Source: Zhongshania marina (lineage in GTDB: Bacteria > Pseudomonadota > Gammaproteobacteria > Pseudomonadales > Spongiibacteraceae). From it: a stretch of 64,000 nt of DNA. Numbering within the stretch: position 1 is the stretch's first letter; the number at the start of each line of letters is the position of its first letter. The stretch lies in the NCBI RefSeq assembly GCF_002915595.1, contig NZ_PQGG01000002.1:62001-126000 (forward strand). The letters are read 5' to 3'. The notes under the pieces are model-generated. The model was given only the letters and a program-made list of their open reading frames with translations, did not search any database and was not told the DNA's origin. A program made the position numbers and the translations under genes. This document shows positions 1 to 64,000 of this stretch, piece by piece.

Positions 1-491
1 TTGAAAAAGTTTTTGAACGTATTTTGTATTCAGCGCGCTGGCTGCTCGCCCCCATTTATCTTGGCCTCAGCTTTGCCCTCTTGGCACTCGCCATCAAGTT
101 TTTCCAAGAACTATTTCATGTGCTACCGCATATATTTGAAACCTCAGAAATGGATTTGGTATTGCTGGTATTGTCGCTCATCGACATTTCGCTGGTGGGT
201 GGCCTACTTGTGATGGTGATGTTTTCTGGCTATGAAAACTTCGTCTCGCAAATAGACTTAGATGACAACGATCACAAGCTAACGTGGCTGGGAAAACTCG
301 ACACCGGAAGCCTAAAGAACAAGGTTGCCGCGTCTATTGTTGCGATATCGTCTATTCACTTATTAAAAGTGTTTATGAACGCAGACAAAATCGATGATGG
401 AAAACTCATGTGGTATGTGATCATCCACCTCACCTTTGTGGTCTCCGCCTTTGCAATGGGCATGCTAGACAAGCTCACTAGACACGATTAG
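1..491 (+). CDS. yqhA: UPF0114 family membrane protein YqhA (5' end outside window)
   Basis: Small inner-membrane protein of the UPF0114 family; the cellular role is unknown. The visible frame is open to the left edge (first whole codon at 3) and reads [15 protein letters not shown], which aligns with the N-terminus of E. coli YqhA as I recall it, so the true start lies just outside the window and the TTG at 24 is internal. About 163 codons are visible against 164 in E. coli. Three to four hydrophobic segments are seen (around [42 protein letters not shown], and the C-terminal [19 protein letters not shown]), plus the conserved block [19 protein letters not shown]. It converges with the minus-strand kinase gene that follows. 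Family assignment is secure, function is not. Confidence 0.93.
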
Positions 492-502
492 GTCTAGCGC
501 AT

Positions 503-1021
503 TTATAGCTCAAGACTATCGAGATCGGTATTTTCAGTGAAGATAGTTTTACGCCCGTGAAAACCGGCGTAAAACTCACGGTGAGCGGCGTAGGAAAATT
601 CATCTTCTCGGCTGCTGTACTGAGCAATCCATGCAATCAGCATTTCAAGATTGGCATCCTGCGCAGCCTTAGTGGGGTATTTATGTGGTTCCCAGGGGCG
701 TGCCTTAGCATTGGCAATACACGCCTCCACCGGCAAGTCCATAAACACAATATGATCGGCGCTGGCACTGAGCAACTCCAATAAATCGGTATAACAGCCC
801 TCTACCACCCATCCGCAATTATTCGCGGTATTGTCTTTAACAAAGTCTCGTAGCTCGGCGTCAACGGCCTCGAGAGGCGCTCGCTGTGGTGGCGAGCTTG
901 GCAGCCAAGCTAGAGTATCTAAATCAAGATGAGCAAAACCTCGGCTCGCCGCTAATGCGCGTGCCAAGGTCGATTTTCCGGAACCTGAGTTACCAAATAT
1001 AAGAATATGCTGAGACGGCAT
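503..1021 (-). CDS. P-loop nucleoside/shikimate-kinase-like ATPase
   Basis: Small P-loop NTPase of 172 residues resembling the adenylate-kinase/shikimate-kinase-like proteins often annotated as AAA or FlaR-like topology proteins. A Walker A motif GNSGSGKST sits at residues 10-18. It is followed by HLDLDTLAW, the typical substrate-side acidic motif of this group, then WVVEGCYTDLLELL and HIVFMDLPVEACIANAKAR, which matches the lid/arginine region. No membrane segment or signal peptide. It lies 60 bp downstream of dbpA on the same strand, so cotranscription is possible. The true substrate cannot be told from sequence. Confidence 0.75.
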   Translation of the reverse strand: MPSQHILIFGNSGSGKSTLARALAASRGFAHLDLDTLAWLPSSPPQRAPLEAVDAELRDFVKDNTANNCGWVVEGCYTDLLELLSASADHIVFMDLPVEACIANAKARPWEPHKYPTKAAQDANLEMLIAWIAQYSSREDEFSYAAHREFYAGFHGRKTIFTENTDLDSLEL

Positions 1022-1081
1022 TATTTATATTTCCCCCATTAAAACGCCGCTCAAACGCCATCAAACCAATCGTTGATAGAC

Positions 1082-2470
1082 CTAACCGCGAATCCGACGC
1101 ACTCTAAAATTGCGGCCCTTCAATTTTCCTTCGGTGAGCTTTCGCAAACCATCTGCCGCGACATCATTGCGCACGGCAACATAGGCGGTATTATCAAAAA
1201 CGTGGATTTTGCCCACATCTGTTCCCGCAATGCCATTTTCGCCCGTCAGCGCGCCGACAATGTCACCAGGACGAATTTTCTGTTTCTTGCCACCATCTAT
1301 CTGCAGGCAGGCCATTGGTGGTCTGAAGGTCGGTTTGTCGAGATGATTAATATCCGGCAGCGCTTCCGGCACCACCTTATTACCGCGCATTTCTTCAATG
1401 CGGGCAATTTTCGCACTCTCGCGATCCGTGTAAAGGCTGCAGGCAATACCCTTACCACCGGCGCGGCCAGTACGACCAATACGGTGAATATGCACTTCGG
1501 CGTCGCGGGCAATATGGTAGTTAATCACTGCATCTAGGGCATCGATGTCCAAGCCCCGCGCGGCAACGTCGGTGGCCACCAATACCGATACGCTTTTATT
1601 CGCAAAGCGCACCAGAGTTTGGTCACGCATTTTTTGATCAAGATCACCGTGCAAAGCCTGCACGCTAAACCCCGCTTCGCGCAAATCATCACAGACTTGC
1701 TGGGTTTCATGGCGAGTATTACAAAAGATAACCGTCGAATCGGGGCGGTATCTAAGCAGCAGTAATTTCACCGCCACAATGCGCTGGGTATTATCAGCCA
1801 CTTTAAAAAAGTGTTGGGCAATGCTGTTGTTGTCGTGGGTAGATTCTACTTTCACCAACAAGGGGCGCTGCATAATTCGGGTTGCGATGTCTTGAATCTC
1901 ATCGGGGTACGTCGCACTAAATAGTAGGCTCTGCCGCTCTTTAGGAATATAGCCAATAATGGTGTCCAGTGAATCTTGGAAACCCATTTCCAGCATGCGA
2001 TCTGCTTCGTCCAAAACCAAGGTATTCACATTGTCTAGTTTAAGCGTGCCTTTACGCACATGCTCTTCAATACGTCCCGGCGTGCCGACCACAATATGCG
2101 CGCCATGTTCTAGCGAGCCAATTTGTGGGCCAAATGGCATACCGCCACACAGGGTTAAAACTTTAATATTGTGGATAGTCCGCGCTAACTTACGCAGCTC
2201 CTTGGCAACTTGGTCCGCCAACTCTCGGGTCGGGCACAACACCAGAGACTGTACGCAGAAGCGTTTAACATCGAGCTTTTGCAACTGGGTTAAACCAAAT
2301 ACGGCAGTTTTCCCTGAGCCGGTTTTTCCCTGTGCAATCACGTCTTTGCCGTGCAGAGTGTGCGGCAGGGCCTTGGCCTGAATCGGGGTCATTTCGGTGT
2401 AACCCAAGGAATTCAGGTTGTCTAATAAAGCGGGATTTAAGGGAAGGGTAGAAAATTCTAGCTGGCTCAC
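1082..2470 (-). CDS. dbpA: ATP-dependent RNA helicase DbpA
   Basis: DEAD-box RNA helicase that in E. coli is stimulated by 23S rRNA hairpin 92 and acts in 50S ribosome assembly. 462 residues, close to the 457 of the E. coli enzyme. Visible motifs in order: the Q motif region EMTPIQAKALP, Walker A GKTGSGKT (about 48-55), PTRELADQV, TPGRIEEH, VLDEADRMLEMGF, FSATYP, the helicase C domain with ATDVAARGLD and HRIGRTGRAG, and a C-terminal DbpA-type RNA-binding domain (about 388-460, KIRPGDIVGALTGENGIAGTDVGKI). That last domain separates DbpA from RhlE, SrmB and DeaD. It is followed on the same strand by the P-loop kinase gene, and csp lies upstream. Confidence 0.95.
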   Translation of the reverse strand: MSQLEFSTLPLNPALLDNLNSLGYTEMTPIQAKALPHTLHGKDVIAQGKTGSGKTAVFGLTQLQKLDVKRFCVQSLVLCPTRELADQVAKELRKLARTIHNIKVLTLCGGMPFGPQIGSLEHGAHIVVGTPGRIEEHVRKGTLKLDNVNTLVLDEADRMLEMGFQDSLDTIIGYIPKERQSLLFSATYPDEIQDIATRIMQRPLLVKVESTHDNNSIAQHFFKVADNTQRIVAVKLLLLRYRPDSTVIFCNTRHETQQVCDDLREAGFSVQALHGDLDQKMRDQTLVRFANKSVSVLVATDVAARGLDIDALDAVINYHIARDAEVHIHRIGRTGRAGGKGIACSLYTDRESAKIARIEEMRGNKVVPEALPDINHLDKPTFRPPMACLQIDGGKKQKIRPGDIVGALTGENGIAGTDVGKIHVFDNTAYVAVRNDVAADGLRKLTEGKLKGRNFRVRRIRG

Positions 2471-2542
2471 GGTGTTTTTCCTGTAATACCGCCAGATTTA
2501 ATACGCGGCGGTGGCGCAAATACAAATAATGTTGCTGAAAAG

Positions 2543-2572
2543 AAAAAAGGGCAAGACCCGTAGGTCCTGCCC
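2543..2572 (-). terminator. Intrinsic terminator of the cold-shock gene
   Basis: Read on the minus strand, a GC-rich hairpin (GGGCAGGACC, loop TACG, GGTCTTGCCC, with one G-U pair) is followed directly by six T. It starts 65 bp past the csp stop codon and before dbpA, so csp is probably monocistronic. Confidence 0.85.
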
Positions 2573-2636
2573 CTTTAGCATTCAATCCACAAGGGTTTGA
2601 AGCTGGCTGTAACCCGAAGGCCCAGCCCATAGCAAA

Positions 2637-2843
2637 TTACAGTGCTACGATGTTCTCTGCTTGAGGACCTTTTTGTCCTTGAGTAACAGTGAACTGTACG
2701 CGCTGGCCTTCAACCAAAGTTTTGAAGCCTGAACCAGAGATAGCGCTGAAGTGAGCGAAAACGTCTGGGCCAGATTCTTGCTCGATGAAGCCAAAGCCTT
2801 TAGATTCGTTGAACCATTTTACTGTGCCAGTAGTAGTAGACAT
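2637..2843 (-). CDS. CspA-family cold-shock protein
   Basis: 68-residue single-stranded nucleic-acid binding protein of the CspA family, an OB-fold RNA chaperone. RNP1 KGFGFIEQ and RNP2 DVFAHFSAI are intact, preceded by [11 protein letters not shown]; the C-terminus [11 protein letters not shown] is typical. A Shine-Dalgarno AGGA lies 8 bases before the ATG. About 250 bp separate it from the upstream GH13 gene; part of this may be the long leader common in csp genes, but I see no clear cold box. An intrinsic terminator follows. Which csp paralogue this is, and whether it is cold-induced, cannot be decided. Confidence 0.95.
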
Positions 2844-3051
2844 AATTTTATTCCTGAAATATTCAAAGGTAATTTTGACCTGAAATCAGATCGGTTAGGC
2901 TGGAAGTGATTCTATTACTTATGAAGTACAGGACGAAAACTACAGACAGGACTTCGAAATGGTGTACATAAATATAGGTCGAACTTTCTAGCTGCGACTG
3001 AGTATATAGACATTTCCGTGCTTGTCTACCCCTTATTACTACCAAATCCCA

Positions 3052-3083
3052 GTGTAAACCCCTTATAAATATGGGGTTTACAC
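3052..3083. repeat. Perfect 11-bp inverted repeat after the GH13_18 gene
   Basis: GTGTAAACCCC (3052-3062) and GGGGTTTACAC (3073-3083) pair perfectly around a 10-base AT-rich loop, 10 bases past the stop codon of the minus-strand phosphorylase gene. It is placed like a terminator, but there is no U-tract on the minus strand. It could be a Rho-independent-like stop, an mRNA 3' end stabiliser, or an operator for csp. Confidence 0.5.
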
Positions 3084-3092
3084 AAGGGGGCG

Positions 3093-4535
3093 TTAACATT
3101 GTAAGCGGCACTCCGCTAAAGACTCCTCATCAAGATAGCTTACCGTAGCGGTATTAAAATTGAGGTCAACAAACAGGTGGCAGTAAAACTCACCATGACG
3201 CCAGGCCATCGCCACACTGGAGTCATTGGAGTAACCCAGCTCAAAGTGCCCATCAAAGGCCGGATAATTACTCCTAAACCGCATAAGAGCCAGTAAACGC
3301 TGCACGATTGGCTGTTCAACCGCCTCGTCAACTTCCTCCATGCTGTAGAAATGGCGGTTAATATCGCGCAGTTCGCCAGTCGCCTCCATTAGCTCATTAT
3401 CATTACAGCCGGCCAATAAGCCCACGTAGTAAACCTGTGGTATTCCGGGCGTGAAAAACTGGATCGCGCGGGCTGCCAAATAGGCATCGTCATTGCGCAT
3501 TAGGGCGTCGTAGAAAGTGCAGGTTAATTGGTAGATGGCACCAACACTGTGAATATTGGCGGCGGAGCGGCGCAAAATGGGATCAGCACTGCGGCTCGAT
3601 ATATTGTCGATTAGGGCTCGAATCTTTTCTTCGGACAAGACTCCTTCCACATCGGGAATACAAATGCCGTCGTGGGTATCCAGTACCGTGACCATATTGC
3701 GCGGGCACATCCGCAGCCAATTTTTCAGATAAACGCTATTGGCGTCCAATAAAGAGAATAATAAGAGTGGCGGTAATGCAAAACCATAAGGATGCATATT
3801 GCGACGACTAATGGCGTACTGATAACTGCTATGGTCGTGCACCTCTGGCAACACCTCGGCACCGTGTAGCTGAGCAACCCCGTTGATCCAATCGAGATTG
3901 CGATACACGTCGGGCTCTACCAAAAAGCAGCTAGTACCAATGCGCTTGGTGGTGTACCCGAAGGCATCTAGCCGAAACAGCTTCACCCCACGCTGAGCCA
4001 AAAAGCCGATGTAATTTTCCATTAATTGGTAAGTAAGCTCAGACTCGTAATTTAAGTCTATTTGGTGCTCGGTAAAGGTGCACCACACGCGGCCAGTTCC
4101 GCCATCCGCAAAGTCGACCCGTCGAAACGGCTCCTTCTCTTTGCGGATATGAATCTTCGCCAAATCGTCAGCGCTTATCTCGCCAAACTTATCAACATGA
4201 ACAAATAGGTCGGCATATTCGGACTCGTAGCCCTTGGCCACAAAGTCTTTAAACTCCTCCGACTCATCTGAAATATGGTTTACCGTAACATCACAGCAAA
4301 GATCGTATTTTGACGAGATACGCTCGATATCCTCCCAAGTACCGTACTCAGGATCGACTTCTTTGTGGGTCAGCGGCGAAAAACCCGCGTCGGCATTGGA
4401 GGGAAAAAACGGCAGAATATGCACACCACCGATCGCATCGGAAAAATGCCGCTCGATCACGGTGTGTAAATCTTTCAGGTTGTTACCAAGACGATTGGGA
4501 TAACAAATCATCTGCACAGCATTGCGTAAGGCCAT
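3093..4535 (-). CDS. GH13 subfamily 18 glycoside phosphorylase (sucrose or glucosylglycerol phosphorylase)
   Basis: Retaining alpha-glucoside phosphorylase of the sucrose-phosphorylase type, releasing glucose 1-phosphate. 480 residues against about 500 for the Bifidobacterium sucrose phosphorylase. The catalytic set is complete: nucleophile Asp190 in RLDAFGYTTKRIGTSCF, acid/base Glu231 in LPEVHDHS, and stabiliser Asp289 in VLDTHDG. Other shared blocks are GGVHILPFF, VNHIS, GFALPPLLL, LAARAIQFFTPGIPQVYYVGLLAG and RDINRHFYS. Sucrose phosphorylases, sucrose-6F-phosphate phosphorylases and glucosylglycerol phosphorylases share all of these. Because ggpPS for glucosylglycerol synthesis lies 15 kb away, glucosylglycerol is a good alternative substrate (inference). 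No signal peptide, so cytoplasmic. The downstream gene on the same strand is a GlxA-type regulator on its far side, not clearly in an operon. Confidence 0.85.
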   Translation of the reverse strand: MALRNAVQMICYPNRLGNNLKDLHTVIERHFSDAIGGVHILPFFPSNADAGFSPLTHKEVDPEYGTWEDIERISSKYDLCCDVTVNHISDESEEFKDFVAKGYESEYADLFVHVDKFGEISADDLAKIHIRKEKEPFRRVDFADGGTGRVWCTFTEHQIDLNYESELTYQLMENYIGFLAQRGVKLFRLDAFGYTTKRIGTSCFLVEPDVYRNLDWINGVAQLHGAEVLPEVHDHSSYQYAISRRNMHPYGFALPPLLLFSLLDANSVYLKNWLRMCPRNMVTVLDTHDGICIPDVEGVLSEEKIRALIDNISSRSADPILRRSAANIHSVGAIYQLTCTFYDALMRNDDAYLAARAIQFFTPGIPQVYYVGLLAGCNDNELMEATGELRDINRHFYSMEEVDEAVEQPIVQRLLALMRFRSNYPAFDGHFELGYSNDSSVAMAWRHGEFYCHLFVDLNFNTATVSYLDEESLAECRLQC

Positions 4536-4612
4536 ACGACGGCTCCGGTCTGTGAGTGATGCTTAACCATAACCACTGCTCACCACGCATGCAAACCGCA
4601 GGCGACGCTAAA

Positions 4613-5623
4613 TCACCGTTTTATTTCATGTAGCTCCGGCGAACGGACAAATCGCTGCCGATATTCTCGCGGTGTCATTTGGCAATAACGCTTAAATAAC
4701 CGCCTAAATGCACTTTCGTCTTGGTAGCCACAACGCTGCACAATTTCTGAAAAACGCAGCTGAGTGGTTTCTAATAATATTTTACTGCGCTCTATTCGCA
4801 ACTTTTGAGTAAGGCCCTGAGGTGACTCACCAATGGCATTATTAAAACGGCGAATTAAGGTCCGCGGGCTCACCGCCACACTTGCCGCCAAATCCTCAAT
4901 CTTAAAATCGCGCGCCAAATTTGCCCGAATCCACTGTTCAGATCTATTCACCACCTCATCGCTGCTATCGAACAAAGACAAAATGGCATACGGCGCCTGA
5001 GTTAGCCGCTGACTGTCCAACATCATGTATTTTGCCAGCAAACGCGCAAATGGCTTGCCGGCGTATTTCTCGATCACGCTCAAGCCAACATCTAAATAGG
5101 AACTAGACCCCGCCCCCGTAAGCACATTGCCCGAATACACACATACTGCATCCCGGTCTACCTGAATATTAGGGTAGCGACGCTGCATTTCACTTTGCAA
5201 CCACCATGCCGTGGTCACACGGCCACCCTCTAACAAGCCCGCCTCCGCCACCGCATAGCTGCCACTACAATTGGTGGCAATAAGATCTAAATCCTTGCCA
5301 TGCGCACTCAACCAATTAATCAGCGTTCGCCACTGCAGCAGATTCTCGCCAACGCTAGCGGCGTTAGGAATCATAAACGCGGGGCTAAACAGCGTATCGC
5401 CAGCGCCAATATCAGCAATACTGCCATCCACCTCCATACGACAGCCGTTTACGCACTCGATAGCTTCGCCGTCCATCGACACAAAACGCACATCAAACAA
5501 AGGCCCTGCACTCTTTGCCGTGTTTTTGGCGATCATATTCGCAACCATAAACAAATCACGATTGCCCACCAAACTGCTCGCCATCGCGCCATCAACAGCA
5601 AGAATAAATATCCGCCTACTCAT
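4613..5623 (-). CDS. GlxA-type AraC-family transcriptional regulator
   Basis: 336-residue regulator with an N-terminal DJ-1/PfpI-like domain (about 1-190; the block IATNCSGSYAVAEAGLLEGGRVTTAWWL carries the cysteine-elbow region) and a C-terminal AraC double helix-turn-helix (about 225-325, with SPRTLIRRFNNAIGESP and FSEIVQRCGYQDESAFRRLFKRYCQMTPREYRQRF). This architecture is that of GlxA/GbdR/CdhR regulators, several of which control choline, betaine or carnitine catabolism; the effector here is unknown. It lies 77 bp upstream-side of the GH13_18 gene in the same direction, so it might be cotranscribed with that gene or regulate it. The other side is a 190-bp divergent region facing the TAT lipoprotein fragment. 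Confidence 0.88.
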   Translation of the reverse strand: MSRRIFILAVDGAMASSLVGNRDLFMVANMIAKNTAKSAGPLFDVRFVSMDGEAIECVNGCRMEVDGSIADIGAGDTLFSPAFMIPNAASVGENLLQWRTLINWLSAHGKDLDLIATNCSGSYAVAEAGLLEGGRVTTAWWLQSEMQRRYPNIQVDRDAVCVYSGNVLTGAGSSSYLDVGLSVIEKYAGKPFARLLAKYMMLDSQRLTQAPYAILSLFDSSDEVVNRSEQWIRANLARDFKIEDLAASVAVSPRTLIRRFNNAIGESPQGLTQKLRIERSKILLETTQLRFSEIVQRCGYQDESAFRRLFKRYCQMTPREYRQRFVRSPELHEIKR

Positions 5624-5815
5624 ACCGCCTCCATTATCACAACTTATTTAACACACTAAATGCCATATACGCCACATTAGCGATTAATTAGCGCAGCGCA
5701 AGGTAAATTCTCTCAATCGGCGTAAATAGCATTTTATATGTCATATAAGACACTGTAGCGACCCTTACGCTCCATCTAAACTAATTCCAAGTTAAAGCAG
5801 CAGGAGAACTTCCCA

Positions 5816-6004
5816 GTGAAAACACTGAATAGACGGCGTTTCTTAGCGAATCTTGGCATCGCCTTAAGCGCAGCTGGCCTCAGCGCGCTAGGTCTCAGCG
5901 CGTGCAGCACTATTCCTCCCCAGCCTTTCCATTTAGGCAAAGTGGTTAAGCCACCACTGGGCTGCCAAGAATTATTGGCTCGAGACCAACGTGGAGATTG
6001 CTGA
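5816..6004 (+). CDS. TAT/lipoprotein leader peptide ORF, probable N-terminal half of a split protein
   Basis: 62 codons: a twin-arginine motif NRRRFLANLG, a hydrophobic stretch, and a lipobox-like LSAC (cysteine about residue 30), then 32 residues ending GCQELLARDQRGDC. It has no domain of its own. The stop codon is one base before the ATG of the transglutaminase-like ORF at 6006, in another frame. Such catalytic domains normally follow a secretion signal in one chain, so I read the pair as an ancestral single gene broken by a frameshift near 5990-6004, or else as two translationally coupled ORFs. Promoter would lie in the 190 bp shared with the GlxA-type regulator. Confidence 0.55.
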   Translation: MKTLNRRRFLANLGIALSAAGLSALGLSACSTIPPQPFHLGKVVKPPLGCQELLARDQRGDC

Positions 6005-6005
6005 G

Positions 6006-6407
6006 ATGAGCGCACTTAAAAATGAACTGCAATATATTCACCACACCGTGAGCAAGCACTTTGTACAGGCCAATGACGAAGGCGAAAGCTGGGATATGCC
6101 ACCAGAGGGTTATAACGGCCGCCAGTGGCTGCGGGACGATTGCGACGGTTTTTGCCTAGCCTGCCGTGTATTGTTACGAGAAAGGGGGATTCCAAGCAGA
6201 CTCGTCTACTGCGAGCTAGGGCGCAGCGGCCACCTCGTCGTAGAGGTACAAGGCTGGATTTTAGACTTACGCCAAAGTGGTGTCGTCGCCAATACCCTAC
6301 TCCCCAATTACCGATGGCTGAGAATATCCGGATACGAAGCAGGGGAACCCTGGCGAGAGATTGTTAATAGCGGCACTACTTTACAAGTGGCGGCATTAAA
6401 TCATTAA
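6006..6407 (+). CDS. Transglutaminase-like cysteine peptidase domain protein (separated from its leader)
   Basis: About 133 residues resembling the bacterial transglutaminase-like cysteine proteinase family. The Cys-His-Asp triad is visible: RDDCDGFCLACR (Cys), SGHLVVEV (His) and WILDLRQ (Asp), with the conserved tail LLPNYRWLRISGYEAG. I chose the ATG at 6006 because GGAG (5993-5996) is spaced nine bases before it; an in-frame GTG at 5991 is an alternative. The ORF itself has no signal sequence, while the ORF ending one base upstream has one, which suggests a frameshifted secreted protein. It converges with the AraC-type gene, whose 3' end overlaps it by 32 bp. Confidence 0.7.
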   Translation: MSALKNELQYIHHTVSKHFVQANDEGESWDMPPEGYNGRQWLRDDCDGFCLACRVLLRERGIPSRLVYCELGRSGHLVVEVQGWILDLRQSGVVANTLLPNYRWLRISGYEAGEPWREIVNSGTTLQVAALNH

Positions 6408-7413
6408 AATTTGCTTTCATCAGACTCGGACTCAATCCCGTCCAGCGTTTGAATGCGCGCCGAAAATTACTGCTGTCATGAAAATTTAGGCGTGCGGCGG
6501 CGTCATCCACAGAGGTTCGTTTTAACAATAATTCAATCAGGGCTAACTCAAGTTGGTATTGATCCAACTGCTGCTGAAAGGATAAGCCGTGCTCACGCAG
6601 GCGACGCTTCAGCGTGGCTTGGCTAATACCAAGTTTTACTGAGCAGGCAGAAAGATCACTGTGTCCCCCACCCTCGCTAGCGAGTATTTTTTGCAAACGC
6701 TCGCTTAAATACGGCGCATTCGGCAACAAGGCCTTACAGTCGGCAATCGCAACTTGGCTACGCACACTATTCGATACAGATTCTTTTTCAGTGTCATCGA
6801 CAAGCAGGCGCACACCATCAAATGGTGCTGAAAAACAGCAGCTGCCATTCAAATGCGCGATGAAATGCTCGCGGTGTTCACCGACGGACGATCGGAAAAA
6901 ATAACGCGCCTCGCGCAGCCCAGAAAACCGCTTAATAATGCTGGCCAAGGTGGTTATTGCCGCTACCAAAGCCAGCCCATCGACACTGACAAACGCAGAT
7001 GGCTTAAACATAATGAGTATTTCATTCGGCGCTGGCCTCACTAAGCGCATAGCCAAAGCCGGAGACAGCAACACCGAATAGTCACAGAGCAATGTTAAAA
7101 CCGTCGACAGCTCAGAATAGCTATCCACCAGCGCACTTATCGGCCCTAAGCCATGTTGTAATAACTGATGACCTAACTGAAACGGAAAATCTGCACCTGG
7201 CCAAAGACGGTTGGCATTGCGCAGTAATTGCTGAAACTGAAGCAAACTAATATATCGCCCCGTAAACGGCAAATCACTCGCAAACAAAGCCGTATTGAGC
7301 AAAAGTTCATGGGTGTCTATTCCCCTAGCTGCGCACAAATCCAATATCGCAACCGGTTGCAACCATGCAGGAATAACTTTATCGCTAGCGACAAGATAGC
7401 AACTAGTCTTCAT
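6376..7413 (-). CDS. AraC-family transcriptional regulator (arabinose-binding-domain type)
   Basis: 345 residues with an N-terminal ligand-sensing half of the type found in OruR/ArgR-like AraC regulators (QLGHQLLQHGLGPISALVDSYSELSTVLTLLCDYSVLLSPALAM) and a C-terminal AraC helix-turn-helix (LGISQATLKRRLREHGLSFQQQLDQYQ and FHDSSNFRRAFKRWTGLSP). Its start overlaps the stop of the membrane GGDEF gene by 11 bp, so both are one transcript with coupled translation. Its 3' end overlaps the convergent transglutaminase-like ORF. Ligand and targets are not evident. Confidence 0.85.
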   Translation of the reverse strand: MKTSCYLVASDKVIPAWLQPVAILDLCAARGIDTHELLLNTALFASDLPFTGRYISLLQFQQLLRNANRLWPGADFPFQLGHQLLQHGLGPISALVDSYSELSTVLTLLCDYSVLLSPALAMRLVRPAPNEILIMFKPSAFVSVDGLALVAAITTLASIIKRFSGLREARYFFRSSVGEHREHFIAHLNGSCCFSAPFDGVRLLVDDTEKESVSNSVRSQVAIADCKALLPNAPYLSERLQKILASEGGGHSDLSACSVKLGISQATLKRRLREHGLSFQQQLDQYQLELALIELLLKRTSVDDAAARLNFHDSSNFRRAFKRWTGLSPSLMKANFNDLMPPLVK

Positions 7414-8365
7414 TGTCGATGCGCTTCATAGCCAAAATATCTGAGTTCGCGCGGGCCAACAATTCATCCGCATTTTCTCCGCTGTGCGATTCAACGACCG
7501 CCAAGCGCACTGCAATATCAAAACTGTCGCCAGTCTGATTATATAAAGCTAGCTGTATCGCTTCACTCAACAAACGCCCTAAAGCTCCTTGCAGTCCGGG
7601 TCGCTGGGGATTGTTTGCCATTACGGCAAAACGATCGCCACCGTAACGACACACCAATGCCCCCTCCGGCGCTGCCGCCACCAAGGTTGCGGCGACGCGA
7701 TTTAGCACAGCATCACCGCAGGCAAAACCGTAATACCGATTCACCGCACTAAAATTATCTAAATCGATTAACCATAACGTCGCGGTTTTGGAATTCGACA
7801 GTGCTGCATCAAGCGCTCGACGACAATACGCACCGCTGTACAAATCCGTTACCGGATCGATATCACGATGGTCGCGAATACCGGCCTCTCTGCGTCTCTG
7901 CTGACGCGCCAATACCCGCTGCTCCTGACTTAAGGCCAATACCGCATAGGTTATTAGCAACACCGCCAATGGCGTTACTACCGATTCTAATGAGGCGCCC
8001 CAACCTGCCCCGCCCAAACGGATAAACTCGTCTAGCACATCAAGATAAAAGCCAAAGCCAAGGCAGCCAAAGCCTGCTAGCAAACACTGTGTCACCGGCC
8101 CCGGTGGCCGCCACTGTAATAAAAAATGCAGCCAACTTAGAGCCGCAATGACGACCAAACCTTCGCCACCCACGTCCAACCAGTCAATCTCGGCCCAGGT
8201 TTTTAACTCCCCACCTAAGGAAGCCGCCAAGGCAAATAGAGCGAATACCAAAGCCATCAGCCCGTATACCCGCCCATAGCGATAACGACTCGCGGAATGT
8301 AGCGCCGGCACCTTGCGATGCAGGGCGGGCCAGTCAGAAAAGCTCAGCGAATTTTGTTTTTTCAT
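7403..8365 (-). CDS. Membrane GGDEF-domain protein with degenerate active site (GGDRF)
   Basis: 320 residues: four to five hydrophobic segments (about 33-50, 67-85, 92-110, 124-146), a short linker, and a GGDEF domain (about 168-318). The domain keeps LIDLDNFSAVNRYYGFACGD but reads RYGGDRF at 240-246, so the fourth position of the signature is Arg245 (codon at 7631-7633) instead of Glu. No RxxD inhibitory site precedes it. GGDEF proteins make cyclic-di-GMP; this one is probably impaired or acts as a GTP or c-di-GMP sensor (inference). It is first in a two-gene unit with the AraC-type regulator and is divergent from the Pho-box-controlled phytate operon. Confidence 0.85.
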   Translation of the reverse strand: MKKQNSLSFSDWPALHRKVPALHSASRYRYGRVYGLMALVFALFALAASLGGELKTWAEIDWLDVGGEGLVVIAALSWLHFLLQWRPPGPVTQCLLAGFGCLGFGFYLDVLDEFIRLGGAGWGASLESVVTPLAVLLITYAVLALSQEQRVLARQQRRREAGIRDHRDIDPVTDLYSGAYCRRALDAALSNSKTATLWLIDLDNFSAVNRYYGFACGDAVLNRVAATLVAAAPEGALVCRYGGDRFAVMANNPQRPGLQGALGRLLSEAIQLALYNQTGDSFDIAVRLAVVESHSGENADELLARANSDILAMKRIDNED

Positions 8366-8539
8366 TCATTTATCCATTTAAGCGCAGGCCATATCGCCCG
8401 CAAACGCCCACTCACAGCGTGCAGAACCATCAAATTAGCCATTAGTGTACCCAGCAAAGGTTTCAGAAAAAGGTCATATCAGCTCAGCACCCCCGTAAAC
8501 CCCGCCAATATCGCAAGATCCCGCCCTCCGTCAGAGCCG

Positions 8540-8557
8540 CTGTCAACGAACTGTCAC
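8540..8557 (+). promoter_or_regulatory. Pho box (PhoB binding site)
   Basis: CTGTCAA-CGAA-CTGTCAC: two 7-base PhoB half-sites with the canonical 11-bp period and 4-bp AT-leaning spacer, 62 bp before the TonB-receptor start codon. It matches the classical consensus in both TGTCA cores and suits phosphate-starvation induction of a phytase operon. Confidence 0.85.
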
Positions 8558-8619
8558 ACAGCATCTTTAACGTGCTCAGTCATTACGCAACTCAACACCT
8601 ATTTGCAGAGGAATAGTTC

Positions 8620-10833
8620 ATGAAGGCCACCACCCAACAGCGTTTTCAGCCACTAACAATGGCCGCCATTGCATTCGTACTTGGCAGCCCCAGCCTACTC
8701 GCCCAAGAGCAGGCGACGGCGAAAATGGAAAACGTACAGGTCATTGCAAAGCGCGTGGTAAAACGTAATCACGTGAATAGCCCTTCGCCAAAATTGGTGT
8801 ACGACGCCGATTTCTTCCAACTCTTTGAACCGATTTCTGTTGGTGACATGCTCAAGCGGGTTCCCGGTGTTAGTTTTAATAGTGATGTTGGTGAATACGA
8901 TCTTCCCCGCCTGCGCGGCTTAGATTCTCGCTACACTCAGGTGCTTATCAATGGCCGCCGCCTCCCAGGTGAAGAAAACAGCGGCGCGATTGCGGTAGAT
9001 CGAATTCCCGCAGAGATGGTCGAAAAAATAGAAATCATCCGCAGCCCCAGCAGTGACATCAGCAGCCAAGGTATTGGTGGCACCCTAAATATTATTCTCA
9101 AGGACGGCGCCCGACACGAAGGCGGAATCTGGCGCGTAGGCGTTGTTAATATGGAAGAAAATCGCGGTAGCGGTTTTGTCGGTATGTCCGGTGTTAGCGA
9201 TAAAATCGAATACGGTTTTTCAGTCAACATTCAAGAGCGCTACAACCCAAAGAGCAAGACCTCCAGCGAACAAGAGGAAGATGAGCGCGAAGACATTATT
9301 GAAAGTGATGTGCGCGACAGCCGCGATGTCGCCTTTGCTGCCGATGTTGCGTTTCAGTTAGGCGAGAAAAGTAAATTACGCCTAAATCTTCTGCACATTG
9401 ATACCGAGCGTGAAGAAAAAGAAAATACTCGAGTCACCGCACTTGAACGCGCCGATAGTTCATCGCCATTCGCGATTGATGAAATTGCTCTAGAGAATCA
9501 GTTAGAAGACATCGACCAAAGCAACACCAGTCTCGGCATAGATTACGAACTTGCCACAGCCAGCGGCGAATTAAACGTCTACGCCAGCACGCATCAATTT
9601 AAGCAAGACAAACGCGAAACAAATTTTGAAGCAGACTTAGGGGACCCACTCGAATTAGACGCACAAGAATTAACTGATATCGACGACACCGAAGACCGCA
9701 TTGGCTTTAGCTGGAAACGTGAATCAGCTAATAGTGAATCTAAGCTGGGCTTAGAATACGTCAGCAAAACCCGTGATTTTAATCTTAAGGCGTTGGATGA
9801 CAACGGCGATCTTGATGAGGAAAATGACGAATTCGCCGATTTTAGCGTCGATGATAAAGGCTTTAACGCATTCGCCAGTAACAGCTGGAAACTGCGTGAA
9901 GATTTAGAATTAGAGCTCGGCCTGCGCGCAGAGTATCGCGACGTAGACATAGTCGGCAGAGACTTCGATGGCAATATTAGTCGCAGCAATAATGACAGCA
10001 TCGACTACAACCCCTCAGCGCATATTCGCTGGCACCTAAACGAGAACGAGCAATTTCGCGCCAGTATTGCCCGCACCCTTCGCCGCCCACAGTTCGACCA
10101 ACTCAATCCCGTCGAACTGACCATAGACGATGAGAAATTTCGTGGAAATAGCGATTTAGATCCAGAGAGCGCCATCGGTATCGACCTTGGCTACGATCAC
10201 TTCATTGCCGACAGCGGTGTGATCGGCATTAACTTTTTCTATCGCGAAGTGGAGGATTTAATTGAGTATCGCCAAACCGACATTACCGTTGGCGGAACAG
10301 ATTTTGAACTGCGTCAAGCAATCAACAATCGCAACACCGGCAAGGTTATGGGTGTTGAATTGGATTTCAGCGCGCCAATGACGCTAATAAACCTGCCATC
10401 TGCACAGGCGTTTTTCAATCTCACACTATTGGATTCTGAAGTTGAAGACGACTATTTTGAAGGTGTGAAAAGACGATTCAGCGGACAAGCAAAATATGTT
10501 TACAACCTAGGCTTTGAACACGAACTTGCAGCGCTACAAGCTAGCTACGGCCTCAGCTATCAAAAGCAAGGTGACAGCGAGGAATTTGAAGGTAATGAAA
10601 TTAATCGCATACGCTACGACGGCAATTTAGAAGTATTTATTGAAAAGCGCTTTGATAATGGCAACTACGCGCTGCGTCTGTCTGGTCAAAATTTGCTAGA
10701 CGCCGAAAAGAATGAGCTTATTCGCAAATACGATGACACCGCAGCACTGCGCGCTGGACAGTTCGAATCAACAGAGACCGAAATCGAACACACCTCGCCA
10801 GCTATTTTGCTCACACTGCGCGGTAGCTTTTAA
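8620..10833 (+). CDS. TonB-dependent receptor, probable phytate/organophosphate uptake
   Basis: 737-residue outer-membrane receptor. A signal peptide (about 1-28, ending LLAQ) is followed by the plug domain (SVGDMLKRVPGVSFNSD, LPRLRGLDSRYTQVLINGRRLPG, IEIIRSPSSDISSQGIGGTLNIILKDG) and a 22-strand-type barrel ending ILLTLRGSF with a terminal Phe. The barrel is rich in acidic loop residues. The beta-propeller phytase follows 72 bp later, and a Pho box precedes it, so uptake of phytate or a breakdown product is the best guess. Linkage of beta-propeller phytases with TonB receptors is known in aquatic bacteria. GAGGAA is a good ribosome site before the ATG. Confidence 0.88.
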   Translation: MKATTQQRFQPLTMAAIAFVLGSPSLLAQEQATAKMENVQVIAKRVVKRNHVNSPSPKLVYDADFFQLFEPISVGDMLKRVPGVSFNSDVGEYDLPRLRGLDSRYTQVLINGRRLPGEENSGAIAVDRIPAEMVEKIEIIRSPSSDISSQGIGGTLNIILKDGARHEGGIWRVGVVNMEENRGSGFVGMSGVSDKIEYGFSVNIQERYNPKSKTSSEQEEDEREDIIESDVRDSRDVAFAADVAFQLGEKSKLRLNLLHIDTEREEKENTRVTALERADSSSPFAIDEIALENQLEDIDQSNTSLGIDYELATASGELNVYASTHQFKQDKRETNFEADLGDPLELDAQELTDIDDTEDRIGFSWKRESANSESKLGLEYVSKTRDFNLKALDDNGDLDEENDEFADFSVDDKGFNAFASNSWKLREDLELELGLRAEYRDVDIVGRDFDGNISRSNNDSIDYNPSAHIRWHLNENEQFRASIARTLRRPQFDQLNPVELTIDDEKFRGNSDLDPESAIGIDLGYDHFIADSGVIGINFFYREVEDLIEYRQTDITVGGTDFELRQAINNRNTGKVMGVELDFSAPMTLINLPSAQAFFNLTLLDSEVEDDYFEGVKRRFSGQAKYVYNLGFEHELAALQASYGLSYQKQGDSEEFEGNEINRIRYDGNLEVFIEKRFDNGNYALRLSGQNLLDAEKNELIRKYDDTAALRAGQFESTETEIEHTSPAILLTLRGSF

Positions 10834-10905
10834 GCAAGCCTATTCTGAATTGCAATGGCAGGCTGATTGAGCAGCCTGCGACATTTACTCTATTTTGGAA
10901 TTTTT

Positions 10906-12459
10906 ATGAATACATTTGGAAAATTTATACTCGCCGGCACGCTACTCGCTACTAGCGCCTGCTCCCAGCTAAGCAGCGTAAAAAACATCAATACAAATAT
11001 GCTAAGTTTTAATAAGCAGCATATTTTTGACACTGACAAAACCATTTATAGCAGCCAAAACGAGATTGAAGCCGCCGCAAAATCCGGCGATTGGCTGATT
11101 TGGGTAGAAGACCCACGGCGTGAATTATGGATGGCCTCGCTAAGCTACAACGAGCTTGCTCCAAAAAAAATCGCCACCCTAGAGCATGGTGTAGACGGCC
11201 TTTGCGCTGCGCCGTTATCTGACTCTGCGTTAGACCTGTTTATTAGTGATGGTGATGGCGGCATGCACCACTACTGGCTGAATCCACAAAGCGGACAATT
11301 TCACTCTGTACGCAGCCTTACGATCAATCCCGATGTAGAACGCTGCCTACTGAATGAATCCTCATTAATCTATTTGGATCCATACCTAGGTGCGATGAGT
11401 ATCGACCGCGACCCTGAAACCGATACGGTAATTCGCACCGCCAATATTACGGCTAACCGCGAACTTATCGGCCAGCTTTCAGCTGCAGCTGAATCCCAAA
11501 TACTTGAATACGCTGTTTCCGCCCCGCGAGCGCCATTCCCACTGATTAGTGCCGATCTAGAAACTGACTCGGTTGACCGCGCCGGCGACGCTGCCGACGA
11601 CCCTGCCATTATGATTTCTCATAAAGGCACATTGTGGATTGCTGGCACAGACAAGCAGCAAGGCCTTCGCGTGTACGACGCCCAAGGGAAGCAAATTCAC
11701 TTTCTTAATCGCGGTCGCTTAAATAATGTCGATAGTCTTGCCTTAACGAGCGAGCGATTTTTACTCTCTGCTACCAATCGCACAAGCCACAGTATTGATT
11801 TATTTATTGCCGAGCCAGATAAGAATCGTATCGAGTTCATCTCTGCTATACCGCTGACTATGGATGACCCCTATGGTTTGTGCATGGCGAAAGACGCCAG
11901 CGGCAAAGTCGCCATTTTTGCCGGTGATTCAGAAGGTCTGGTGCAATACTGGCAGTTAAATAGCGATTATCTCGGCGGCAAAATGTTGTCGGAATACCGC
12001 TTTGATTCACAAACCGAAGGCTGTGTTTACAACACCCTAGATCACCACCTCTACGTTGGCCAAGAAGATAACGGTATTTGGAAAATCGATCCGAGTAATG
12101 GCAACAGAGAGCTAATCGAGGCGATAAGCCAAGGCAATCTTATTGCCGATGTTGAAGGATTAGATATTTACTACGGCGAACAAAGCTACTTAATCGCCTC
12201 TAGCCAGGGTGACGACAGCTATGTGGTTTACCAACTTGCCCCGTGGAAGATGCTAAGTAAATTTCGTATTGGCCCCAATACCGACAAGGGGCTAGACGGC
12301 GCATCGGAAACCGACGGCCTCGCGGTAAGCTCGCAAGCAATAGGCGCTTACCCCCAGGGCATATTAGTCGTACAAGATGGCCGGAACAGGAGCCCAGCGG
12401 CGAATCAAAATTTTAAACTTATTGACTGGCGTAAAGTTGAAAACTTACTAAAAAATTAG
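10906..12459 (+). CDS. Beta-propeller phytase lipoprotein
   Basis: 517-residue calcium-type phytase (myo-inositol hexakisphosphate phosphohydrolase) of the six-bladed beta-propeller family. Family blocks visible: DDPAIMISHKGTLWIAGTDKQQGLRVYDAQGKQ, RLNNVDSL, DPYGLCMAKD, QTEGCVYNTLDHHLYVGQEDNGIW, ADVEGLDIYY, YLIASSQGDDSYVVYQ, and near the end ETDGLAVSS and QDGRNRSPAANQNFKLIDW. An extra 200-residue N-terminal part looks like a second, divergent propeller, as in dual-domain phytases. I take the ATG at 10906, not the upstream in-frame TTG at 10867, because GGAA is spaced five bases before it and the protein then starts with a lipoprotein signal (cysteine about residue 20, TSAC). It is the second gene of the Pho-box operon and ends at a strong terminator. 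Confidence 0.9.
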   Translation: MNTFGKFILAGTLLATSACSQLSSVKNINTNMLSFNKQHIFDTDKTIYSSQNEIEAAAKSGDWLIWVEDPRRELWMASLSYNELAPKKIATLEHGVDGLCAAPLSDSALDLFISDGDGGMHHYWLNPQSGQFHSVRSLTINPDVERCLLNESSLIYLDPYLGAMSIDRDPETDTVIRTANITANRELIGQLSAAAESQILEYAVSAPRAPFPLISADLETDSVDRAGDAADDPAIMISHKGTLWIAGTDKQQGLRVYDAQGKQIHFLNRGRLNNVDSLALTSERFLLSATNRTSHSIDLFIAEPDKNRIEFISAIPLTMDDPYGLCMAKDASGKVAIFAGDSEGLVQYWQLNSDYLGGKMLSEYRFDSQTEGCVYNTLDHHLYVGQEDNGIWKIDPSNGNRELIEAISQGNLIADVEGLDIYYGEQSYLIASSQGDDSYVVYQLAPWKMLSKFRIGPNTDKGLDGASETDGLAVSSQAIGAYPQGILVVQDGRNRSPAANQNFKLIDWRKVENLLKN

Positions 12460-12475
12460 CTCGCGTCACGCTAAT

Positions 12476-12512
12476 AAAAAAGCACATCAGCATTTGTTGA
12501 TGTGCTTTTTTT
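12476..12512 (+). terminator. Intrinsic terminator after the phytase operon
   Basis: A-tract, then AGCACATCA (12481-12489), loop, TGATGTGCT (12498-12506) and a run of T. A perfect 9-bp stem flanked by A and T tracts; it could work in both directions, since the P450 gene converges from the right. Confidence 0.93.
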
Positions 12513-12568
12513 ACTTCGCCTTTTCACAGATCATTGCCTTGGCTAGCTAATACGGCACTCTGCGTAAC

Positions 12569-13810
12569 TCAATCCTTAAATTTATATTTAATCGGCAGTG
12601 AATTTAAGCCACTCACAAAATGGCTGGGGATGTAAGTCGGTTCACCGTTAAACTCAATACCTTGCAACTGGGGTAGGAGCAAGCGGAAAAACGTTTCTAT
12701 CTCCATTCTCGCTAAGTGCATACCCAGGCAGTTATGACGCCCGTGGCCAAAGGCCAGATGTTTGCTACCCTTACGGCTCACGTCAAACACCTCTGGTCGA
12801 TCAATTGCCGAGGCATCGCGGTTCGCAGATTCAAAGAACATAGCAACGGTATCGCCCTTTTTAAGACTCACACCACTTAATTCAGTATCCGCAAGTACGG
12901 TGCGGGCAAAATGCTTAACTGGCGTTACCCAGCGAATGCATTCGTCTGCAGCTGTCGCGTATAGCGTCGGGTCATCAAGCAAGGCGTTACGCTGCTCAGG
13001 AAATTGAATAAGTGCCTGCAGGCCACCGGCAATACTGGCACTGGTCGTATCGTGCCCCGCAGTAGCGAGCAGTACGAAATAGGATGTAAGCGTAAAGGGG
13101 TCTATCAATTCGCCATTAAGTTTGGCATTGGCTAGCACACTGGCAATATCATCTTTTGGCGTGGCTCTGCGACCCTCAGCTAATGCAGTAAAGTAGTCTG
13201 CCATTGCCTGCACACATTCCATAAACACCGTCATCGCGTCTTTTTCTTCCGTCGCGAAACCTTCTGGCGCAAACAGCTGCTGGGTTAATTGCAGAATATG
13301 CGCTTCGTCTTGTTCTGGTATACCAATAAGCTGCAAAATAACTCGCAGCGGATACCAAAATGCAATGTCACTTGCAAAGTCGCACTCGCCGCCCTTGTCT
13401 TTCATACGCGTAATAAAACTTTCTGCTAGCTCCGCAACATGGCCGCGCATTTTGGCAATATTGGCGGGCATAAACCAATCACGGGTAATTTTACGCAGCG
13501 CCATATGTTGTTCACCGTCCATGTGAACAAGGGTTTTTACCCCCATAATATCGCCGAAGCGGGCCTGATTCATTTCTTCTAAGGCTTGTAAAATTAACAC
13601 CGCGCGAGGCTCGGCACTAAACAACTCGGGTGTCGATTCTATATAGCGAATATCCTCATAGCGGCTAATCGCCCAGAATGGCCGAACATCGTCGGGTTCA
13701 ATCAGGCAAATTGGCCTATGCTCTCGCAACTCCGCAAGCTTGGCGCTAATGTCTGCGGGCCTTGTATATGACATGGCGTCGCTAAGAATTGAGTCACTGA
13801 TATTGCTCAT
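12569..13810 (-). CDS. Cytochrome P450, CYP108-like
   Basis: 413-residue soluble bacterial class I P450 mono-oxygenase. Visible: I-helix ATAGHDTTSAS (Asp254-Thr255), ExxR at 290-293 (ECIR), the block RWVTPVKHFARTVLADTELSGVSLKKGD, and the haem-thiolate loop HLAFGHGRHNCLGMHLAR with Cys361. The region around the I-helix, VTPVKHFARTVLADTEL and the C-terminus resemble P450terp (CYP108), a terpineol hydroxylase, so a terpenoid or other alicyclic substrate is plausible, not proven. No ferredoxin or reductase gene is adjacent. It is the last gene after the TonB receptor (16-bp gap) and the RoxA-like cytochrome, forming one transcription unit. Confidence 0.92.
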   Translation of the reverse strand: MSNISDSILSDAMSYTRPADISAKLAELREHRPICLIEPDDVRPFWAISRYEDIRYIESTPELFSAEPRAVLILQALEEMNQARFGDIMGVKTLVHMDGEQHMALRKITRDWFMPANIAKMRGHVAELAESFITRMKDKGGECDFASDIAFWYPLRVILQLIGIPEQDEAHILQLTQQLFAPEGFATEEKDAMTVFMECVQAMADYFTALAEGRRATPKDDIASVLANAKLNGELIDPFTLTSYFVLLATAGHDTTSASIAGGLQALIQFPEQRNALLDDPTLYATAADECIRWVTPVKHFARTVLADTELSGVSLKKGDTVAMFFESANRDASAIDRPEVFDVSRKGSKHLAFGHGRHNCLGMHLARMEIETFFRLLLPQLQGIEFNGEPTYIPSHFVSGLNSLPIKYKFKD

Positions 13811-13826
13811 AATTATTTCCTTTGAA

Positions 13827-16253
13827 CTACAAATTCGCTTTTATGCTTAAGCCTAATTGCCGTGGCTCGTTTAAGTAAGCGTTAAAGGACCCCTTCTGCA
13901 CCGGCATAGCAAAATAGATGGTTCGGTAGCTCACATCGCTACAGTTTTTACAGAAAAAACTAACATCAATTTCTTTGTCACCAAAGTAACGCAATCCAAA
14001 CGATAAGTCCCACAAAGTATACGGTCCTTGGGTGGGTTCATCTGGCGTGTCTGGACTGGCCCAATGCTCACCGCTATAAGAAGCAGAGATACGTCCATAA
14101 CCACCCAGCGTCGGAGTAATTGGCTGCTCGTAGGTGGCAATGGCAACCGCTGATAGATCTGGTGCCCTCGGTGTTTGGCGACCATCTAAGTGACGCACCG
14201 CTTCCGGCGCATCACCTAAGTCTGAAAACTCGGCCTCTAACCACGTAACACTCAACTCGGTACGCAGACGATCGGTGACCTGCACGGTATTTTCAATCTC
14301 AATACCACGGGAGGTCGCTTCACCGGTATTTTGAGTGAAGAAGTTAAATCCATTAAAAAAGTTAATCTGCAAATTTTCGTAAAGGGTATCGAAAACTGCA
14401 ATATTCGTTTGCGCGCGATTATCCCAATAGCGCGTTTTTAAACCTAGCTCCCAGCTCGTTGCGTACTCGGGGTCGTAGGTGGTGTTTTGCAGGTTTGCGG
14501 CTTCTTGAAACAAATTTACCGCACCGGCTTTATAGCCCTTACTAAAGGTGACATAGCCCATAATGTCGTCATTGAATTCGTATTGACCCGACACCGTACT
14601 GGTCAAAACGCTGCTTGAATACTTGTCATAAAAGCTCGGAGAATTATAAATAGTGTTTAAATCCAGCGCGTTTCTCGGCGTGCTTAAATCTCCTGTTGGC
14701 GCTGCCCCAACCAAACCAGAGGCAACAATCAGCTGTGCTAATTCTGAGTTATACCAGTAAATTTGATCGTAGCCACCGTCTTTGCGGTCTTGGCTATAGC
14801 GCATGCCGGCAACCAAGGTAAAGCCGTTATCAAAGTGGGTTTGGGTGTGAATAAACGCGGCCGCGCTGCTTGCATCTTGATAGTAGTGATCTTCAATAAT
14901 TCGCTCACCCGCCGTCGCTGGAAATAGATCAAAGGACTGAATACCCAACGGTGCGCCTATCATGCTCAGCAATGCAGTACATCCCAGCGACATGCCCGGT
15001 GGTCTACATACTGGCGCGGTATTTACATTCAAACCGAGCAGCTCAGTAATCGCCTTGGTGGTGAGGAAACTTGCGTAATTATTCGAATCAGTATCTGAAA
15101 CAAAGCTGCGATCACTTTCATAAGTCTCATGGGAATAATACAAACCAGCAACCACGTCTACCGGGCCAACCGAGGTGCTAAAGTTTAATTCCTGCGACCA
15201 AAAATCGATTTTACTGGGCTCGTTAAGTACCAATATATGGGCGGGACCGAAGTCAGCATCGCCATTGCGCTGCTCATCTTTAAACTGTCGCACACCGGTT
15301 ACCGAGCTGATATCGACACTCTCTAAGGCCCAGTTAAGCTTCCAACTTACACCGATATCCTCGCGAAATTCCTGCGAACGGGCATTGTTATTAGAAAGAC
15401 GCTGGTCTTCAGCAATATCATCGGTATAAAAATCAAGGCCACGTAGGTTTGCATAGTAAGTCAAATCGTCAGTAAGCGGCCCACTAACAACCTGCACACT
15501 ACCCCAGCAACAAGCAGCGTCGGATTTGGCGTAATCCAAAATAAGCCAAGACTCCAAATTATCACTTAATTCAGCAAGCCACTGGAATTTTCCGCTAAGG
15601 CGATCTGTTTGATTATAGGTGCGATCATCCTGCTGACGACTGCGATAGAAGCCATCCTGACGGTTGCTGACAAGGGATAACCGAATCGCGTTATTATCGT
15701 CCAAGGGCATATTAAATGCCGTAGAGAAATACTGCTTATTGTAGCTACCTACAACAATCTCTGAGCTATTACTAAACTCATCAAAGTTTGGTTTCATACT
15801 GCTTAAGGACAAAGCCCCCGCCACGGTATTCTTACCAAACAGCGTTCCCTGTGGTCCGCGCAATAACTCTAGGCCGCCTATGTCGTTCATGTCTTGCAAG
15901 GCCATTGCCGAACGCGAACGATAAACCCCGTCTACAAATACCCCAACGGCGCCTTCAAAGGTTCGGCCATTGCCGACGGTGCCAATACCACGAATTTTCA
16001 AACTGGAATTTTGCGAGCTTTGACCGGTATCAAAACTAATACTTGGGTTGACGTCGGTAAGGTCTGATGCGTCAAACACGCCGGCAGAGCGCATATCCTC
16101 TGCAGACATTGCGGTAATCGCAATTGGTACTTCCTGAGCACTTTGGCTACGCTTTTGGGCCGTGACTACGACCTCTTCTAATTCGGCAGATATGACTGGC
16201 ATGGCATTCAACGCCAATACCATCGCTACAATTCTCTGTGCTCGAAAGCCCAT
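13827..16253 (-). CDS. TonB-dependent receptor (hydrophobic-substrate type)
   Basis: 808-residue outer-membrane receptor. Signal peptide about 1-23, then TonB box-like region LEEVVVTAQKRSQSAQEVPIAI, plug domain (LTDVNPSISFD, LKIRGIGTVGNG, GVFVDGVYRSR, LELLRGPQGTLFGKNTVAGALSLSSMKP), and a barrel ending in LGLSIKANL. The opening VVVTAQKR...AQEVPIAITAMS is the class common in sphingomonads and marine gammaproteobacteria, often linked to uptake of hydrophobic or aromatic molecules. It sits between the RoxA-like cytochrome (112-bp gap) and the P450 (16-bp gap), which suggests import of the cleavage products made outside the cell (inference). Confidence 0.88.
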   Translation of the reverse strand: MGFRAQRIVAMVLALNAMPVISAELEEVVVTAQKRSQSAQEVPIAITAMSAEDMRSAGVFDASDLTDVNPSISFDTGQSSQNSSLKIRGIGTVGNGRTFEGAVGVFVDGVYRSRSAMALQDMNDIGGLELLRGPQGTLFGKNTVAGALSLSSMKPNFDEFSNSSEIVVGSYNKQYFSTAFNMPLDDNNAIRLSLVSNRQDGFYRSRQQDDRTYNQTDRLSGKFQWLAELSDNLESWLILDYAKSDAACCWGSVQVVSGPLTDDLTYYANLRGLDFYTDDIAEDQRLSNNNARSQEFREDIGVSWKLNWALESVDISSVTGVRQFKDEQRNGDADFGPAHILVLNEPSKIDFWSQELNFSTSVGPVDVVAGLYYSHETYESDRSFVSDTDSNNYASFLTTKAITELLGLNVNTAPVCRPPGMSLGCTALLSMIGAPLGIQSFDLFPATAGERIIEDHYYQDASSAAAFIHTQTHFDNGFTLVAGMRYSQDRKDGGYDQIYWYNSELAQLIVASGLVGAAPTGDLSTPRNALDLNTIYNSPSFYDKYSSSVLTSTVSGQYEFNDDIMGYVTFSKGYKAGAVNLFQEAANLQNTTYDPEYATSWELGLKTRYWDNRAQTNIAVFDTLYENLQINFFNGFNFFTQNTGEATSRGIEIENTVQVTDRLRTELSVTWLEAEFSDLGDAPEAVRHLDGRQTPRAPDLSAVAIATYEQPITPTLGGYGRISASYSGEHWASPDTPDEPTQGPYTLWDLSFGLRYFGDKEIDVSFFCKNCSDVSYRTIYFAMPVQKGSFNAYLNEPRQLGLSIKANL

Positions 16254-16365
16254 TGTGACGTCCTCTTCTCATTCGGCGACTGCAATATTTGCGCATTATT
16301 ATTCGTTAAAGCAGGCAGCCTAAGATAGTTAATAGCTGCCTGAATCCGCTTGTAGACGCCAGTCC

Positions 16366-18462
16366 TTATAAGGTTTTTAAATACTCTATAATTGCGCGCC
16401 GCTCGGCGTCAGTCAGCACGCTGGTAAATTCGTGGCCGCTATTTCCCTGGCTATAAAGCTTGGTGTTATAAATTTTCCGCTCTTCAATTTGCTGGTTCGT
16501 GGCGATAGGCACATTGATCAAATTCCACGCCAAACCACCATTCCCCCACAGCACTGACAATGCGTCCTGTAGGCTTGCGCCATTTGGATCAAGTGGATTG
16601 CAATCTATACCAGGTGTGACCACCCCAATAAGCGGTATAGGTAAACCCGAGCCGCATTCCACCGTGTCGTAACGCCAGCCAATTTTTTCTGCGTCATATC
16701 CAGTCTTTAAGCTGTAGTCAAAGCCCATCACGACCTTACCGGCTAAATCTGCTGGTGCATCAATAGAGCGACGACGCCATATTGCCGGCCGCGTGGCTGG
16801 ATTTAAGACGCTTTCAATATCTGGTACCGAACCATTGTGAAAATACGGCGCAGTTGCCCACACCCCATAGAGTGGCGGCGCTAAATAGCCTAAGTCGCGA
16901 TCTCCGCGTAGCGACTCATCAGCCCAGTCACCACACAGAGAAACACCATCGTCATTAAAGGGGCCATCTGAATAGGCAAACCAGTTGTTTCTCGAATACT
17001 CTGCGACCCGCTGAGAGTTGCCGTTTAAGCGCGCTGGATCGGTATTGATAATATCGATAGGGGTAATATATGCCGCTATACCTTCCAACAAGGGCGAATC
17101 TAAGTAAGCACTGTCATTTACATAACGGGGCGAATACGCACCGTGGCAGCTTGCACAAGAGCCATTGCCCCCCTCAGGACGCGCTACCGGATTATTCAAA
17201 CTCGGTGCCCACAGGTCTTTCGCGTGGAACAACACTGCCCCCGCCTCAGCTAAATTTGTGTCAACCTCACCCAAGGCCGAGGCAGGCCAAACCGGCGATT
17301 TTAATGAGCTTATCCACGCGTCACCATCTTGCTGATTGTCTAATACCCACTGCTTTGCCGCCTCAATGTCATTGAAGAAATCAGGAAAATGGAATGACAA
17401 TTCAATGCGTTTGGAATCGACAACCTGACCGCCGTCATAAAACTTGGCGGTACGACTTCCCACATTCCACCAAACCGGTGGATCTTCGGTGCCGGTTGAG
17501 GGCTCGCCCTGTATGGTGAGGTAAGACGGAATAGTTTCGTAATCGGCGAGGGTCAAGACCCCAAAAAGCTGAAAGTTGGTGATATTGCCGGTACCACGCA
17601 CTTTATTCTGCGAAATAATCGCCAATGCGGCTTGCTGAGGTGCAAGGCGCGTCAGCTCAGAAAACATCACCGTAATATCACTCAAGCTATTGGTGCCATA
17701 CATCGGCCCCATACCCTCGGCCTCATCGGCCAGCCCGACCGCACCGCCATGACAAATACTGCAGGTCACATTGAGCTGCCCTGTCCACGTTCCATCTGCT
17801 TTACGAAGCTGAGTTATACCCATTGGTAGCTGGCCACTGCCGCCATTATTTGCGTTCGGGTCTTCACCAGGCAAAGGGTAGGGATTGCGAACCGTCGACA
17901 AGGGCATTCCCCAACGCTGAGCAACTAGCTCGTCGTACTGCGCGGGGCGCTCACTCAAGCCCCACACAGACTTCCACATTTCAGCGTAGGCATCTGCAGG
18001 AAAGGAGTAAATCGACTCACTGGCATCGCCAGAAAAGAAACTCGCTGCGCCCGGCCGACCTTCAGCCGCAACCAATGCCAAACCGCGCTCTTCACGCTGA
18101 CGCAGCTCACCGCAATTTGCGGGTTGATTATCGTCTTGGCAGGTTTGCCACCAGGCATTCATCAACACCGCTTTATTTTCGTTTATCCCCGGCACCACCA
18201 TTTCACGGGGGTCGTCTGGAACCGGCGTGCTATCGGGTTTATTTTCACAGTAATCGTGCCAGTAATGCCCGCCGCGCCGACTTACCAGTAGTTCCTGCGA
18301 GACGGGGTTTGAACCAGAATCCACCCCGCCATTGCTGCCGCCACCATTATTGCCGCCATCTGTTAGTGGTGGTGGCTGCGTAGGGGGATTGCTTGATGAG
18401 CCGCCGCAGGCACTCAAAATCAACACGGAACTTGCCGTGATAAGAAATAGGAATTTTTTCAT
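16366..18462 (-). CDS. Dihaem c-type cytochrome lipoprotein, RoxA/RoxB-like
   Basis: Lipoprotein with signal MKKFLFLITASSVLILSAC (lipobox LSAC), a Gly/Asn/Ser linker, and two c-haem sites, CSICH and CASCH, about 202 residues apart. Rubber oxygenase RoxA has two CxxCH motifs with nearly the same spacing and similar length. Further similar blocks: PPVWWNVGSRTAKFYDGG, YLAPPLYGVWATAPYFHNGSVPDIESVL and the C-terminal LYSQGNSGHEFTSVLTDAERRAIIEYLKTL of the MauG/peroxidase superfamily. So an extracellular or periplasmic dihaem oxygenase or peroxidase acting on an unsaturated polymer or terpenoid is likely; the substrate is unproven. An in-frame ATG at 18483 is possible, but 18462 gives a proper lipoprotein signal. 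First gene of the unit with TonB receptor and P450; the TetR gene is divergent. Confidence 0.78.
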   Translation of the reverse strand: MKKFLFLITASSVLILSACGGSSSNPPTQPPPLTDGGNNGGGSNGGVDSGSNPVSQELLVSRRGGHYWHDYCENKPDSTPVPDDPREMVVPGINENKAVLMNAWWQTCQDDNQPANCGELRQREERGLALVAAEGRPGAASFFSGDASESIYSFPADAYAEMWKSVWGLSERPAQYDELVAQRWGMPLSTVRNPYPLPGEDPNANNGGSGQLPMGITQLRKADGTWTGQLNVTCSICHGGAVGLADEAEGMGPMYGTNSLSDITVMFSELTRLAPQQAALAIISQNKVRGTGNITNFQLFGVLTLADYETIPSYLTIQGEPSTGTEDPPVWWNVGSRTAKFYDGGQVVDSKRIELSFHFPDFFNDIEAAKQWVLDNQQDGDAWISSLKSPVWPASALGEVDTNLAEAGAVLFHAKDLWAPSLNNPVARPEGGNGSCASCHGAYSPRYVNDSAYLDSPLLEGIAAYITPIDIINTDPARLNGNSQRVAEYSRNNWFAYSDGPFNDDGVSLCGDWADESLRGDRDLGYLAPPLYGVWATAPYFHNGSVPDIESVLNPATRPAIWRRRSIDAPADLAGKVVMGFDYSLKTGYDAEKIGWRYDTVECGSGLPIPLIGVVTPGIDCNPLDPNGASLQDALSVLWGNGGLAWNLINVPIATNQQIEERKIYNTKLYSQGNSGHEFTSVLTDAERRAIIEYLKTL

Positions 18463-18515
18463 TGCTAGGCGGCCTCTCAGCATTTTTATTGTTATTTTGT
18501 CTTTTATAAAATTAA

Positions 18516-18556
18516 TGTACTTTTGTATGTTTTAGTAATTTGTACATTTGTATGTT
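18516..18556. promoter_or_regulatory. Tandem operator-like repeats between TetR gene and RoxA-like operon
   Basis: TGTACTTTTGTATGTT (18516-18531) and TGTACATTTGTATGTT (18541-18556) are direct repeats with one mismatch and a 25-bp period; each has a small internal dyad, TAC-n4-GTA. They fill the divergent intergenic region, as expected for sites of the neighbouring TetR regulator. Confidence 0.6.
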
Positions 18557-18576
18557 ATCTAAGTCAAGTGCTATGA

Positions 18577-18592
18577 TTCTGTCATGACAGAA
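18577..18592. repeat. 16-bp perfect palindrome over the TetR start codon
   Basis: TTCTGTCATGACAGAA is self-complementary and centred on the ATG at 18584. It could be an autoregulatory operator blocking translation or transcription start, but one such palindrome per 64 kb is expected by chance. Confidence 0.4.
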
Positions 18593-19222
18593 ATTACCGC
18601 TATCTCCTCATCCACCCCCGCCGCGAGATCACCGCAACAAGCCCGTGGTCGCCAGCGTTTTGAACGCATACTCGAAGCAGCCGAAGAACAGCTCATTCAA
18701 CGCGGTTTGAGCGACTTTTCTATTCCCGAGCTGGCATCGTCATTAACATGCACACGAACCAGCATCTACCATTTTTTTCCAACGCCATACGCCATTCTCA
18801 ATGAGCTAACGCGTCGGCACTTAATTACGCTGGAAGAAGAAGTAGAAAAGTTGAGCTACACAATAGAAGGGAAACCGTGGCAACAGGTTATTAGTGAGGT
18901 CGCCGATATCGTGGCCGATTACTACAACCAGCACCAAGCCGCCCGCATACTCATATTGGGCAGCGTGGCCAGCCACGAAAGTCATCAGGCTTTGCACCTG
19001 ACTATTTCGCATATTGGTCACCACGTAGATACCTTGATGCGAACTATCGGCGTGATCTTACCTAGCGACAACCCCGACGCGAAAGCACTGGTCGTCGAGC
19101 TCGGCACCGCCTGCTTGCGGCTTTCGTATTTTTTACACGGCGAAATCACCCCCGCCTATCGGCGTGAGTGCGCAGTTGCGATGATCGCCTACTTAGAACG
19201 CATTATTCAGCAAGAAGAATAA
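18584..19222 (+). CDS. TetR-family transcriptional regulator
   Basis: 212 residues. N-terminal TetR helix-turn-helix (about 24-72: RFERILEAAEEQLIQRGLSDFSIPELASSLTCTRTSIYHFFPTPYAILNELTRRHL) and a C-terminal all-helical ligand domain without a recognisable subfamily. It is transcribed away from the RoxA-like/TonB receptor/P450 operon across a 121-bp region holding two tandem repeats, so it most likely represses that operon and itself. It converges with ggpPS on its 3' side with only 13 bp between them. Confidence 0.88.
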   Translation: MTEITAISSSTPAARSPQQARGRQRFERILEAAEEQLIQRGLSDFSIPELASSLTCTRTSIYHFFPTPYAILNELTRRHLITLEEEVEKLSYTIEGKPWQQVISEVADIVADYYNQHQAARILILGSVASHESHQALHLTISHIGHHVDTLMRTIGVILPSDNPDAKALVVELGTACLRLSYFLHGEITPAYRRECAVAMIAYLERIIQQEE

Positions 19223-19235
19223 GCCCTTATAAAGA

Positions 19236-21509
19236 CTAGGCCACTTTGCAGGGCAGCTCGCTTAATAATGATTTTTCGCTGTGCCGACACGCACCCACCG
19301 CGCTCATAAATTCACCTCCCCACACATTGATGTCGTTGTGCTTAACAATGTCATAGGCTTCACGCATTCGGCTGCGCGCCTCGTCGCGATTAAGGGTTAA
19401 TGCTAAATAGCAGGTTTTCACTAATTCACTTCGGTCGTGAGGGTTTGCCAAAATTGGGCCACGCAACTCTGCCGCCGCGCCAGCAAATTCCGACAATACC
19501 AGTACACCCGAGCCATCGGTCATCCCCTGGGTCGCAATATATTCTTTGGCAACCAGATTCAGACCGTCCCGCAGCGGCGTAATCCACATCACATCCGCCA
19601 TGCTGTAATAGGCTACCAATTCAGCAAAGGGCAAGCTGCGGAAGAAGAACTGCAGCGGTGTCCAGCCCACCTTGGCAAAACGGCCATTGATTCGCCCTAC
19701 CGCCTGCTCAATTTGATTTTGTAGGTCACGATATATCGTCATTTCGCTGGCGGCGGGTACACAAACCATCATCAGCGTGACTTTGTCGTGCAAATCTGGG
19801 TACTCATCCAATAAGCGCTCATAGGCCTCAAGCTGCTCGATAATGCCTTTGGTGTAATCTAACCTGCCCACCGACAAAATCATTCGGGTGCCGTGCAGCT
19901 CTCGCCTAAGTTCTTCCATACGCCGCTGCACCTTTACATCCTTTAAGGCTTTTTCTACCCGTTTTAAATCCAGCCCGACCGGATGGGCGCCTAAGCAAAT
20001 ATGGCGCTCATTCACTTTAATCTCAGTGCTCATTTCATCCAGCCCTACCGCACAGCCATAAGTGAAAAAACGCGGTGCACAGTTCATTTTTGCTGTGACT
20101 TCCAAAGGGGTTACGCCTCGGGCCACGTCAACAAAATTTTCTGACTGGCGGGGAATATGAAAGCCGATGTAATCGCACTGCAAAAGACTACCAATGATGT
20201 CTCGGCGCCAAGGAATAACATTGAACACATCCGCCGAGGGGAAGTAGGTGTGGTGGAAAAATGCAATAACAACGTCTGGGCGCAACTCGCGCAAATACGC
20301 GGGCACCATCCACAAATTGTAGTCGTGTATCCAAACCGTGGCGCCTTCAGCGGCTTCCGCTGCGGCTGCCTCTGCAAATCGCCGGTTCACGTCGAGAAAC
20401 ACTTCCCAGTGATCTTCTCTAAACGTCGCCCGCTCCCAAAAGGTATGCAAGGTTGGCCAAAAGGCTTCTTTAGAAAACTTTTTATAAAAAATATCTACAT
20501 CGCTTTTGCTCAGAGCCACCCGCGACGCGACAAGATTGGGGTACTGCGCTGTATCGACTTCGGTGTGGGTTTCAAACTTGCCATCGCCCAGTTCGTGAAC
20601 AGACCACGCCACCCATGAGCCAGCGCGGCCATCAGCAAAAAAGCTCATTAGCGTCGGAATGATGCCATTGGGAGACGTTGGCTTGCGGCGAATAGTCTGA
20701 CCATTTTCGCGGAACTCTTCGTAGGGAAGCCGGTGATACACAATCACCAGATCAGACTTTCCCGGCACCGCTACATCGCGCTGCTCTGCCTCCATGCCCG
20801 CCATGCCCAAAAAGCCAAAGTGCTCAAATGCCTGCAGAATGCCGCCGCAGCCCGGCTGATCAGCGTGATAAACCCGCGCGCGATTCTCTGTCTCGCTCAG
20901 TAATGCTGGCTCAGAGTCACCCACGCAAACCCCGATAAAACCATGCTCGTACATAGAGAGGTCATTTAAAGTATCACCGGCGACCAAGACATCCTCATCA
21001 CTAATACCAAGCACCTCCACCAAGCCTCGTAGCGTAGAGCCCTTATTCACGCCCTTGGGCAAAATATCCAAATACAAATTAGCCGAATACAGAAGATCGC
21101 AATCTAATTCACGCACAGCATCGGCAAGCTCGCTGCTAATAGCATCTGCATCGCAAAAGAAAGAAAAGCGCCGCTCCTGTGGAACGTCTTGTCGCTGCAG
21201 ATTAGGGATGTGTGCCACCGCCTGCTCAACCACGTGTTCACCGGGCCAACGCTTATCAATATCGCCCTGCAGCGGTTGAATTGCTTGCTGAGTATGGCCA
21301 TCAACGACGGTGCAGCCCACATCGCAAATAATATAGTCAGGCTCAGGAATAGTCGGATCTGCGAGTAAGGGTAGCACCGACTCCAGTCCTCGACCGGTGA
21401 CAAAGGCCAGTTTGATTTCAGGGTGTGCCGCAATCAACTGATAGAGTTTAAGGCGCTGCTCGGTATCGCCCGCGAGAAATGTGCCGTCTAAATCTGTTGC
21501 TAAAAGCAT
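19236..21509 (-). CDS. ggpPS: Bifunctional glucosylglycerol-phosphate phosphatase/synthase
   Basis: 757-residue fusion. Residues 1-240 are a HAD-type phosphatase (DLDGT at 6-10, KGVNKGSTL at 152-160, [11 protein letters not shown] at 178-188), and residues about 250-745 a GT20 glycosyltransferase ([87 protein letters not shown]). GT20 includes trehalose-6-phosphate synthase OtsA, but the order phosphatase-then-synthase and the [23 protein letters not shown] signature fit GgpPS, described in Pseudomonas anguilliseptica, which makes the compatible solute glucosylglycerol from ADP-glucose and glycerol 3-phosphate. It is divergent from the ectoine catabolic operon across 393 bp; salt induction is expected but not visible in the sequence. 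Confidence 0.85.
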
Positions 21510-21902
21510 GTTAATACCTGCGTTTGCACGCAGAGCCCAGCTCCCACCAGACTCCGGGTGCTGTTACAAAAATTCATAACACCAATATACGACGCAACCT
21601 CATTACTTCAGTATCTAAACCGTATTGGCTGCGTAAAATTGTGCACGCATAATCATGCAGGTATTGTGCCTATCAAAAATCCCAAAACTGCCTAAATTAC
21701 GCTGAAAATGCCGGCACATGCGGTTCTTACACATTTTTTTAATAATCAAAATTTTATCAAAAAATTTAATATTCTCGTTTTTCAAAATCATTACCTAGCC
21801 CACAATATAAAAACGCACCAATGCAGACCAGTCATAAAAATTAAAAAATTTTTGAAAAGTTCGTTTGCTCCAACGCAAAAGCTGTGCCACAGTAAAAACG
21901 TA
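21510..21902. other. Divergent intergenic region ggpPS / doe operon
   Basis: 393 bp with both promoters. The right half is strongly AT-rich with several A/T tracts. I see no ORF with support, no repeat, and no operator I can name. Confidence 0.6.
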
Positions 21903-23096
21903 ATGACTGATTTCTGGCTGAACACAATAGCCGCCGCGCAAACCCTGCGCCGCGACTTACACGCCCACCCCGAGCCCGGCTGGCAAGAGGTTCGCACCGC
22001 TGAAACCGTGCGCAATACCCTCACTCAATTCGCAATACCTTGGCGCAAATGCGCTGGCACCGGCACCATCGCCACCCTGCAAGCAGGAAACCCACAAGCA
22101 AACGCAAAACATATCGCCCTGCGCGGTGATATCGACGCCCTTCCGATTATTGAGCAAACAGGCAAGGCTTGGTCGTCTACCCACAAGGGCTGTATGCACG
22201 CCTGTGGCCACGACGGTCACACCGCTACTTTGCTAGCCAGCGCCCAATGGCTAAAACACAATGAACGAAGCCTGACTGGTCCTGTCACATTATTATTCCA
22301 ACCAGCGGAAGAAGGCGGACACGGCGCAAGAGAAATGATTAACGAAGGCGCATTAGACGGTATTGATGAAATTTACGGCTGGCACAACTGGCCAGCGATC
22401 CCCTTCGGCAAGCTTGTCTGCCCCGACGATATTGTTATGTGCGGCAACGGCACATTCACCATTACGGTTATTGGCAAAGGTGGCCATGCCAGCCAACCTG
22501 AACTCTGCCGCGACCCCGTGCTGGCCGCCAGCGCCATTACCCTAGCACTGCAACAAATCGTTAGCCGTCGCTTAGCGCCACAACAAGCTGCGGTGATCAG
22601 CGTCACCTCTTTTATGGCCGAGAGCGGAGCAACTATTATTCCGCAGCAAGCGGTATTAGGCGGCAGCATACGGGTGCCGGATGATGCCACCCGCGAACAA
22701 ATCAACACGCTCATCAGCGAGGTAAGCCAACAAACTGCACAGAGTTATGGGGTGGAATGCCGTGTGGAGATCACACCGCGCTATAACCCAACTATCAACC
22801 ATCCCTCACAGGCCCAGCGCGTTCGCCGACTATGGCAGGACAGCTACGGCGCAGAGTCAATCGACCTAAGCACCCGCACGCCTATTATGGCGTCTGAAGA
22901 CTTTAGTTATTACCTGCGGGAAATCCCTGGCGCATTTGCGCTCATTGGCGCCAACGACGGTGATCAACACCACCAAGTGCCCTGTCACAGCCCGCATTAC
23001 GACTTTAACGACAAACTCATCCCTCTAGTAAGCACCTTGTTTTCTCGCCTGTGTGGCGTGACGACGCCCGAAAAACCTGCACAACAAACCATCTGA
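21903..23096 (+). CDS. doeB2: M20-family N-acetyl-L-2,4-diaminobutyrate deacetylase (ectoine catabolism)
   Basis: 397-residue metallo-amidohydrolase of the M20D/hippurate-hydrolase type. Motifs: HAHPEPGWQE, RGDIDALPI, CMHACGHDGHTATLL (metal Cys/His), PAEEGGHGAREM, GWHNWP and MASEDFSYY. By itself it would be called an amidohydrolase; its place as first gene of doeB2-doeD-doeA-doeC points to hydrolysis of N-alpha-acetyl-diaminobutyrate, the job done elsewhere by AstE-type DoeB. I start at ATG 21903 (MTDFWLNTIAAAQTLRRDLHAHPE); the 65 upstream in-frame codons are AT-rich and unlike the family. Function from context is inference. Confidence 0.78.
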   Translation: MTDFWLNTIAAAQTLRRDLHAHPEPGWQEVRTAETVRNTLTQFAIPWRKCAGTGTIATLQAGNPQANAKHIALRGDIDALPIIEQTGKAWSSTHKGCMHACGHDGHTATLLASAQWLKHNERSLTGPVTLLFQPAEEGGHGAREMINEGALDGIDEIYGWHNWPAIPFGKLVCPDDIVMCGNGTFTITVIGKGGHASQPELCRDPVLAASAITLALQQIVSRRLAPQQAAVISVTSFMAESGATIIPQQAVLGGSIRVPDDATREQINTLISEVSQQTAQSYGVECRVEITPRYNPTINHPSQAQRVRRLWQDSYGAESIDLSTRTPIMASEDFSYYLREIPGAFALIGANDGDQHHQVPCHSPHYDFNDKLIPLVSTLFSRLCGVTTPEKPAQQTI

Positions 23097-23149
23097 AAAT
23101 AGTAATAGGTCGACACGTCGACCGACTTTATTTACACGAAGGAGTTCGC

Positions 23150-24388
23150 ATGAGTATTTTTGAGCAACGTGAATCAGACATCCGCGCCTATTGCCGGGTT
23201 TACCCAGTGGTATTCGACAAGGCCAGCAATGCTCGCCAAACCGACGAGGACGGTAAACAATACATCGACTTTTTTGCCGGTGCTGGGGTATTAAACTTCG
23301 GCCACAATAATCCGCGCATGAAAAAAGCCATGATTCAGTATTTGGAATCAGACGGCGTAACCCACACCCTAGATATGCATTCCACCGCCAAGCGCGCCTT
23401 TATGGAACGCTTTGTAAAAACCATTCTTGAACCCCGCAATATGAGCCACAAAATGCAGTTTATGGGGCCAACCGGCACCAATGCGGTAGAAGCTGCCCTT
23501 AAAATTGCGCGGCGCGCCACCGGCAGACAGGAAATAGCTGCCTTCACCCACGGCTTTCACGGCATGACATTGGGCTCTCTAGCCTGTACCGCCAACGCCT
23601 ACTTTAGAGGTGCTGCCGGTGTGCCGCTAAACCATGTCTCTCACCACAAATTTGGCTGTATGGAATACCTCGAACAACTTGCCAAACACTACGCTGACGC
23701 CTCTAGCGGCATTACGCCACCCGCCGCCTTTTTAGTCGAAACCATTCAAGCCGAAGGCGGCGTCAACGTCGCCAGCAAACAATGGTTGCAAGGTTTGGCC
23801 AAACTTGCCAAAGACGTGGGTGCGCTATTTATTATCGACGACATTCAAGTCGGCTGTGGTCGCACCGGCAATTACTTTAGCTTCGACGATATGGATCTCG
23901 ATCCCGATGTCGTTTGTCTCGCCAAAGGTGTGGGCGGCATGGGCACGCCAATGGCACTTAATCTTGTTAAACCCGAGATTGATAAGCACTGGTCACCCGG
24001 CGAGCATACCGGCACTTTTCGCGGCCAGTCGCTGTCTTTTGTGGCCGGTTCAGAAGCACTCAGTTATTTCGAGAATGATGAACTCATGAATGAGGTGAAC
24101 AGCAAAGCCGAGCTCATGGCGCGAGCCCTCGCGCCGCTAGAAGAAAACTTTAGCGCCGTTAGCGTTCGCAGCAAGGGCATGATACTGGGCTTAGATGTGG
24201 GCACCGGTGAGCAGGCCAAGGCCATTGTAGACAGTTGCTTTGCGGACGGCTTGCTTATCGCTAGCTGCGGCACCGGTGGCCGCGTTGTGAAATTAATTCC
24301 ACCCCTCACTATTCCCGACGACGATCTGCAACAAGGCTTAGATATTCTTGTGCGCAATACCACCAAAGTGATGGAGGCCGCCGCATGA
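23150..24388 (+). CDS. doeD: Diaminobutyrate--2-oxoglutarate aminotransferase (ectoine catabolism)
   Basis: 412-residue class III PLP aminotransferase converting L-2,4-diaminobutyrate to aspartate semialdehyde in ectoine breakdown. It closely resembles EctB: MGPTGTNAVEAALKIARR, FTHGFHGMTLGSLA, ETIQAEGGVN, FIIDDIQVGCGRTG, PLP Lys259 in CLAKGVGGMGTPMAL, and PGEHTGTFRGQSLSFV. No ectA or ectC is present and doeA overlaps its end, so it acts in degradation, not synthesis. Start at 23150 has a strong GGAG five bases upstream; upstream in-frame codons overlap the doeB2 end and are not conserved in character. ATGA overlap with doeA shows translational coupling. Confidence 0.87.
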   Translation: MSIFEQRESDIRAYCRVYPVVFDKASNARQTDEDGKQYIDFFAGAGVLNFGHNNPRMKKAMIQYLESDGVTHTLDMHSTAKRAFMERFVKTILEPRNMSHKMQFMGPTGTNAVEAALKIARRATGRQEIAAFTHGFHGMTLGSLACTANAYFRGAAGVPLNHVSHHKFGCMEYLEQLAKHYADASSGITPPAAFLVETIQAEGGVNVASKQWLQGLAKLAKDVGALFIIDDIQVGCGRTGNYFSFDDMDLDPDVVCLAKGVGGMGTPMALNLVKPEIDKHWSPGEHTGTFRGQSLSFVAGSEALSYFENDELMNEVNSKAELMARALAPLEENFSAVSVRSKGMILGLDVGTGEQAKAIVDSCFADGLLIASCGTGGRVVKLIPPLTIPDDDLQQGLDILVRNTTKVMEAAA

Positions 24389-25656
24389 TTCAACGCGATG
24401 ACATGACCTTTCCCTTTGAAGAATACCAGCGTCGCCTTAGCGAATTGCGACTGCGCATTGCCGATAGACGCTTAGACGCGGTGGTGATTTCTGATCCAGA
24501 AAACATCATGTATCTTACCGACTACCAAACCACCGGTTACTCCTTCTTCCAAGCTTTGGTGGTGCCCGTAGACGACGAACCCTTTATGATTACCCGCGCT
24601 CTGGAGGAATCCAATATCATCGCCCGCACTTGGGTAGAGCGCACCCGCCCCTACCCCGACACCGGCGATGCTATTCAAATGCTAGTCGATGCACTGCGAG
24701 AATTCGGGCTGGCTAATAAGCGCATTGGCTATGAACGCAACAGCTATTTTTTCCCCGCTTATCAGCAGGATCGTATTCACACCACCTTAACTGACGCAAA
24801 ATTACTCGACTGCTTTGGCATTGTTGAGCAGGGCCGTATTTGTAAATCGCCCGCTGAAATTCAGCTTATGCGCAAAGCGGCGCTGGCCACCGAGGCAGGT
24901 ATGCAAGCGGGAATAGACGCCTGCAAAGCAGGTGTGACTGAAAATGAAATTGGCGCAGCAATCAGTGCCGCCATGTTCCGTGCCGGCGGCGAGCCACCTG
25001 CAGTAATGCCATACGTCACCTCTGGGCCGCGAACCATGATTGGTCACGCCACTTGGGAGGGCCGCGCCGTGCTTCCCGGCGAGCATATATTTTTAGAAGT
25101 TGGCGGCTGCTACCGCCGCTACCACACCGCCATGATGCGCACCGTGGTGCTAGGCGAACTCAGCGACTCAATGCATCACGCCCAAGAGCGTATGAAGCAC
25201 GCTTTGCACGCCGTGCACGAAAAAGTACAACCTGGAATGACAGTCTCTGACGCCGATAATCTGGTGCGAAATATTATTTCTGAAAATGACGTTGGCGCGC
25301 GGCTGATTACCCGCTCAGGCTATTCAATTGGCATCGCCTTCCCACCGAGTTGGGACGAGGGCTATATCGTCAGCCTGAAACAGGGCGAATCAACCGTGCT
25401 GCAACCCGGCATGACCTTCCATATTATTCCGTGGATGTGGGGTGTAGATGGCGACAAAACCTGCGGTATTTCAGACACCATTTATATCACCGACACCGGC
25501 TGTGAATCATTTTTCACAATGAATAGAGATTTCACTGTAAAACCAGAACAGGCAGAACCCGCGCTGCTAGAGTTTGATGAAGCGCGCAAAAACAAACGGG
25601 AAGAAGCCGAAGCCAGCAAGAATGACGATAAGGCCAAAGCAAAAAGCGGCGAGTAA
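24385..25656 (+). CDS. doeA: Ectoine hydrolase (M24/creatinase family)
   Basis: 423 residues with a creatinase-type N-terminal domain (about 8-160) and a pita-bread catalytic domain (about 165-390). It opens the ectoine ring to N-acetyl-diaminobutyrate. Marker blocks shared with DoeA/EutD: DPENIMYLTDY, HATWEGRAVLPGEHIFLEVGGCYRRYHTAMMRTVVLG, RSGYSIGIAFPPSWDEGYIVSLKQGESTVLQPGMTFHIIPWMW and ISDTIYITDTGCESF. The aminopeptidase metal ligands are replaced, as in creatinase and DoeA. The C-terminal 30 residues are a Lys/Glu-rich tail not usual in the family. ATG 24385 overlaps the doeD stop; a second ATG at 24403 is possible. Confidence 0.88.
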   Translation: MIQRDDMTFPFEEYQRRLSELRLRIADRRLDAVVISDPENIMYLTDYQTTGYSFFQALVVPVDDEPFMITRALEESNIIARTWVERTRPYPDTGDAIQMLVDALREFGLANKRIGYERNSYFFPAYQQDRIHTTLTDAKLLDCFGIVEQGRICKSPAEIQLMRKAALATEAGMQAGIDACKAGVTENEIGAAISAAMFRAGGEPPAVMPYVTSGPRTMIGHATWEGRAVLPGEHIFLEVGGCYRRYHTAMMRTVVLGELSDSMHHAQERMKHALHAVHEKVQPGMTVSDADNLVRNIISENDVGARLITRSGYSIGIAFPPSWDEGYIVSLKQGESTVLQPGMTFHIIPWMWGVDGDKTCGISDTIYITDTGCESFFTMNRDFTVKPEQAEPALLEFDEARKNKREEAEASKNDDKAKAKSGE

Positions 25657-25711
25657 TGCAGCCATTTATTTAAGCGCTTTTTGACGAAACCAAGATCACG
25701 ATGAGGTAGCC

Positions 25712-27073
25712 ATGCTGATAGCAACAAATCCTAGTAGCGGTAAAATAATTGCCGAATACCCTACTCTCAATAACACCGAACTCCACGAACGCATCGGCGA
25801 TGCCTTCCGCGCCGCAGATCAATGGCAGGCACGCAGCTACGAAGAGCGCGGGCAGGTGTTACGGGCAGTGGCCGCTGAACTCAGAAAGCAAAAAGATCAT
25901 CTAGCGAAACTGATGGCAATGGAGATGGGCAAACCCATCAAAGAAGGTGGACCTGAAGTTGAAAAAGCCGCAGGCTGCGCCGAATATTATGCCGAACACG
26001 CTGCAGAGCATTTATCCCCCCAAACCCTGCCATCCGACGCCAGCATCAGCTATGTATGCCATCCGCCGCTGGGTACATTACTCGGCATTTTGCCGTGGAA
26101 CGCGCCGCTCTGGCTGGCCTTTCGCTATCTAGCGCCGGCATTAATGGCGGGCAACACCTGCGTAATGAAACACGACCCCAATGTGCCAGCCTGCGCCATT
26201 GCCATCGCCCAAGTCTTTGCCGATGCCGGAGCGCCAAAAAACATTGTGGTAAATCTGCCAATTGGCAATGAGGCTATTGAAACAGCTATTCGCGACCCGC
26301 GCATTGCAGCGGTTTCGTTCACGGGATCAGGAAATGCCGGTCGTATAGTTGCCGCCGTAGCCGGCTCAGAAATCAAACCCACTGTACTGGAATTAGGCGG
26401 CTCAGACCCATGTATTGTGCTTGCTGACGCTGATTTAGAAACAGCGGCAGACACCGCCACCCTATCCCGCATGATTAATGCCGGACAATCCTGTATCGCC
26501 GCCAAGCGGATTATTGTTGAAGATGCGGTATACGATTTCTTTGTTGAAAAGCTGCAAAGCCGCATGGCTAAATTTACATCCGGCGACCCGCTGCTGACCG
26601 ACACCGACGTAGGCCCAATCGCCCGCGAAGACCTGCGCCAAAATCTTCATCGCCAAGTCACTGAATCCATCAACGCCGGTGCGAAATGTCTACTCGGAGG
26701 CGAACTAAGCGATGCACCAGGTTTCTTCTATCCGCCAACCCTACTCATCGACGTCACAGAAAGCATGTGCGCGTTTAAAGAAGAAACCTTCGGCCCCGTT
26801 ATGGTTGTGATACGTGCCGCCGACGTAGAAGAAGCCGTGCAGCTCGCCAACGAAACACCCTACGGCCTCGGCGCTGCGGTGTGGACAGCGAACGCCGAAC
26901 TCGCAACCAGCATTGCCAACCGCCTAGAGGCGGGCCAAGTCGCCATAAACGGCATCGTCAAAACCGACTCACGCCTACCCAGCGGCGGCGTAAAAGCCTC
27001 CGGCTACGGCCGTGAACTGGGGCCACACGGGATTCGAGAATTTGTAAATACCAAGCAAATTTGGGTGAAATGA
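25712..27073 (+). CDS. doeC: Aldehyde dehydrogenase, probable aspartate-semialdehyde dehydrogenase of ectoine catabolism
   Basis: 453-residue NAD(P)-dependent aldehyde dehydrogenase with catalytic Cys261 (NAGQSCIAAKR) and general base Glu227 (LELGGSDP), plus LGILPWNAPLW and SFTGSGNAGR for cofactor binding. The short N-terminus and PSGGVKASGYGRELGPHGIREFVNTKQIW place it with succinate-semialdehyde/Sad-like enzymes. As last gene of the doe run it should oxidise aspartate semialdehyde to aspartate (context inference). 55 bp separate it from doeA. No ectoine transporter, DoeX or EnuR-type regulator is next to it, so these must lie elsewhere. Confidence 0.82.
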   Translation: MLIATNPSSGKIIAEYPTLNNTELHERIGDAFRAADQWQARSYEERGQVLRAVAAELRKQKDHLAKLMAMEMGKPIKEGGPEVEKAAGCAEYYAEHAAEHLSPQTLPSDASISYVCHPPLGTLLGILPWNAPLWLAFRYLAPALMAGNTCVMKHDPNVPACAIAIAQVFADAGAPKNIVVNLPIGNEAIETAIRDPRIAAVSFTGSGNAGRIVAAVAGSEIKPTVLELGGSDPCIVLADADLETAADTATLSRMINAGQSCIAAKRIIVEDAVYDFFVEKLQSRMAKFTSGDPLLTDTDVGPIAREDLRQNLHRQVTESINAGAKCLLGGELSDAPGFFYPPTLLIDVTESMCAFKEETFGPVMVVIRAADVEEAVQLANETPYGLGAAVWTANAELATSIANRLEAGQVAINGIVKTDSRLPSGGVKASGYGRELGPHGIREFVNTKQIWVK

Positions 27074-27103
27074 CCTAACTATAAATAGAAATAAATTTTT
27101 AGT

Positions 27104-27128
27104 GCCGATCACAAATATTGTGATCGGC
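27104..27128. repeat. Perfect 11-bp inverted repeat between convergent doeC and CMD genes
   Basis: GCCGATCACAA and TTGTGATCGGC with a 3-base loop, placed where a bidirectional terminator is expected. However the T-tract lies before and the A-tract after the hairpin on either strand, the reverse of an intrinsic terminator; the tracts could only lengthen the stem. Function open. Confidence 0.5.
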
Positions 27129-27180
27129 AAAAAACTTAACGACATTAAACACGCAAATATTTAAGCAATTTGTTGAAGCT

Positions 27181-27546
27181 TTATTCTACCAATTCCTTAG
27201 CCACCCGCATCGCAGACAAGGCTGCCGGATACCCACAGTAGGCCGCGGCATGCATGATGATTTCTCGAATTTCTTCTGGACTAACACCATTGTTCAGCGC
27301 CCCGCGTATATGCCCCTTCAATTCACCGTGCGCCTGTAAAGCAATGAGCATTGAGACTGTTACAATACTGCGTGTCTTGCGATCCAAACCCTCACGAGTC
27401 CACACTCCACCCCAAGCATGTTCCATTGCGGCCTCTTGCAGGGGCATATCAAAAGCCGTCGCATTCCCCAAAGATGTATCAACATGGTCGCTGCCCATAA
27501 CTTCGCGGCGAATAATTTCACCCGCTTTTTGATCTTCAATACTCAT
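27181..27546 (-). CDS. Carboxymuconolactone decarboxylase family protein (PcaC-like)
   Basis: 121-residue small helical protein of the CMD/AhpD fold. It has WTREGLDRKTRSIVTVSMLIALQAHGELKGHIRGALNNGVSPEEIREIIMHAAAYCGYPAALSAMRVAKE, which carries the Glu, Cys and His pattern of gamma-carboxymuconolactone decarboxylase (PcaC, about 130 residues). AhpD-type peroxidases have CxxC, absent here. No other protocatechuate gene lies nearby, so the substrate is uncertain. It is divergent from liuR across 198 bp and convergent with doeC. Confidence 0.8.
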   Translation of the reverse strand: MSIEDQKAGEIIRREVMGSDHVDTSLGNATAFDMPLQEAAMEHAWGGVWTREGLDRKTRSIVTVSMLIALQAHGELKGHIRGALNNGVSPEEIREIIMHAAAYCGYPAALSAMRVAKELVE

Positions 27547-27677
27547 AAGATTCCTCTATTCACTCTGCTGCTAAATCAATATTCAGGGTTGATGACCACC
27601 ACCTTAGCCCAGACAGCATAGTATCCCAGCCTCCACCCCCATCCACGCATCAAACAGCTAAATCTGGCACCAAATAC

Positions 27678-27714
27678 TTACGTTGACGTTAACGTAAACC
27701 AAGGGTAGCATAAT
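27678..27714 (+). promoter_or_regulatory. LiuR operator and promoter of the liu operon
   Basis: TTACGTT-GACGTT-AACGTAA (27678-27697) is a 7-bp dyad directly in front of liuR. A -35-like TTGACG (27683-27688) overlaps it, and CATAAT (27709-27714) lies 20 bp further, the long spacer typical of MerR-type control. Confidence 0.7.
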
Positions 27715-27744
27715 GCCATTATTAAAAATATCGGACAATGTCTT

Positions 27745-28158
27745 ATGCCAAATCGCAGTTATAGCATCACCGAATTAGCCACCGACTTCGACATCACCAC
27801 TCGCACCATTCGCTTTTACGAAGAAAAAGGCCTGCTCAATCCACAGCGTAAAGGCCAAACCCGAATATACAGCGCTGCAGACCGAGTGAAATTAAAGCTG
27901 ATTCTTCGCGGCAAGCGGCTGGGGCTTTCGCTTGAAGACAGTAAAGACATTATCGAGATGTACCACCCCGATCATGACAACAGCCCCCAGCTCATTAAAT
28001 TAATCAATAAAATTCGAGAGCGCCGGCGCTTAATAAAGGAGCAGTTACGGCAACAACTCCAAGACCTTAACGATATGATTTCAGAATTAGACCAAGCCGA
28101 AGAACGCTGCGTAGAAGCGCTTGATGACATTCAAAAGAAACCCAGCAAAACGGCATAA
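27745..28158 (+). CDS. liuR: MerR-family regulator of leucine catabolism LiuR
   Basis: 137 residues. MerR winged helix domain at 5-75 ([68 protein letters not shown]) followed by a long coiled-coil dimer helix rich in Arg, Gln and Leu. It has no cysteine cluster of metal sensors. It heads liuA-liuB-liuD with a dyad operator before it, the usual arrangement for LiuR, a repressor of branched-chain amino-acid breakdown in gammaproteobacteria. Confidence 0.9.
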
Positions 28159-28196
28159 ACTGCGTACACAAGATAAATAAAACACAGGTGATTTCC

Positions 28197-29366
28197 ATGA
28201 GTTCTAGCTATCCTTCCCTCAATTTTGGCCTCGGCGAAGACATTGATATGTTGCGTGATGCAACTTACCAATTTGCACAAAGTGAAATTGCACCACGCGC
28301 CGAACGTATAGACAAAGACAATGCGTTTCCAATGGATTTGTGGCGCAAAATGGGTGACATGGGGCTGCTTGGCATTACCGTTAGCGAAGAGTTTGGCGGC
28401 AGTGATATGGGCTACTTAGCCCACGTCATAGCAATGGAAGAAATCAGCCGAGCCTCTGCCTCGGTGGGGCTTTCCTACGGCGCCCACTCCAATCTTTGCG
28501 TAAACCAAATTTATAAAAACGGCAACCAAGCCCAAAAGGAAAAGTACCTACCCAAGCTATGTTCTGGTGAGCACGTTGGCGCCTTGGCAATGTCTGAACC
28601 CAATGCCGGTTCTGATGTCGTTAGTATGAAATTGAAAGCCGACAAGCAAGGCGACCACTATGTGTTGAACGGCAATAAAATGTGGATCACCAACGGCCCC
28701 GATGCCAACACCTACGTGATTTACGCCAAAACCGATGTTAATGCCGGCCCCCGCGGCATGACAGCCTTTATTGTTGAGCGAGATTTTCCCGGCTTTAGCC
28801 GCTCCCCCAAACTCGACAAGCTCGGTATGCGTGGCTCTAACACCTGTGAGCTGGTGTTTGATAACTGCAAAGTGCCCGCAGAAAATATTCTTGGCAAAGA
28901 AGGTGAAGGCGTCAAAGTATTAATGAGCGGTTTAGATTTTGAGCGCACCGTCTTGTCCGGCGGCCCGACCGGCATCATGCAGGCCTGCATGGACGTTGTT
29001 GTTCCCTATCTGCACGACCGCAAACAGTTTGGCCAAAGCATCGGTGAATTCCAACTTATGCAGGGCAAGCTCGCAGATATGTACACAGAACTGAATGCTA
29101 GCCGCGCCTATTTGTACGCCGTAGCCCGCGCCTGTGATCGCGGCGAATCCAGCCGCAAAGACGCAGCCGGGGTCATACTTTACACCGCAGAAAAAGCCAC
29201 CCAAATGGCGCTGCAAGCTATCCAAGTCTTGGGCGGAAATGGTTACACCAATGAGTTCCCCACTGGCCGCCTACTGCGCGACGCCAAACTCTATGAAATT
29301 GGCGCCGGCACCTCAGAAATACGCCGCATGCTTATTGGCCGGGAATTGTTTAAAGAGACGCTGTAA
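28197..29366 (+). CDS. liuA: Isovaleryl-CoA dehydrogenase
   Basis: 389-residue FAD acyl-CoA dehydrogenase turning isovaleryl-CoA into 3-methylcrotonyl-CoA. Catalytic Glu249 sits in the isovaleryl-specific context [22 protein letters not shown]; other blocks are [26 protein letters not shown], and the C-terminal [43 protein letters not shown] start at ATG 28197 after AGGTGA; the in-frame GTG at 28188 is less likely. Second gene of the liu operon, 38 bp after liuR and 114 bp before liuB. Confidence 0.95.
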
Positions 29367-29390
29367 ACCTCGCCGATGCAATTTAGTTAG

Positions 29391-29422
29391 GGCCACCCAT
29401 AAAAAATAAACAATGGGTGGCC
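29391..29422. repeat. Intercistronic hairpin between liuA and liuB
   Basis: GGCCACCCAT (29391-29400) and ATGGGTGGCC (29413-29422) pair perfectly around a 12-base A-rich loop. No U-tract follows, so it is more likely an RNA-processing or stability element than a terminator. Confidence 0.55.
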
Positions 29423-29480
29423 AAATTAAGAAGTAATAAATAAGTTTTTGACGATATAAAACGAAGCACAGGCAGCCATC

Positions 29481-31088
29481 ATGACCGTATTGAAATCAAG
29501 TATTAATCCCCGCGATGTCGGCTTTCTCGAAAACACCGAGCACATGCAAGCCCAAGTAGAAGACCTTAAAAAGATCGTGGCAAAAATAAAACTTGGCGGA
29601 GGCGAAAAATCTCAAAGCCGCCATACCGAGCGCGGTAAATTACTCGTACGAGAAAGAATAAATGCCCTTGTGGATGTAGGCTCACCCTTTTTAGAGCTAT
29701 CGCAACTTGCAGCCTACGAAGTTTACGAAGAAGACCTCGCCGCCGCTGGTATCATTACCGGCATTGGCCGTGTCTGCGGTCAGGAATGCATGATTATCGC
29801 CAACGACGCCACCGTTAAAGGCGGTAGCTATTTTCCACTTACCGTGAAAAAGCACCTGCGCGCGCAGAACATCGCCCAAGAGAATCACTTACCCTGCATT
29901 TACTTAGTGGACTCTGGCGGCGCGAACTTACCCCGCCAAGATGATGTATTCCCAGACCGCGAACACTTTGGCCGCTTCTTTTTTAACCAAGCCAATATGT
30001 CAGCAATGGGTATTCCCCAAATTGCAGTGGTAATGGGCAGCTGCACGGCAGGTGGCGCGTACATTCCGGCCATGGCGGATGAATCCATTATTGTTAGAGA
30101 ACAAGGCACTATCTTCCTTGCTGGTCCGCCATTGGTAAAAGCCGCCACCGGCGAAGTGGTCAGCGCCGAAGATCTCGGCGGCGCAGACGTTCACTGCCGC
30201 ACCTCTGGCGTTGCCGACCACTACGCTCAAAATGACCACCACGCTCTGCAACTGGCCCGCAACGCGGTGAAAAGGTTAAATCGACGTAAAACCATAGAGC
30301 TCGATACCGCACCGAGTAAAGAACCGCTCTATCCCGCCACAGACATTTACGGCATTGTGCCTAAAGACAGCCGCAAACCCTATGATGTGCGCGAGATCAT
30401 TGCCCGTATTGTCGACGCATCTGACTTTGATGAATTCAAAGCATTATACGGCACCACCTTGGTGTGTGGCTTTGCCCGCATTTTTGGTTACCCAATAGGC
30501 ATTGTCGCCAATAACGGCATTCTGTTTTCTGAATCTGCGCAGAAAGGCGCACACTTTGTTGAGCTTTGCGCCCAGCGCAAAATTCCCCTTATTTTTCTGC
30601 AAAACATCACTGGCTTTATGGTTGGCCAACAATACGAGGCCGGCGGCATTGCCAAGCACGGCGCAAAAATGGTGACGGCGGTAGCCTGCGCCAAAGTGCC
30701 CAAGCTCACAGTGCTGATTGGCGGCTCCTTTGGCGCCGGTAACTATGGTATGTGCGGCCGCGCCTACGACCCGCGCTTTATGTTTATGTGGCCCAACGCG
30801 CGCATTTCAGTCATGGGCGGCGAACAAGCAGCCGGCGTGATGGCGCAAATTAAACGCGACCAATATGAGCGCGACAATAAAGACTGGCCCGCAGAAGAAG
30901 AAAAAGCATTTAAGCAGCCCATTCTCGACACCTACGAAAAGCAAGGGCATCCGTATTACGCTTCTGCACGGCTGTGGGACGACGGCGTTATCGACCCTGC
31001 AGACACACGCATGGTATTAGGCTTGAGCTTGTCTGCCAGTTTAAACAAGCCAATTGAAGACACAAAATTTGGCGTATTCAGAATGTAG
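29481..31088 (+). CDS. liuB: Methylcrotonyl-CoA carboxylase, carboxyltransferase (beta) subunit
   Basis: 535 residues, the usual size. Carboxyltransferase domains with [107 protein letters not shown] and later [31 protein letters not shown] and [40 protein letters not shown]. These identify the 3-methylcrotonyl-CoA enzyme instead of the propionyl-CoA one. It transfers CO2 from biotin on LiuD to 3-methylcrotonyl-CoA. liuC, which usually follows, is missing; liuD comes next after 86 bp. Confidence 0.95.
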
Positions 31089-31174
31089 AGTCTTGTATTT
31101 TCTATACACATCACTCAAAAAAAATAGTTTTAAAAACTGAATATTCGCTCATTAAAAAATACGGAAGCGCAAAC

Positions 31175-33193
31175 ATGTTTACTAAAATTTTGATTGCCAA
31201 CCGCGGGGAAATCTCCTGTCGCGTTATCAAAACCGCTCGCCAAATGGGCATACGTACCGTCGCGGTATACAGCGATGCCGACCGCAATGCGCTGCACGTT
31301 GCTATGGCCGACGAAGCCGTCCACATCGGTGGTTCCGCTGCGCGGGATTCCTATTTAGATATCGATAAAGTCATTGCCGCTGCAAAACAAACCGGCGCAC
31401 AAGCCATTCACCCCGGCTATGGATTCCTGTCCGAAAACGCCGCATTTTGTCGCCGCTGCGCCGCCGAAAACATTGTGTTTATCGGCCCACCTACCCCAGC
31501 CATTAAAGCAATGGGATCTAAATCTGCCGCTAAGCAAATAATGGAAAAAGCCGGCGTACCGCTAGTGCCCGGTTATCACGGCGACGATCAAAACCCAGAG
31601 ATCATTCGCAAAGCCGCCAATGACATGGGCTACCCAGTATTACTTAAGGCCACTGCCGGCGGCGGTGGTAAAGGTATGCGTCAAGTGTGGAGCGCAGAGG
31701 AGTTTGACTCAGCGCTTGACGCCGCCAAACGTGAAGCCATGAATGGCTTTGGCGACGACACCATGCTGGTAGAAAAATATCTAACCCAGCCTCGTCACAT
31801 CGAAATTCAGGTGTTCTGCGACACGCACGGCAATGCGGTGTACTTATTTGAACGCGACTGCTCTATTCAACGCCGCCACCAAAAAGTCATTGAAGAAGCC
31901 CCCGCGCCCGGTATGAGCGAAACCCTGCGCGCAGAAATGGGAGAGGCTGCCGTCCGCGCCGCCCAAGCCATTAATTATGTCGGCGCTGGCACCGTCGAGT
32001 TTTTACTCGACGCCGACGGCAGCTTCTACTTTATGGAAATGAACACCCGCCTGCAGGTAGAGCACCCCGTTACCGAAATGATCACCGGTTTAGATTTGGT
32101 CGAGTGGCAATTACGAGTTGCCGCAGGCGACGTACTTCCGCTGAAGCAAAACGAATTAAGCATTAATGGTCACGCCATCGAAGTGCGGATTTACGCAGAA
32201 GACCCCAGCAATGAATTTTTACCCCAAACTGGCACCATTCGCTTTTTGGAAACCTCGGCAGAATCAGACCATATTCGTATCGACACGGGCGTAACAGAAG
32301 GTGATGAAGTCAGTGTATTTTACGACCCCATGATCGCCAAACTCATCGTGTGGGACAGCGACCGTCAACACGCGCTGCGGCGTTTGGGTGGCGCCTTAAA
32401 GGAATACCGCTTAAACGGCGTAACCACAAACATCGATTTTCTCTACACACTTTGCCAGCATCCTGACTTCGCCAAGGCCGATTTCGACACTGGCTTTATC
32501 GGCAAACATGAAGAGCAGTTACTTAATCCTGATACCTCAGAACTTGGGAACAACATTGCACTGGCCGCGCTCTATCTCGTTTTAAAACAACAGCAAGTCA
32601 TTGCCAATCGCGCCCGCACCAGCAGCGACGCTGAATCACCATGGAATAACGCCCACAGTTGGCGACTGAATCAAGCTGCTCAGCATCACTTTGAGCTGCA
32701 AATTGACGAGGGCATTGTCTCAGTCTGCGTCACAGCTCTCAGCGCGGCAACGAATTCTGAACCCAGCAATTTTATTATTAGCGCTGGCGACAAAGAATAC
32801 ACTGTCTGCGGCAAACTCCATGAGCGAGTTTTACAGGCGAGCATCGACGGTCACCGTCAGCGCGCCAGCTTTGCGGAGTACGAAGGCCATTTTAGTATGT
32901 ATACCGCCGAGCGCGCTGTGCAATTCAATATAAAACGACCTGACCTAGGCGACAGCAATGGGGACACCTCTGACAAGCAATTGAGCGCGCCCATGAATGG
33001 CACCATTGTTAGCCACCTCGTCGCTGCCGGTAGCACTGTCAGTAAAGGTGAGGCCCTGCTAATTATGGAAGCCATGAAAATGGAACACACTATTCGCGCC
33101 CCCGCCGACGGAATAGTCAAAGCCTTTTACTACCATGCCGGCGAGTTAGTGAGCGGCGGTGCCGAACTAATTGAATTTGAGAAAGCCGAATAA
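31175..33193 (+). CDS. liuD: Methylcrotonyl-CoA carboxylase, biotin-containing (alpha) subunit
   Basis: 672 residues. Biotin carboxylase/ATP-grasp region (about 1-450: ILIANRGEISCRVIKTARQMG, HPGYGFLSENAAF, KATAGGGGKGMR, RDCSIQRRHQKVIEEAPAP, FYFMEMNTRLQVEHPVTEMITGLDLVEWQLRVAAG), a linker domain, and a C-terminal biotinyl domain with the acceptor Lys635 in IMEAMKMEH. It carries CO2 to the LiuB active site. Last recognisable liu gene here: the HMG-CoA lyase gene liuE that normally follows is absent, and a 484-bp non-coding stretch comes next. Confidence 0.95.
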   Translation: MFTKILIANRGEISCRVIKTARQMGIRTVAVYSDADRNALHVAMADEAVHIGGSAARDSYLDIDKVIAAAKQTGAQAIHPGYGFLSENAAFCRRCAAENIVFIGPPTPAIKAMGSKSAAKQIMEKAGVPLVPGYHGDDQNPEIIRKAANDMGYPVLLKATAGGGGKGMRQVWSAEEFDSALDAAKREAMNGFGDDTMLVEKYLTQPRHIEIQVFCDTHGNAVYLFERDCSIQRRHQKVIEEAPAPGMSETLRAEMGEAAVRAAQAINYVGAGTVEFLLDADGSFYFMEMNTRLQVEHPVTEMITGLDLVEWQLRVAAGDVLPLKQNELSINGHAIEVRIYAEDPSNEFLPQTGTIRFLETSAESDHIRIDTGVTEGDEVSVFYDPMIAKLIVWDSDRQHALRRLGGALKEYRLNGVTTNIDFLYTLCQHPDFAKADFDTGFIGKHEEQLLNPDTSELGNNIALAALYLVLKQQQVIANRARTSSDAESPWNNAHSWRLNQAAQHHFELQIDEGIVSVCVTALSAATNSEPSNFIISAGDKEYTVCGKLHERVLQASIDGHRQRASFAEYEGHFSMYTAERAVQFNIKRPDLGDSNGDTSDKQLSAPMNGTIVSHLVAAGSTVSKGEALLIMEAMKMEHTIRAPADGIVKAFYYHAGELVSGGAELIEFEKAE

Positions 33194-33677
33194 GCAAACA
33201 TGAAATATCATACTTGATACCGATAATAGCAACCGGCGACCGCGACAGCCTGCAAAACACAAAGCAATATTTGACCTATTCAGTGATGCAGGTATAACAA
33301 TATGAGCTTTGCCGTTTTGCAAACCCAATTGAGAGCGACAAATAGCCGCCAAATTGGCCGTATGTCGGTTCATTACACCTGACATCGACACACATTGCGG
33401 CATTAGCACCCAAAATTTCCGGCTTTAGTACGCTCTAAAAGATTAGGCAGAGTAGATCTGCTATTTTTGACACACCAACCTTTTTAATCACAAAACAAGT
33501 ACGCACAGCTGCTAATGCACAGCCAAATGCCTCTATCGCACTTAAATATAAAGATAAAATTCTGAAGACTGAAAAACTGCTTTACTCCTACTAAGCATGC
33601 TTTCAATACCAATTTAAAACTGATATATTGTCAGCTACATACAAATGATAATACCACTCACGAAGGAGGCCAATAGA
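33194..33677. other. Intergenic region after liuD
   Basis: 484 bp. No supported ORF and no terminator I can see after liuD. The right end holds one copy of the shared dyad (33618-33636) and a strong ribosome site, AAGGAGG at 33663-33669. Confidence 0.6.
33618..33636 (+). promoter_or_regulatory. Shared dyad operator, copy 1
   Basis: AACTGATATATTGTCAGCT; CTGA and TCAG mirror each other. Lies 41 bp before the start codon of the lipocalin-like gene. Exact match to the core AACTGA-N6-GTCA. Confidence 0.65.
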
Positions 33678-34751
33678 ATGGCAGAGATAAAAGCAGTTAC
33701 AAACGTCACTCTCGCAGACCAATTAAGTTATGTCGAAAAGCTCCCTGCCGGCGTACCCTACATGGAAAACAATGGTTTTATGATTATGGGCGAAACTGAC
33801 GAGGGAGAGGAAGTCTCATTCGTGTCGTGCATATTTCGTGTGGGCGGTGGTAAAGACGGTCCTTGGCAAGTGGACGATGTCTACAAAGGACAAACTACAT
33901 TCTTTGCAGGCCCCAAAGACCACAGTGGCGGCATTCGCGACAATCACTTCCTTGGCAACCGTACTTGGGCAACAGACCACTGGGAAAAAGGCAGTGTAGA
34001 AGAAGTAGACGGCGCGGTAATCTGGACTCTTGGGAATCGCCAACATATTTGTCGCCCTCCATACTGGGAGATCAAAGGCGAACACATGGGCATAGAATTC
34101 GATTTAAAACTCACCGGTATCGGAAATGCGCCCTACCACAAAGGGCCGTTCGCTGATCTTGAAAAGAATAATATTGCCGGTTTTGAACACCCTCTTTGCG
34201 CCGAAGGCACCATCACCGCTGAGGGAAAAACGTATCGCCTTAGCAAAGAAAAATCTTTCGGTTGCCAGGAAAAATTCACCCAGCCTGCATGGGATCTTGC
34301 TGACATTCTTCGCGGTGAAACTTATTACTGGAACTGGTGGGCAAGTGGAGATGTTCGCGTATTCATTTACTACTATCCATCTGTTGGCAAAACTTTCAGT
34401 CACGTCAGCATCGGCGGTGAAGAAATAGAATTTTCTGAAAATGGCCACAGCAATATCACCATGGAAGAAAAAGAATTTTGGATTGACCCTAAAACCCGTA
34501 TGCGCATACCGGTCAAATGGCACTTCAACTTAGAATCTAAAAACGGCACGATTGATTTTGATATCGAAGCGGCATACCGCACCTACTACAGTTACTTAAC
34601 AACCTCAGGCGCGACAATGCACTACGGCCTGCATTCACATAGCCAAGGTACTATTAAGCTTACTGATGGTCGCAATATTGAACTCAAAGATATGCGTACT
34701 TATATTGAACATGGCTGGACAGCCATTCCGCTTAGATCCCACGCGGAGTAG
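33678..34751 (+). CDS. Protein of unknown function, possibly lipocalin/CrtC-like fold
   Basis: 357 residues, not recognised with certainty. It has no signal peptide or membrane segment and is rich in Trp, Tyr and His. Blocks such as NRTWATDHWEKG, HICRPPYWEIKGEHMGIEFDLKLTG, GEHP-like FEHPLCAEGTITAEGK, YYWNWWASGDVRVFIYYYPSVGKTFSH and the C-terminal IEHGWTAIP recall the beta-barrel AttH/CrtC-type (hydroxyneurosporene synthase-like) proteins, which bind or hydrate isoprenoids; that is a weak structural impression. Start 33678 is fixed by AAGGAGG eight bases upstream. A copy of the shared dyad precedes it, so it probably belongs to the catabolic regulon. A bidirectional terminator follows. Confidence 0.75.
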   Translation: MAEIKAVTNVTLADQLSYVEKLPAGVPYMENNGFMIMGETDEGEEVSFVSCIFRVGGGKDGPWQVDDVYKGQTTFFAGPKDHSGGIRDNHFLGNRTWATDHWEKGSVEEVDGAVIWTLGNRQHICRPPYWEIKGEHMGIEFDLKLTGIGNAPYHKGPFADLEKNNIAGFEHPLCAEGTITAEGKTYRLSKEKSFGCQEKFTQPAWDLADILRGETYYWNWWASGDVRVFIYYYPSVGKTFSHVSIGGEEIEFSENGHSNITMEEKEFWIDPKTRMRIPVKWHFNLESKNGTIDFDIEAAYRTYYSYLTTSGATMHYGLHSHSQGTIKLTDGRNIELKDMRTYIEHGWTAIPLRSHAE

Positions 34752-34786
34752 AAAAAAAGGCTCTGGATAAATCCAGAGCCTTTTTT
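34752..34786. terminator. Bidirectional intrinsic terminator
   Basis: A-tract, GGCTCTGGAT, ATCCAGAGCC (34759-34780) and T-tract. Serves the convergent lipocalin-like (+) and DapB-like (-) genes. Confidence 0.93.
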
Positions 34787-34836
34787 AGTTATTTTTGTGC
34801 CTGCTGTTGCAGGCACAAATCAAAATATTCCCGCTA

Positions 34837-35940
34837 TTACCGTACAATCAACGGACTTTTAAAATTGCGTAGATCTGGAGCATAGTTTGCAAAGTTGAAC
34901 GGCAATACTATCCCCGGTGTAGCGCCACACACTATTGGAATAGCCTGAATCATTGGCATTGCCGTTGCATAGTAAGCCGGCAAGGTATTATCTCCTTCTC
35001 GATGCTCCAAATTTTCTTCTACTGATGCCATTAATTGAAATTGACCTCGCACTGAAACCGGCTCTGCCTCAATTTTAATATTGTAGTAATCACCGCGGTG
35101 CAAACCATCAGGCAAATCGCGCTCATCAACATACCAGATCTCTTCAAGAGTGATGAATTTTTTACCATCGACAATCGCATGGTAAAGAAAATTCACGCCA
35201 TTTCTTTTACCCTTTTTAACAGTAAAAGGAATTAGCCGGGTATCTTCACGCGCAACAAAATATTTCTTCTCTGATTCTATATGATCTAGCTTCACCCCCA
35301 TCACATGACAAGTCAGCGCCAGCGTTTCTTCATAACCGCGATCACCTACATTTTCAATCCACGGCTTTTCTGACATTTCTGAGCCGTAGCCAAGCCCGCC
35401 CATCATATCTGCGCTCTCGATATGACTATTGTCAGAAAGCTCCTGAACGTGAATATGCTTTATTGTGGTAGACGCGCCGGTAAAGGTTGAGATAATTCGC
35501 TCATAAAGCCAACCTGGATTAACACCCGTGCCATGCAAGCAACTTCCACCTTTTTTACACGCCGCTTCGAGCTTGTCATGCAGAGCTTGTGAATGATAAG
35601 CGGGATACCACCACCCCGCAGAGGTAACCAAACTTTTACCCGACTCCAACAAGCGACAGGCAATATTTGTCGCCTCAGAATCTACATTGAGTTCGGCACT
35701 CATATTGACCGAAAACAAGACCACATCAGCCTCCATGGCAATAACAGCCTCTTGATCCGTGGTCATACTAACGCCAACAGCATCCATTCCAAGATACTCA
35801 CCGACATCAACACCATTCTTGCTCTCGCTGTATGCCAACACCGCAACCAATTCCAGCTCCGGCTTTTTTATCACTTCTTTTAAGCAGGCATTGCCAACAA
35901 TACCAGGCCCCCAAATGATTACTTTATAGGGTGCACGCAT
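34837..35940 (-). CDS. DapB-like NAD(P)-dependent dehydrogenase (diaminopentanoate-dehydrogenase-like)
   Basis: 367 residues. An N-terminal Rossmann domain (YKVIIWGPGIVGNACLKEVIKKPELELVAVLAYSESKNGVDVG, GxGxxG-like GPGIVG) of the dihydrodipicolinate-reductase type is joined to a C-terminal domain like that of 2,4-diaminopentanoate dehydrogenase (HGTGVNPGWLYERI, MGGLGYGSEMSEKPWIE). Members act on amines or as carbonyl reductases, many without known substrate. AAGGAG lies right before the ATG. It is divergent from the LysR regulator across 127 bp, the usual layout of a LysR target gene. Confidence 0.8.
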   Translation of the reverse strand: MRAPYKVIIWGPGIVGNACLKEVIKKPELELVAVLAYSESKNGVDVGEYLGMDAVGVSMTTDQEAVIAMEADVVLFSVNMSAELNVDSEATNIACRLLESGKSLVTSAGWWYPAYHSQALHDKLEAACKKGGSCLHGTGVNPGWLYERIISTFTGASTTIKHIHVQELSDNSHIESADMMGGLGYGSEMSEKPWIENVGDRGYEETLALTCHVMGVKLDHIESEKKYFVAREDTRLIPFTVKKGKRNGVNFLYHAIVDGKKFITLEEIWYVDERDLPDGLHRGDYYNIKIEAEPVSVRGQFQLMASVEENLEHREGDNTLPAYYATAMPMIQAIPIVCGATPGIVLPFNFANYAPDLRNFKSPLIVR

Positions 35941-36067
35941 AACTAACTCCTTATCATTTATTTGAATACCTCTCGATTATAGACCTATAGAAATATAATC
36001 CAAATGCAAATAATGCTATGTTGCTATGACTTATATGAATATCAAATACTAGGGAACAGCCAGCATT

Positions 36068-37000
36068 ATGAAAACCCTTAATCTGCAAAAGCTGCTACAC
36101 ACGCTAGTGGTTGCTGAGGAGTGCTCTCTGGTCGCGGCCAGTAAACGACTCCACATCACGCAGTCCGCGCTGACCCGAAGCGTTAAATCACTAGAAGACG
36201 ATTTAGGCATTGCTATATTTCGCCGAAAATCCACAGGTGTTGAGCTAACCAACGAAGGCGAAAGGTTGATGAAGCGCGCCCGCGCTCTGCTAGAACAAGC
36301 GGGAGAATTCCGCTCTGAAGCCCGAGCTCTGAGCAGCGGGTCACGCAGCGTCGTATCATTTGGTCTCGACCCAATACTCTCTCATAATCTGCTATCAATT
36401 CAGCTGAAAGCGCTTATTTCAGAATCAAGACTGATGCAAATTCAGGTAAAAGTAGAGTCACGCAGCACCTTACTAGCCATGCTGTTAGATAAAAGCATCG
36501 ATTTTTTTATGGCTGACATCAGCGACTTTAAACCGAGCGATATAAGCAACATCAACATAGAAAACCTACATCAATTGCGCGGCAGCTTTTTTGTTCGCCG
36601 TCGGCACCCACTGAGCCAACAACAGCGTGTTTCCCGCACAGATATTTACGACTATCCAATCCTCACCCCAACCAATGTCCATGAATCTATTTGGGATGAA
36701 CTAAGATGGCACGGGGTCGACGCGGATAAGACCGAGCGCAGGCAACAATTCATTTGTCCCGATATGGCGATATTGAAAGACGTCACAATGAATTCCAACG
36801 CGGTACTCGCCACCTCCGACCTATCTGTAGAGAAGGAGTGTCGTCAGGGGAAGCTTGTAAGACTAGATCATCATGTTGCAGATCGCAGCGATTTTCGCGG
36901 CATTGGCTTAGTAACGCTAAAGGACGGCAAGCTCGGCATCCATGCCAAAGATATTATGTCGAGTCTAGCAGCCACGCTTCGCGAAATATCGCCTCAATAG
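36068..37000 (+). CDS. LysR-family transcriptional regulator
   Basis: 310 residues. LysR helix-turn-helix at about 4-63 (LNLQKLLHTLVVAEECSLVAASKRLHITQSALTRSVKSLEDDLGIAIFRRKSTGVELTNEGERLMKRARALLEQAGEF) and a periplasmic-binding-protein-like effector domain with RRRHPLSQQQRVSRTDIYDYPILTPTN. It is the only regulator gene in the 33-64 kb catabolic region. Its likely target is the divergent DapB-like gene. The shared dyad at other promoters contains T-N11-A, the LysR signature spacing, so it is also a candidate for the whole region (inference). Confidence 0.9.
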   Translation: MKTLNLQKLLHTLVVAEECSLVAASKRLHITQSALTRSVKSLEDDLGIAIFRRKSTGVELTNEGERLMKRARALLEQAGEFRSEARALSSGSRSVVSFGLDPILSHNLLSIQLKALISESRLMQIQVKVESRSTLLAMLLDKSIDFFMADISDFKPSDISNINIENLHQLRGSFFVRRRHPLSQQQRVSRTDIYDYPILTPTNVHESIWDELRWHGVDADKTERRQQFICPDMAILKDVTMNSNAVLATSDLSVEKECRQGKLVRLDHHVADRSDFRGIGLVTLKDGKLGIHAKDIMSSLAATLREISPQ

Positions 37001-37022
37001 GTAAGAGTAGCAGCCGTACTCC

Positions 37023-38561
37023 TTATAAAATAGGATGATTAAACGCCAACCTAGCACCGTCTCGCTGAATGGCTTCAACTTCAAGCTTTTCAAGACACAC
37101 GTCAATTTCCTTGCCGATCAAACTAGCCATACGCACTTGCTCTAGCTTCGGCCATGTAGCGGTTAGCCCTGCGCGATAAACCTCTTGTATTTCATCGTCA
37201 TTGCGATATTGATAAAGCAATTTACGTAGCCGTAGATGCTGTAAATCTAGGGATATATTGATATCGCCAACATAGCTTTGATCGAGAATTTGATAAAACC
37301 CTCCCAAGGCAAAGTCTAACGGCCCCAACATGCCTTGATCGCCAGTCCAACGACGAACATTGCGAACCGACTCCTTTAAAACAGTGAAATACACACGCTT
37401 CAGCGAGCGAAACAGCGTTTCCTGGTATTTAGGGTTAAGCTCCATCGTGTAAAGCAGCCCCGCAGGATTAATCATGCTGACTATATAATGATTCACACCG
37501 TATAAACGCGAGAGCTTTTTAAATGGCAAATCTTCTGCCGTCGATCCATCCACCCAAAGTCGCCCCGGCAGATAGGCCTTAAGCCGTCCTCGGGAGTCTT
37601 TCGCCTCTAGTTGAACCGGCGGCGCCAAACCACTTGGTGACGACGACGCTTTTACCGCCGAGCGGATAGTTACATTGGGCGACGTCATCGCGTTCATCAA
37701 TCGCGATTTTTGATGTTTTTCATGAGGTGCAATAGATATATTAATATGGCGGCCAGTGTGCTCGTAGGCTTCTTCGAAAGTCACATCCCCAACAAACGAG
37801 TCAGTCATATCGTCCCGAGCTGAGGCCACTACACCACTAGAGCGCGCTCGCATCAATTCAGCAGCATTAAAAAACCGACCGTCATAACGCTTATTTTTAA
37901 AATGCGTGAGTAACTCGTCGTCTTTCAACGTGCCAATTTGCGCACTTACCCAAGAACCCGCACTAGCACCAGAAATAACTTTGGGTAGCAAGCCTGCGTC
38001 AAGCAGCGCATCCACGACACCGTGATGAAAATAAATCAAACCGGCGCCACCGCTAAGGCTAAGTGAAGAACGTCCATAGCAGTGGCTGGCGCGGCGAAAG
38101 AAATTCAATTTCTGCTCGCGACTGATCTCCGATTCTGGCGCATCTACTACACGATGCAGCGCATTAGCAATCAGCTCAACAAATTCAACTATGAGTTTTT
38201 TAGTGCCAAAACGAGCATGACTATAAAGCTTAGCACTACCCATACCGGCCATATTACCGTGGATACCCTCATTCAGAGTAAACAACAATTCCTCGTAATC
38301 ACCCTTATCCAAACAATCTTTCAAGCGCCGATAGCGCGTCATTATCTGATTAGAATCAAATAGCTCACTGTCATTAAGAGCCTTCCACTGCTCAGCACGG
38401 GAAATTAGGTCGTGCTCCATCGCTAGGCTTCGCCACTCGCTGTAATTAGCAGAAACCAGCATGGCTTTTTCAATCCGCGCTAACTTTTTGCTCTTTAGAG
38501 GATTGAACATTATGGCATTCCTGCTTTTACTAGCCGCGGCCATTCTTACATGCTGATTCAT
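37023..38561 (-). CDS. Patatin-like phospholipase/triacylglycerol lipase with DUF3336 domain
   Basis: 512 residues. N-terminal DUF3336-type region (about 30-150: EKAMLVSANYSEWRSLAMEHDLISRAEQWK) and a patatin domain with oxyanion loop SLSGGAGLIYFHHGVV, nucleophile Ser200 in ISGASAGSWV and Asp338 in LWVDGSTAEDLP. This architecture is that of yeast Tgl3/Tgl4 and plant SDP1 triacylglycerol lipases. It probably frees fatty acids from stored neutral lipid, fitting the wax-ester synthase at 52 kb. No signal peptide, so cytoplasmic. Its start overlaps the HSL-type hydrolase stop by four bases. An internal ATG at 38510 is an alternative start. Confidence 0.87.
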   Translation of the reverse strand: MNQHVRMAAASKSRNAIMFNPLKSKKLARIEKAMLVSANYSEWRSLAMEHDLISRAEQWKALNDSELFDSNQIMTRYRRLKDCLDKGDYEELLFTLNEGIHGNMAGMGSAKLYSHARFGTKKLIVEFVELIANALHRVVDAPESEISREQKLNFFRRASHCYGRSSLSLSGGAGLIYFHHGVVDALLDAGLLPKVISGASAGSWVSAQIGTLKDDELLTHFKNKRYDGRFFNAAELMRARSSGVVASARDDMTDSFVGDVTFEEAYEHTGRHINISIAPHEKHQKSRLMNAMTSPNVTIRSAVKASSSPSGLAPPVQLEAKDSRGRLKAYLPGRLWVDGSTAEDLPFKKLSRLYGVNHYIVSMINPAGLLYTMELNPKYQETLFRSLKRVYFTVLKESVRNVRRWTGDQGMLGPLDFALGGFYQILDQSYVGDINISLDLQHLRLRKLLYQYRNDDEIQEVYRAGLTATWPKLEQVRMASLIGKEIDVCLEKLEVEAIQRDGARLAFNHPIL

Positions 38562-39754
38562 AGGTGAGACTCCCCTTGCACTTTACAGAAATCGCGATAG
38601 CATTTTTCAAAATACATCTGTATCAAGCGATTCACCGCGTCACTTTGCGGGCAATGCCCCAAGTCAAACGCATGTTGCGCCCCAGGCACCAACAGATATT
38701 CAAAATCGTTTACCGATAACGCGGCTTGAGCATTCACAAAGGCCTCAGCTTCTTTGTAATCAATCAAGCAATCACTGCTGCCATGCACCATCAAACAAGA
38801 GGGCATATGCGGGCCAACATTATCTATTGGCGACGCCTGCCGCCACAGTGCTTCGCCGACCTGTTCCACCGCGCCAGGCATTACTTTGCTCTCGGTAAAC
38901 TCATCAATTTTAGGGTCATTAATAATGCCAAAACGATCAAGTAAGTCGTAGCGCCCATAGAATGGCGCGACAAGCTGCACGCTAGTATCACCATCAACAT
39001 ATTCTCGCCGTTGAGCTGCCGACATCAGACCCGTCAAAGCAGTCAAATGACCACCAGCAGAACCGCCGGTCACAGCCACAAAATCTCCCCTCCCACCGTA
39101 TTGCTCTGCGTTGGTTTTTATCCAATGTATCGCCGAAAGCACATCCACAATCATCGCTGGGTAACGGTGCTCAGGGCCAAGCCGATATTCGATATCACAC
39201 ACCAACCAACCTTGCTGCGCCATATCGTGAACTAGCGGCCGCCCCATCTGCCCTTTCTTACCCGTCACCCAGGCGCCACCATGAATATGAATTAAAATAG
39301 GTTTTGGTTCACCGTGGCCTGCCAATGCATAAATATCCAATCGCTGCGCTGACAAGTCCCCGTATGCCACGTCACGAATTATGTTTATTCCTCTCCGCTC
39401 GCAACGCAAAACCAACAGCCAACGCCAGATATCCTTTAGCGAAAGTGAGTAAGCCCCGTGCTCAACAACGCCGAGTCGCAGTGCCATTTCAGCAGTCAAA
39501 TTACGCACTTTAAACTGTCTCAGTAACGAGAAAATCGATATAGACAGCGCAACAAAAGCGGGACCTGCTACCCACGCTTCATTTCGCCAAGCTAAGACGA
39601 TCACCGCCACCACCACCGTAATTGGCACCACAAATAATTGCCCAGCAATACTTAGCGGCCAATATAACGCAGACCACACTTTAAGCTGACGATATCTCAG
39701 TGGTAACAAGCCTGAAAGTGACACCACTAAGAGAAAAAAAGCGATACTAGCCAT
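38558..39754 (-). CDS. Membrane-anchored HSL-family alpha/beta hydrolase
   Basis: 398 residues. Two to three hydrophobic segments at the N-terminus (about 3-18, 36-54, 60-78), then a hormone-sensitive-lipase type hydrolase: oxyanion HIHGGAW at 156-162, nucleophile Ser232 in GGSAGG, Asp328 in GSSDCLI and His361 in GAQHAF. Likely an esterase or lipase at the inner membrane. It forms a coupled two-gene unit with the patatin gene, pointing to neutral-lipid or acyl-ester turnover. The divergent neighbour is the amidohydrolase with the shared dyad in between. Confidence 0.87.
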   Translation of the reverse strand: MASIAFFLLVVSLSGLLPLRYRQLKVWSALYWPLSIAGQLFVVPITVVVAVIVLAWRNEAWVAGPAFVALSISIFSLLRQFKVRNLTAEMALRLGVVEHGAYSLSLKDIWRWLLVLRCERRGINIIRDVAYGDLSAQRLDIYALAGHGEPKPILIHIHGGAWVTGKKGQMGRPLVHDMAQQGWLVCDIEYRLGPEHRYPAMIVDVLSAIHWIKTNAEQYGGRGDFVAVTGGSAGGHLTALTGLMSAAQRREYVDGDTSVQLVAPFYGRYDLLDRFGIINDPKIDEFTESKVMPGAVEQVGEALWRQASPIDNVGPHMPSCLMVHGSSDCLIDYKEAEAFVNAQAALSVNDFEYLLVPGAQHAFDLGHCPQSDAVNRLIQMYFEKCYRDFCKVQGESHL

Positions 39755-40072
39755 TATCTATACCCGTCAAGCCACAATACAAAGTGTCAATATAAGAAAA
39801 ATAAGCATTAGTTATAAACGGCTTGGGCACCTAAGCTTGCTGAATAGCAAGCCCATCCATCTAGCTGAAATAGCAGCGCACTAGACTAGCCGTACAAGCG
39901 CATTTGATTTACCGGCCAATAACTGACAGTATGTCAATTATTAAGACGAAGTAACACAAAAAGCTTTGACAAATTTCTGCCATATGCGCAAACTATAACT
40001 GACTACTAGTTATTTTTACAGACACCAAATAAAAGCGTTGCCAGCTCTGCTGGCCCGAAAGGAGAAGCCAGT
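39755..40072. other. Divergent intergenic region HSL hydrolase / amidohydrolase
   Basis: 318 bp. It holds the most extended copy of the shared dyad (39918-39942) and the ribosome site GGAGAAG before 40073. I see nothing else of note. Confidence 0.6.
39918..39942. promoter_or_regulatory. Shared dyad operator, copy 2 (most symmetrical)
   Basis: Core AACTGACAGTATGTCAATT at 39921-39939. Symmetry runs further: AATAA on the left and TTATT on the right mirror each other, giving a 25-bp dyad with TGACA/TGTCA arms. 131 bp before the amidohydrolase start. Confidence 0.72.
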
Positions 40073-41380
40073 ATGAATATGAACGATATGGTCCTAATCA
40101 GTGTAGACGATCACTTGATTGAACCGCCAAATATGTTTGATCGCCACACCCCAGCAAAATTTAAAGGCCGTATGCCGCACGTTGTGCAAGGCCCGCAGGG
40201 CGAAGACATGTGGATGATCGGCAATATGCCAGTTCCAAATATTGCTCTGAACGCCGTAGCTGGTCGCCGCCCAGAGGAATACGGTTTTGAGCCCACCGGC
40301 TTTGCCCAACTCAGGAAAGGCACTTACGACGTACACGCGCGCATCGGCGATATGAACGTAAATGGACAATTAGCGGGCTTAAACTTCCCTTCTTTTGTCG
40401 GCGTAGGTGGTCAAACCCTAGAAAAAGTACAAGATCGTGAACTGGGTCTAGCCATTGTTCGTGCTTGGAACGATTGGCACATAGATGAATGGTGTGGCGC
40501 CTACCCTGGTCGCTTTATTCCGGTTGGTATCATCAGTAATTGGGATCCTATTGCCGCCGCCGAAGAAGTACGACGTATCGCCAAAAAAGGCTGCTACGCT
40601 ATTTCCTTCCCACCCAACCCGTCCCTGAGCAAATTGCCTAGCTTGCACAACCCAATTTGGGATCCGCTATGGAAGGCATGTAGTGATACTGGCGTGGTTG
40701 TGTGTTTGCACATCGCCGACGCATCAAACGCCGTACCGTCAATAGAGTCGCCCGTTGATGTCATGATCGCCAATATGCCGGTCTCTCTTTATGCAACAGC
40801 GACAGACCTTACCTTCTCACCAATTTTACGTAAATTCCCCGACATTCGTTTCGCCCTGTCTGAAGGCGGCGTGGGCTGGATTCCTCACTTCTTAGAGCGT
40901 ATTGACTATGTTCATGAACGCCATGTTTGGACCAACCAAGACTTTGGCGGAATGAAACCCAGTGAGCTATTCTTGAAGCACGTCTATACCTGCTTTATTG
41001 ACGATAAGGTCGGCATCAAAGTTCGCCACGACGCAGGTCTATCTAAAATGACGTGGGAATGTGATTACCCGCACTCAGATTCAACATGGCCCAAAGCGCC
41101 GGAAACACTGTGGCCAAGTATTAAAGACATTCCCGATGAGGAGATCGACATGATCACTCACTTGAATGCCATGAAGGCCTTCCAGTTCGACCCCTTCAAA
41201 CACATGAAGAAGGAAGACTGCACTGTCGGCGCTCTGCGCGCTCAAGCAGGTGACGTAGACCTAAGCTACACTAACACCGAGGGTAAAGGCGTACCACCTG
41301 CCGAGCACAGCGGCCCCGTTACCTTTGGTGACGTCACCGGCCAATTAACCAAAATGATTGATCTCGGTGCAAAAACATAA
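40073..41380 (+). CDS. Amidohydrolase-2 (ACMSD-like) family metal-dependent hydrolase or decarboxylase
   Basis: 435 residues of the aminocarboxymuconate-semialdehyde-decarboxylase-like amidohydrolase group. Metal ligands visible: Asp12-x-His14 in VDDHLIEP, His213 in VCLHIAD, and Asp331 in WECDYPHSDSTWP. It lacks a signal peptide. Proteins of this group decarboxylate or hydrolyse ring-cleavage and beta-keto compounds, so carbon-carbon or ester cleavage of a ring product is likely, substrate unknown. First gene of a plus-strand run with SDRs, thiolase, GMC oxidoreductase and a TonB receptor. A paralogous family member lies at 62045. Confidence 0.87.
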   Translation: MNMNDMVLISVDDHLIEPPNMFDRHTPAKFKGRMPHVVQGPQGEDMWMIGNMPVPNIALNAVAGRRPEEYGFEPTGFAQLRKGTYDVHARIGDMNVNGQLAGLNFPSFVGVGGQTLEKVQDRELGLAIVRAWNDWHIDEWCGAYPGRFIPVGIISNWDPIAAAEEVRRIAKKGCYAISFPPNPSLSKLPSLHNPIWDPLWKACSDTGVVVCLHIADASNAVPSIESPVDVMIANMPVSLYATATDLTFSPILRKFPDIRFALSEGGVGWIPHFLERIDYVHERHVWTNQDFGGMKPSELFLKHVYTCFIDDKVGIKVRHDAGLSKMTWECDYPHSDSTWPKAPETLWPSIKDIPDEEIDMITHLNAMKAFQFDPFKHMKKEDCTVGALRAQAGDVDLSYTNTEGKGVPPAEHSGPVTFGDVTGQLTKMIDLGAKT

Positions 41381-41455
41381 TCAGACGTCAATTTAGTCAG
41401 TCTTAAGACCACAAGCCTGTCCGCAAATGCGCGACGGGCTTTACATTAAATTAAC

Positions 41456-41474
41456 AACTGACACTATGTCATTT
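41456..41474 (+). promoter_or_regulatory. Shared dyad operator, copy 3
   Basis: AACTGACACTATGTCATTT, nearly symmetric (TGACA/TGTCA). It lies only 12 bp before the SDR start codon, so it would overlap the leader and could act as a roadblock or downstream operator. Confidence 0.65.
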
Positions 41475-41486
41475 AATGGAGCAGAC

Positions 41487-42350
41487 ATGGCCCTTCTTGA
41501 ACACAAAGTCGCAATTATCACTGGCGCAGGCCGAGGACTGGGCGAAGCCTATGCAAAGCTGCTTGCCGAGCATGGCGCGGCCGTAATTGTTAACGACCTA
41601 GGTAAAGACGAGACCGGACAATTTCTGGCCGAACAAGTCGCTCAAGCTATTGTTTCTAAAGGTGGTAAAGCCGCAGCAAACACCGCTGATATAGCCACTA
41701 TGGCGGGCGGTGCTTCGCTACTACAAACCGCTTTAGACAATTTTGGCTCAGCAGACATTCTCATTAATAACGCGGGCATTTTACGCGACAAGAGTTTTCT
41801 AAAACTGACCGAAAGCGATTGGGACAGTGTACTTGGCGTTAATCTAAAAGGCATGTTTACCGTCACCCAACCGGTATTTGCGTGGATGAAAGAGAACGGC
41901 GGCGGCGTTATTGTCAATACCAGCTCTACCTCTGGCTTAGTCGGCAACTTTGGACAATTAAACTACGCGGCAGCCAAAGCTGGTGTATTTGGTATGTCGA
42001 ATGTACTCACCATTGAAGGCGCTAAAGCAGGCATTCGGGTGTGGACACTCGCCCCCGCAGCAACCTCAGCTTTAACCGCCCCGCTAATGAACGACGAACA
42101 AAAGCAACTTCTCGACCCCGCTCACGTCGCCGAAGCCGTGCTGTATATGGTCAGCGAATTGTCAGGCGACAAAACCGGTCACTGCCTGTTTGCATCTGGC
42201 CAAAGCATTCGTGAACTAAAGTTGGTTTCTGCCGAGGGCATTCGCGGCAGAGGAGAAAATCGCGATTTAACTGCCGAGGGCATCGCCGCCGCCAGTGACG
42301 CAATTTTCCTTGATGCACCGACTATGGTGATCAACGACTTCGCGAAGTAG
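41487..42350 (+). CDS. Short-chain dehydrogenase/reductase (MFE-type hydroxyacyl-CoA dehydrogenase-like)
   Basis: 287 residues. Cofactor motif TGAGRGLG near the start, VNDLG for NAD preference, NNAG, Ser in NTSSTSG and YAAAK (Tyr-x3-Lys). The start resembles the dehydrogenase domain of peroxisomal multifunctional enzyme type 2, so a 3-hydroxyacyl-CoA substrate is plausible. The C-terminal 60 residues (SIRELKLVSAEGIRGRGENRDLTAEG) extend past the classical SDR fold. I chose ATG 41487 because GGAG lies five bases upstream; ATGs at 41466 and 41427 are in frame but lie in or before the dyad. It is followed after 60 bp by the SCP-x thiolase. Confidence 0.85.
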   Translation: MALLEHKVAIITGAGRGLGEAYAKLLAEHGAAVIVNDLGKDETGQFLAEQVAQAIVSKGGKAAANTADIATMAGGASLLQTALDNFGSADILINNAGILRDKSFLKLTESDWDSVLGVNLKGMFTVTQPVFAWMKENGGGVIVNTSSTSGLVGNFGQLNYAAAKAGVFGMSNVLTIEGAKAGIRVWTLAPAATSALTAPLMNDEQKQLLDPAHVAEAVLYMVSELSGDKTGHCLFASGQSIRELKLVSAEGIRGRGENRDLTAEGIAAASDAIFLDAPTMVINDFAK

Positions 42351-42410
42351 TTTCGCGTAGCAATGTGATTACAAATTAAATCGGCACCCATATATTTAAA
42401 GGCACACATT

Positions 42411-43592
42411 ATGAGCAAAGCATTAATCGCCGGCGTTGGCATGGTGAAATTCACTAAACCGGGAAAAAGCGAGGAGTACGACGTACTCGGCGCCCAAGCC
42501 GCTATCGCTGCATTAAAAGATGCTGGCATTGATTACCGCGATGTTCAACAAGCCTACGCCGGTTTTGTATTTGGTGACACCTGCTCAGGCCAAACAGCGC
42601 TCTATTCCGTTGGTTTAACTGGTATTCCGGTTATCAACGTCAACAACGCCTGTGCAACAGGTTCTACCGCGCTATTTCTGGCGCGCCAAGCCGTTGAATC
42701 TGGCGCCGTTGATGTTGCTTTGGCGGTAGGCTTCGAGCAAATGCCGAGCGGCGCCTTAGCCAGCAATACTAGTGACCGCAAAGCGACCACGGCACGCCTA
42801 GATCAAGCAGTAGCCAGTATTCAAGGCTGGGACGACAAAGCCATGCAGGCCGCACAATACTTCGGCGGCGCAGGACGTGAATATATGGAAAAGTACGGCG
42901 CAAGTGCCGACTTATTTGGCCGTGTGTCTGTTAAGGCTCGCGACCACGCCCGCCGCAATCCTTTTGCCATGTTTACCGACCCACTTAGTCTTGAACAGGT
43001 AATGAGTTCACCAGCTATCTTCGGGCCACTAACACGTTTAATGTGCTGCCCACCAACCTGTGGCGGCGCAGCCGTGCTAGTAGTGTCTGACAGCTATGCT
43101 AAAAAGAAAGGTTTAAGTAATTTAATTGAAATTGCTGCGATGTCTTTAACCACAGATACAGAGGCTAGTTTCAACAGCGGCAGCATGATCAATGTTATTG
43201 GCGCTGACGCGGCCAGACGCGCCTCCACGTCGGTATACGAACAATCTGGAATTTCTCCAGAAGATGTTGATCTCGTTGAACTTCACGACTGCTTTTCGAC
43301 GAATGAAATCATCAGCTATGAAGCCTTGGGCCTCTGCCCAGAAGGCGGCGCAGAAAAATTTGTGCACGATGGCGACAACACCTACGGCGGCAAAGTCGTA
43401 ACCAATCCATCCGGCGGTCTACTCTCTAAAGGACACCCATTAGGAGCCACTGGCTTGGCACAAATCACCGAATTAAGCTGGCATTTACGTGGCACTGCGG
43501 GCGAACGCCAAGTGCCCAATGCCAATATTGCCCTGCAACACAATATTGGCCTCGGTGGCGCTTGCGTAGTTTCGGTATTAAAACGCGCTTAA
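42411..43592 (+). CDS. SCP-x type thiolase (lipid-transfer protein/thiolase)
   Basis: 393 residues of the non-classical thiolase group. Nucleophile Cys81 is in NNACATGSTALF, followed by ELHDCFSTNEIISYEALGLCPEGG and His342 in LLSKGHPLGATG, with IGLGGACVVSVL at the end. SCP-x thiolases and Ltp-type aldolases cleave the side chains of sterols and other branched acyl-CoAs. Ltp aldolases need a DUF35/MaoC partner; no DUF35 protein is adjacent, so a plain thiolase reaction is more likely. AAAGG precedes the ATG. Between two SDR genes in the plus-strand run. Confidence 0.9.
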   Translation: MSKALIAGVGMVKFTKPGKSEEYDVLGAQAAIAALKDAGIDYRDVQQAYAGFVFGDTCSGQTALYSVGLTGIPVINVNNACATGSTALFLARQAVESGAVDVALAVGFEQMPSGALASNTSDRKATTARLDQAVASIQGWDDKAMQAAQYFGGAGREYMEKYGASADLFGRVSVKARDHARRNPFAMFTDPLSLEQVMSSPAIFGPLTRLMCCPPTCGGAAVLVVSDSYAKKKGLSNLIEIAAMSLTTDTEASFNSGSMINVIGADAARRASTSVYEQSGISPEDVDLVELHDCFSTNEIISYEALGLCPEGGAEKFVHDGDNTYGGKVVTNPSGGLLSKGHPLGATGLAQITELSWHLRGTAGERQVPNANIALQHNIGLGGACVVSVLKRA

Positions 43593-43629
43593 GCACCATT
43601 CATAACTGCGAGAATTAAAGGAATTACAC

Positions 43630-44316
43630 ATGGCATTACTCGACGGGAAAGTAATTGTTGTAACTGGTGCCAAGGGCAACCTTGGCGCTGCGATGATTAG
43701 CACCGCCCTTAGTGAAGGCGCGACCGTGATTGGCCTCGACTACGCGCAAATTGATTTTCAAGCAGACAAATTTGAAGGCTTTAGTGGCGTCGACCTCACC
43801 GATGTCGAGGCGACTACGGCAGCGTTCGCCCAGATACACACCAAGTATGGCCGCGTCGACGGCCTCGCCAATATTGCCGGTGGTTTTTGCTGGCAAACCC
43901 TCGCCGACGGCGAGCCTAACAGCTGGGACAAGATGTTTCGCATCAATGTGGTCACCGCCAGCAATGCCTGCCGCGCCGCACTGCCCGCACTGATTAAAGC
44001 GGCGGGCAAAATTGTTAATATCGGTGCCGCTGGCGCGACCAAAGCGGGCGCGGGCTTTGGCCCCTACGCCGCCTCAAAAGCCGGTGTTGCAAAGCTAACT
44101 GAGTCACTGGCCGAAGAATGCAAAACACAGAATGTGTGTGTGAATGCGGTATTGCCCAGTGTCATCGACACCCCGCTCAACCGCAGCGATATGCCAGACG
44201 CCGATTTCAGTAGCTGGGTAAGCCCCCAGCAGTTATCCGATGTTTTGTGCTTTTTGTTATCAAGTAAAGCGGATTCAATCACCGGCGCATTACTCCCCGT
44301 CACCGGACGAGTCTAA
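43630..44316 (+). CDS. Short-chain dehydrogenase/reductase (FabG-like)
   Basis: 228 residues, a compact classical SDR. TGAKGNLGAAM at the nucleotide site, GLDYA after the second strand, NIAGG, the Ser region NIGAAGATKAG and YAASK (Tyr-x3-Lys). It probably oxidises or reduces a hydroxyl/keto group in the same pathway as the neighbouring SDR and thiolase. AAAGGA eight bases before the ATG; 37 bp after the thiolase and 33 bp before the GMC gene, so within one operon. Confidence 0.88.
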   Translation: MALLDGKVIVVTGAKGNLGAAMISTALSEGATVIGLDYAQIDFQADKFEGFSGVDLTDVEATTAAFAQIHTKYGRVDGLANIAGGFCWQTLADGEPNSWDKMFRINVVTASNACRAALPALIKAAGKIVNIGAAGATKAGAGFGPYAASKAGVAKLTESLAEECKTQNVCVNAVLPSVIDTPLNRSDMPDADFSSWVSPQQLSDVLCFLLSSKADSITGALLPVTGRV

Positions 44317-44349
44317 AGTAATACACTAGTAAAGGAACTTATAAAAAGA

Positions 44350-45930
44350 ATGCAAAGTTTCGATTACATCATTGTTGGCGCCGGCTCTGCAGGCAGTGCC
44401 TTAGCCTACCGCCTAAGTGCCGATCCAAAATGCTCCGTTCTTCTACTGGAGTACGGAGGCATGGACCGCGATCCGTTTATACACATACCCCGCGGTTTCG
44501 CAAAAATTTTGCTCGGCGACAAGCTTATTCACCGCTACCCTATCGACCACAAAGGTTATGAGGGAACGAATGAGGAATGGGTTAGAGGTAAAGTATTAGG
44601 CGGCTCAAGCTCAGTCAACGGCCAAGTATATATGCGCGGTTTTGCAGCGGATTACGACGCCCTCGACATACCCGGCTGGGGCTGGAAAGAGATCGGTGGC
44701 GCCATGAAAGCAATGGAAGACCACGAACTAGGAGAAGCAGAGTTTCGCGGCATCGGTGGCCCGCTAAAAATCAGCCAACATCCGACACCATCAGCAATTT
44801 GCGATGCCTTTATCCACAGTGCGGAAATACTCGGCGCACCGCGCTGCGAAGACTTAAATAGCATTACTGATCAGGGCGCTGGCTACCAACCGCGAACCAT
44901 TTACAAAGGTCTTAGACAAAGTGCTGCAAAGGCCTTTTTAGGGCCAATTCGCCACCGCAAAAACCTCACTATAAAAACCCATAGCAATGTACAAAAAGTC
45001 ATTATTGAAGACAAAATTGCAAAGGGTGTGCGTGTGAAAACACGCAAAGGTGAACTGGTAAATTATTTCGCAAATAAAGAAGTTATTTTAAGTGCTGGCA
45101 CCGTTGCCACACCAAAACTTTTGCAACTCTCTGGTGTTGGTGATGAAGCGCTGCTGCGCTCATTGGGAATTGAAATTAAAGCTCACTCTCCTTTAGTCGG
45201 TCAAAACCTCATCGAACAACGCTGCGCGATGCCAAGGTTCGGCGTATCGCATGGCAGCTTAAATCACGACTTGCGACCACTTGGCTTGCTAAAAACCTTG
45301 TCAAAGTATATCGCGCTACGTGATGGACCTATCGCATACAGTGCCTTTGAGGTCAGCGCCCTAATCAAAACCGCAGAACACTTGCCACGCGCAAATGCTC
45401 AAATAGGTTTTACCCCAGTGTCTGTAGATCGCCACGGCACCTCAATCACCCCTGACAAAGAACCTGGGGTGTTAGCCTGCAGCTATATTCTCAAACCAAA
45501 AAGCCGTGGTTACTTACAAATTACTTCCAGCGACCCCGACGCACCAATGTATATCCAGCCTAATTATTTACAACATCCAGATGATCAAAAGGACTCTATT
45601 GATTTATTTAGATTAACCAGAAAGCTATTTAAAGCGCCGCCACTGCAGACCTACAACGTCACTGAAATGTCACCGGGGCGGCAAGTTGAAAGTGATGAAG
45701 AAATAATAAATTACTACCTAGAGATGGGCAATTCTGCATTACATGCAACCGGCACTTGCCAAATGGGTCGCGATGAAAAGTCTGTACTGAATGAAAAGCT
45801 ACAGGTACGCGGAATACAAAATTTAAGAGTTGTAGACTTATCAGTTTTCCCCGAAATGACGTCCGGAAATACCAATGCGCCAGCTATGGCTATTGGATGG
45901 CGGGCGGCAGATCTAATTCTAAGTAAATAA
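44350..45930 (+). CDS. GMC-family FAD oxidoreductase (choline/alcohol dehydrogenase-like)
   Basis: 526 residues. FAD site YIIVGAGSAGSALAYRLS, GMC signature KVLGGSSSVNGQVYMRG, LSAGTVATPKLLQLSGVG, and the catalytic pair His465 (ALHATGTCQMG) and Asn509 (SGNTNAPAMAIG). It oxidises an alcohol, passing electrons to a quinone or other carrier; chain length and similarity point to aliphatic or alicyclic alcohol dehydrogenases (AlkJ-like) as well as choline dehydrogenase. Context with an aldehyde dehydrogenase at 49-51 kb suggests alcohol to aldehyde to acid conversion. 34 bp before the TonB receptor. Confidence 0.9.
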   Translation: MQSFDYIIVGAGSAGSALAYRLSADPKCSVLLLEYGGMDRDPFIHIPRGFAKILLGDKLIHRYPIDHKGYEGTNEEWVRGKVLGGSSSVNGQVYMRGFAADYDALDIPGWGWKEIGGAMKAMEDHELGEAEFRGIGGPLKISQHPTPSAICDAFIHSAEILGAPRCEDLNSITDQGAGYQPRTIYKGLRQSAAKAFLGPIRHRKNLTIKTHSNVQKVIIEDKIAKGVRVKTRKGELVNYFANKEVILSAGTVATPKLLQLSGVGDEALLRSLGIEIKAHSPLVGQNLIEQRCAMPRFGVSHGSLNHDLRPLGLLKTLSKYIALRDGPIAYSAFEVSALIKTAEHLPRANAQIGFTPVSVDRHGTSITPDKEPGVLACSYILKPKSRGYLQITSSDPDAPMYIQPNYLQHPDDQKDSIDLFRLTRKLFKAPPLQTYNVTEMSPGRQVESDEEIINYYLEMGNSALHATGTCQMGRDEKSVLNEKLQVRGIQNLRVVDLSVFPEMTSGNTNAPAMAIGWRAADLILSK

Positions 45931-45963
45931 AAATATATTATTATATAAGCAAGGTGAATTACT

Positions 45964-48309
45964 ATGACTAACAAATATACATTTCATCATCTCCATATGA
46001 GAAATAATACCGTCGCAAGATTGCTTCCTGCAGCTATGCTCGCCATTTTCTGTCAAACATCTGCAAACGCCCAAGAAAAAGCGCCAGCAGAACGGCAAAG
46101 TCGCAACCGGATGCTAGAAGAGGTGGTGGTCACGGCCACCAAACGGGCAGAAAATTTACAGGATGTGCCGATTTCAGTAGCCGCGTTTAGCGGCGATATG
46201 CTGGCAGCAATGGGGGTTGACGACCCAACCGACCTGCAAGCCATCACCCCAGGTCTAACCTACAATTCCGCCACCGGCTTCTCTATAGTATATTTACGTG
46301 GTGTCGGCACCGACGCATTTCTTATGGCAGACCCCAGTGTCGCCACCTACATCGACGGCGTTTACTATCCCTTTTCTAGTGGTCTTGCGCAGTCATTCGG
46401 ACGCGTAGAGCGAATCGAAGTCCTAAAAGGACCCCAAGGTACGCTGTTTGGCCGCAACACCACCGGTGGTGCCATAAGTATCACCACAGAAAAGCCAAAT
46501 ATAGAGGAGTTTTACGGTTCGATCGAAGCCAGCTACGGCAGCTTCGACACCAAAAAAGCCAGCGGGCTTATTAACATCCCCATTACCGATCACTGGGCTA
46601 CTACCCTTGCTGTTTTTCATAATCTGTCTGACAACTACTACACTTTTGATTCAGACTCTATTCAACAAGGTATCCCTGAAGAAGTGGCCAAAGGCTACCG
46701 CCTAAAAACCATGCTGGCTTACGACAATTTCGATATTCTTCTCGCCGCAGTTCGTATTGACCAATCCGGTTTCAATACCGCTTTGGCGCCAAATACCAAC
46801 CCATCGTCCCTCACCGCATCGCTAGGTGGCGAAAAGCAAGCACGCAACCACACCGCATCCGTAGACGCGCCAATCAATTTCGATATCGACAACGAGGTTT
46901 ACTTTGCCGAGGCAAACTTCCGTCTAAACTACTTTGATAGCAAGCTAATACTTAGTAAGCAGTCCTTAAATAACCCTAAAAGCCTTACGGATTTTGACGG
47001 TACCAACGCACCAATTATAGCTTTTGGCTCACCAACATTTTCAGACGTTAAAACTGCCGAATTGCAATTTATTTCTAATGAAGACAGTTGGGGATCAAGT
47101 TGGCTTGAGTGGATAGGTGGATTCTACTACATCGATAGCGTAGCCGGCTTAGATCCGAAATTTTCACTATTTGGCGGTGAACAAGGCGACGTACTCGGCA
47201 TACCCATTAGCGACGTACTAGCCCTACTTCCCGCACCACTATCGAACCTACTCAATTCCGTACCACTTACCGGCGGAGTCAACTTAGGTCTTCACGGCTT
47301 GCTCTCAACTGAATCATCCGCCGCCTTCCTGCAAACCACATTTAAACTAACGGATTGGGCAGAGTTAACACTGGGGGGACGATATCAAGAAGAAGAGCGT
47401 ATCGTGCTGAAATCAAGTACACAAATACTCAGTGGAAATGACTCAGAAACAACTTTGTTTGACTGGGCCAATGACGGTGTTGGAGACACATCGGTGGAGT
47501 CCACCAACTTCTCGCCCAAGGTCGCTTTGAACTTCTATCCCAGCGATGCACTCATGATCTATTTGAGCTGGCAAGAGGGCTACAAAAGCGGAACATTCAA
47601 CACTATTAATGTCACCGACGACATCGACTATGCAGAACCAGAAGATGTTGTAGCCTACGAGCTAGGCGCGAAGTATTCCAACAGCAATGGATTTACTCTT
47701 AACGGTGCCATATTCCAAACTGAAATTGAGAATATCCAAGTACAATTTTCATCGTTACTAAACGGTGGCGCAGTCACCTTTGAAAATGCCGGCGCAGCCC
47801 GCATTCGCGGCATTGATTTTGATTCAAAGATATTGGTTTTCCCCAGCTTAGTAGACGACTTGGTTTTCTCTCTAAGCGGCGCCTATCTAGACGCTATTTA
47901 TACCGACTATAAAAATGGCTCCGGATTCGATGAAGAAACTGGCATATTCGTCGGTGGACAAGACTTTACCGGAAATCGCATGGTGCGCACTCCCGAATAC
48001 ACCGCCACGATGGCAATAAGCAAAACATTTATGTTCAAACCGGGGCCACTTGAAGTGACAGTTGATGGCTATTACAACTCTGGCTATCCCTATCAGGCGC
48101 AAAATACCTTATTTTTTGAAGAGGAATACTACTTAATTAATGCCCGCGCCAGCTTCTTGATTGAAGAATGGGATCTACGGATAACCGCCTCAGGAAAGAA
48201 CCTTAATGACGCCGTCTACGCCTATTCGCAATTTCCCAATGATTTTGGTCGCCTAGAGGCACTGGCACCACCGACTAACTACAGCCTTGCGCTGCAATGG
48301 AATTTCTAA
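45964..48309 (+). CDS. TonB-dependent receptor of the catabolic region
   Basis: 781 residues. Signal peptide ending NANAQ-like SANAQ (about residue 36), then LEEVVVTATKRAENLQDVPISVAAFSGDML, plug blocks YLRGVGTDAF, YIDGVYYP, IEVLKGPQGTLFGRNTTGGAISITTEKP, and a barrel ending SLALQWNF with terminal Phe. Same receptor class as the one at 13.8-16.3 kb, which is often found with pathways for hydrophobic compounds. AAGGTG lies before the ATG; an ATG at 45997 gives a shorter signal peptide and is also possible. It is inside the plus-strand catabolic run, so it should import the substrate of that pathway. Confidence 0.9.
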   Translation: MTNKYTFHHLHMRNNTVARLLPAAMLAIFCQTSANAQEKAPAERQSRNRMLEEVVVTATKRAENLQDVPISVAAFSGDMLAAMGVDDPTDLQAITPGLTYNSATGFSIVYLRGVGTDAFLMADPSVATYIDGVYYPFSSGLAQSFGRVERIEVLKGPQGTLFGRNTTGGAISITTEKPNIEEFYGSIEASYGSFDTKKASGLINIPITDHWATTLAVFHNLSDNYYTFDSDSIQQGIPEEVAKGYRLKTMLAYDNFDILLAAVRIDQSGFNTALAPNTNPSSLTASLGGEKQARNHTASVDAPINFDIDNEVYFAEANFRLNYFDSKLILSKQSLNNPKSLTDFDGTNAPIIAFGSPTFSDVKTAELQFISNEDSWGSSWLEWIGGFYYIDSVAGLDPKFSLFGGEQGDVLGIPISDVLALLPAPLSNLLNSVPLTGGVNLGLHGLLSTESSAAFLQTTFKLTDWAELTLGGRYQEEERIVLKSSTQILSGNDSETTLFDWANDGVGDTSVESTNFSPKVALNFYPSDALMIYLSWQEGYKSGTFNTINVTDDIDYAEPEDVVAYELGAKYSNSNGFTLNGAIFQTEIENIQVQFSSLLNGGAVTFENAGAARIRGIDFDSKILVFPSLVDDLVFSLSGAYLDAIYTDYKNGSGFDEETGIFVGGQDFTGNRMVRTPEYTATMAISKTFMFKPGPLEVTVDGYYNSGYPYQAQNTLFFEEEYYLINARASFLIEEWDLRITASGKNLNDAVYAYSQFPNDFGRLEALAPPTNYSLALQWNF

Positions 48310-48325
48310 TTGAGTAGATAACTCG

Positions 48326-48355
48326 TTGGCAAACGTGACTACGTCCGTTTGCCAA
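48326..48355. repeat. Intercistronic 10-bp perfect inverted repeat
   Basis: TTGGCAAACG and CGTTTGCCAA with a 10-base loop, between the TonB receptor and the membrane protein gene. No U-tract; possible transcript-stabilising hairpin that sets off the receptor message. Confidence 0.5.
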
Positions 48356-48372
48356 AATAAGGATAAAAATAA

Positions 48373-49077
48373 ATGTCTACCAGCCATTTTGAACTCTTTT
48401 GGATTACTGCGGCGCTACTCTTACTTAGCTACAGCATTTACGATTCACACCGCAGCGCTAAACTAAGTCGCCACTTATTATTTTTTATCTGTGGCGGCAG
48501 CTTATTTTGGCAAGAATTTTACGCCGATTGGGGGGCATTTTTAATCTGGAATAGTGACTTCCACATGATGCCCTGGGGGAAAACCCTGTGGACTATCGAA
48601 AACAAACCCTGGTTCAACATTGCTGCCTACCCAGTCTTTATGTGGGCGGCGTTCACCTGTATTTCAGCATTTCTGAGCAGAGTAAAATGCGCTGATCGCC
48701 CCCTGCAATTACTTATTGTTTGCGCAATGGTCGCCGGGCCAACGCTATATGGTTTCAATGTCGTTACCGAGTACCTCGCCGTCGCTAAGGCTGGACTTTG
48801 GACTTACACCGACACCATCGGTCCAGCGCTGCGTACCGAAGCCGGTACTATGCCGCTACTTTACCCCGGTATTCCCTTTGCCATGTTTGCAGTTTTACTG
48901 GCTTTTTTACAGCACTACCGCAACGCCAAAGGTCAACTCCATATTGAGGAAGTTTTCAGCAAAAAGAATCTAAATGACCGGCCAATAGCAAAAGTATTTT
49001 GCTGGATTCTAGTATGGAATAGCTGCTACTGGCTTGCCCTATGCACACCACTTATTTTGATTAGGAATTTCTCGTAA
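48373..49077 (+). CDS. Integral membrane protein of unknown function (AveC/spirocyclase-like?)
   Basis: 234 residues with six or so hydrophobic segments (near 8-25, 34-50, 78-100, 108-130, 152-180, 205-228). Between them lie Trp- and acid-rich motifs FWQEFYADWGAFLIWNSDFHMMPWG and AGLWTYTDTIGPALRTEAGTMPLLYPGIPFA. This pattern recalls the AveC/spirocyclase-like membrane proteins of actinobacteria, but the likeness is weak and I do not claim the function. AAGGA precedes the ATG. It is the last gene of the plus-strand catabolic run, 63 bp after the TonB receptor, so a role with the same lipophilic substrate is likely. Confidence 0.75.
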   Translation: MSTSHFELFWITAALLLLSYSIYDSHRSAKLSRHLLFFICGGSLFWQEFYADWGAFLIWNSDFHMMPWGKTLWTIENKPWFNIAAYPVFMWAAFTCISAFLSRVKCADRPLQLLIVCAMVAGPTLYGFNVVTEYLAVAKAGLWTYTDTIGPALRTEAGTMPLLYPGIPFAMFAVLLAFLQHYRNAKGQLHIEEVFSKKNLNDRPIAKVFCWILVWNSCYWLALCTPLILIRNFS

Positions 49078-49120
49078 ATTGTTAAGAATCGATTTTATGT
49101 AAAGCATATCTAATTAAGCA

Positions 49121-49151
49121 AAACAGGTAGCGGCCGTATTCGGCCGCTACC
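49121..49151 (-). terminator. Probable terminator after the aldehyde dehydrogenase
   Basis: GGTAGCGGCCG, loop TATT, CGGCCGCTACC (49126-49151), a perfect 11-bp GC-rich stem between convergent genes. On the minus strand it is followed by TGTTTTGC, a modest U-tract. Confidence 0.7.
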
Positions 49152-49168
49152 CCTTCCAGTTACCATAT

Positions 49169-50773
49169 TTAACTGTCTTTACTTTTCGACCGGCGCAAGC
49201 GCATTAGGTCTTTTAAACCGCTAAATTTATCTCCCGCTTTTCTGCTATAGACAGTGCGAATAGCCGCACTAGCGGTTTCATAACTATTGGGGTTATTGGG
49301 TAGCATACTAAATGCAAACGGAAGCCGAATCCGTTCATCTAATACTGCCTTAGCGTGACACAGCGAGCGCAATCCATCCCGCCCACCGATGCGACCAAAG
49401 CCGGACTGCTTTACTCCGCCAAAAGGTAAGTCACCAACGAAATAGGTCATTCCACCCAATTCATTTATAGAGCACATACCCGATTCTACGCGACGTGCAA
49501 TCGAATTAGCCCGCGCCTTGCTACCGGAAAACACACTGTTTGAAAGTCCAAAAGGCGTGCTATTGGCAATTTCCACTGCTTCATCATCGCTATGAAAACG
49601 ACATAACACCAAGACTGGCCCGAAGGTTTCTTCCTGCATTATTGGCATTGAGGGATCGACATCGGCAAGAATCGTTGGCGCATAATACTCACCCTGCTCG
49701 GTCAAAACACGCTTACCGCCAGTAACCAATCGCGCGCCTGCAGCTATCGAATCATTCACCAATTTTTCAACGAGCGCTAACTGAATAGGTGTATTCATAG
49801 CCCCCATATCCGGCCGAGCACCACCGAGCGGATTACTCTGCTGAAACGCGTTTACGGTCTCAGTCGCCAAGGATTCAAATTGTTTATAAATTTTGTCGTG
49901 AACCAATATACGCTCAGAAGCGATACAGTTTTGACCGCTGTTAAGAAAGGTTCCGGTAATAGCCGCATATAGCGCCTGATCGATATTGGCATCCTCACAG
50001 ACAATAAACGCGTCCTTGCCACCAAGTTCCATCGTTACTGGAATTATGCGCTCCGCACTCGCCTCTATGACTCGGCGCCCATTACCACACGAACCGATAT
50101 AAATAATGCCATCGACCGAGCGCACCAAGGCGTTGCCGGTTGCACCAAAACCTTGGACAATCTGAATAAGATCAATCGGCGCACCTGCCGCCTTCAAGGC
50201 ATCGTGAAAAATCTTTACAAATTGCTGGCTAGACCAAGCCACCCACTCGCTTGGTTTCAACACGACAGCATTACCAGCGAACAATGCGGGAACCACGGGC
50301 ATCATCATATTCTGAAAGGGATAATTCCACGGAATGATTCCGCCGATAACGCCTCTGGGATGGTATTCAATGCGGGCATTTTTATGCAGCATAAATCCAG
50401 ATGAGACTTTCTCGTCACGAAGATAGCGCTCGCCATTTTTGACAGTCCAGCGAATTTTTTCACAGGCGGGTAGCACTTCACCCAGCAAGGCATTTTCACG
50501 AGTCTTGCCAGCATCCCTAGCCACCATCTCACAAATTTCATCGCTGTGTTCAAGAATATAATCTAGGATATTTTCAAGAACTTTGCGCCGCTGAGCAAAA
50601 CTAGAGTGCTTCCATTCACTCTGCGCCTTGCGCGCCCGTGCTACAACCTCTTTAACATCATTCTCAGAATCTACTCGGACTTGACCTAGAACGGCACGCG
50701 TTGCTGGTTCAAAACAATCGATAACATCACTATTCGGATTTGGCCCAGTAATAGCGCTTAATTGAACTTCCAT
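49169..50773 (-). CDS. NAD(P)-dependent aldehyde dehydrogenase
   Basis: 534 residues. Asn150 in GIIPWNYPF, general base Glu249 in MELGGKDAF, catalytic Cys283 in NSGQNCIASER, and PFGGVKQSGFGRIGGRDGLRSLCHAKAV near the end. A C-terminal extension of about 50 residues rich in Lys and Arg (RKAGDKFSGLKDLMRLRRSKSKDS), with a hydrophobic stretch RLPFAFSMLP before it, could bind it to the membrane, as in fatty aldehyde dehydrogenases. It likely oxidises the aldehyde made by the GMC enzyme. Its promoter carries copy 4 of the shared dyad, and it is transcribed alone. Confidence 0.9.
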   Translation of the reverse strand: MEVQLSAITGPNPNSDVIDCFEPATRAVLGQVRVDSENDVKEVVARARKAQSEWKHSSFAQRRKVLENILDYILEHSDEICEMVARDAGKTRENALLGEVLPACEKIRWTVKNGERYLRDEKVSSGFMLHKNARIEYHPRGVIGGIIPWNYPFQNMMMPVVPALFAGNAVVLKPSEWVAWSSQQFVKIFHDALKAAGAPIDLIQIVQGFGATGNALVRSVDGIIYIGSCGNGRRVIEASAERIIPVTMELGGKDAFIVCEDANIDQALYAAITGTFLNSGQNCIASERILVHDKIYKQFESLATETVNAFQQSNPLGGARPDMGAMNTPIQLALVEKLVNDSIAAGARLVTGGKRVLTEQGEYYAPTILADVDPSMPIMQEETFGPVLVLCRFHSDDEAVEIANSTPFGLSNSVFSGSKARANSIARRVESGMCSINELGGMTYFVGDLPFGGVKQSGFGRIGGRDGLRSLCHAKAVLDERIRLPFAFSMLPNNPNSYETASAAIRTVYSRKAGDKFSGLKDLMRLRRSKSKDS

Positions 50774-50852
50774 ATTATTTCTCTTTAAATTTGAATGCCT
50801 TATTTACAAACCGGACTGCCTACTAAGCCTCAATCTTTATTACCTAAAATAT

Positions 50853-50871
50853 AACTGATTAACCGTCATTT
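50853..50871 (-). promoter_or_regulatory. Shared dyad operator, copy 4
   Basis: AACTGATTAACCGTCATTT on the plus strand, 80 bp before the aldehyde dehydrogenase start. Exact match to AACTGA-N6-GTCA, with the ATTT extension of copies 3 and 5. Confidence 0.6.
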
Positions 50872-51102
50872 CTCAATCAATTACACAGTGATTTATAGAT
50901 TAGAATAGGCTCGATTATCATCGTATACTCGTTGTATTTTCTTCATATAAAAACATGAAATCAGCAAACTCACCCCACAACAAGAAGAAAACATTTCTAA
51001 CTTCACTTATTATATTAATAACGAATAAAAATCATTTTATATATATTCAAACATTCCGACATGCCGCGCTACAATTCTATAATCCGCCAATACAGCTCAA
51101 GA

Positions 51103-51118
51103 TAACTGAATTCAGTTA
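51103..51118. repeat. 16-bp perfect palindrome containing AACTGA half-sites
   Basis: TAACTGAATTCAGTTA. It contains the half-site AACTGA of the shared dyad twice, head to head without spacer, in front of the small secreted-protein gene. May be a variant site or chance. Confidence 0.35.
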
Positions 51119-51271
51119 AACTCAAATAACTTCCCAGCGCGCGCTACATCACAATTTACAAACAAGGCATTCTGGGCTTATTGATACATAATACAAAAAC
51201 TGATAGTTTATTATTTATAAGTAGTTGACACCTACTCTAATAACATCTCAACTAATAATGGATAAAATAAT

Positions 51272-51682
51272 ATGAGCATTAAAAAGTTCGGCCTTGTCAG
51301 CACTACCCTGCTCGCTATTTCTATAAGCTCACATGCTCAGGTTCCTGTAATTGGCAACCTTCTGGCTGGCTTCGAAAATGGCACCCTATCTCTTGATTCG
51401 TTAGTACTTAATACCTTTCCAGTTCAATTCCTTAGCAACTCACCGCTCAGCTCTCTAAGCGCGCTTACAAGTTTGGGTAGCTCAGTATTGACCAACCCAC
51501 AAACCTTATTAAACTTAGGCACCACAACTGGACTTCCTATACTTCAGGACCTTATCCCTCCGGTTGACATCCTCACCACAGATCCCACGGCGCTGCCAAA
51601 CTATTTGTTAAGCGGCGGCACAATATTAGCGCCGGCTTTAGGCGCAACCTTACCCATTCCCGTACTTGTTATTCCGTTATAA
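51272..51682 (+). CDS. Small secreted protein of unknown function
   Basis: 136 residues, not recognised. A clear signal peptide (MSIKKFGLVSTTLLAISISSHAQ, cleavage about residue 23) is followed by a Leu-, Pro-, Thr- and Ser-rich mature part without charged residues over long stretches (LGTTTGLPILQDLIPPVDILTTDPTALPNYLLSGGTILAPALGATLPIPVLVIPL). It looks like a hydrophobic exported protein, possibly cell-surface or lipid-associated. It stands alone between the AT-rich region and the wax-ester synthase, with which it converges. Confidence 0.7.
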   Translation: MSIKKFGLVSTTLLAISISSHAQVPVIGNLLAGFENGTLSLDSLVLNTFPVQFLSNSPLSSLSALTSLGSSVLTNPQTLLNLGTTTGLPILQDLIPPVDILTTDPTALPNYLLSGGTILAPALGATLPIPVLVIPL

Positions 51683-51689
51683 ATTCATC

Positions 51690-51723
51690 TGTGGGTAGTT
51701 TGCTACATAGCAAGCCACCCACA
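51690..51723. terminator. Candidate hairpin terminator between convergent genes
   Basis: A 16-bp stem (TGTGGGTAGTTTGCTA / TAGCAAGCCACCCACA, one mismatch and one wobble) with a 2-base loop, 7 bp past the small secreted-protein gene and 16 bp past the wax-ester synthase stop. No strong U-tract. Confidence 0.55.
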
Positions 51724-51738
51724 AATTTAAGACAACTC

Positions 51739-53139
51739 TTACATGGACACCGCGTCCAACAACTCCTGATAGGACTCTCGAATACATTCAGAGTAAAACG
51801 CCGGATCCGGCATAATTTTCCGACACGCAGTAACATTAACGGCCATCTCGCCGCAATAACTGCTGATGACATGAGTTAAGGATATATTCAGTAAAATCGG
51901 CCCACCGCCAAACATTTTCACCGCTTTTGCACCGGTAAAATACAAGGGAACTTGCGCACCTGGAACATTGGTAACAATGGTATTACACAGTAAATCGCGC
52001 CCCATTTTTTGAGATACCGACAACGCCGTTTTCGCCATATACGCCAGAATTTGCCCTGGCATCACCGTCGACAAACTGGCCAACTCTTTGGCACCAACTG
52101 CATTCAAATAGGCCTTGTTATCAAACATCGCGCTACAAATTGCCTGAAGCCGCTGTTGCGGGTTCTCAAGCTCAGTAAATAATTTTGTCGTCTGCGCGCT
52201 TATTTCATTCCCACCAGCGCTGCCAGCACTGCGAGTAGATACCGGCACACCGGCAACCAAGGAGCCATCGGGCAATTCATTTTTTGCAAGTAAATAGCGC
52301 CGCAGTCCTCCAGAAACAATAGCCAACGCGACGTCATTGACCGTGGCACCTTCAACCAGAGACCGAATTTTTTTAATATCACTCAATGGAAAAAAGCAGG
52401 CATCAAACACCCTATAAGGTGATGGCGTTTGATTAAAGCGCGTGTGCGGCACCCGCAGCCCCGAACTACTGCGCTTTTCGATCGACTTGCCGGCACGCAG
52501 CGCGGGAAAAATTTTGCGCAACACCTCAAAAGTATGTGTTGGGCGAGTAAGCATTTTCTTGCCCGCACGATAAAGCAATGAATATTGACCTGGCGCAGAC
52601 TCAGCCTGCCATGGCGGCGCAAGCCGACCACCTGTCGATTCTGGGCTTAAATCTTGCAATACCGACAATAATTCAGCACCAGAAACACCATCCATACAGG
52701 CGTGGTGAATTTTGTAAAGTACAGCAAAGGAACCTGGCGGAAGGCCTTCGATGTTATCCAAACCTTCAATAACAATTATTTCCCACGGCGGGCGGCTCAG
52801 ATCTACTCGCTGGGCGATCAAGCGTGAGATTAATATACAGAACTGGCGCCAATCTCCCGGCTTGGGTAATGCGATGTGACGCACGTGAAACTCTAAATCG
52901 AAATGCTCATCATCGACCCAATATGGATCATCCAAACTCAACGGCGGAAATATTAGTTTGCGACGAAAACTCGGCGCCAAATGCAGTCGCGACTCTATAT
53001 TGTCGAGAATAGCTTTAAATCGAACTACGCCGGTTTCCGTCGAGGAAGGCTCATAAATAATCAATGGGTTTAGTTGATTTGGCGCATTAGGCGATTCGAT
53101 ATATAACATCAAAGCGTCAATAGGGCTTAACTGCTGCAT
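51739..53139 (-). CDS. Wax ester synthase/acyl-CoA:diacylglycerol acyltransferase
   Basis: 466 residues, the usual size for bacterial WS/DGAT. The active-site motif HHACMDG (His145-His146...Asp150) is intact, preceded by PPWEIIVIEGLD; the start MQQLSPIDALMLYIESPNAPNQL and the downstream NDVALAIVSGGLRRYLLAKNELPDGSLVAGVPVS and NTIVTNVPGAQVPLYFTGAK are typical. It makes wax esters or triacylglycerol for storage from acyl-CoA. I start at 53139, after GAGGGAG; the longer frame to 53178 adds 13 residues unlike the family. It is last in a minus-strand operon starting with a thiolase, 52 bp after the EmrB-like gene. Confidence 0.93.
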   Translation of the reverse strand: MQQLSPIDALMLYIESPNAPNQLNPLIIYEPSSTETGVVRFKAILDNIESRLHLAPSFRRKLIFPPLSLDDPYWVDDEHFDLEFHVRHIALPKPGDWRQFCILISRLIAQRVDLSRPPWEIIVIEGLDNIEGLPPGSFAVLYKIHHACMDGVSGAELLSVLQDLSPESTGGRLAPPWQAESAPGQYSLLYRAGKKMLTRPTHTFEVLRKIFPALRAGKSIEKRSSSGLRVPHTRFNQTPSPYRVFDACFFPLSDIKKIRSLVEGATVNDVALAIVSGGLRRYLLAKNELPDGSLVAGVPVSTRSAGSAGGNEISAQTTKLFTELENPQQRLQAICSAMFDNKAYLNAVGAKELASLSTVMPGQILAYMAKTALSVSQKMGRDLLCNTIVTNVPGAQVPLYFTGAKAVKMFGGGPILLNISLTHVISSYCGEMAVNVTACRKIMPDPAFYSECIRESYQELLDAVSM

Positions 53140-53191
53140 AGAAACTCCCTCATACAATATTTGAACGATAAGGCCCAACGTTGAATCGCGT

Positions 53192-54751
53192 TTAGTGCAC
53201 CATTACAGCATTACCTTCATTTACAAATTCGGGCTCTTTAAATAATAGACACAGCGGAGTGATAATAAAAAAGCCAAGTGCCCCCAACCAACAAACATCG
53301 CCATGGGCAATCCCCCCAGACTGGATTTTTACCATTCCAGACAGCACTTCACTTGACACGCACGACATACAGAATTCAGCAATCTGTGTAGCGCTTGCAC
53401 CTAGGTTTTCAAGACTTTGGTTATTCAGCCGATCCGCCAAGAAGAAATTATGCATATCACTGCGATGGGTCCACACGGTGGCCGTAATCGCAGCGCCGGC
53501 GCTTATCCCAAAAACACGAAAAAAGCCCGACACACTGGTTCCCGATGTTAGCTGGTCTGGCCTTACCGATTTGGTAACCACATCAAACAGCAATAAATAA
53601 AATAAGGTATTTACCACTCCAAATACAGCACGTGGCCAAAACTGCTGATCAAAAGAAGCCGTATAAGGAATGCTCCCAATCCAAACTAACACCACCCCAT
53701 TAAGCAATGAAAATATTGCCATGGAGCTTCGAAGGGGCATTCGATGTAAAAATGCCCCCAGCACCAACGCAGCCAGTCCACCACCTATTCCGTATCCTGC
53801 GGAAGCCAAACCCGCTTGAGTCGCACTGTAAGAAGCTACCTGTTGTAGCCACAGTGGCGTCAGAATTACCACCACACAGGTAATTACAGTGCCAATGAAA
53901 ACCATCGCAACGGCTAAGCTGTAATTTCTTTCTTTAAATAGCGAAAAATCGATAATTCGATGTCGCTCAAAGCGCTCCCAAAGTAAAAAACAAACAGCGG
54001 CAACAACACCGCCCATAGCCAAATTTCGAATAAGTGCAGACTGAAACCAATCATGTTGCTGACCGTGATCCAGCATGAACTGCAGACAAGCAATACCCAC
54101 AGCTAAGAACAGTAAACCAACATAGTCCACCGGCACTTTTAAAACCCGAGATTCTCGGTCCTTTAATGCGAACCAGCTCGTACCAATTGAAATTAATCCT
54201 AGCGGGACATTAATAAAAAATATCCAACGCCATGAAAAATTATCGCTAATCCACCCTCCTAAGATGGGCCCAATAACCGGCGCGCCTAATACCGTCATTG
54301 ACCAAACACCAAGGGCAATACCGCGAAGTCGTTCAGGGCAATTACTCAATAATAAGGACTGCGATAAGCCGAGCAAAGGCCCAGACACCAAGCCCTGCAA
54401 GAATCGAAATACGACCAACCCCATTAGCGAACCAGCAAAGCCACACAGTGCCGACATCGCCGTAAAAAGCATGGTGGAGACAAGAAACACCCGCACCTCG
54501 CCAAAGCGACGAGTCAGCCAGCCAGTTAGCGGTTGCACAACGGCCGAACCCAATGCGTAAGCACTAATAACTAATAAACCTTCGTTAATACTAACGCCTA
54601 AACTACCCGACACCGCCGGCACCGAGGTATTCACTATCGTGATATCTAGTACCTCCATAAACACGGCCAGCGTCACACCGATGCTCATTAGTAGTAAGGG
54701 CATACCCTCTAAGGGCGGGTAAGTAGGCTCTTCAGTCATTGGCGAGCTCAC
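53192..54751 (-). CDS. MFS multidrug efflux transporter, DHA2/EmrB type
   Basis: 519 residues with about 14 membrane segments. DHA2 hallmarks: VFMEVLDITIVNTSVPAVSGSLGVS in the first helix, PLTGWLTRRFGEVRVFL (loop 2-3), and GVWSMTVLGAPVIGPILGGWISDNFSWRWIFFINVPLG (antiporter motif C). Drives proton-coupled export through an EmrA-type adaptor, whose gene overlaps its start by four bases. Inside an acyl-CoA catabolic operon it probably exports a toxic hydrophobic substrate or intermediate (inference). No TolC gene is present here. Confidence 0.92.
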   Translation of the reverse strand: MSSPMTEEPTYPPLEGMPLLLMSIGVTLAVFMEVLDITIVNTSVPAVSGSLGVSINEGLLVISAYALGSAVVQPLTGWLTRRFGEVRVFLVSTMLFTAMSALCGFAGSLMGLVVFRFLQGLVSGPLLGLSQSLLLSNCPERLRGIALGVWSMTVLGAPVIGPILGGWISDNFSWRWIFFINVPLGLISIGTSWFALKDRESRVLKVPVDYVGLLFLAVGIACLQFMLDHGQQHDWFQSALIRNLAMGGVVAAVCFLLWERFERHRIIDFSLFKERNYSLAVAMVFIGTVITCVVVILTPLWLQQVASYSATQAGLASAGYGIGGGLAALVLGAFLHRMPLRSSMAIFSLLNGVVLVWIGSIPYTASFDQQFWPRAVFGVVNTLFYLLLFDVVTKSVRPDQLTSGTSVSGFFRVFGISAGAAITATVWTHRSDMHNFFLADRLNNQSLENLGASATQIAEFCMSCVSSEVLSGMVKIQSGGIAHGDVCWLGALGFFIITPLCLLFKEPEFVNEGNAVMVH

Positions 54752-55917
54752 CGCGCCAACTCTTCTGAAATAATTTTGTCCGCTTCCGCCTGCCCCTCTA
54801 ACAATGACCAGCGCGAAGTTTCTCGCAGCTCTGGCCGATGCAATGCACTGCCGAGGGGGCTACCACTGCGGTTTGAGGTATCGACTTTTACCGCTGCAGA
54901 TAAACCAATCTTTAAGGGGTAAGCTTGCAATTGCTCGGGATCTAAATCGATTCTAACTGGTAGGCGCTGCACTACTTTCACCCAATTACCCACAGCGTTT
55001 TGGGGCGGAAGCAAGGAAAATACCGCGCCTGTGCCGGCGCTAAAACCACTGATACGACCGGTATAAATATGCTCATCACCATAAATATCAGCTATTACTT
55101 CAACTGGCTGATTCACTCTTAGTGTCGCCAACTGACTCTCTTTGAAGTTCGCCTCAATCCACATTGTATTTTGCGGAATAATCTGCATCAGTGGCGTATT
55201 TGCAATCACACCCTGGCCAGGCTGGGCCGACATCATTACCACATCACCCGCAATAGGCGCGTAAATTCTAGTGCGCTGGTGCGCCAGCCACGCCTCAATG
55301 ACCTTTGCACGCGCGGCGAGAACCGCTGGCGAAGCTTTAATATCTTCATGCCCCGCATACACTTGACTCGACAATGACCTTAGTTTGGCAGCGCGATGCT
55401 CAGCCTCCGCCAATTCTAAATCGACCCGAGATTGGTCAATCTGCTCCTGGGTCACTGACTTACCTAGCAATGGCTCTCGGCGCGTTAAATTCAACTCAGC
55501 CAACTTGCGACGCAACTTACTAATTTCGACCTGAACCTGATCGTAACTGGCATTGAAATTCTGCTGCTTGCTATTGCGCACCGCCTCTCGCAGCGCTGAC
55601 TCAGCTAAGGCCAAAGCAATTTCAGTATCAGCATCGTCTAGACTCAGCAATAACTGTCCCGCCTCCACGCGCTGCATTTCTAAAATATTTAGCGAGGCGA
55701 TTCTGCCGTGAATTTCAGAGGTAATTGCAACATGATAGCCTTCAACATATGCGTTTTTTGTCGATTCCGAAAGACTACCCACCTTAGTCCACCATATTGA
55801 CCAAGCCAAATAGATGACAATTAATAACGCGGCGAAAACGCCGATAGACAACATTTGCTTGTAACGATCAGACAAACCATTTTTTTCCACAGCGTGGTTA
55901 TTTTTATCTAAATTCAC
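54748..55917 (-). CDS. HlyD/EmrA-family membrane-fusion adaptor
   Basis: 389 residues. One N-terminal membrane anchor (about 22-44, MLSIGVFAALLIVIYLAWSIWW), a split lipoyl-like domain (GRIASLNILEMQRVEAGQLLLSLDDADTEIALALAES ... YAPIAGDVVMMSAQPGQGVIANTPLMQIIPQ) around a coiled-coil hairpin (about 95-205), and a beta-barrel domain with MWIEANFKESQLATLRVNQPVEVIADIYGD. Bridges the EmrB-like pump to an outer-membrane channel. Overlap of four bases with the pump gene and 25 bp after the alpha/beta hydrolase gene. Confidence 0.92.
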   Translation of the reverse strand: MNLDKNNHAVEKNGLSDRYKQMLSIGVFAALLIVIYLAWSIWWTKVGSLSESTKNAYVEGYHVAITSEIHGRIASLNILEMQRVEAGQLLLSLDDADTEIALALAESALREAVRNSKQQNFNASYDQVQVEISKLRRKLAELNLTRREPLLGKSVTQEQIDQSRVDLELAEAEHRAAKLRSLSSQVYAGHEDIKASPAVLAARAKVIEAWLAHQRTRIYAPIAGDVVMMSAQPGQGVIANTPLMQIIPQNTMWIEANFKESQLATLRVNQPVEVIADIYGDEHIYTGRISGFSAGTGAVFSLLPPQNAVGNWVKVVQRLPVRIDLDPEQLQAYPLKIGLSAAVKVDTSNRSGSPLGSALHRPELRETSRWSLLEGQAEADKIISEELAR

Positions 55918-55942
55918 ACCTAGCCATCCTATGCAAACTAAT

Positions 55943-56764
55943 TCAATCTAAAATTAAACCGCGGACACATTCCGCAAGACGTTCAGGGCACTCCAACATC
56001 AGGTGATGATGGGCATCTTCAAAAACAATCAACGAGCGACAGCGCGATAACTGGGCAGTGGCTTGCGCGCGCTCAAGACTCACCACGCCACCCAAGCCAG
56101 CCAAAATAAAATCGCAAGGAATTGACAAATCCCTGAGTAATTCTTCATCGTCATCACTTGGATCTAATAGCGGCAATTTAGGATCGTAGGCCCACGACCA
56201 CCCACCTTCAACCTCGCAAAGCGATGCCGCCGCCAGCGCTGTGCGCCGACGCTCAGGAATAGGCTGACGCGGGGAAGTCCGAAAACGTAAGATTGCCTCA
56301 TCTTTATTAACATAAACTCGCGTATTACCAATAGCAGCGCCAGCTGGAATATCGTAATCAGGGCCAACCATAAAAAAACTGTCAACTAAAACAAGCTGTC
56401 GAATACGCTCGGGGTATTCGCGGCATAAGCCAACTGTTTGATGACCACCCCAGCTATGGGCCACAGCAACATCTACCACTAAATCGAGCGCCTGTATAAC
56501 CGCAATTAAATCGCGGGTCCCCTGACGCTGGTCGTAGCTATCTCGCCACGTACTCTGCCCCATTCCAGAAAACTCAGGCACAATAATACGATAATTCCCT
56601 GCAAACGCAGTCACGACTTCGTCCCACCAATGGGCATTAGCTCGATAGCCGTGCACAAATAACATAACGGGGCTATTCGGCTGCGCAGCTAACTCAAACA
56701 CATTCAAAACTGCTCCGTCAGCGGGGATGCTATGTTTCACCATCTTACTGTCGATCACACGCAT
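55943..56764 (-). CDS. Alpha/beta hydrolase, catalytic acid not at the usual place
   Basis: 273 residues, MhpC-like fold. Oxyanion region LFVHGYRANAHWWDEV, nucleophile Ser in VAHSWGGHQTVG, and His in FEDAHHHLMLECPE. The strand that normally ends in the acid Asp reads DFILAGLGGVVSLERA, with Gly where Asp is expected, so the triad may use another acid (for example after strand 6) or the enzyme is altered. Start at 56764 has AAGGA only two bases upstream; an in-frame ATG at 56743 is possible. Third gene of the minus-strand thiolase operon; likely hydrolyses an ester, lactone or C-C bond in the pathway. Confidence 0.85.
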   Translation of the reverse strand: MRVIDSKMVKHSIPADGAVLNVFELAAQPNSPVMLFVHGYRANAHWWDEVVTAFAGNYRIIVPEFSGMGQSTWRDSYDQRQGTRDLIAVIQALDLVVDVAVAHSWGGHQTVGLCREYPERIRQLVLVDSFFMVGPDYDIPAGAAIGNTRVYVNKDEAILRFRTSPRQPIPERRRTALAAASLCEVEGGWSWAYDPKLPLLDPSDDDEELLRDLSIPCDFILAGLGGVVSLERAQATAQLSRCRSLIVFEDAHHHLMLECPERLAECVRGLILD

Positions 56765-56849
56765 AATCCTTTACCGCGACCCTACTCACAAAACAAACAG
56801 TTGTGCTTGGTTCACCAGAAGATCACTACTATCAAACACCTTTAACGCA

Positions 56850-57641
56850 TTAAAGACCGCGAAACACAGGCTTACGCCGTTCAAAAAATGCCTCAAGTGC
56901 CTCACTAAAATTCTCACCTGCGGCGGTAGTGGCAAACGCCTCAGCCTCTGCATTTAACTGCTGTGAGAGATTATTATCATGACTTTGACGCATTAATTTT
57001 TTTATATTTGTCATCGCAGCAGGCGAACTAGCGACGATCCGCTCAGCGAGTTTTCTCGCCTCAACGTCGTGCTCTTGCTTATCGGCGAGTCTATTAATCA
57101 AACCTAAATCCGACGCCTGTTCAGCACTTAGATCGTCAGACAGCAAGGCAATCTCCAAAGCCCGACGAACACCAACTAAACGGGGCAGCGACCACGAACC
57201 GGAACAATCAGGGCTATTGCCAACTTTCGCGTAAGCCATATTAAAGACGGTACCCTGCTCCGCCACTGCAAGGTCTGCAGCCATAGCCAAGCTCATACCA
57301 GCACCCGCTACCGCACCATGCAAACAGGCAATCACTATTTGCGGCAGACTGGCCATCAAACTCACCGCTTCATGAATAGGCTCAATTAACGCGACGGCTG
57401 CGGCGTGCTTATCGCTCGCTTCTCTAAAATAATTTAGATCGCCACCGGCCATAAACACTCGGCCTTCGCCACGCAGAATAACAGCGCGAACCTCCGTGTT
57501 TTGAGCCAACTCTGCAAAAATATCCCGCAGTGCAATCGCCATTTCAACATTGATGGCATTCAGCGCTTTAGGTCGATTAAGGCGAACCTCAGCAATTGCG
57601 CCGTTAATTGTCAGTAGCGCCGGTGCGAATTCATCACTCAT
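56850..57641 (-). CDS. Enoyl-CoA hydratase/isomerase (PaaG-like crotonase)
   Basis: 263 residues. Crotonase blocks RPKALNAINVEMAIAL, RVFMAGGDLNYFRE (oxyanion hole), HGAVAGAGMSLAMAADLAVA and MAYAKVGNSPDCSGSWSLPRLVG. The second catalytic Glu of classical hydratases is replaced and an Asp (SPDCSG) is present, as in PaaG and Delta3,Delta2-enoyl-CoA isomerases, so isomerisation or ring-opening is as likely as hydration. 12 bp after the thiolase gene on the same strand, hence cotranscribed. Confidence 0.9.
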   Translation of the reverse strand: MSDEFAPALLTINGAIAEVRLNRPKALNAINVEMAIALRDIFAELAQNTEVRAVILRGEGRVFMAGGDLNYFREASDKHAAAVALIEPIHEAVSLMASLPQIVIACLHGAVAGAGMSLAMAADLAVAEQGTVFNMAYAKVGNSPDCSGSWSLPRLVGVRRALEIALLSDDLSAEQASDLGLINRLADKQEHDVEARKLAERIVASSPAAMTNIKKLMRQSHDNNLSQQLNAEAEAFATTAAGENFSEALEAFFERRKPVFRGL

Positions 57642-57653
57642 TGTTAATCAACC

Positions 57654-58841
57654 TCAGGCAAATACTTCAAACAAACCGGCAGCACCCATACCGCCGCCGA
57701 CACACATCGACACGACGACATACTTCACTCCGCGGCGACGACCTTCTATTAGCGCGTGACCAACCATACGCGCGCCACTCATGCCATAGGGGTGTCCCAT
57801 CGCAATAGCACCGCCATTGACATTGTATCGCGCTGGGTCAATGCCCAAGGCGTCTCGGCAGTACAGACATTGCACGGCAAAGGCTTCATTTAGTTCCCAC
57901 AGACCAATGTCATCAATACTCAGCCCGTGACGGGCAAGTAATTTCGGGATCGCGTAAATTGGCCCAATACCCATTTCCTCAGGTGCATTGCCCATAACGG
58001 CCATTCCCACATAGCGACCTAAGGGTGCCAAGCCGCGACGACTGGCCTCAGCCGCTTCCATTACCACACAGGCAGAGGCGCCGTCAGACAGCTGACTCGC
58101 GTTACCCGCCGTAACGCAGCCACCCTCAATAACCGCCTGCAAAGATTCTAATCCCGCCAAGGTAGTGCTTGGCCGGCAGCCCTCATCACGATCGACTGTC
58201 ACTTCACGATAGCTGACCTCACCACTGTCTTTGTCCTTGAAGGCTTGATTAACGGTGACAGGAATAATTTCCTGATCAAAGCGCCCTTCAGTCTGTGCGG
58301 CGGCCATCCGCATTTGCGACTCCAAAGCAAAAGCATCTTGCTGAGCACGACTGACCTGATATTTTTTAGCAACATATTCAGCAGTTTCCAGCATAGGCAT
58401 ATATGCATGCTCATGAAACGTGAGCACCGCAGGATCACGCTCTTCACGCGCCCATTTAAAATAAGGCGCATTCATGGCCGACACATTTTCTACTCCGCCA
58501 GCTACCACCACGTTCATGCCATCAACCATAACCTGCCGCGACGCAATGGCAATAGCCATCAAGCCCGACGAACACTGGCGATCAATCGTTTGCGAAGGCA
58601 CTGTTACCGGCAGGCCAGCAGCCAAGGTAGAGGCCCTCGCCACATTCAAGCCTTGGGTGCCTGCAGTAAGCACACACCCCATTATGAGGTCTTCGACTTC
58701 ATCGCCAAGCAAGCCCGCGCGTGTCACCGCAGCACGTATCGCCGCCGCGGCAATACTCGGTGATTTACTGTTATTAAATGCTCCTTTGTAAGCCTTGGTA
58801 ATCGGAGTTCGAGCTGTTGCCACTATCACCGCTTCACGCAC
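57654..58841 (-). CDS. Acetyl-CoA acyltransferase (thiolase)
   Basis: 395-residue classical thiolase. Nucleophile Cys in [14 protein letters not shown] (about 89), [15 protein letters not shown], His in [20 protein letters not shown], and the second Cys in [17 protein letters not shown]. The GHPYGMSG variant is typical of degradative 3-ketoacyl-CoA thiolases. First gene of a six-gene minus-strand operon (thiolase, crotonase, alpha/beta hydrolase, EmrA, EmrB, WS/DGAT). Copy 5 of the shared dyad lies 46 bp upstream of its start codon. Confidence 0.94.
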
Positions 58842-58886
58842 ACTGCCTCCATAGCATTGACTGTTTAGCTATATATGAATACCATA

Positions 58887-58905
58887 AACTAACACATAGT
58901 CATTT
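58887..58905 (-). promoter_or_regulatory. Shared dyad operator, copy 5
   Basis: AACTAACACATAGTCATTT; one change from the AACTGA half-site, right arm GTCATTT identical to copies 3 and 4. Upstream of the thiolase operon. Confidence 0.55.
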
Positions 58906-59007
58906 ATTTTAGCAATAAACCTTACAGCACAAGATCGAATTCAACTGTAATTTACAGCTTTTAATATTGCATAAACACCAATTATTATCTGGCTTACTAA
59001 ATCATAT

Positions 59008-59026
59008 AAGTGATATATCGTCTTTT
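59008..59026 (+). promoter_or_regulatory. Shared dyad operator, copy 6
   Basis: AAGTGATATATCGTCTTTT; core TGATATAT as in copy 1. 47 bp upstream of the alpha/beta hydrolase pair, so the 232-bp divergent region has one copy facing each operon. Confidence 0.5.
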
Positions 59027-59073
59027 TTAAAATTAGCGGTTGGATACTGAATAGCACGAGATCAGGAACAGCA

Positions 59074-59940
59074 ATGACCAATAGCGCGACCATCACACCC
59101 AAATCTCTAGAGCTGCTAGGGAAAAACCAAATCAAGCTTAAGGCCGACAGTTTTGGGGCAGATAGCGCACCCACAGTCCTTCTTTTGCACGGCGGCGGCC
59201 AAACTCGGCAGTCTTGGCAGGGCACTGCACAAATCCTTGCAACACAAGGATATCGCGCTATTAGCATAGACCTGCGCGGTCACGGCGAATCGGGTTGGGC
59301 GAGCGATGGCGATTACCAATTTGAGTCAATGCTCGAAGACATTGCCGCCTGCTGCGAACAAATCCCTGGCCCATCGGTCTTGGTTGGCGCCTCTATTGGC
59401 GGCGCATTATCGTTATTGCTGGCGGCACACCGCCCAGAATTATGTCGCGCACTGGTGCTAGTGGACGTCAGCCCAACCATAGAAATTGCCGGCGCCCAAG
59501 GCATTGTCGATTTTATGCGCGCCCACCCCGAGGGTTTTGCCAACCTTGACGATGCCGAAGCTAGTATTGCCAAGCACAACCCCAATCGCCAGCGACAAGC
59601 CAGCCAATCTGGCCTCAGCCGTGTGCTGCGTAAGCGCTCGGACGGTCGCTGGATTTGGCACTGGGATCCACAATTTGTAAACGATGACTGGCAAAACAAA
59701 GTCGCAGAACTCAGCACATTAATGAAATCGGCCTCCCCCAAAGTCAGCCAACCGTGCTTATTGATTCGCGGCCAGTTAAGCACCATTGTCAGCATGGCTA
59801 GCGTAGATGAGCTCAAGCGCGACATCCCCCACCTCAAATTTATAGACATCGCCGGTGCCGGCCACATGGTGGCGGGTGATCGCAACGACATGGCCAGCAA
59901 AGCATTACTGGCATTTCTTGAGGAGATAACAAACCAATGA
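59074..59940 (+). CDS. Alpha/beta hydrolase (peroxidase/esterase-like), acid residue replaced
   Basis: 288 residues. LLLHGGGQTRQSWQGTA, DLRGHGESGWASDGDYQFESMLEDI, nucleophile Ser in VGASIGGALSLLLA and His in GAGHMVAGDRND. The acid position in LLIRGQLSTIVSMAS carries Thr, where related enzymes usually have SD(I/V)VS with Asp. So triad completeness is doubtful. Related sequences are annotated as alpha/beta hydrolases of hydrocarbon and terpene pathways. Copy 6 of the dyad lies upstream; its stop overlaps the next hydrolase start by four bases. Confidence 0.87.
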   Translation: MTNSATITPKSLELLGKNQIKLKADSFGADSAPTVLLLHGGGQTRQSWQGTAQILATQGYRAISIDLRGHGESGWASDGDYQFESMLEDIAACCEQIPGPSVLVGASIGGALSLLLAAHRPELCRALVLVDVSPTIEIAGAQGIVDFMRAHPEGFANLDDAEASIAKHNPNRQRQASQSGLSRVLRKRSDGRWIWHWDPQFVNDDWQNKVAELSTLMKSASPKVSQPCLLIRGQLSTIVSMASVDELKRDIPHLKFIDIAGAGHMVAGDRNDMASKALLAFLEEITNQ

Positions 59941-60668
59941 TGGCAGATGCCATGGTTTTTATTCACGGCGGCCAGCACGATGCCCGCTGCTGGGATCCGA
60001 CACTACTCGCGCTTAGAGAGCGAAGCTCAACACCCCTGCTGGCGGTTAACCTGCCTGGGCGCAATGGGGAAGCTGGTGACTTAAGCACGCTAAGCATCGC
60101 TGAATGCGTTAACAGCATGCTCAAACAAATTCGAGAGGCAAAACTTCAGGGCAAGCTAATGCTAGTCGGCCACTCGATGGCAGGGATCAGTATGCCCGCG
60201 CTTGCGGCAGAGCTAAATGAAGCCAATCTACACAGCATGGTGTTTATTAGCTGCTGTATACCCAAAGAGGGACGCAGCGTCGTTGAATCTCTAGATCCCC
60301 CAATGGCACCCATAGCAAAATTCGCTGCCAAGTACCTGAAAACCTTGCCACCACTGCCAAAGGCCTTCGCCAGCTGGGTATTTGGAAATGGTATGACGAA
60401 CCAACAAAAGCGCTTTTTAGCGACCACCCTATGCCGAGAAACAACCCGCATCACCCGCGAGCAAGTAAGCCGAACCAACATGCCACACTGTCCGCGACAT
60501 TGGATATTGCTAGAGCGGGACCGCGCTATCAGCCCAAGTCGTCAGCGTGAATTCATCAACAATTTAGGGGGCGTCAGCAGCGTTGAGAGCGTGGACTGCT
60601 GTCACGACATCATGATTGCTAAACCAGAATTACTCGCCGACAGCTTATTGCGCATTAGCAATGCCTAG
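59937..60668 (+). CDS. Alpha/beta hydrolase (salicylate-esterase/hydroxynitrile-lyase-like)
   Basis: 243 residues. FIHGGQHDARCWDP, PGRNGEAGDLSTLSIAECVNSM, nucleophile Ser in LVGHSMAGISMPALA, Asp in LLERDRAISPSRQREF, and His in DCCHDIMIAKPELLA: an intact triad of the methylesterase/EstC group. ATGA overlap with the previous hydrolase gene, so translation is coupled. Pairing one hydrolase of doubtful triad with an intact one suggests distinct steps or a heteromeric pair. Confidence 0.87.
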   Translation: MMADAMVFIHGGQHDARCWDPTLLALRERSSTPLLAVNLPGRNGEAGDLSTLSIAECVNSMLKQIREAKLQGKLMLVGHSMAGISMPALAAELNEANLHSMVFISCCIPKEGRSVVESLDPPMAPIAKFAAKYLKTLPPLPKAFASWVFGNGMTNQQKRFLATTLCRETTRITREQVSRTNMPHCPRHWILLERDRAISPSRQREFINNLGGVSSVESVDCCHDIMIAKPELLADSLLRISNA

Positions 60669-60777
60669 AAAATTCAATAACCAACACATAATCAGTCAAA
60701 ATATAGCACCCAAATATCAGCACTATTAAGCCAACTACTTTAATATATAAGAATAAATAATAAATTATTAGTTTTAA

Positions 60778-60796
60778 AACTTACACAGTATAAGTT
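60778..60796 (+). promoter_or_regulatory. Weak seventh copy of the dyad
   Basis: AACTTACACAGTATAAGTT, symmetric AACTTA-N7-TAAGTT, same 19-bp span as the other copies but changed cores. 81 bp before the hot-dog protein gene. Confidence 0.35.
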
Positions 60797-60877
60797 ATTA
60801 TCACAATCATACTAACAGTTCTGCGCAGCGATATTCCACCGTGGATCATCCCGCGCTTCCAATCGAGACATAACACT

Positions 60878-61768
60878 ATGAGCTCAGCAGATAAACAGAG
60901 CACAGCACAGCAACTCAATTACGAGGCCGTCATGAACTGGCCCTTCGAGTCGCTAACTGAGACATATGACAAAGATGACTGCATTGCCTATGCATTAGGT
61001 ATTGCCGCTGGCACCACCGCTGGCATTGAAAATGAAGAGCATACCTACATTAGCGACCACCAACCCAAAGCCTTACCGATGATGGCGATTGTGCTAAACG
61101 AAGGCAGTATGTGGACCATGGACCCCAAGACTGGCATCGATTGGCGCAAAACTCTGCACGCCGAAGAGTCCATCACCATCCACAAACCAATTACCAATGC
61201 CGCCACTCTTACCGCCAATTACCACGTCGAGGAAGTATATGATCGCGGCATTGGCAAGGGCGCTTTTATGTATGAACAAAGGGTGCTCAGCGACAAAGAC
61301 GACAGCCCTGTTGCCACCGTACGTATTGGTACATTCTTAACAGCTAACGGCGGCTTCGGCGGTAGTGCCACCCACACTCCTGCACCGGTTAAAGTCCCTG
61401 CAGAGCGCAAGCCAGACCAACAATTAGACCTATTAACCCCTAGCCGCGACAACACCCGCTACCACCTCGGCGAGCAATTTGTGGGCGCACTTAAAAATGT
61501 TCCAGGCGCGGAAGGAAAACCACCACTACGTGGCGTTTGCGCGTTTGGTGTCGCCGGTCGTGCACTGCTGCATATGGCCTGCGCAGATCAGGCAGAGCGC
61601 CTTAAACACATGGGACTGCGCTACAAGGCACCGATATTTGCAGAAGAAACGCTACGCACCGAAATTTGGTATGACGAATCGCCTGGCAAAGCCTACTTCC
61701 GGGTTATATGCATAGAGCGCGACACCGTCGTAATGGACAACGGCATATTGGAATTTGAGGTGATCTAA
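60878..61768 (+). CDS. MaoC/hydratase-2-like double hot-dog protein lacking the catalytic motif
   Basis: 296 residues laid out as the two hot-dog halves of hydratase 2 (MFE-2 C-terminal type): first half with MMAIVLNEGSMW and LHAEESITIHKPI, second half with LRGVCAFGVAGRALLHMA and the C-terminal YKAPIFAEETLRTEIWYD...YFRVICIERDTVVMDNGILEFEV. The second half should carry a (Y)RLSGDxNPLHxDP motif with catalytic Asp and His; the equivalent stretch reads YHLGEQFVGALKNVPG and a few residues are lost. The related gene at the right edge keeps the motif. So this one is probably not a hydratase, but a binding partner or a heteromer subunit. Alone on its transcript after 209 bp of AT-rich DNA. Confidence 0.85.
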   Translation: MSSADKQSTAQQLNYEAVMNWPFESLTETYDKDDCIAYALGIAAGTTAGIENEEHTYISDHQPKALPMMAIVLNEGSMWTMDPKTGIDWRKTLHAEESITIHKPITNAATLTANYHVEEVYDRGIGKGAFMYEQRVLSDKDDSPVATVRIGTFLTANGGFGGSATHTPAPVKVPAERKPDQQLDLLTPSRDNTRYHLGEQFVGALKNVPGAEGKPPLRGVCAFGVAGRALLHMACADQAERLKHMGLRYKAPIFAEETLRTEIWYDESPGKAYFRVICIERDTVVMDNGILEFEVI

Positions 61769-62044
61769 CGATTCCTTGGTTATGCTGCAAGCGAGGCCAG
61801 CCCAGTCACTGGGCACAAGCTGCAATTCTTAGCCCCCGTAAGCTGGGTCTCCATGAGAACGCCCCAATGCTTCATAGCGAACTCAACTGTGCGGAAACGG
61901 CGCCCCCGATGTAAGTTTTACTTTTGCAAGCTAAAACCTAATTACGCACTATCCTAAACGCCACTTACACCTTCTCTTGAGATTGGCGAGCCCCACCCAC
62001 TGGAAAAAATATCCTCCAGCTCTACCAAGAAGTGCTAACAAGAC

Positions 62045-63268
62045 CTAATTGCGCGCGCCTTGCAACAGCCCCTGCAAATTCTCGCTCATCACCTTCTTCA
62101 CGTCCGACTTTGGCAATACTGCAAACTCGCGGACATAATCCAAGGGATGCGCCAAACCCTCGGGATGAGGAAAATCACTGCCAAATAATATCCGCTCTAC
62201 AGGAATTAATTCGGCCAACTCACGAATATTATCTTCGTAAAAGGGCACAACAAAAACATGCTTGTGGAATTGCGCCACCGGGTGCTCCTTAAAGCTATTG
62301 GGCATTTGTCCGTAAACCATCTCCAGACGCTTCAACAGCGCAGGCAGCCAGTGGGCACCATTTTCAACAGACGCTACCCGCACATTTGGGAAACGCTCAA
62401 ACACACCATGGCAAATTAAGGCCGACAAGGTGTCACTAATAGCCCTGCCCAACGCATCCAAGCAAGCCTTAAACGGCGTGGGCTCAAAAGGAATCCACTC
62501 CTTGCCGCCACCTTCCCAGCGGCGGCTCATATCGTCGTAGCCGGAGTCTGAGGCGTGCAGGCATACAAAAATGCCGGCGTCATTAACCCTAGCCCAAAAG
62601 GGATCAAACTCCCGATCACCGGGCGAACGGCCACCTAAAGGCCCCGGCACGGGTGCCGGGCGAATACCGACCACCCGCGCTCCGCGCAGCAGTGCGAGAT
62701 CTAACTCTTTTACAGCAAGATCGACGTCCGACAGATTGATCATGGCGACGGGGTATAAACGCTCACTGCGGGCAAAACCCCACTCGTCTTCTACCCAGCT
62801 GTTTAGCGAGGAAAACAGCGCGGCAATGGATTCTGGCTTATGGCCTAGGCGCGCCTCAACAACCGACGCAAGAGTTGGAAACACCATTGAGGCGTGAATA
62901 CCCTGCTGATCTAACTCTGCTAATTTACCCTTCCCTGTGCGCCATAACTCTGGCGGCGCCAACGGTTTACCACTGAGCTCACGCATACTTAGGCCATCAT
63001 GATTTTGACCGCGATACCACTTCTCGTGCGCACCAGGAGCAGCCACTACTGCAAAATCAGGATTGGGAATATAGTCAGTAATCACCCCGGCAATCGCCAA
63101 TTTTTTGCGGCCATTAATGTCAATAAACTGAAAATCTTTAGCAAACTTTTTCGGTAGGTGGCGCAAAAATGCTTCTTCACTTTCGTATAAGTGACTGTCG
63201 GCATCCCACACTGGAAAGTCGAGATTATCAGTGGTAATACTGACCGCCTGTTTGCTGTTATTGTTCAT
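62045..63268 (-). CDS. Amidohydrolase-2 (ACMSD-like) family protein
   Basis: 407 residues, same superfamily as the protein at 40073 but clearly divergent. Metal ligands: Asp24-x-His26 in WDADSHLYE, His238 in VCLHASDSG, and Asp365 in LFGSDFPHPEG. Further blocks HASMVFPTLASVVEARL and VASVENGAHWLPALLKRLEMVYG are typical of the group found in actinobacterial and marine lipid-degrading clusters. Likely a Zn-dependent decarboxylase or hydrolase; substrate unknown. It is downstream of the truncated MaoC gene on the same strand (108-bp gap) and converges with the degenerate hot-dog gene. Confidence 0.87.
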   Translation of the reverse strand: MNNNSKQAVSITTDNLDFPVWDADSHLYESEEAFLRHLPKKFAKDFQFIDINGRKKLAIAGVITDYIPNPDFAVVAAPGAHEKWYRGQNHDGLSMRELSGKPLAPPELWRTGKGKLAELDQQGIHASMVFPTLASVVEARLGHKPESIAALFSSLNSWVEDEWGFARSERLYPVAMINLSDVDLAVKELDLALLRGARVVGIRPAPVPGPLGGRSPGDREFDPFWARVNDAGIFVCLHASDSGYDDMSRRWEGGGKEWIPFEPTPFKACLDALGRAISDTLSALICHGVFERFPNVRVASVENGAHWLPALLKRLEMVYGQMPNSFKEHPVAQFHKHVFVVPFYEDNIRELAELIPVERILFGSDFPHPEGLAHPLDYVREFAVLPKSDVKKVMSENLQGLLQGARN

Positions 63269-63376
63269 ACCAAACTCGCTTTCGTTTTATTTTCAAAGCA
63301 AAAAATTCAGTCCTTAAGTCGGCTCGATGCTCGGTCTGCTTAAGGCTAATAGCGCACATTAAAATCGAAAAGATAT

Positions 63377-64000
63377 CTATATTACTGCCGAGTTAATTTT
63401 CGCTCGAACCGCCATGAAACCATTATCGATGGCTCGCACTTCACGCTCCGCAACCGACACTCTAAAATAAGTCCCGTCAGGTTCATGCCACACATCAGTA
63501 CGCAGGGTTTCACCAGGGTAGACCGGCGCACTAAAGCGGCAATCCATACTCTCCAAGCGCGTAGGGTCATTGTCACAACACAGCGCAATCAAACTCTCAC
63601 AGGCCACCCCAAAGCTCGCCAACCCCTGTAAGATCGGCCGCTCAAAACCAGCTTTTCTGGCTATTTCTGGGTCGGCGTGCAGCGGATTCATATCGCCATT
63701 TAAGCGATACAACAAGGCCATCTGTGGCGAAGTTTGACGCAAGAGCGAGGCATCCGCCGGGCGCTCGGGAATCCGATGAATTACCGGCTTTAACTCAGGG
63801 TTACCACCCATACCGCCATCGCCGCGACAAAATACGGTCTGCACCATGGTGCAATACAAGCTGCCACTATCTTCATCGATCAACTGGCGCTCAAAATAAA
63901 CCAAAGCGCCCCTGCCTTCGCCCTTGTCGATAACATCGACAATACGACTGCGGGCCACAATATTGGCTTCACTGGGTAGGGGTTGATGCATCACCATTGA
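63377..64000 (-). CDS. MaoC/hydratase-2-like enoyl-CoA hydratase (5' end outside window)
   Basis: The frame is open to the right edge, so the first roughly 100 residues are missing; the ATG at 63997 is internal. 207 residues are visible. The catalytic motif is intact, LLYRLNGDMNPLHADPEIARKAGFERPILQGLASFG, with Asp and His of the (R)-hydratase site, followed by the C-terminal barrel-closing part (FSAPVYPGETLRTDVWHEPDGTYFRVSVAERE). Catalyses trans-2-enoyl-CoA hydration to (R)-3-hydroxyacyl-CoA. Aligns along its length with the protein at 60878, which has lost this motif. Confidence 0.9.
   Translation of the reverse strand, partial: SMVMHQPLPSEANIVARSRIVDVIDKGEGRGALVYFERQLIDEDSGSLYCTMVQTVFCRGDGGMGGNPELKPVIHRIPERPADASLLRQTSPQMALLYRLNGDMNPLHADPEIARKAGFERPILQGLASFGVACESLIALCCDNDPTRLESMDCRFSAPVYPGETLRTDVWHEPDGTYFRVSVAEREVRAIDNGFMAVRAKINSAVI

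Follow-up and report, generated by a model that had tools for sequence, protein, structure and literature searches.

For rubber degradation in Gram-negative bacteria, enzymes have been shown only for the first cut, and both uptake and the inner steps have been predicted from genomes (PMC5979037). The closest described enzymes are the exo-type RoxA (PDB 4b2n), the endo-type RoxB/LatA of Steroidobacter cummioxidans 35Y and Rhizobacter gummiphilus, and RoxC of Fontimonas and Oceanococcus. Their published signatures at the first haem motif and at positions 302 and 317 of RoxA are CSACH, W302 and F317 in RoxA; CHACH, Val and Phe in RoxB; and CFQCH, Phe and Ala in RoxC (PMC10837239). RoxC is a predicted lipoprotein whose function is still open (PMC10837239), and RoxCs, which carry Phe at the Trp302 position, showed no rubber activity in vitro (PMC10837239, citing unpublished data). 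RoxB-like genes of Zhongshania and Spongiibacter have already been listed in silico (PMC10731047).

Here we describe a rox operon of Zhongshania marina, whose genome is 4.13 Mb in size. The operon lies on contig C12, within an analysed stretch of 64,000 nucleotides (hereafter the window). With RoxC lipoproteins already predicted (PMC10837239) and RoxB-like genes from Zhongshania and Spongiibacter on record (PMC10731047), the Rox protein of this operon is a variant within an already known kind of enzyme, not a new kind. An earlier note on this DNA had pointed out that a lipoprotein form differs from secreted RoxA, which is correct, but the form as such is not new given the prediction for RoxC.

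Organization of the operon

The rox gene (16366-18462, minus strand, 698 aa) is followed by genes for a TonB-dependent outer-membrane receptor with plug and barrel (13827-16253, minus strand, 808 aa) and a CYP108-like cytochrome P450 (12569-13810, minus strand, 413 aa), and a gene for a TetR-family regulator (18584-19222, plus strand, 212 aa) diverges from rox. All four open reading frames lie where the earlier note had placed them. The gaps between rox and the receptor gene (112 bp) and between the receptor and P450 genes (16 bp) each contain a plausible ribosome-binding site (GAGGA and AAGGAA, respectively), consistent with a single transcript for the three genes. The closest named relatives are Z. 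aliphaticivorans and Z. aquimaris, whose Rox proteins match that of the window at 93% and 91%. A sequencing or annotation artefact is ruled out by the presence of the same genes in both of these species and in Spongiibacter.

The gap between rox and the receptor gene (16254-16365) also holds an inverted repeat, GGCAGC...GCTGCC, without a T-run, which is possibly an attenuator or a processing site. No RNA families were found within the window. Elsewhere in the window (8620-12459), a TonB receptor gene precedes a gene for a phytase-family (PF02333) protein. This pair is kept in Z. aliphaticivorans and is probably unrelated to the rox operon.

Assignment of the lipoprotein to the Rox superfamily

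Judged by its sequence and its modelled fold, the lipoprotein is a true member of the Rox superfamily. It is an acidic protein (pI 4.5) with a lipobox (LSAC-GG) in which residue 19 is the mature Cys, and its haem motifs, CSICH (residues 234-238) and CASCH (residues 436-440), are exactly 202 residues apart, where the earlier note had given about 202. The MauG-type C-terminus that had also been recognized there is represented by the motif PYFHNGSVP, which starts at residue 539. Against the NCBIfam RoxB equivalog, the protein scores 1001 bits (cut-off 900, E 2.5e-301) over 652 of 652 positions, and its scores fall below the cut-offs of the NCBIfam models for RoxC (626 bits), RoxA (450 bits, cut-off 1000) and CytoC_perox (120 bits, cut-off 150). 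The Pfam model RoxA-like_Cyt-c matches as well (E 4.5e-21), and the sole strong match in the PDB is RoxA 4b2n (E 1.4e-109).

An AlphaFold model of the protein (pLDDT 86.6, pTM 0.88) aligns with RoxA 4b2n over 579 residues (Z 36.1, 2.9 A, 38% identity in the structural alignment), compared with about 240 residues and Z values of at most 11.7 for peroxidases, MauG and hydrazine synthase. The marks of the superfamily are all present, namely a RoxA-like fold, two CxxCH motifs, the MauG motif and the distal His of the C-terminal haem, with His677 corresponding to RoxA H641. An ordinary dihaem peroxidase is ruled out by these sequence and fold comparisons. The earlier note had said that placement of the cytochrome among such peroxidases would overturn its reading, and this did not come true; the structure prediction and RoxA alignment that it had proposed returned a Rox fold in which the equivalent of the active-site Phe317 is kept. 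What requires adjustment is its description of the protein as RoxA-like: membership in the Rox superfamily and the match to the RoxA fold stand, but both the family model and the tree place the protein nearer to RoxB.

Active-site residues and phylogeny

Active-site residues were compared in RoxA numbering, anchored at H195, with reference residues taken from Table 1 of PMC10837239. The window Rox aligns without gaps to the 301-317 segment of RoxA, such that its F341, Y342, S356 and F357 correspond to RoxA F301, W302, A316 and F317. Throughout its clade, the oxygen-stabilizing Phe317 of RoxA is kept and Trp302 is replaced by Tyr or Phe. Homologues in this clade, from Spongiibacter, Solimonas, Stagnimonas, Stenotrophobium, Nevskia and Perlucidibaca, have a C[SN][IV]CH haem motif and F317, and their residue 302 is aromatic. 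Almost all of them carry a lipobox, and some have a third N-terminal haem.

These features set the protein apart from each of the described enzymes. With RoxA it shares the fold, the CSxCH form of haem 1, Phe317 and equivalents of H195, H394 and H641, but it lacks Trp302 and has a lipoprotein anchor. With RoxB, its best family model, it has two c haems and the Phe317 equivalent in common, and it is about 45% identical to RoxB-signature loci. However, RoxB is a plain Sec-secreted protein with CHACH and with Val at the Trp302 position, whereas the window Rox is a lipoprotein with CSICH and Tyr. RoxC likewise has a lipobox, an acidic pI and an aromatic residue at the Trp302 position, but its Ala at the Phe317 position and its CFQCH motif contrast with F357 and CSICH.

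In a tree of 93 sequences, from which the reference RoxB35Y is absent and in which the RoxB clade was picked out via published residues, the window clade (18 rows) forms one group with a support of 100. Approximately unbiased (AU) tests rejected the joining of this group with RoxC (p 1.5e-50) and also with RoxA (p 3e-4). Membership in RoxC of the Fth/Oat type is thus ruled out by both residues (CSICH, F357) and the AU test. Identity as RoxA is ruled out by the score below the NCBIfam cut-off and by the replacement of Trp302 with Tyr342, and the canonical RoxB clade (CH[AG]CH, Val302, non-lipoprotein) does not accommodate a protein that has CSICH, Tyr342 and a lipobox and sits in a clade of its own. 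On these sequence comparisons, the window clade is a separate lipoprotein branch that is not RoxA, canonical RoxB or RoxC, and a published third cluster of 243 sequences may contain it. Neither a RoxA nor a canonical RoxB was found in the Z. marina genome.

Linkage of rox with the P450 and receptor genes

The resemblance of the P450 to a terpineol hydroxylase, which the earlier note had proposed, is borne out by 39.6% identity to P450terp over 384 aligned residues, a value at the border of the CYP108 family, which is customarily drawn at a minimum of about 40% identity. The AGHDTT and haem-Cys motifs are common to the window P450, CYP108 (P450terp) and CYP108D1, but the window gene has no adjoining ferredoxin or terpene genes and lies downstream of rox. 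Steroid and branched-lipid hydroxylases (CYP125 and CYP124-type) are among the next matches. Siderophore receptors are only distantly similar to the window receptor.

Linkage was computed for 21 genomes of the same family, with a P450 counted at 66% identity or more. The P450 is present in 8 of the 11 genomes that carry rox and in none of the 10 that lack it (Fisher p 8e-4, uncorrected for kinship), and in 8 of 8 cases a rox gene lies no more than 2 kb away. The order rox-receptor-P450 is repeated in genomes G253 and G193, the order in G747 is receptor-P450-rox-rox, and in G213 the P450 gene is preceded by a different rox paralogue. Three close relatives (G124, G744 and G172) have rox and the P450 gene but no receptor gene, and no clear receptor remnant was found in loci L009 and L010. 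Because the receptor has been lost from these three genomes while rox and the P450 remain, the stable core within the family is rox-P450, and the case for the receptor as an essential part is weakened. Unlinked genes in relatives, which the earlier note had named as a second way for its reading to fail, did not come true: the P450 is linked to rox in all 8 family genomes that have it, although the receptor is missing from three. Outside the family, no P450 gene was seen beside rox in 22-kb Solimonas-type loci.

Predicted promoter and operator

The regulator has a TetR_N domain (33.1 bits, curated cut-off 24). Between tetR and rox there is a tandem 14-bp palindrome with the ideal form TGTACAnnTGTACA and copies 24-25 bp apart. 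In the window, predicted operator copy 1 (TGTACATTTGTATG; 18541-18554, unstranded) overlaps the rox -10 element, where relatives have TGTACAnnTGTACA, and copy 2 (TGTACTTTTGTATG; 18516-18529, unstranded) is 25 bp from copy 1. The predicted rox promoter (18539-18567, minus strand) comprises a -35 element, TTGACT (18562-18567), a 17-bp spacer and a -10 element, TACAAA (18539-18544); it was picked out by eye within the conserved region, and a generic promoter scan did not list it. The palindrome recurs at rox or P450 promoters in six relatives, behind a TTGAC box, and in these its proximal copy covers the predicted -10. This phylogenetic footprint makes it likely that the conserved tandem palindrome is the TetR operator. 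Genome-wide, the rox island holds all three exact matches in G253 and three of four in G193, and one of the four matches in the Z. marina genome is at the rox operon. The same genome-wide search found no palindrome at a second rox island, on contig C17.

The second rox island and downstream metabolism

The C17 island of Z. marina carries three more rox genes and two TonB receptor genes, together with genes for an acyl-CoA ligase, acyl-CoA dehydrogenases that include a pimC/pimD-like pair, an enoyl-CoA hydratase, a Zn alcohol dehydrogenase and an OYE-type flavoenzyme. Rox islands encode Zn/Fe alcohol dehydrogenases as well as acyl-CoA dehydrogenases that form heteromeric pairs. In Stenotrophobium, which belongs to another family, locus L014 has genes for an acyl-CoA dehydrogenase, a hydratase, two Rox proteins, TlpA and DUF3570 in a row; genes at this locus were taken only with a labelled match, as length-based calling gives spurious long open reading frames in GC-rich loci. 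We infer that the island genes fit the conversion of carbonyl fragments to acids and then beta-oxidation. The earlier note had seen a complete route in the window. Such a route is plausible but only partly supported; the window alone is incomplete, with the acyl-CoA genes residing in the C17 island.

One rox paralogue of the C17 island (L007:9514-11512) has a broken N-terminal part with the signal-peptide region in another frame, which represents a frameshift or an assembly error; its ortholog in G213 is intact. In other genomes, rox is amplified into islands of 35-55 kb (G193, C1:3513800-3548778, loci L141-L143; G253, C23:305558-359244, loci L137-L139) whose paralogues have several active-site signatures, and for most of these no published description was found. 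The G193 island (L142:15993-19266) also encodes a small two-CxxCH cytochrome and a molybdenum hydroxylase of the xanthine/aldehyde oxidase type, with Fe-S and Mo subunits, that is a candidate oxidizer of Rox-made aldehydes.

A possible flavin/thioredoxin relay near rox genes

Genes for a TlpA-like thioredoxin, DUF4266, DUF3570 and ApbE are situated among the rox genes of the C17 island (L007:11621-14497) and of related islands. DUF3570 has been described as flavinylated by ApbE and as found with thioredoxin-like and DUF4266 genes, with rubber unmentioned (PMC8238504), and none of the papers searched here brings DUF3570 and RoxA together. Within the family, 10 of 11 rox-positive genomes and 0 of 10 rox-negative ones carry a divergent type of DUF3570 (about 200 bits), which lies near rox each time. 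Among the 85 genomes of the order to which G317 belongs, 30 have rox, and 28 of these also have this DUF3570 type, compared with 5 of the 55 that lack rox (p 4e-15, uncorrected for kinship). In 21 of the 28, it lies no more than 25 kb from rox. Because the divergent DUF3570 co-occurs with rox in two orders, these data suggest that TlpA, DUF4266, DUF3570 and ApbE may serve as an electron supply for Rox lipoproteins. Perhaps the tethered Rox lipoproteins (the window clade and RoxC) form a distinct class of oxygenase that needs a dedicated extracytosolic relay, with the window operon as an inducible module that has its own receptor and P450. This tentative idea is somewhat doubtful, but, if it is true, dependence on the relay would account for isolated RoxC without activity.

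Proposed function and alternatives

We propose, with about an even prospect of being right, that the operon combines an outer-membrane Rox oxygenase that cleaves isoprenoids with uptake of the products and their oxidation by the P450. Anchored in the outer membrane and presumably exposed at the surface, the Rox protein would bind O2 at its N-terminal haem and cut a bulky, hydrophobic isoprenoid-type substrate (polyisoprene or long oligo-isoprenoids) at its C=C bonds. Oxidized fragments would travel inward via the TonB receptor, or via another receptor where this one has been lost, and would then be oxidized by the cytosolic CYP108-like P450. The resulting acids could enter steps catalysed by an acyl-CoA ligase, an acyl-CoA dehydrogenase and a hydratase, such as those encoded in the second rox island. 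TetR would occupy the tandem palindromes over the rox -10 and let go on arrival of a product or substrate, the presumed inducer.

This proposal is favoured by the full-length RoxB score, by RoxA being the sole strong match in fold and sequence, by the retention of F357 across the clade, by the P450-rox linkage and the conserved operator, and by the acyl-CoA, hydratase and flavoenzyme genes in rox islands. It is weakened by the change of Trp302 to Tyr or Phe, given that Phe is also found in RoxCs without rubber cleavage (PMC10837239), and by a genome without RoxA and canonical RoxB. It is weakened as well by a receptor that is only distantly siderophore-receptor-like and is missing in three relatives, and by acyl-CoA genes that lie on another contig without the operator.

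Perhaps the substrate is not a polymer but a small isoprenoid, terpenoid or steroid-like hydrocarbon, such as squalene, a carotenoid or side chains. The kinship of the P450 to P450terp, with CYP125 and CYP124-type enzymes among its next matches, would suit this rather unlikely possibility, as would the heteromeric acyl-CoA dehydrogenase pairs and Zn/Fe alcohol dehydrogenases of the islands and a marine genus without RoxA. However, a polymer-cleaving fold at the surface would be superfluous for small soluble terpenes, and the substrate of a P450 cannot be read from its family resemblance. We consider it distinctly unlikely that the lipoprotein oxidizes unsaturated fatty acids or other envelope lipids, as has been suggested for RoxC, with the P450 and receptor handling lipid products. 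Although the lipoprotein anchor and acidic pI of 4.5 recall RoxC (PMC10837239), as does the aromatic replacement of W302, acidity is unspecific in that RoxB-signature proteins are acidic too, Phe317 is kept where RoxC has Ala, and the tree rejects a grouping with RoxC. The acyl-CoA genes of rox islands would suit any acyl substrate, but lipid remodelling can do without a receptor and P450 of its own. It is very improbable that the protein acts as a MauG-like redox protein or dihaem peroxidase and not as an oxygenase: the extent of structural alignment with RoxA far exceeds that with peroxidases, and the Phe317 region and Rox-specific shell are kept, even though the wider fold group likewise has the MauG motif and two c haems and the flavin/thioredoxin relay that co-occurs with rox hints at electron input.

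With a Phe317-keeping Rox lipoprotein and a single receptor, P450 and repressor, the operon is a small and testable system for the steps that follow cleavage. In addition, the link between rox and the flavin relay offers a concrete way to test why lipoprotein Rox enzymes have seemed inactive.
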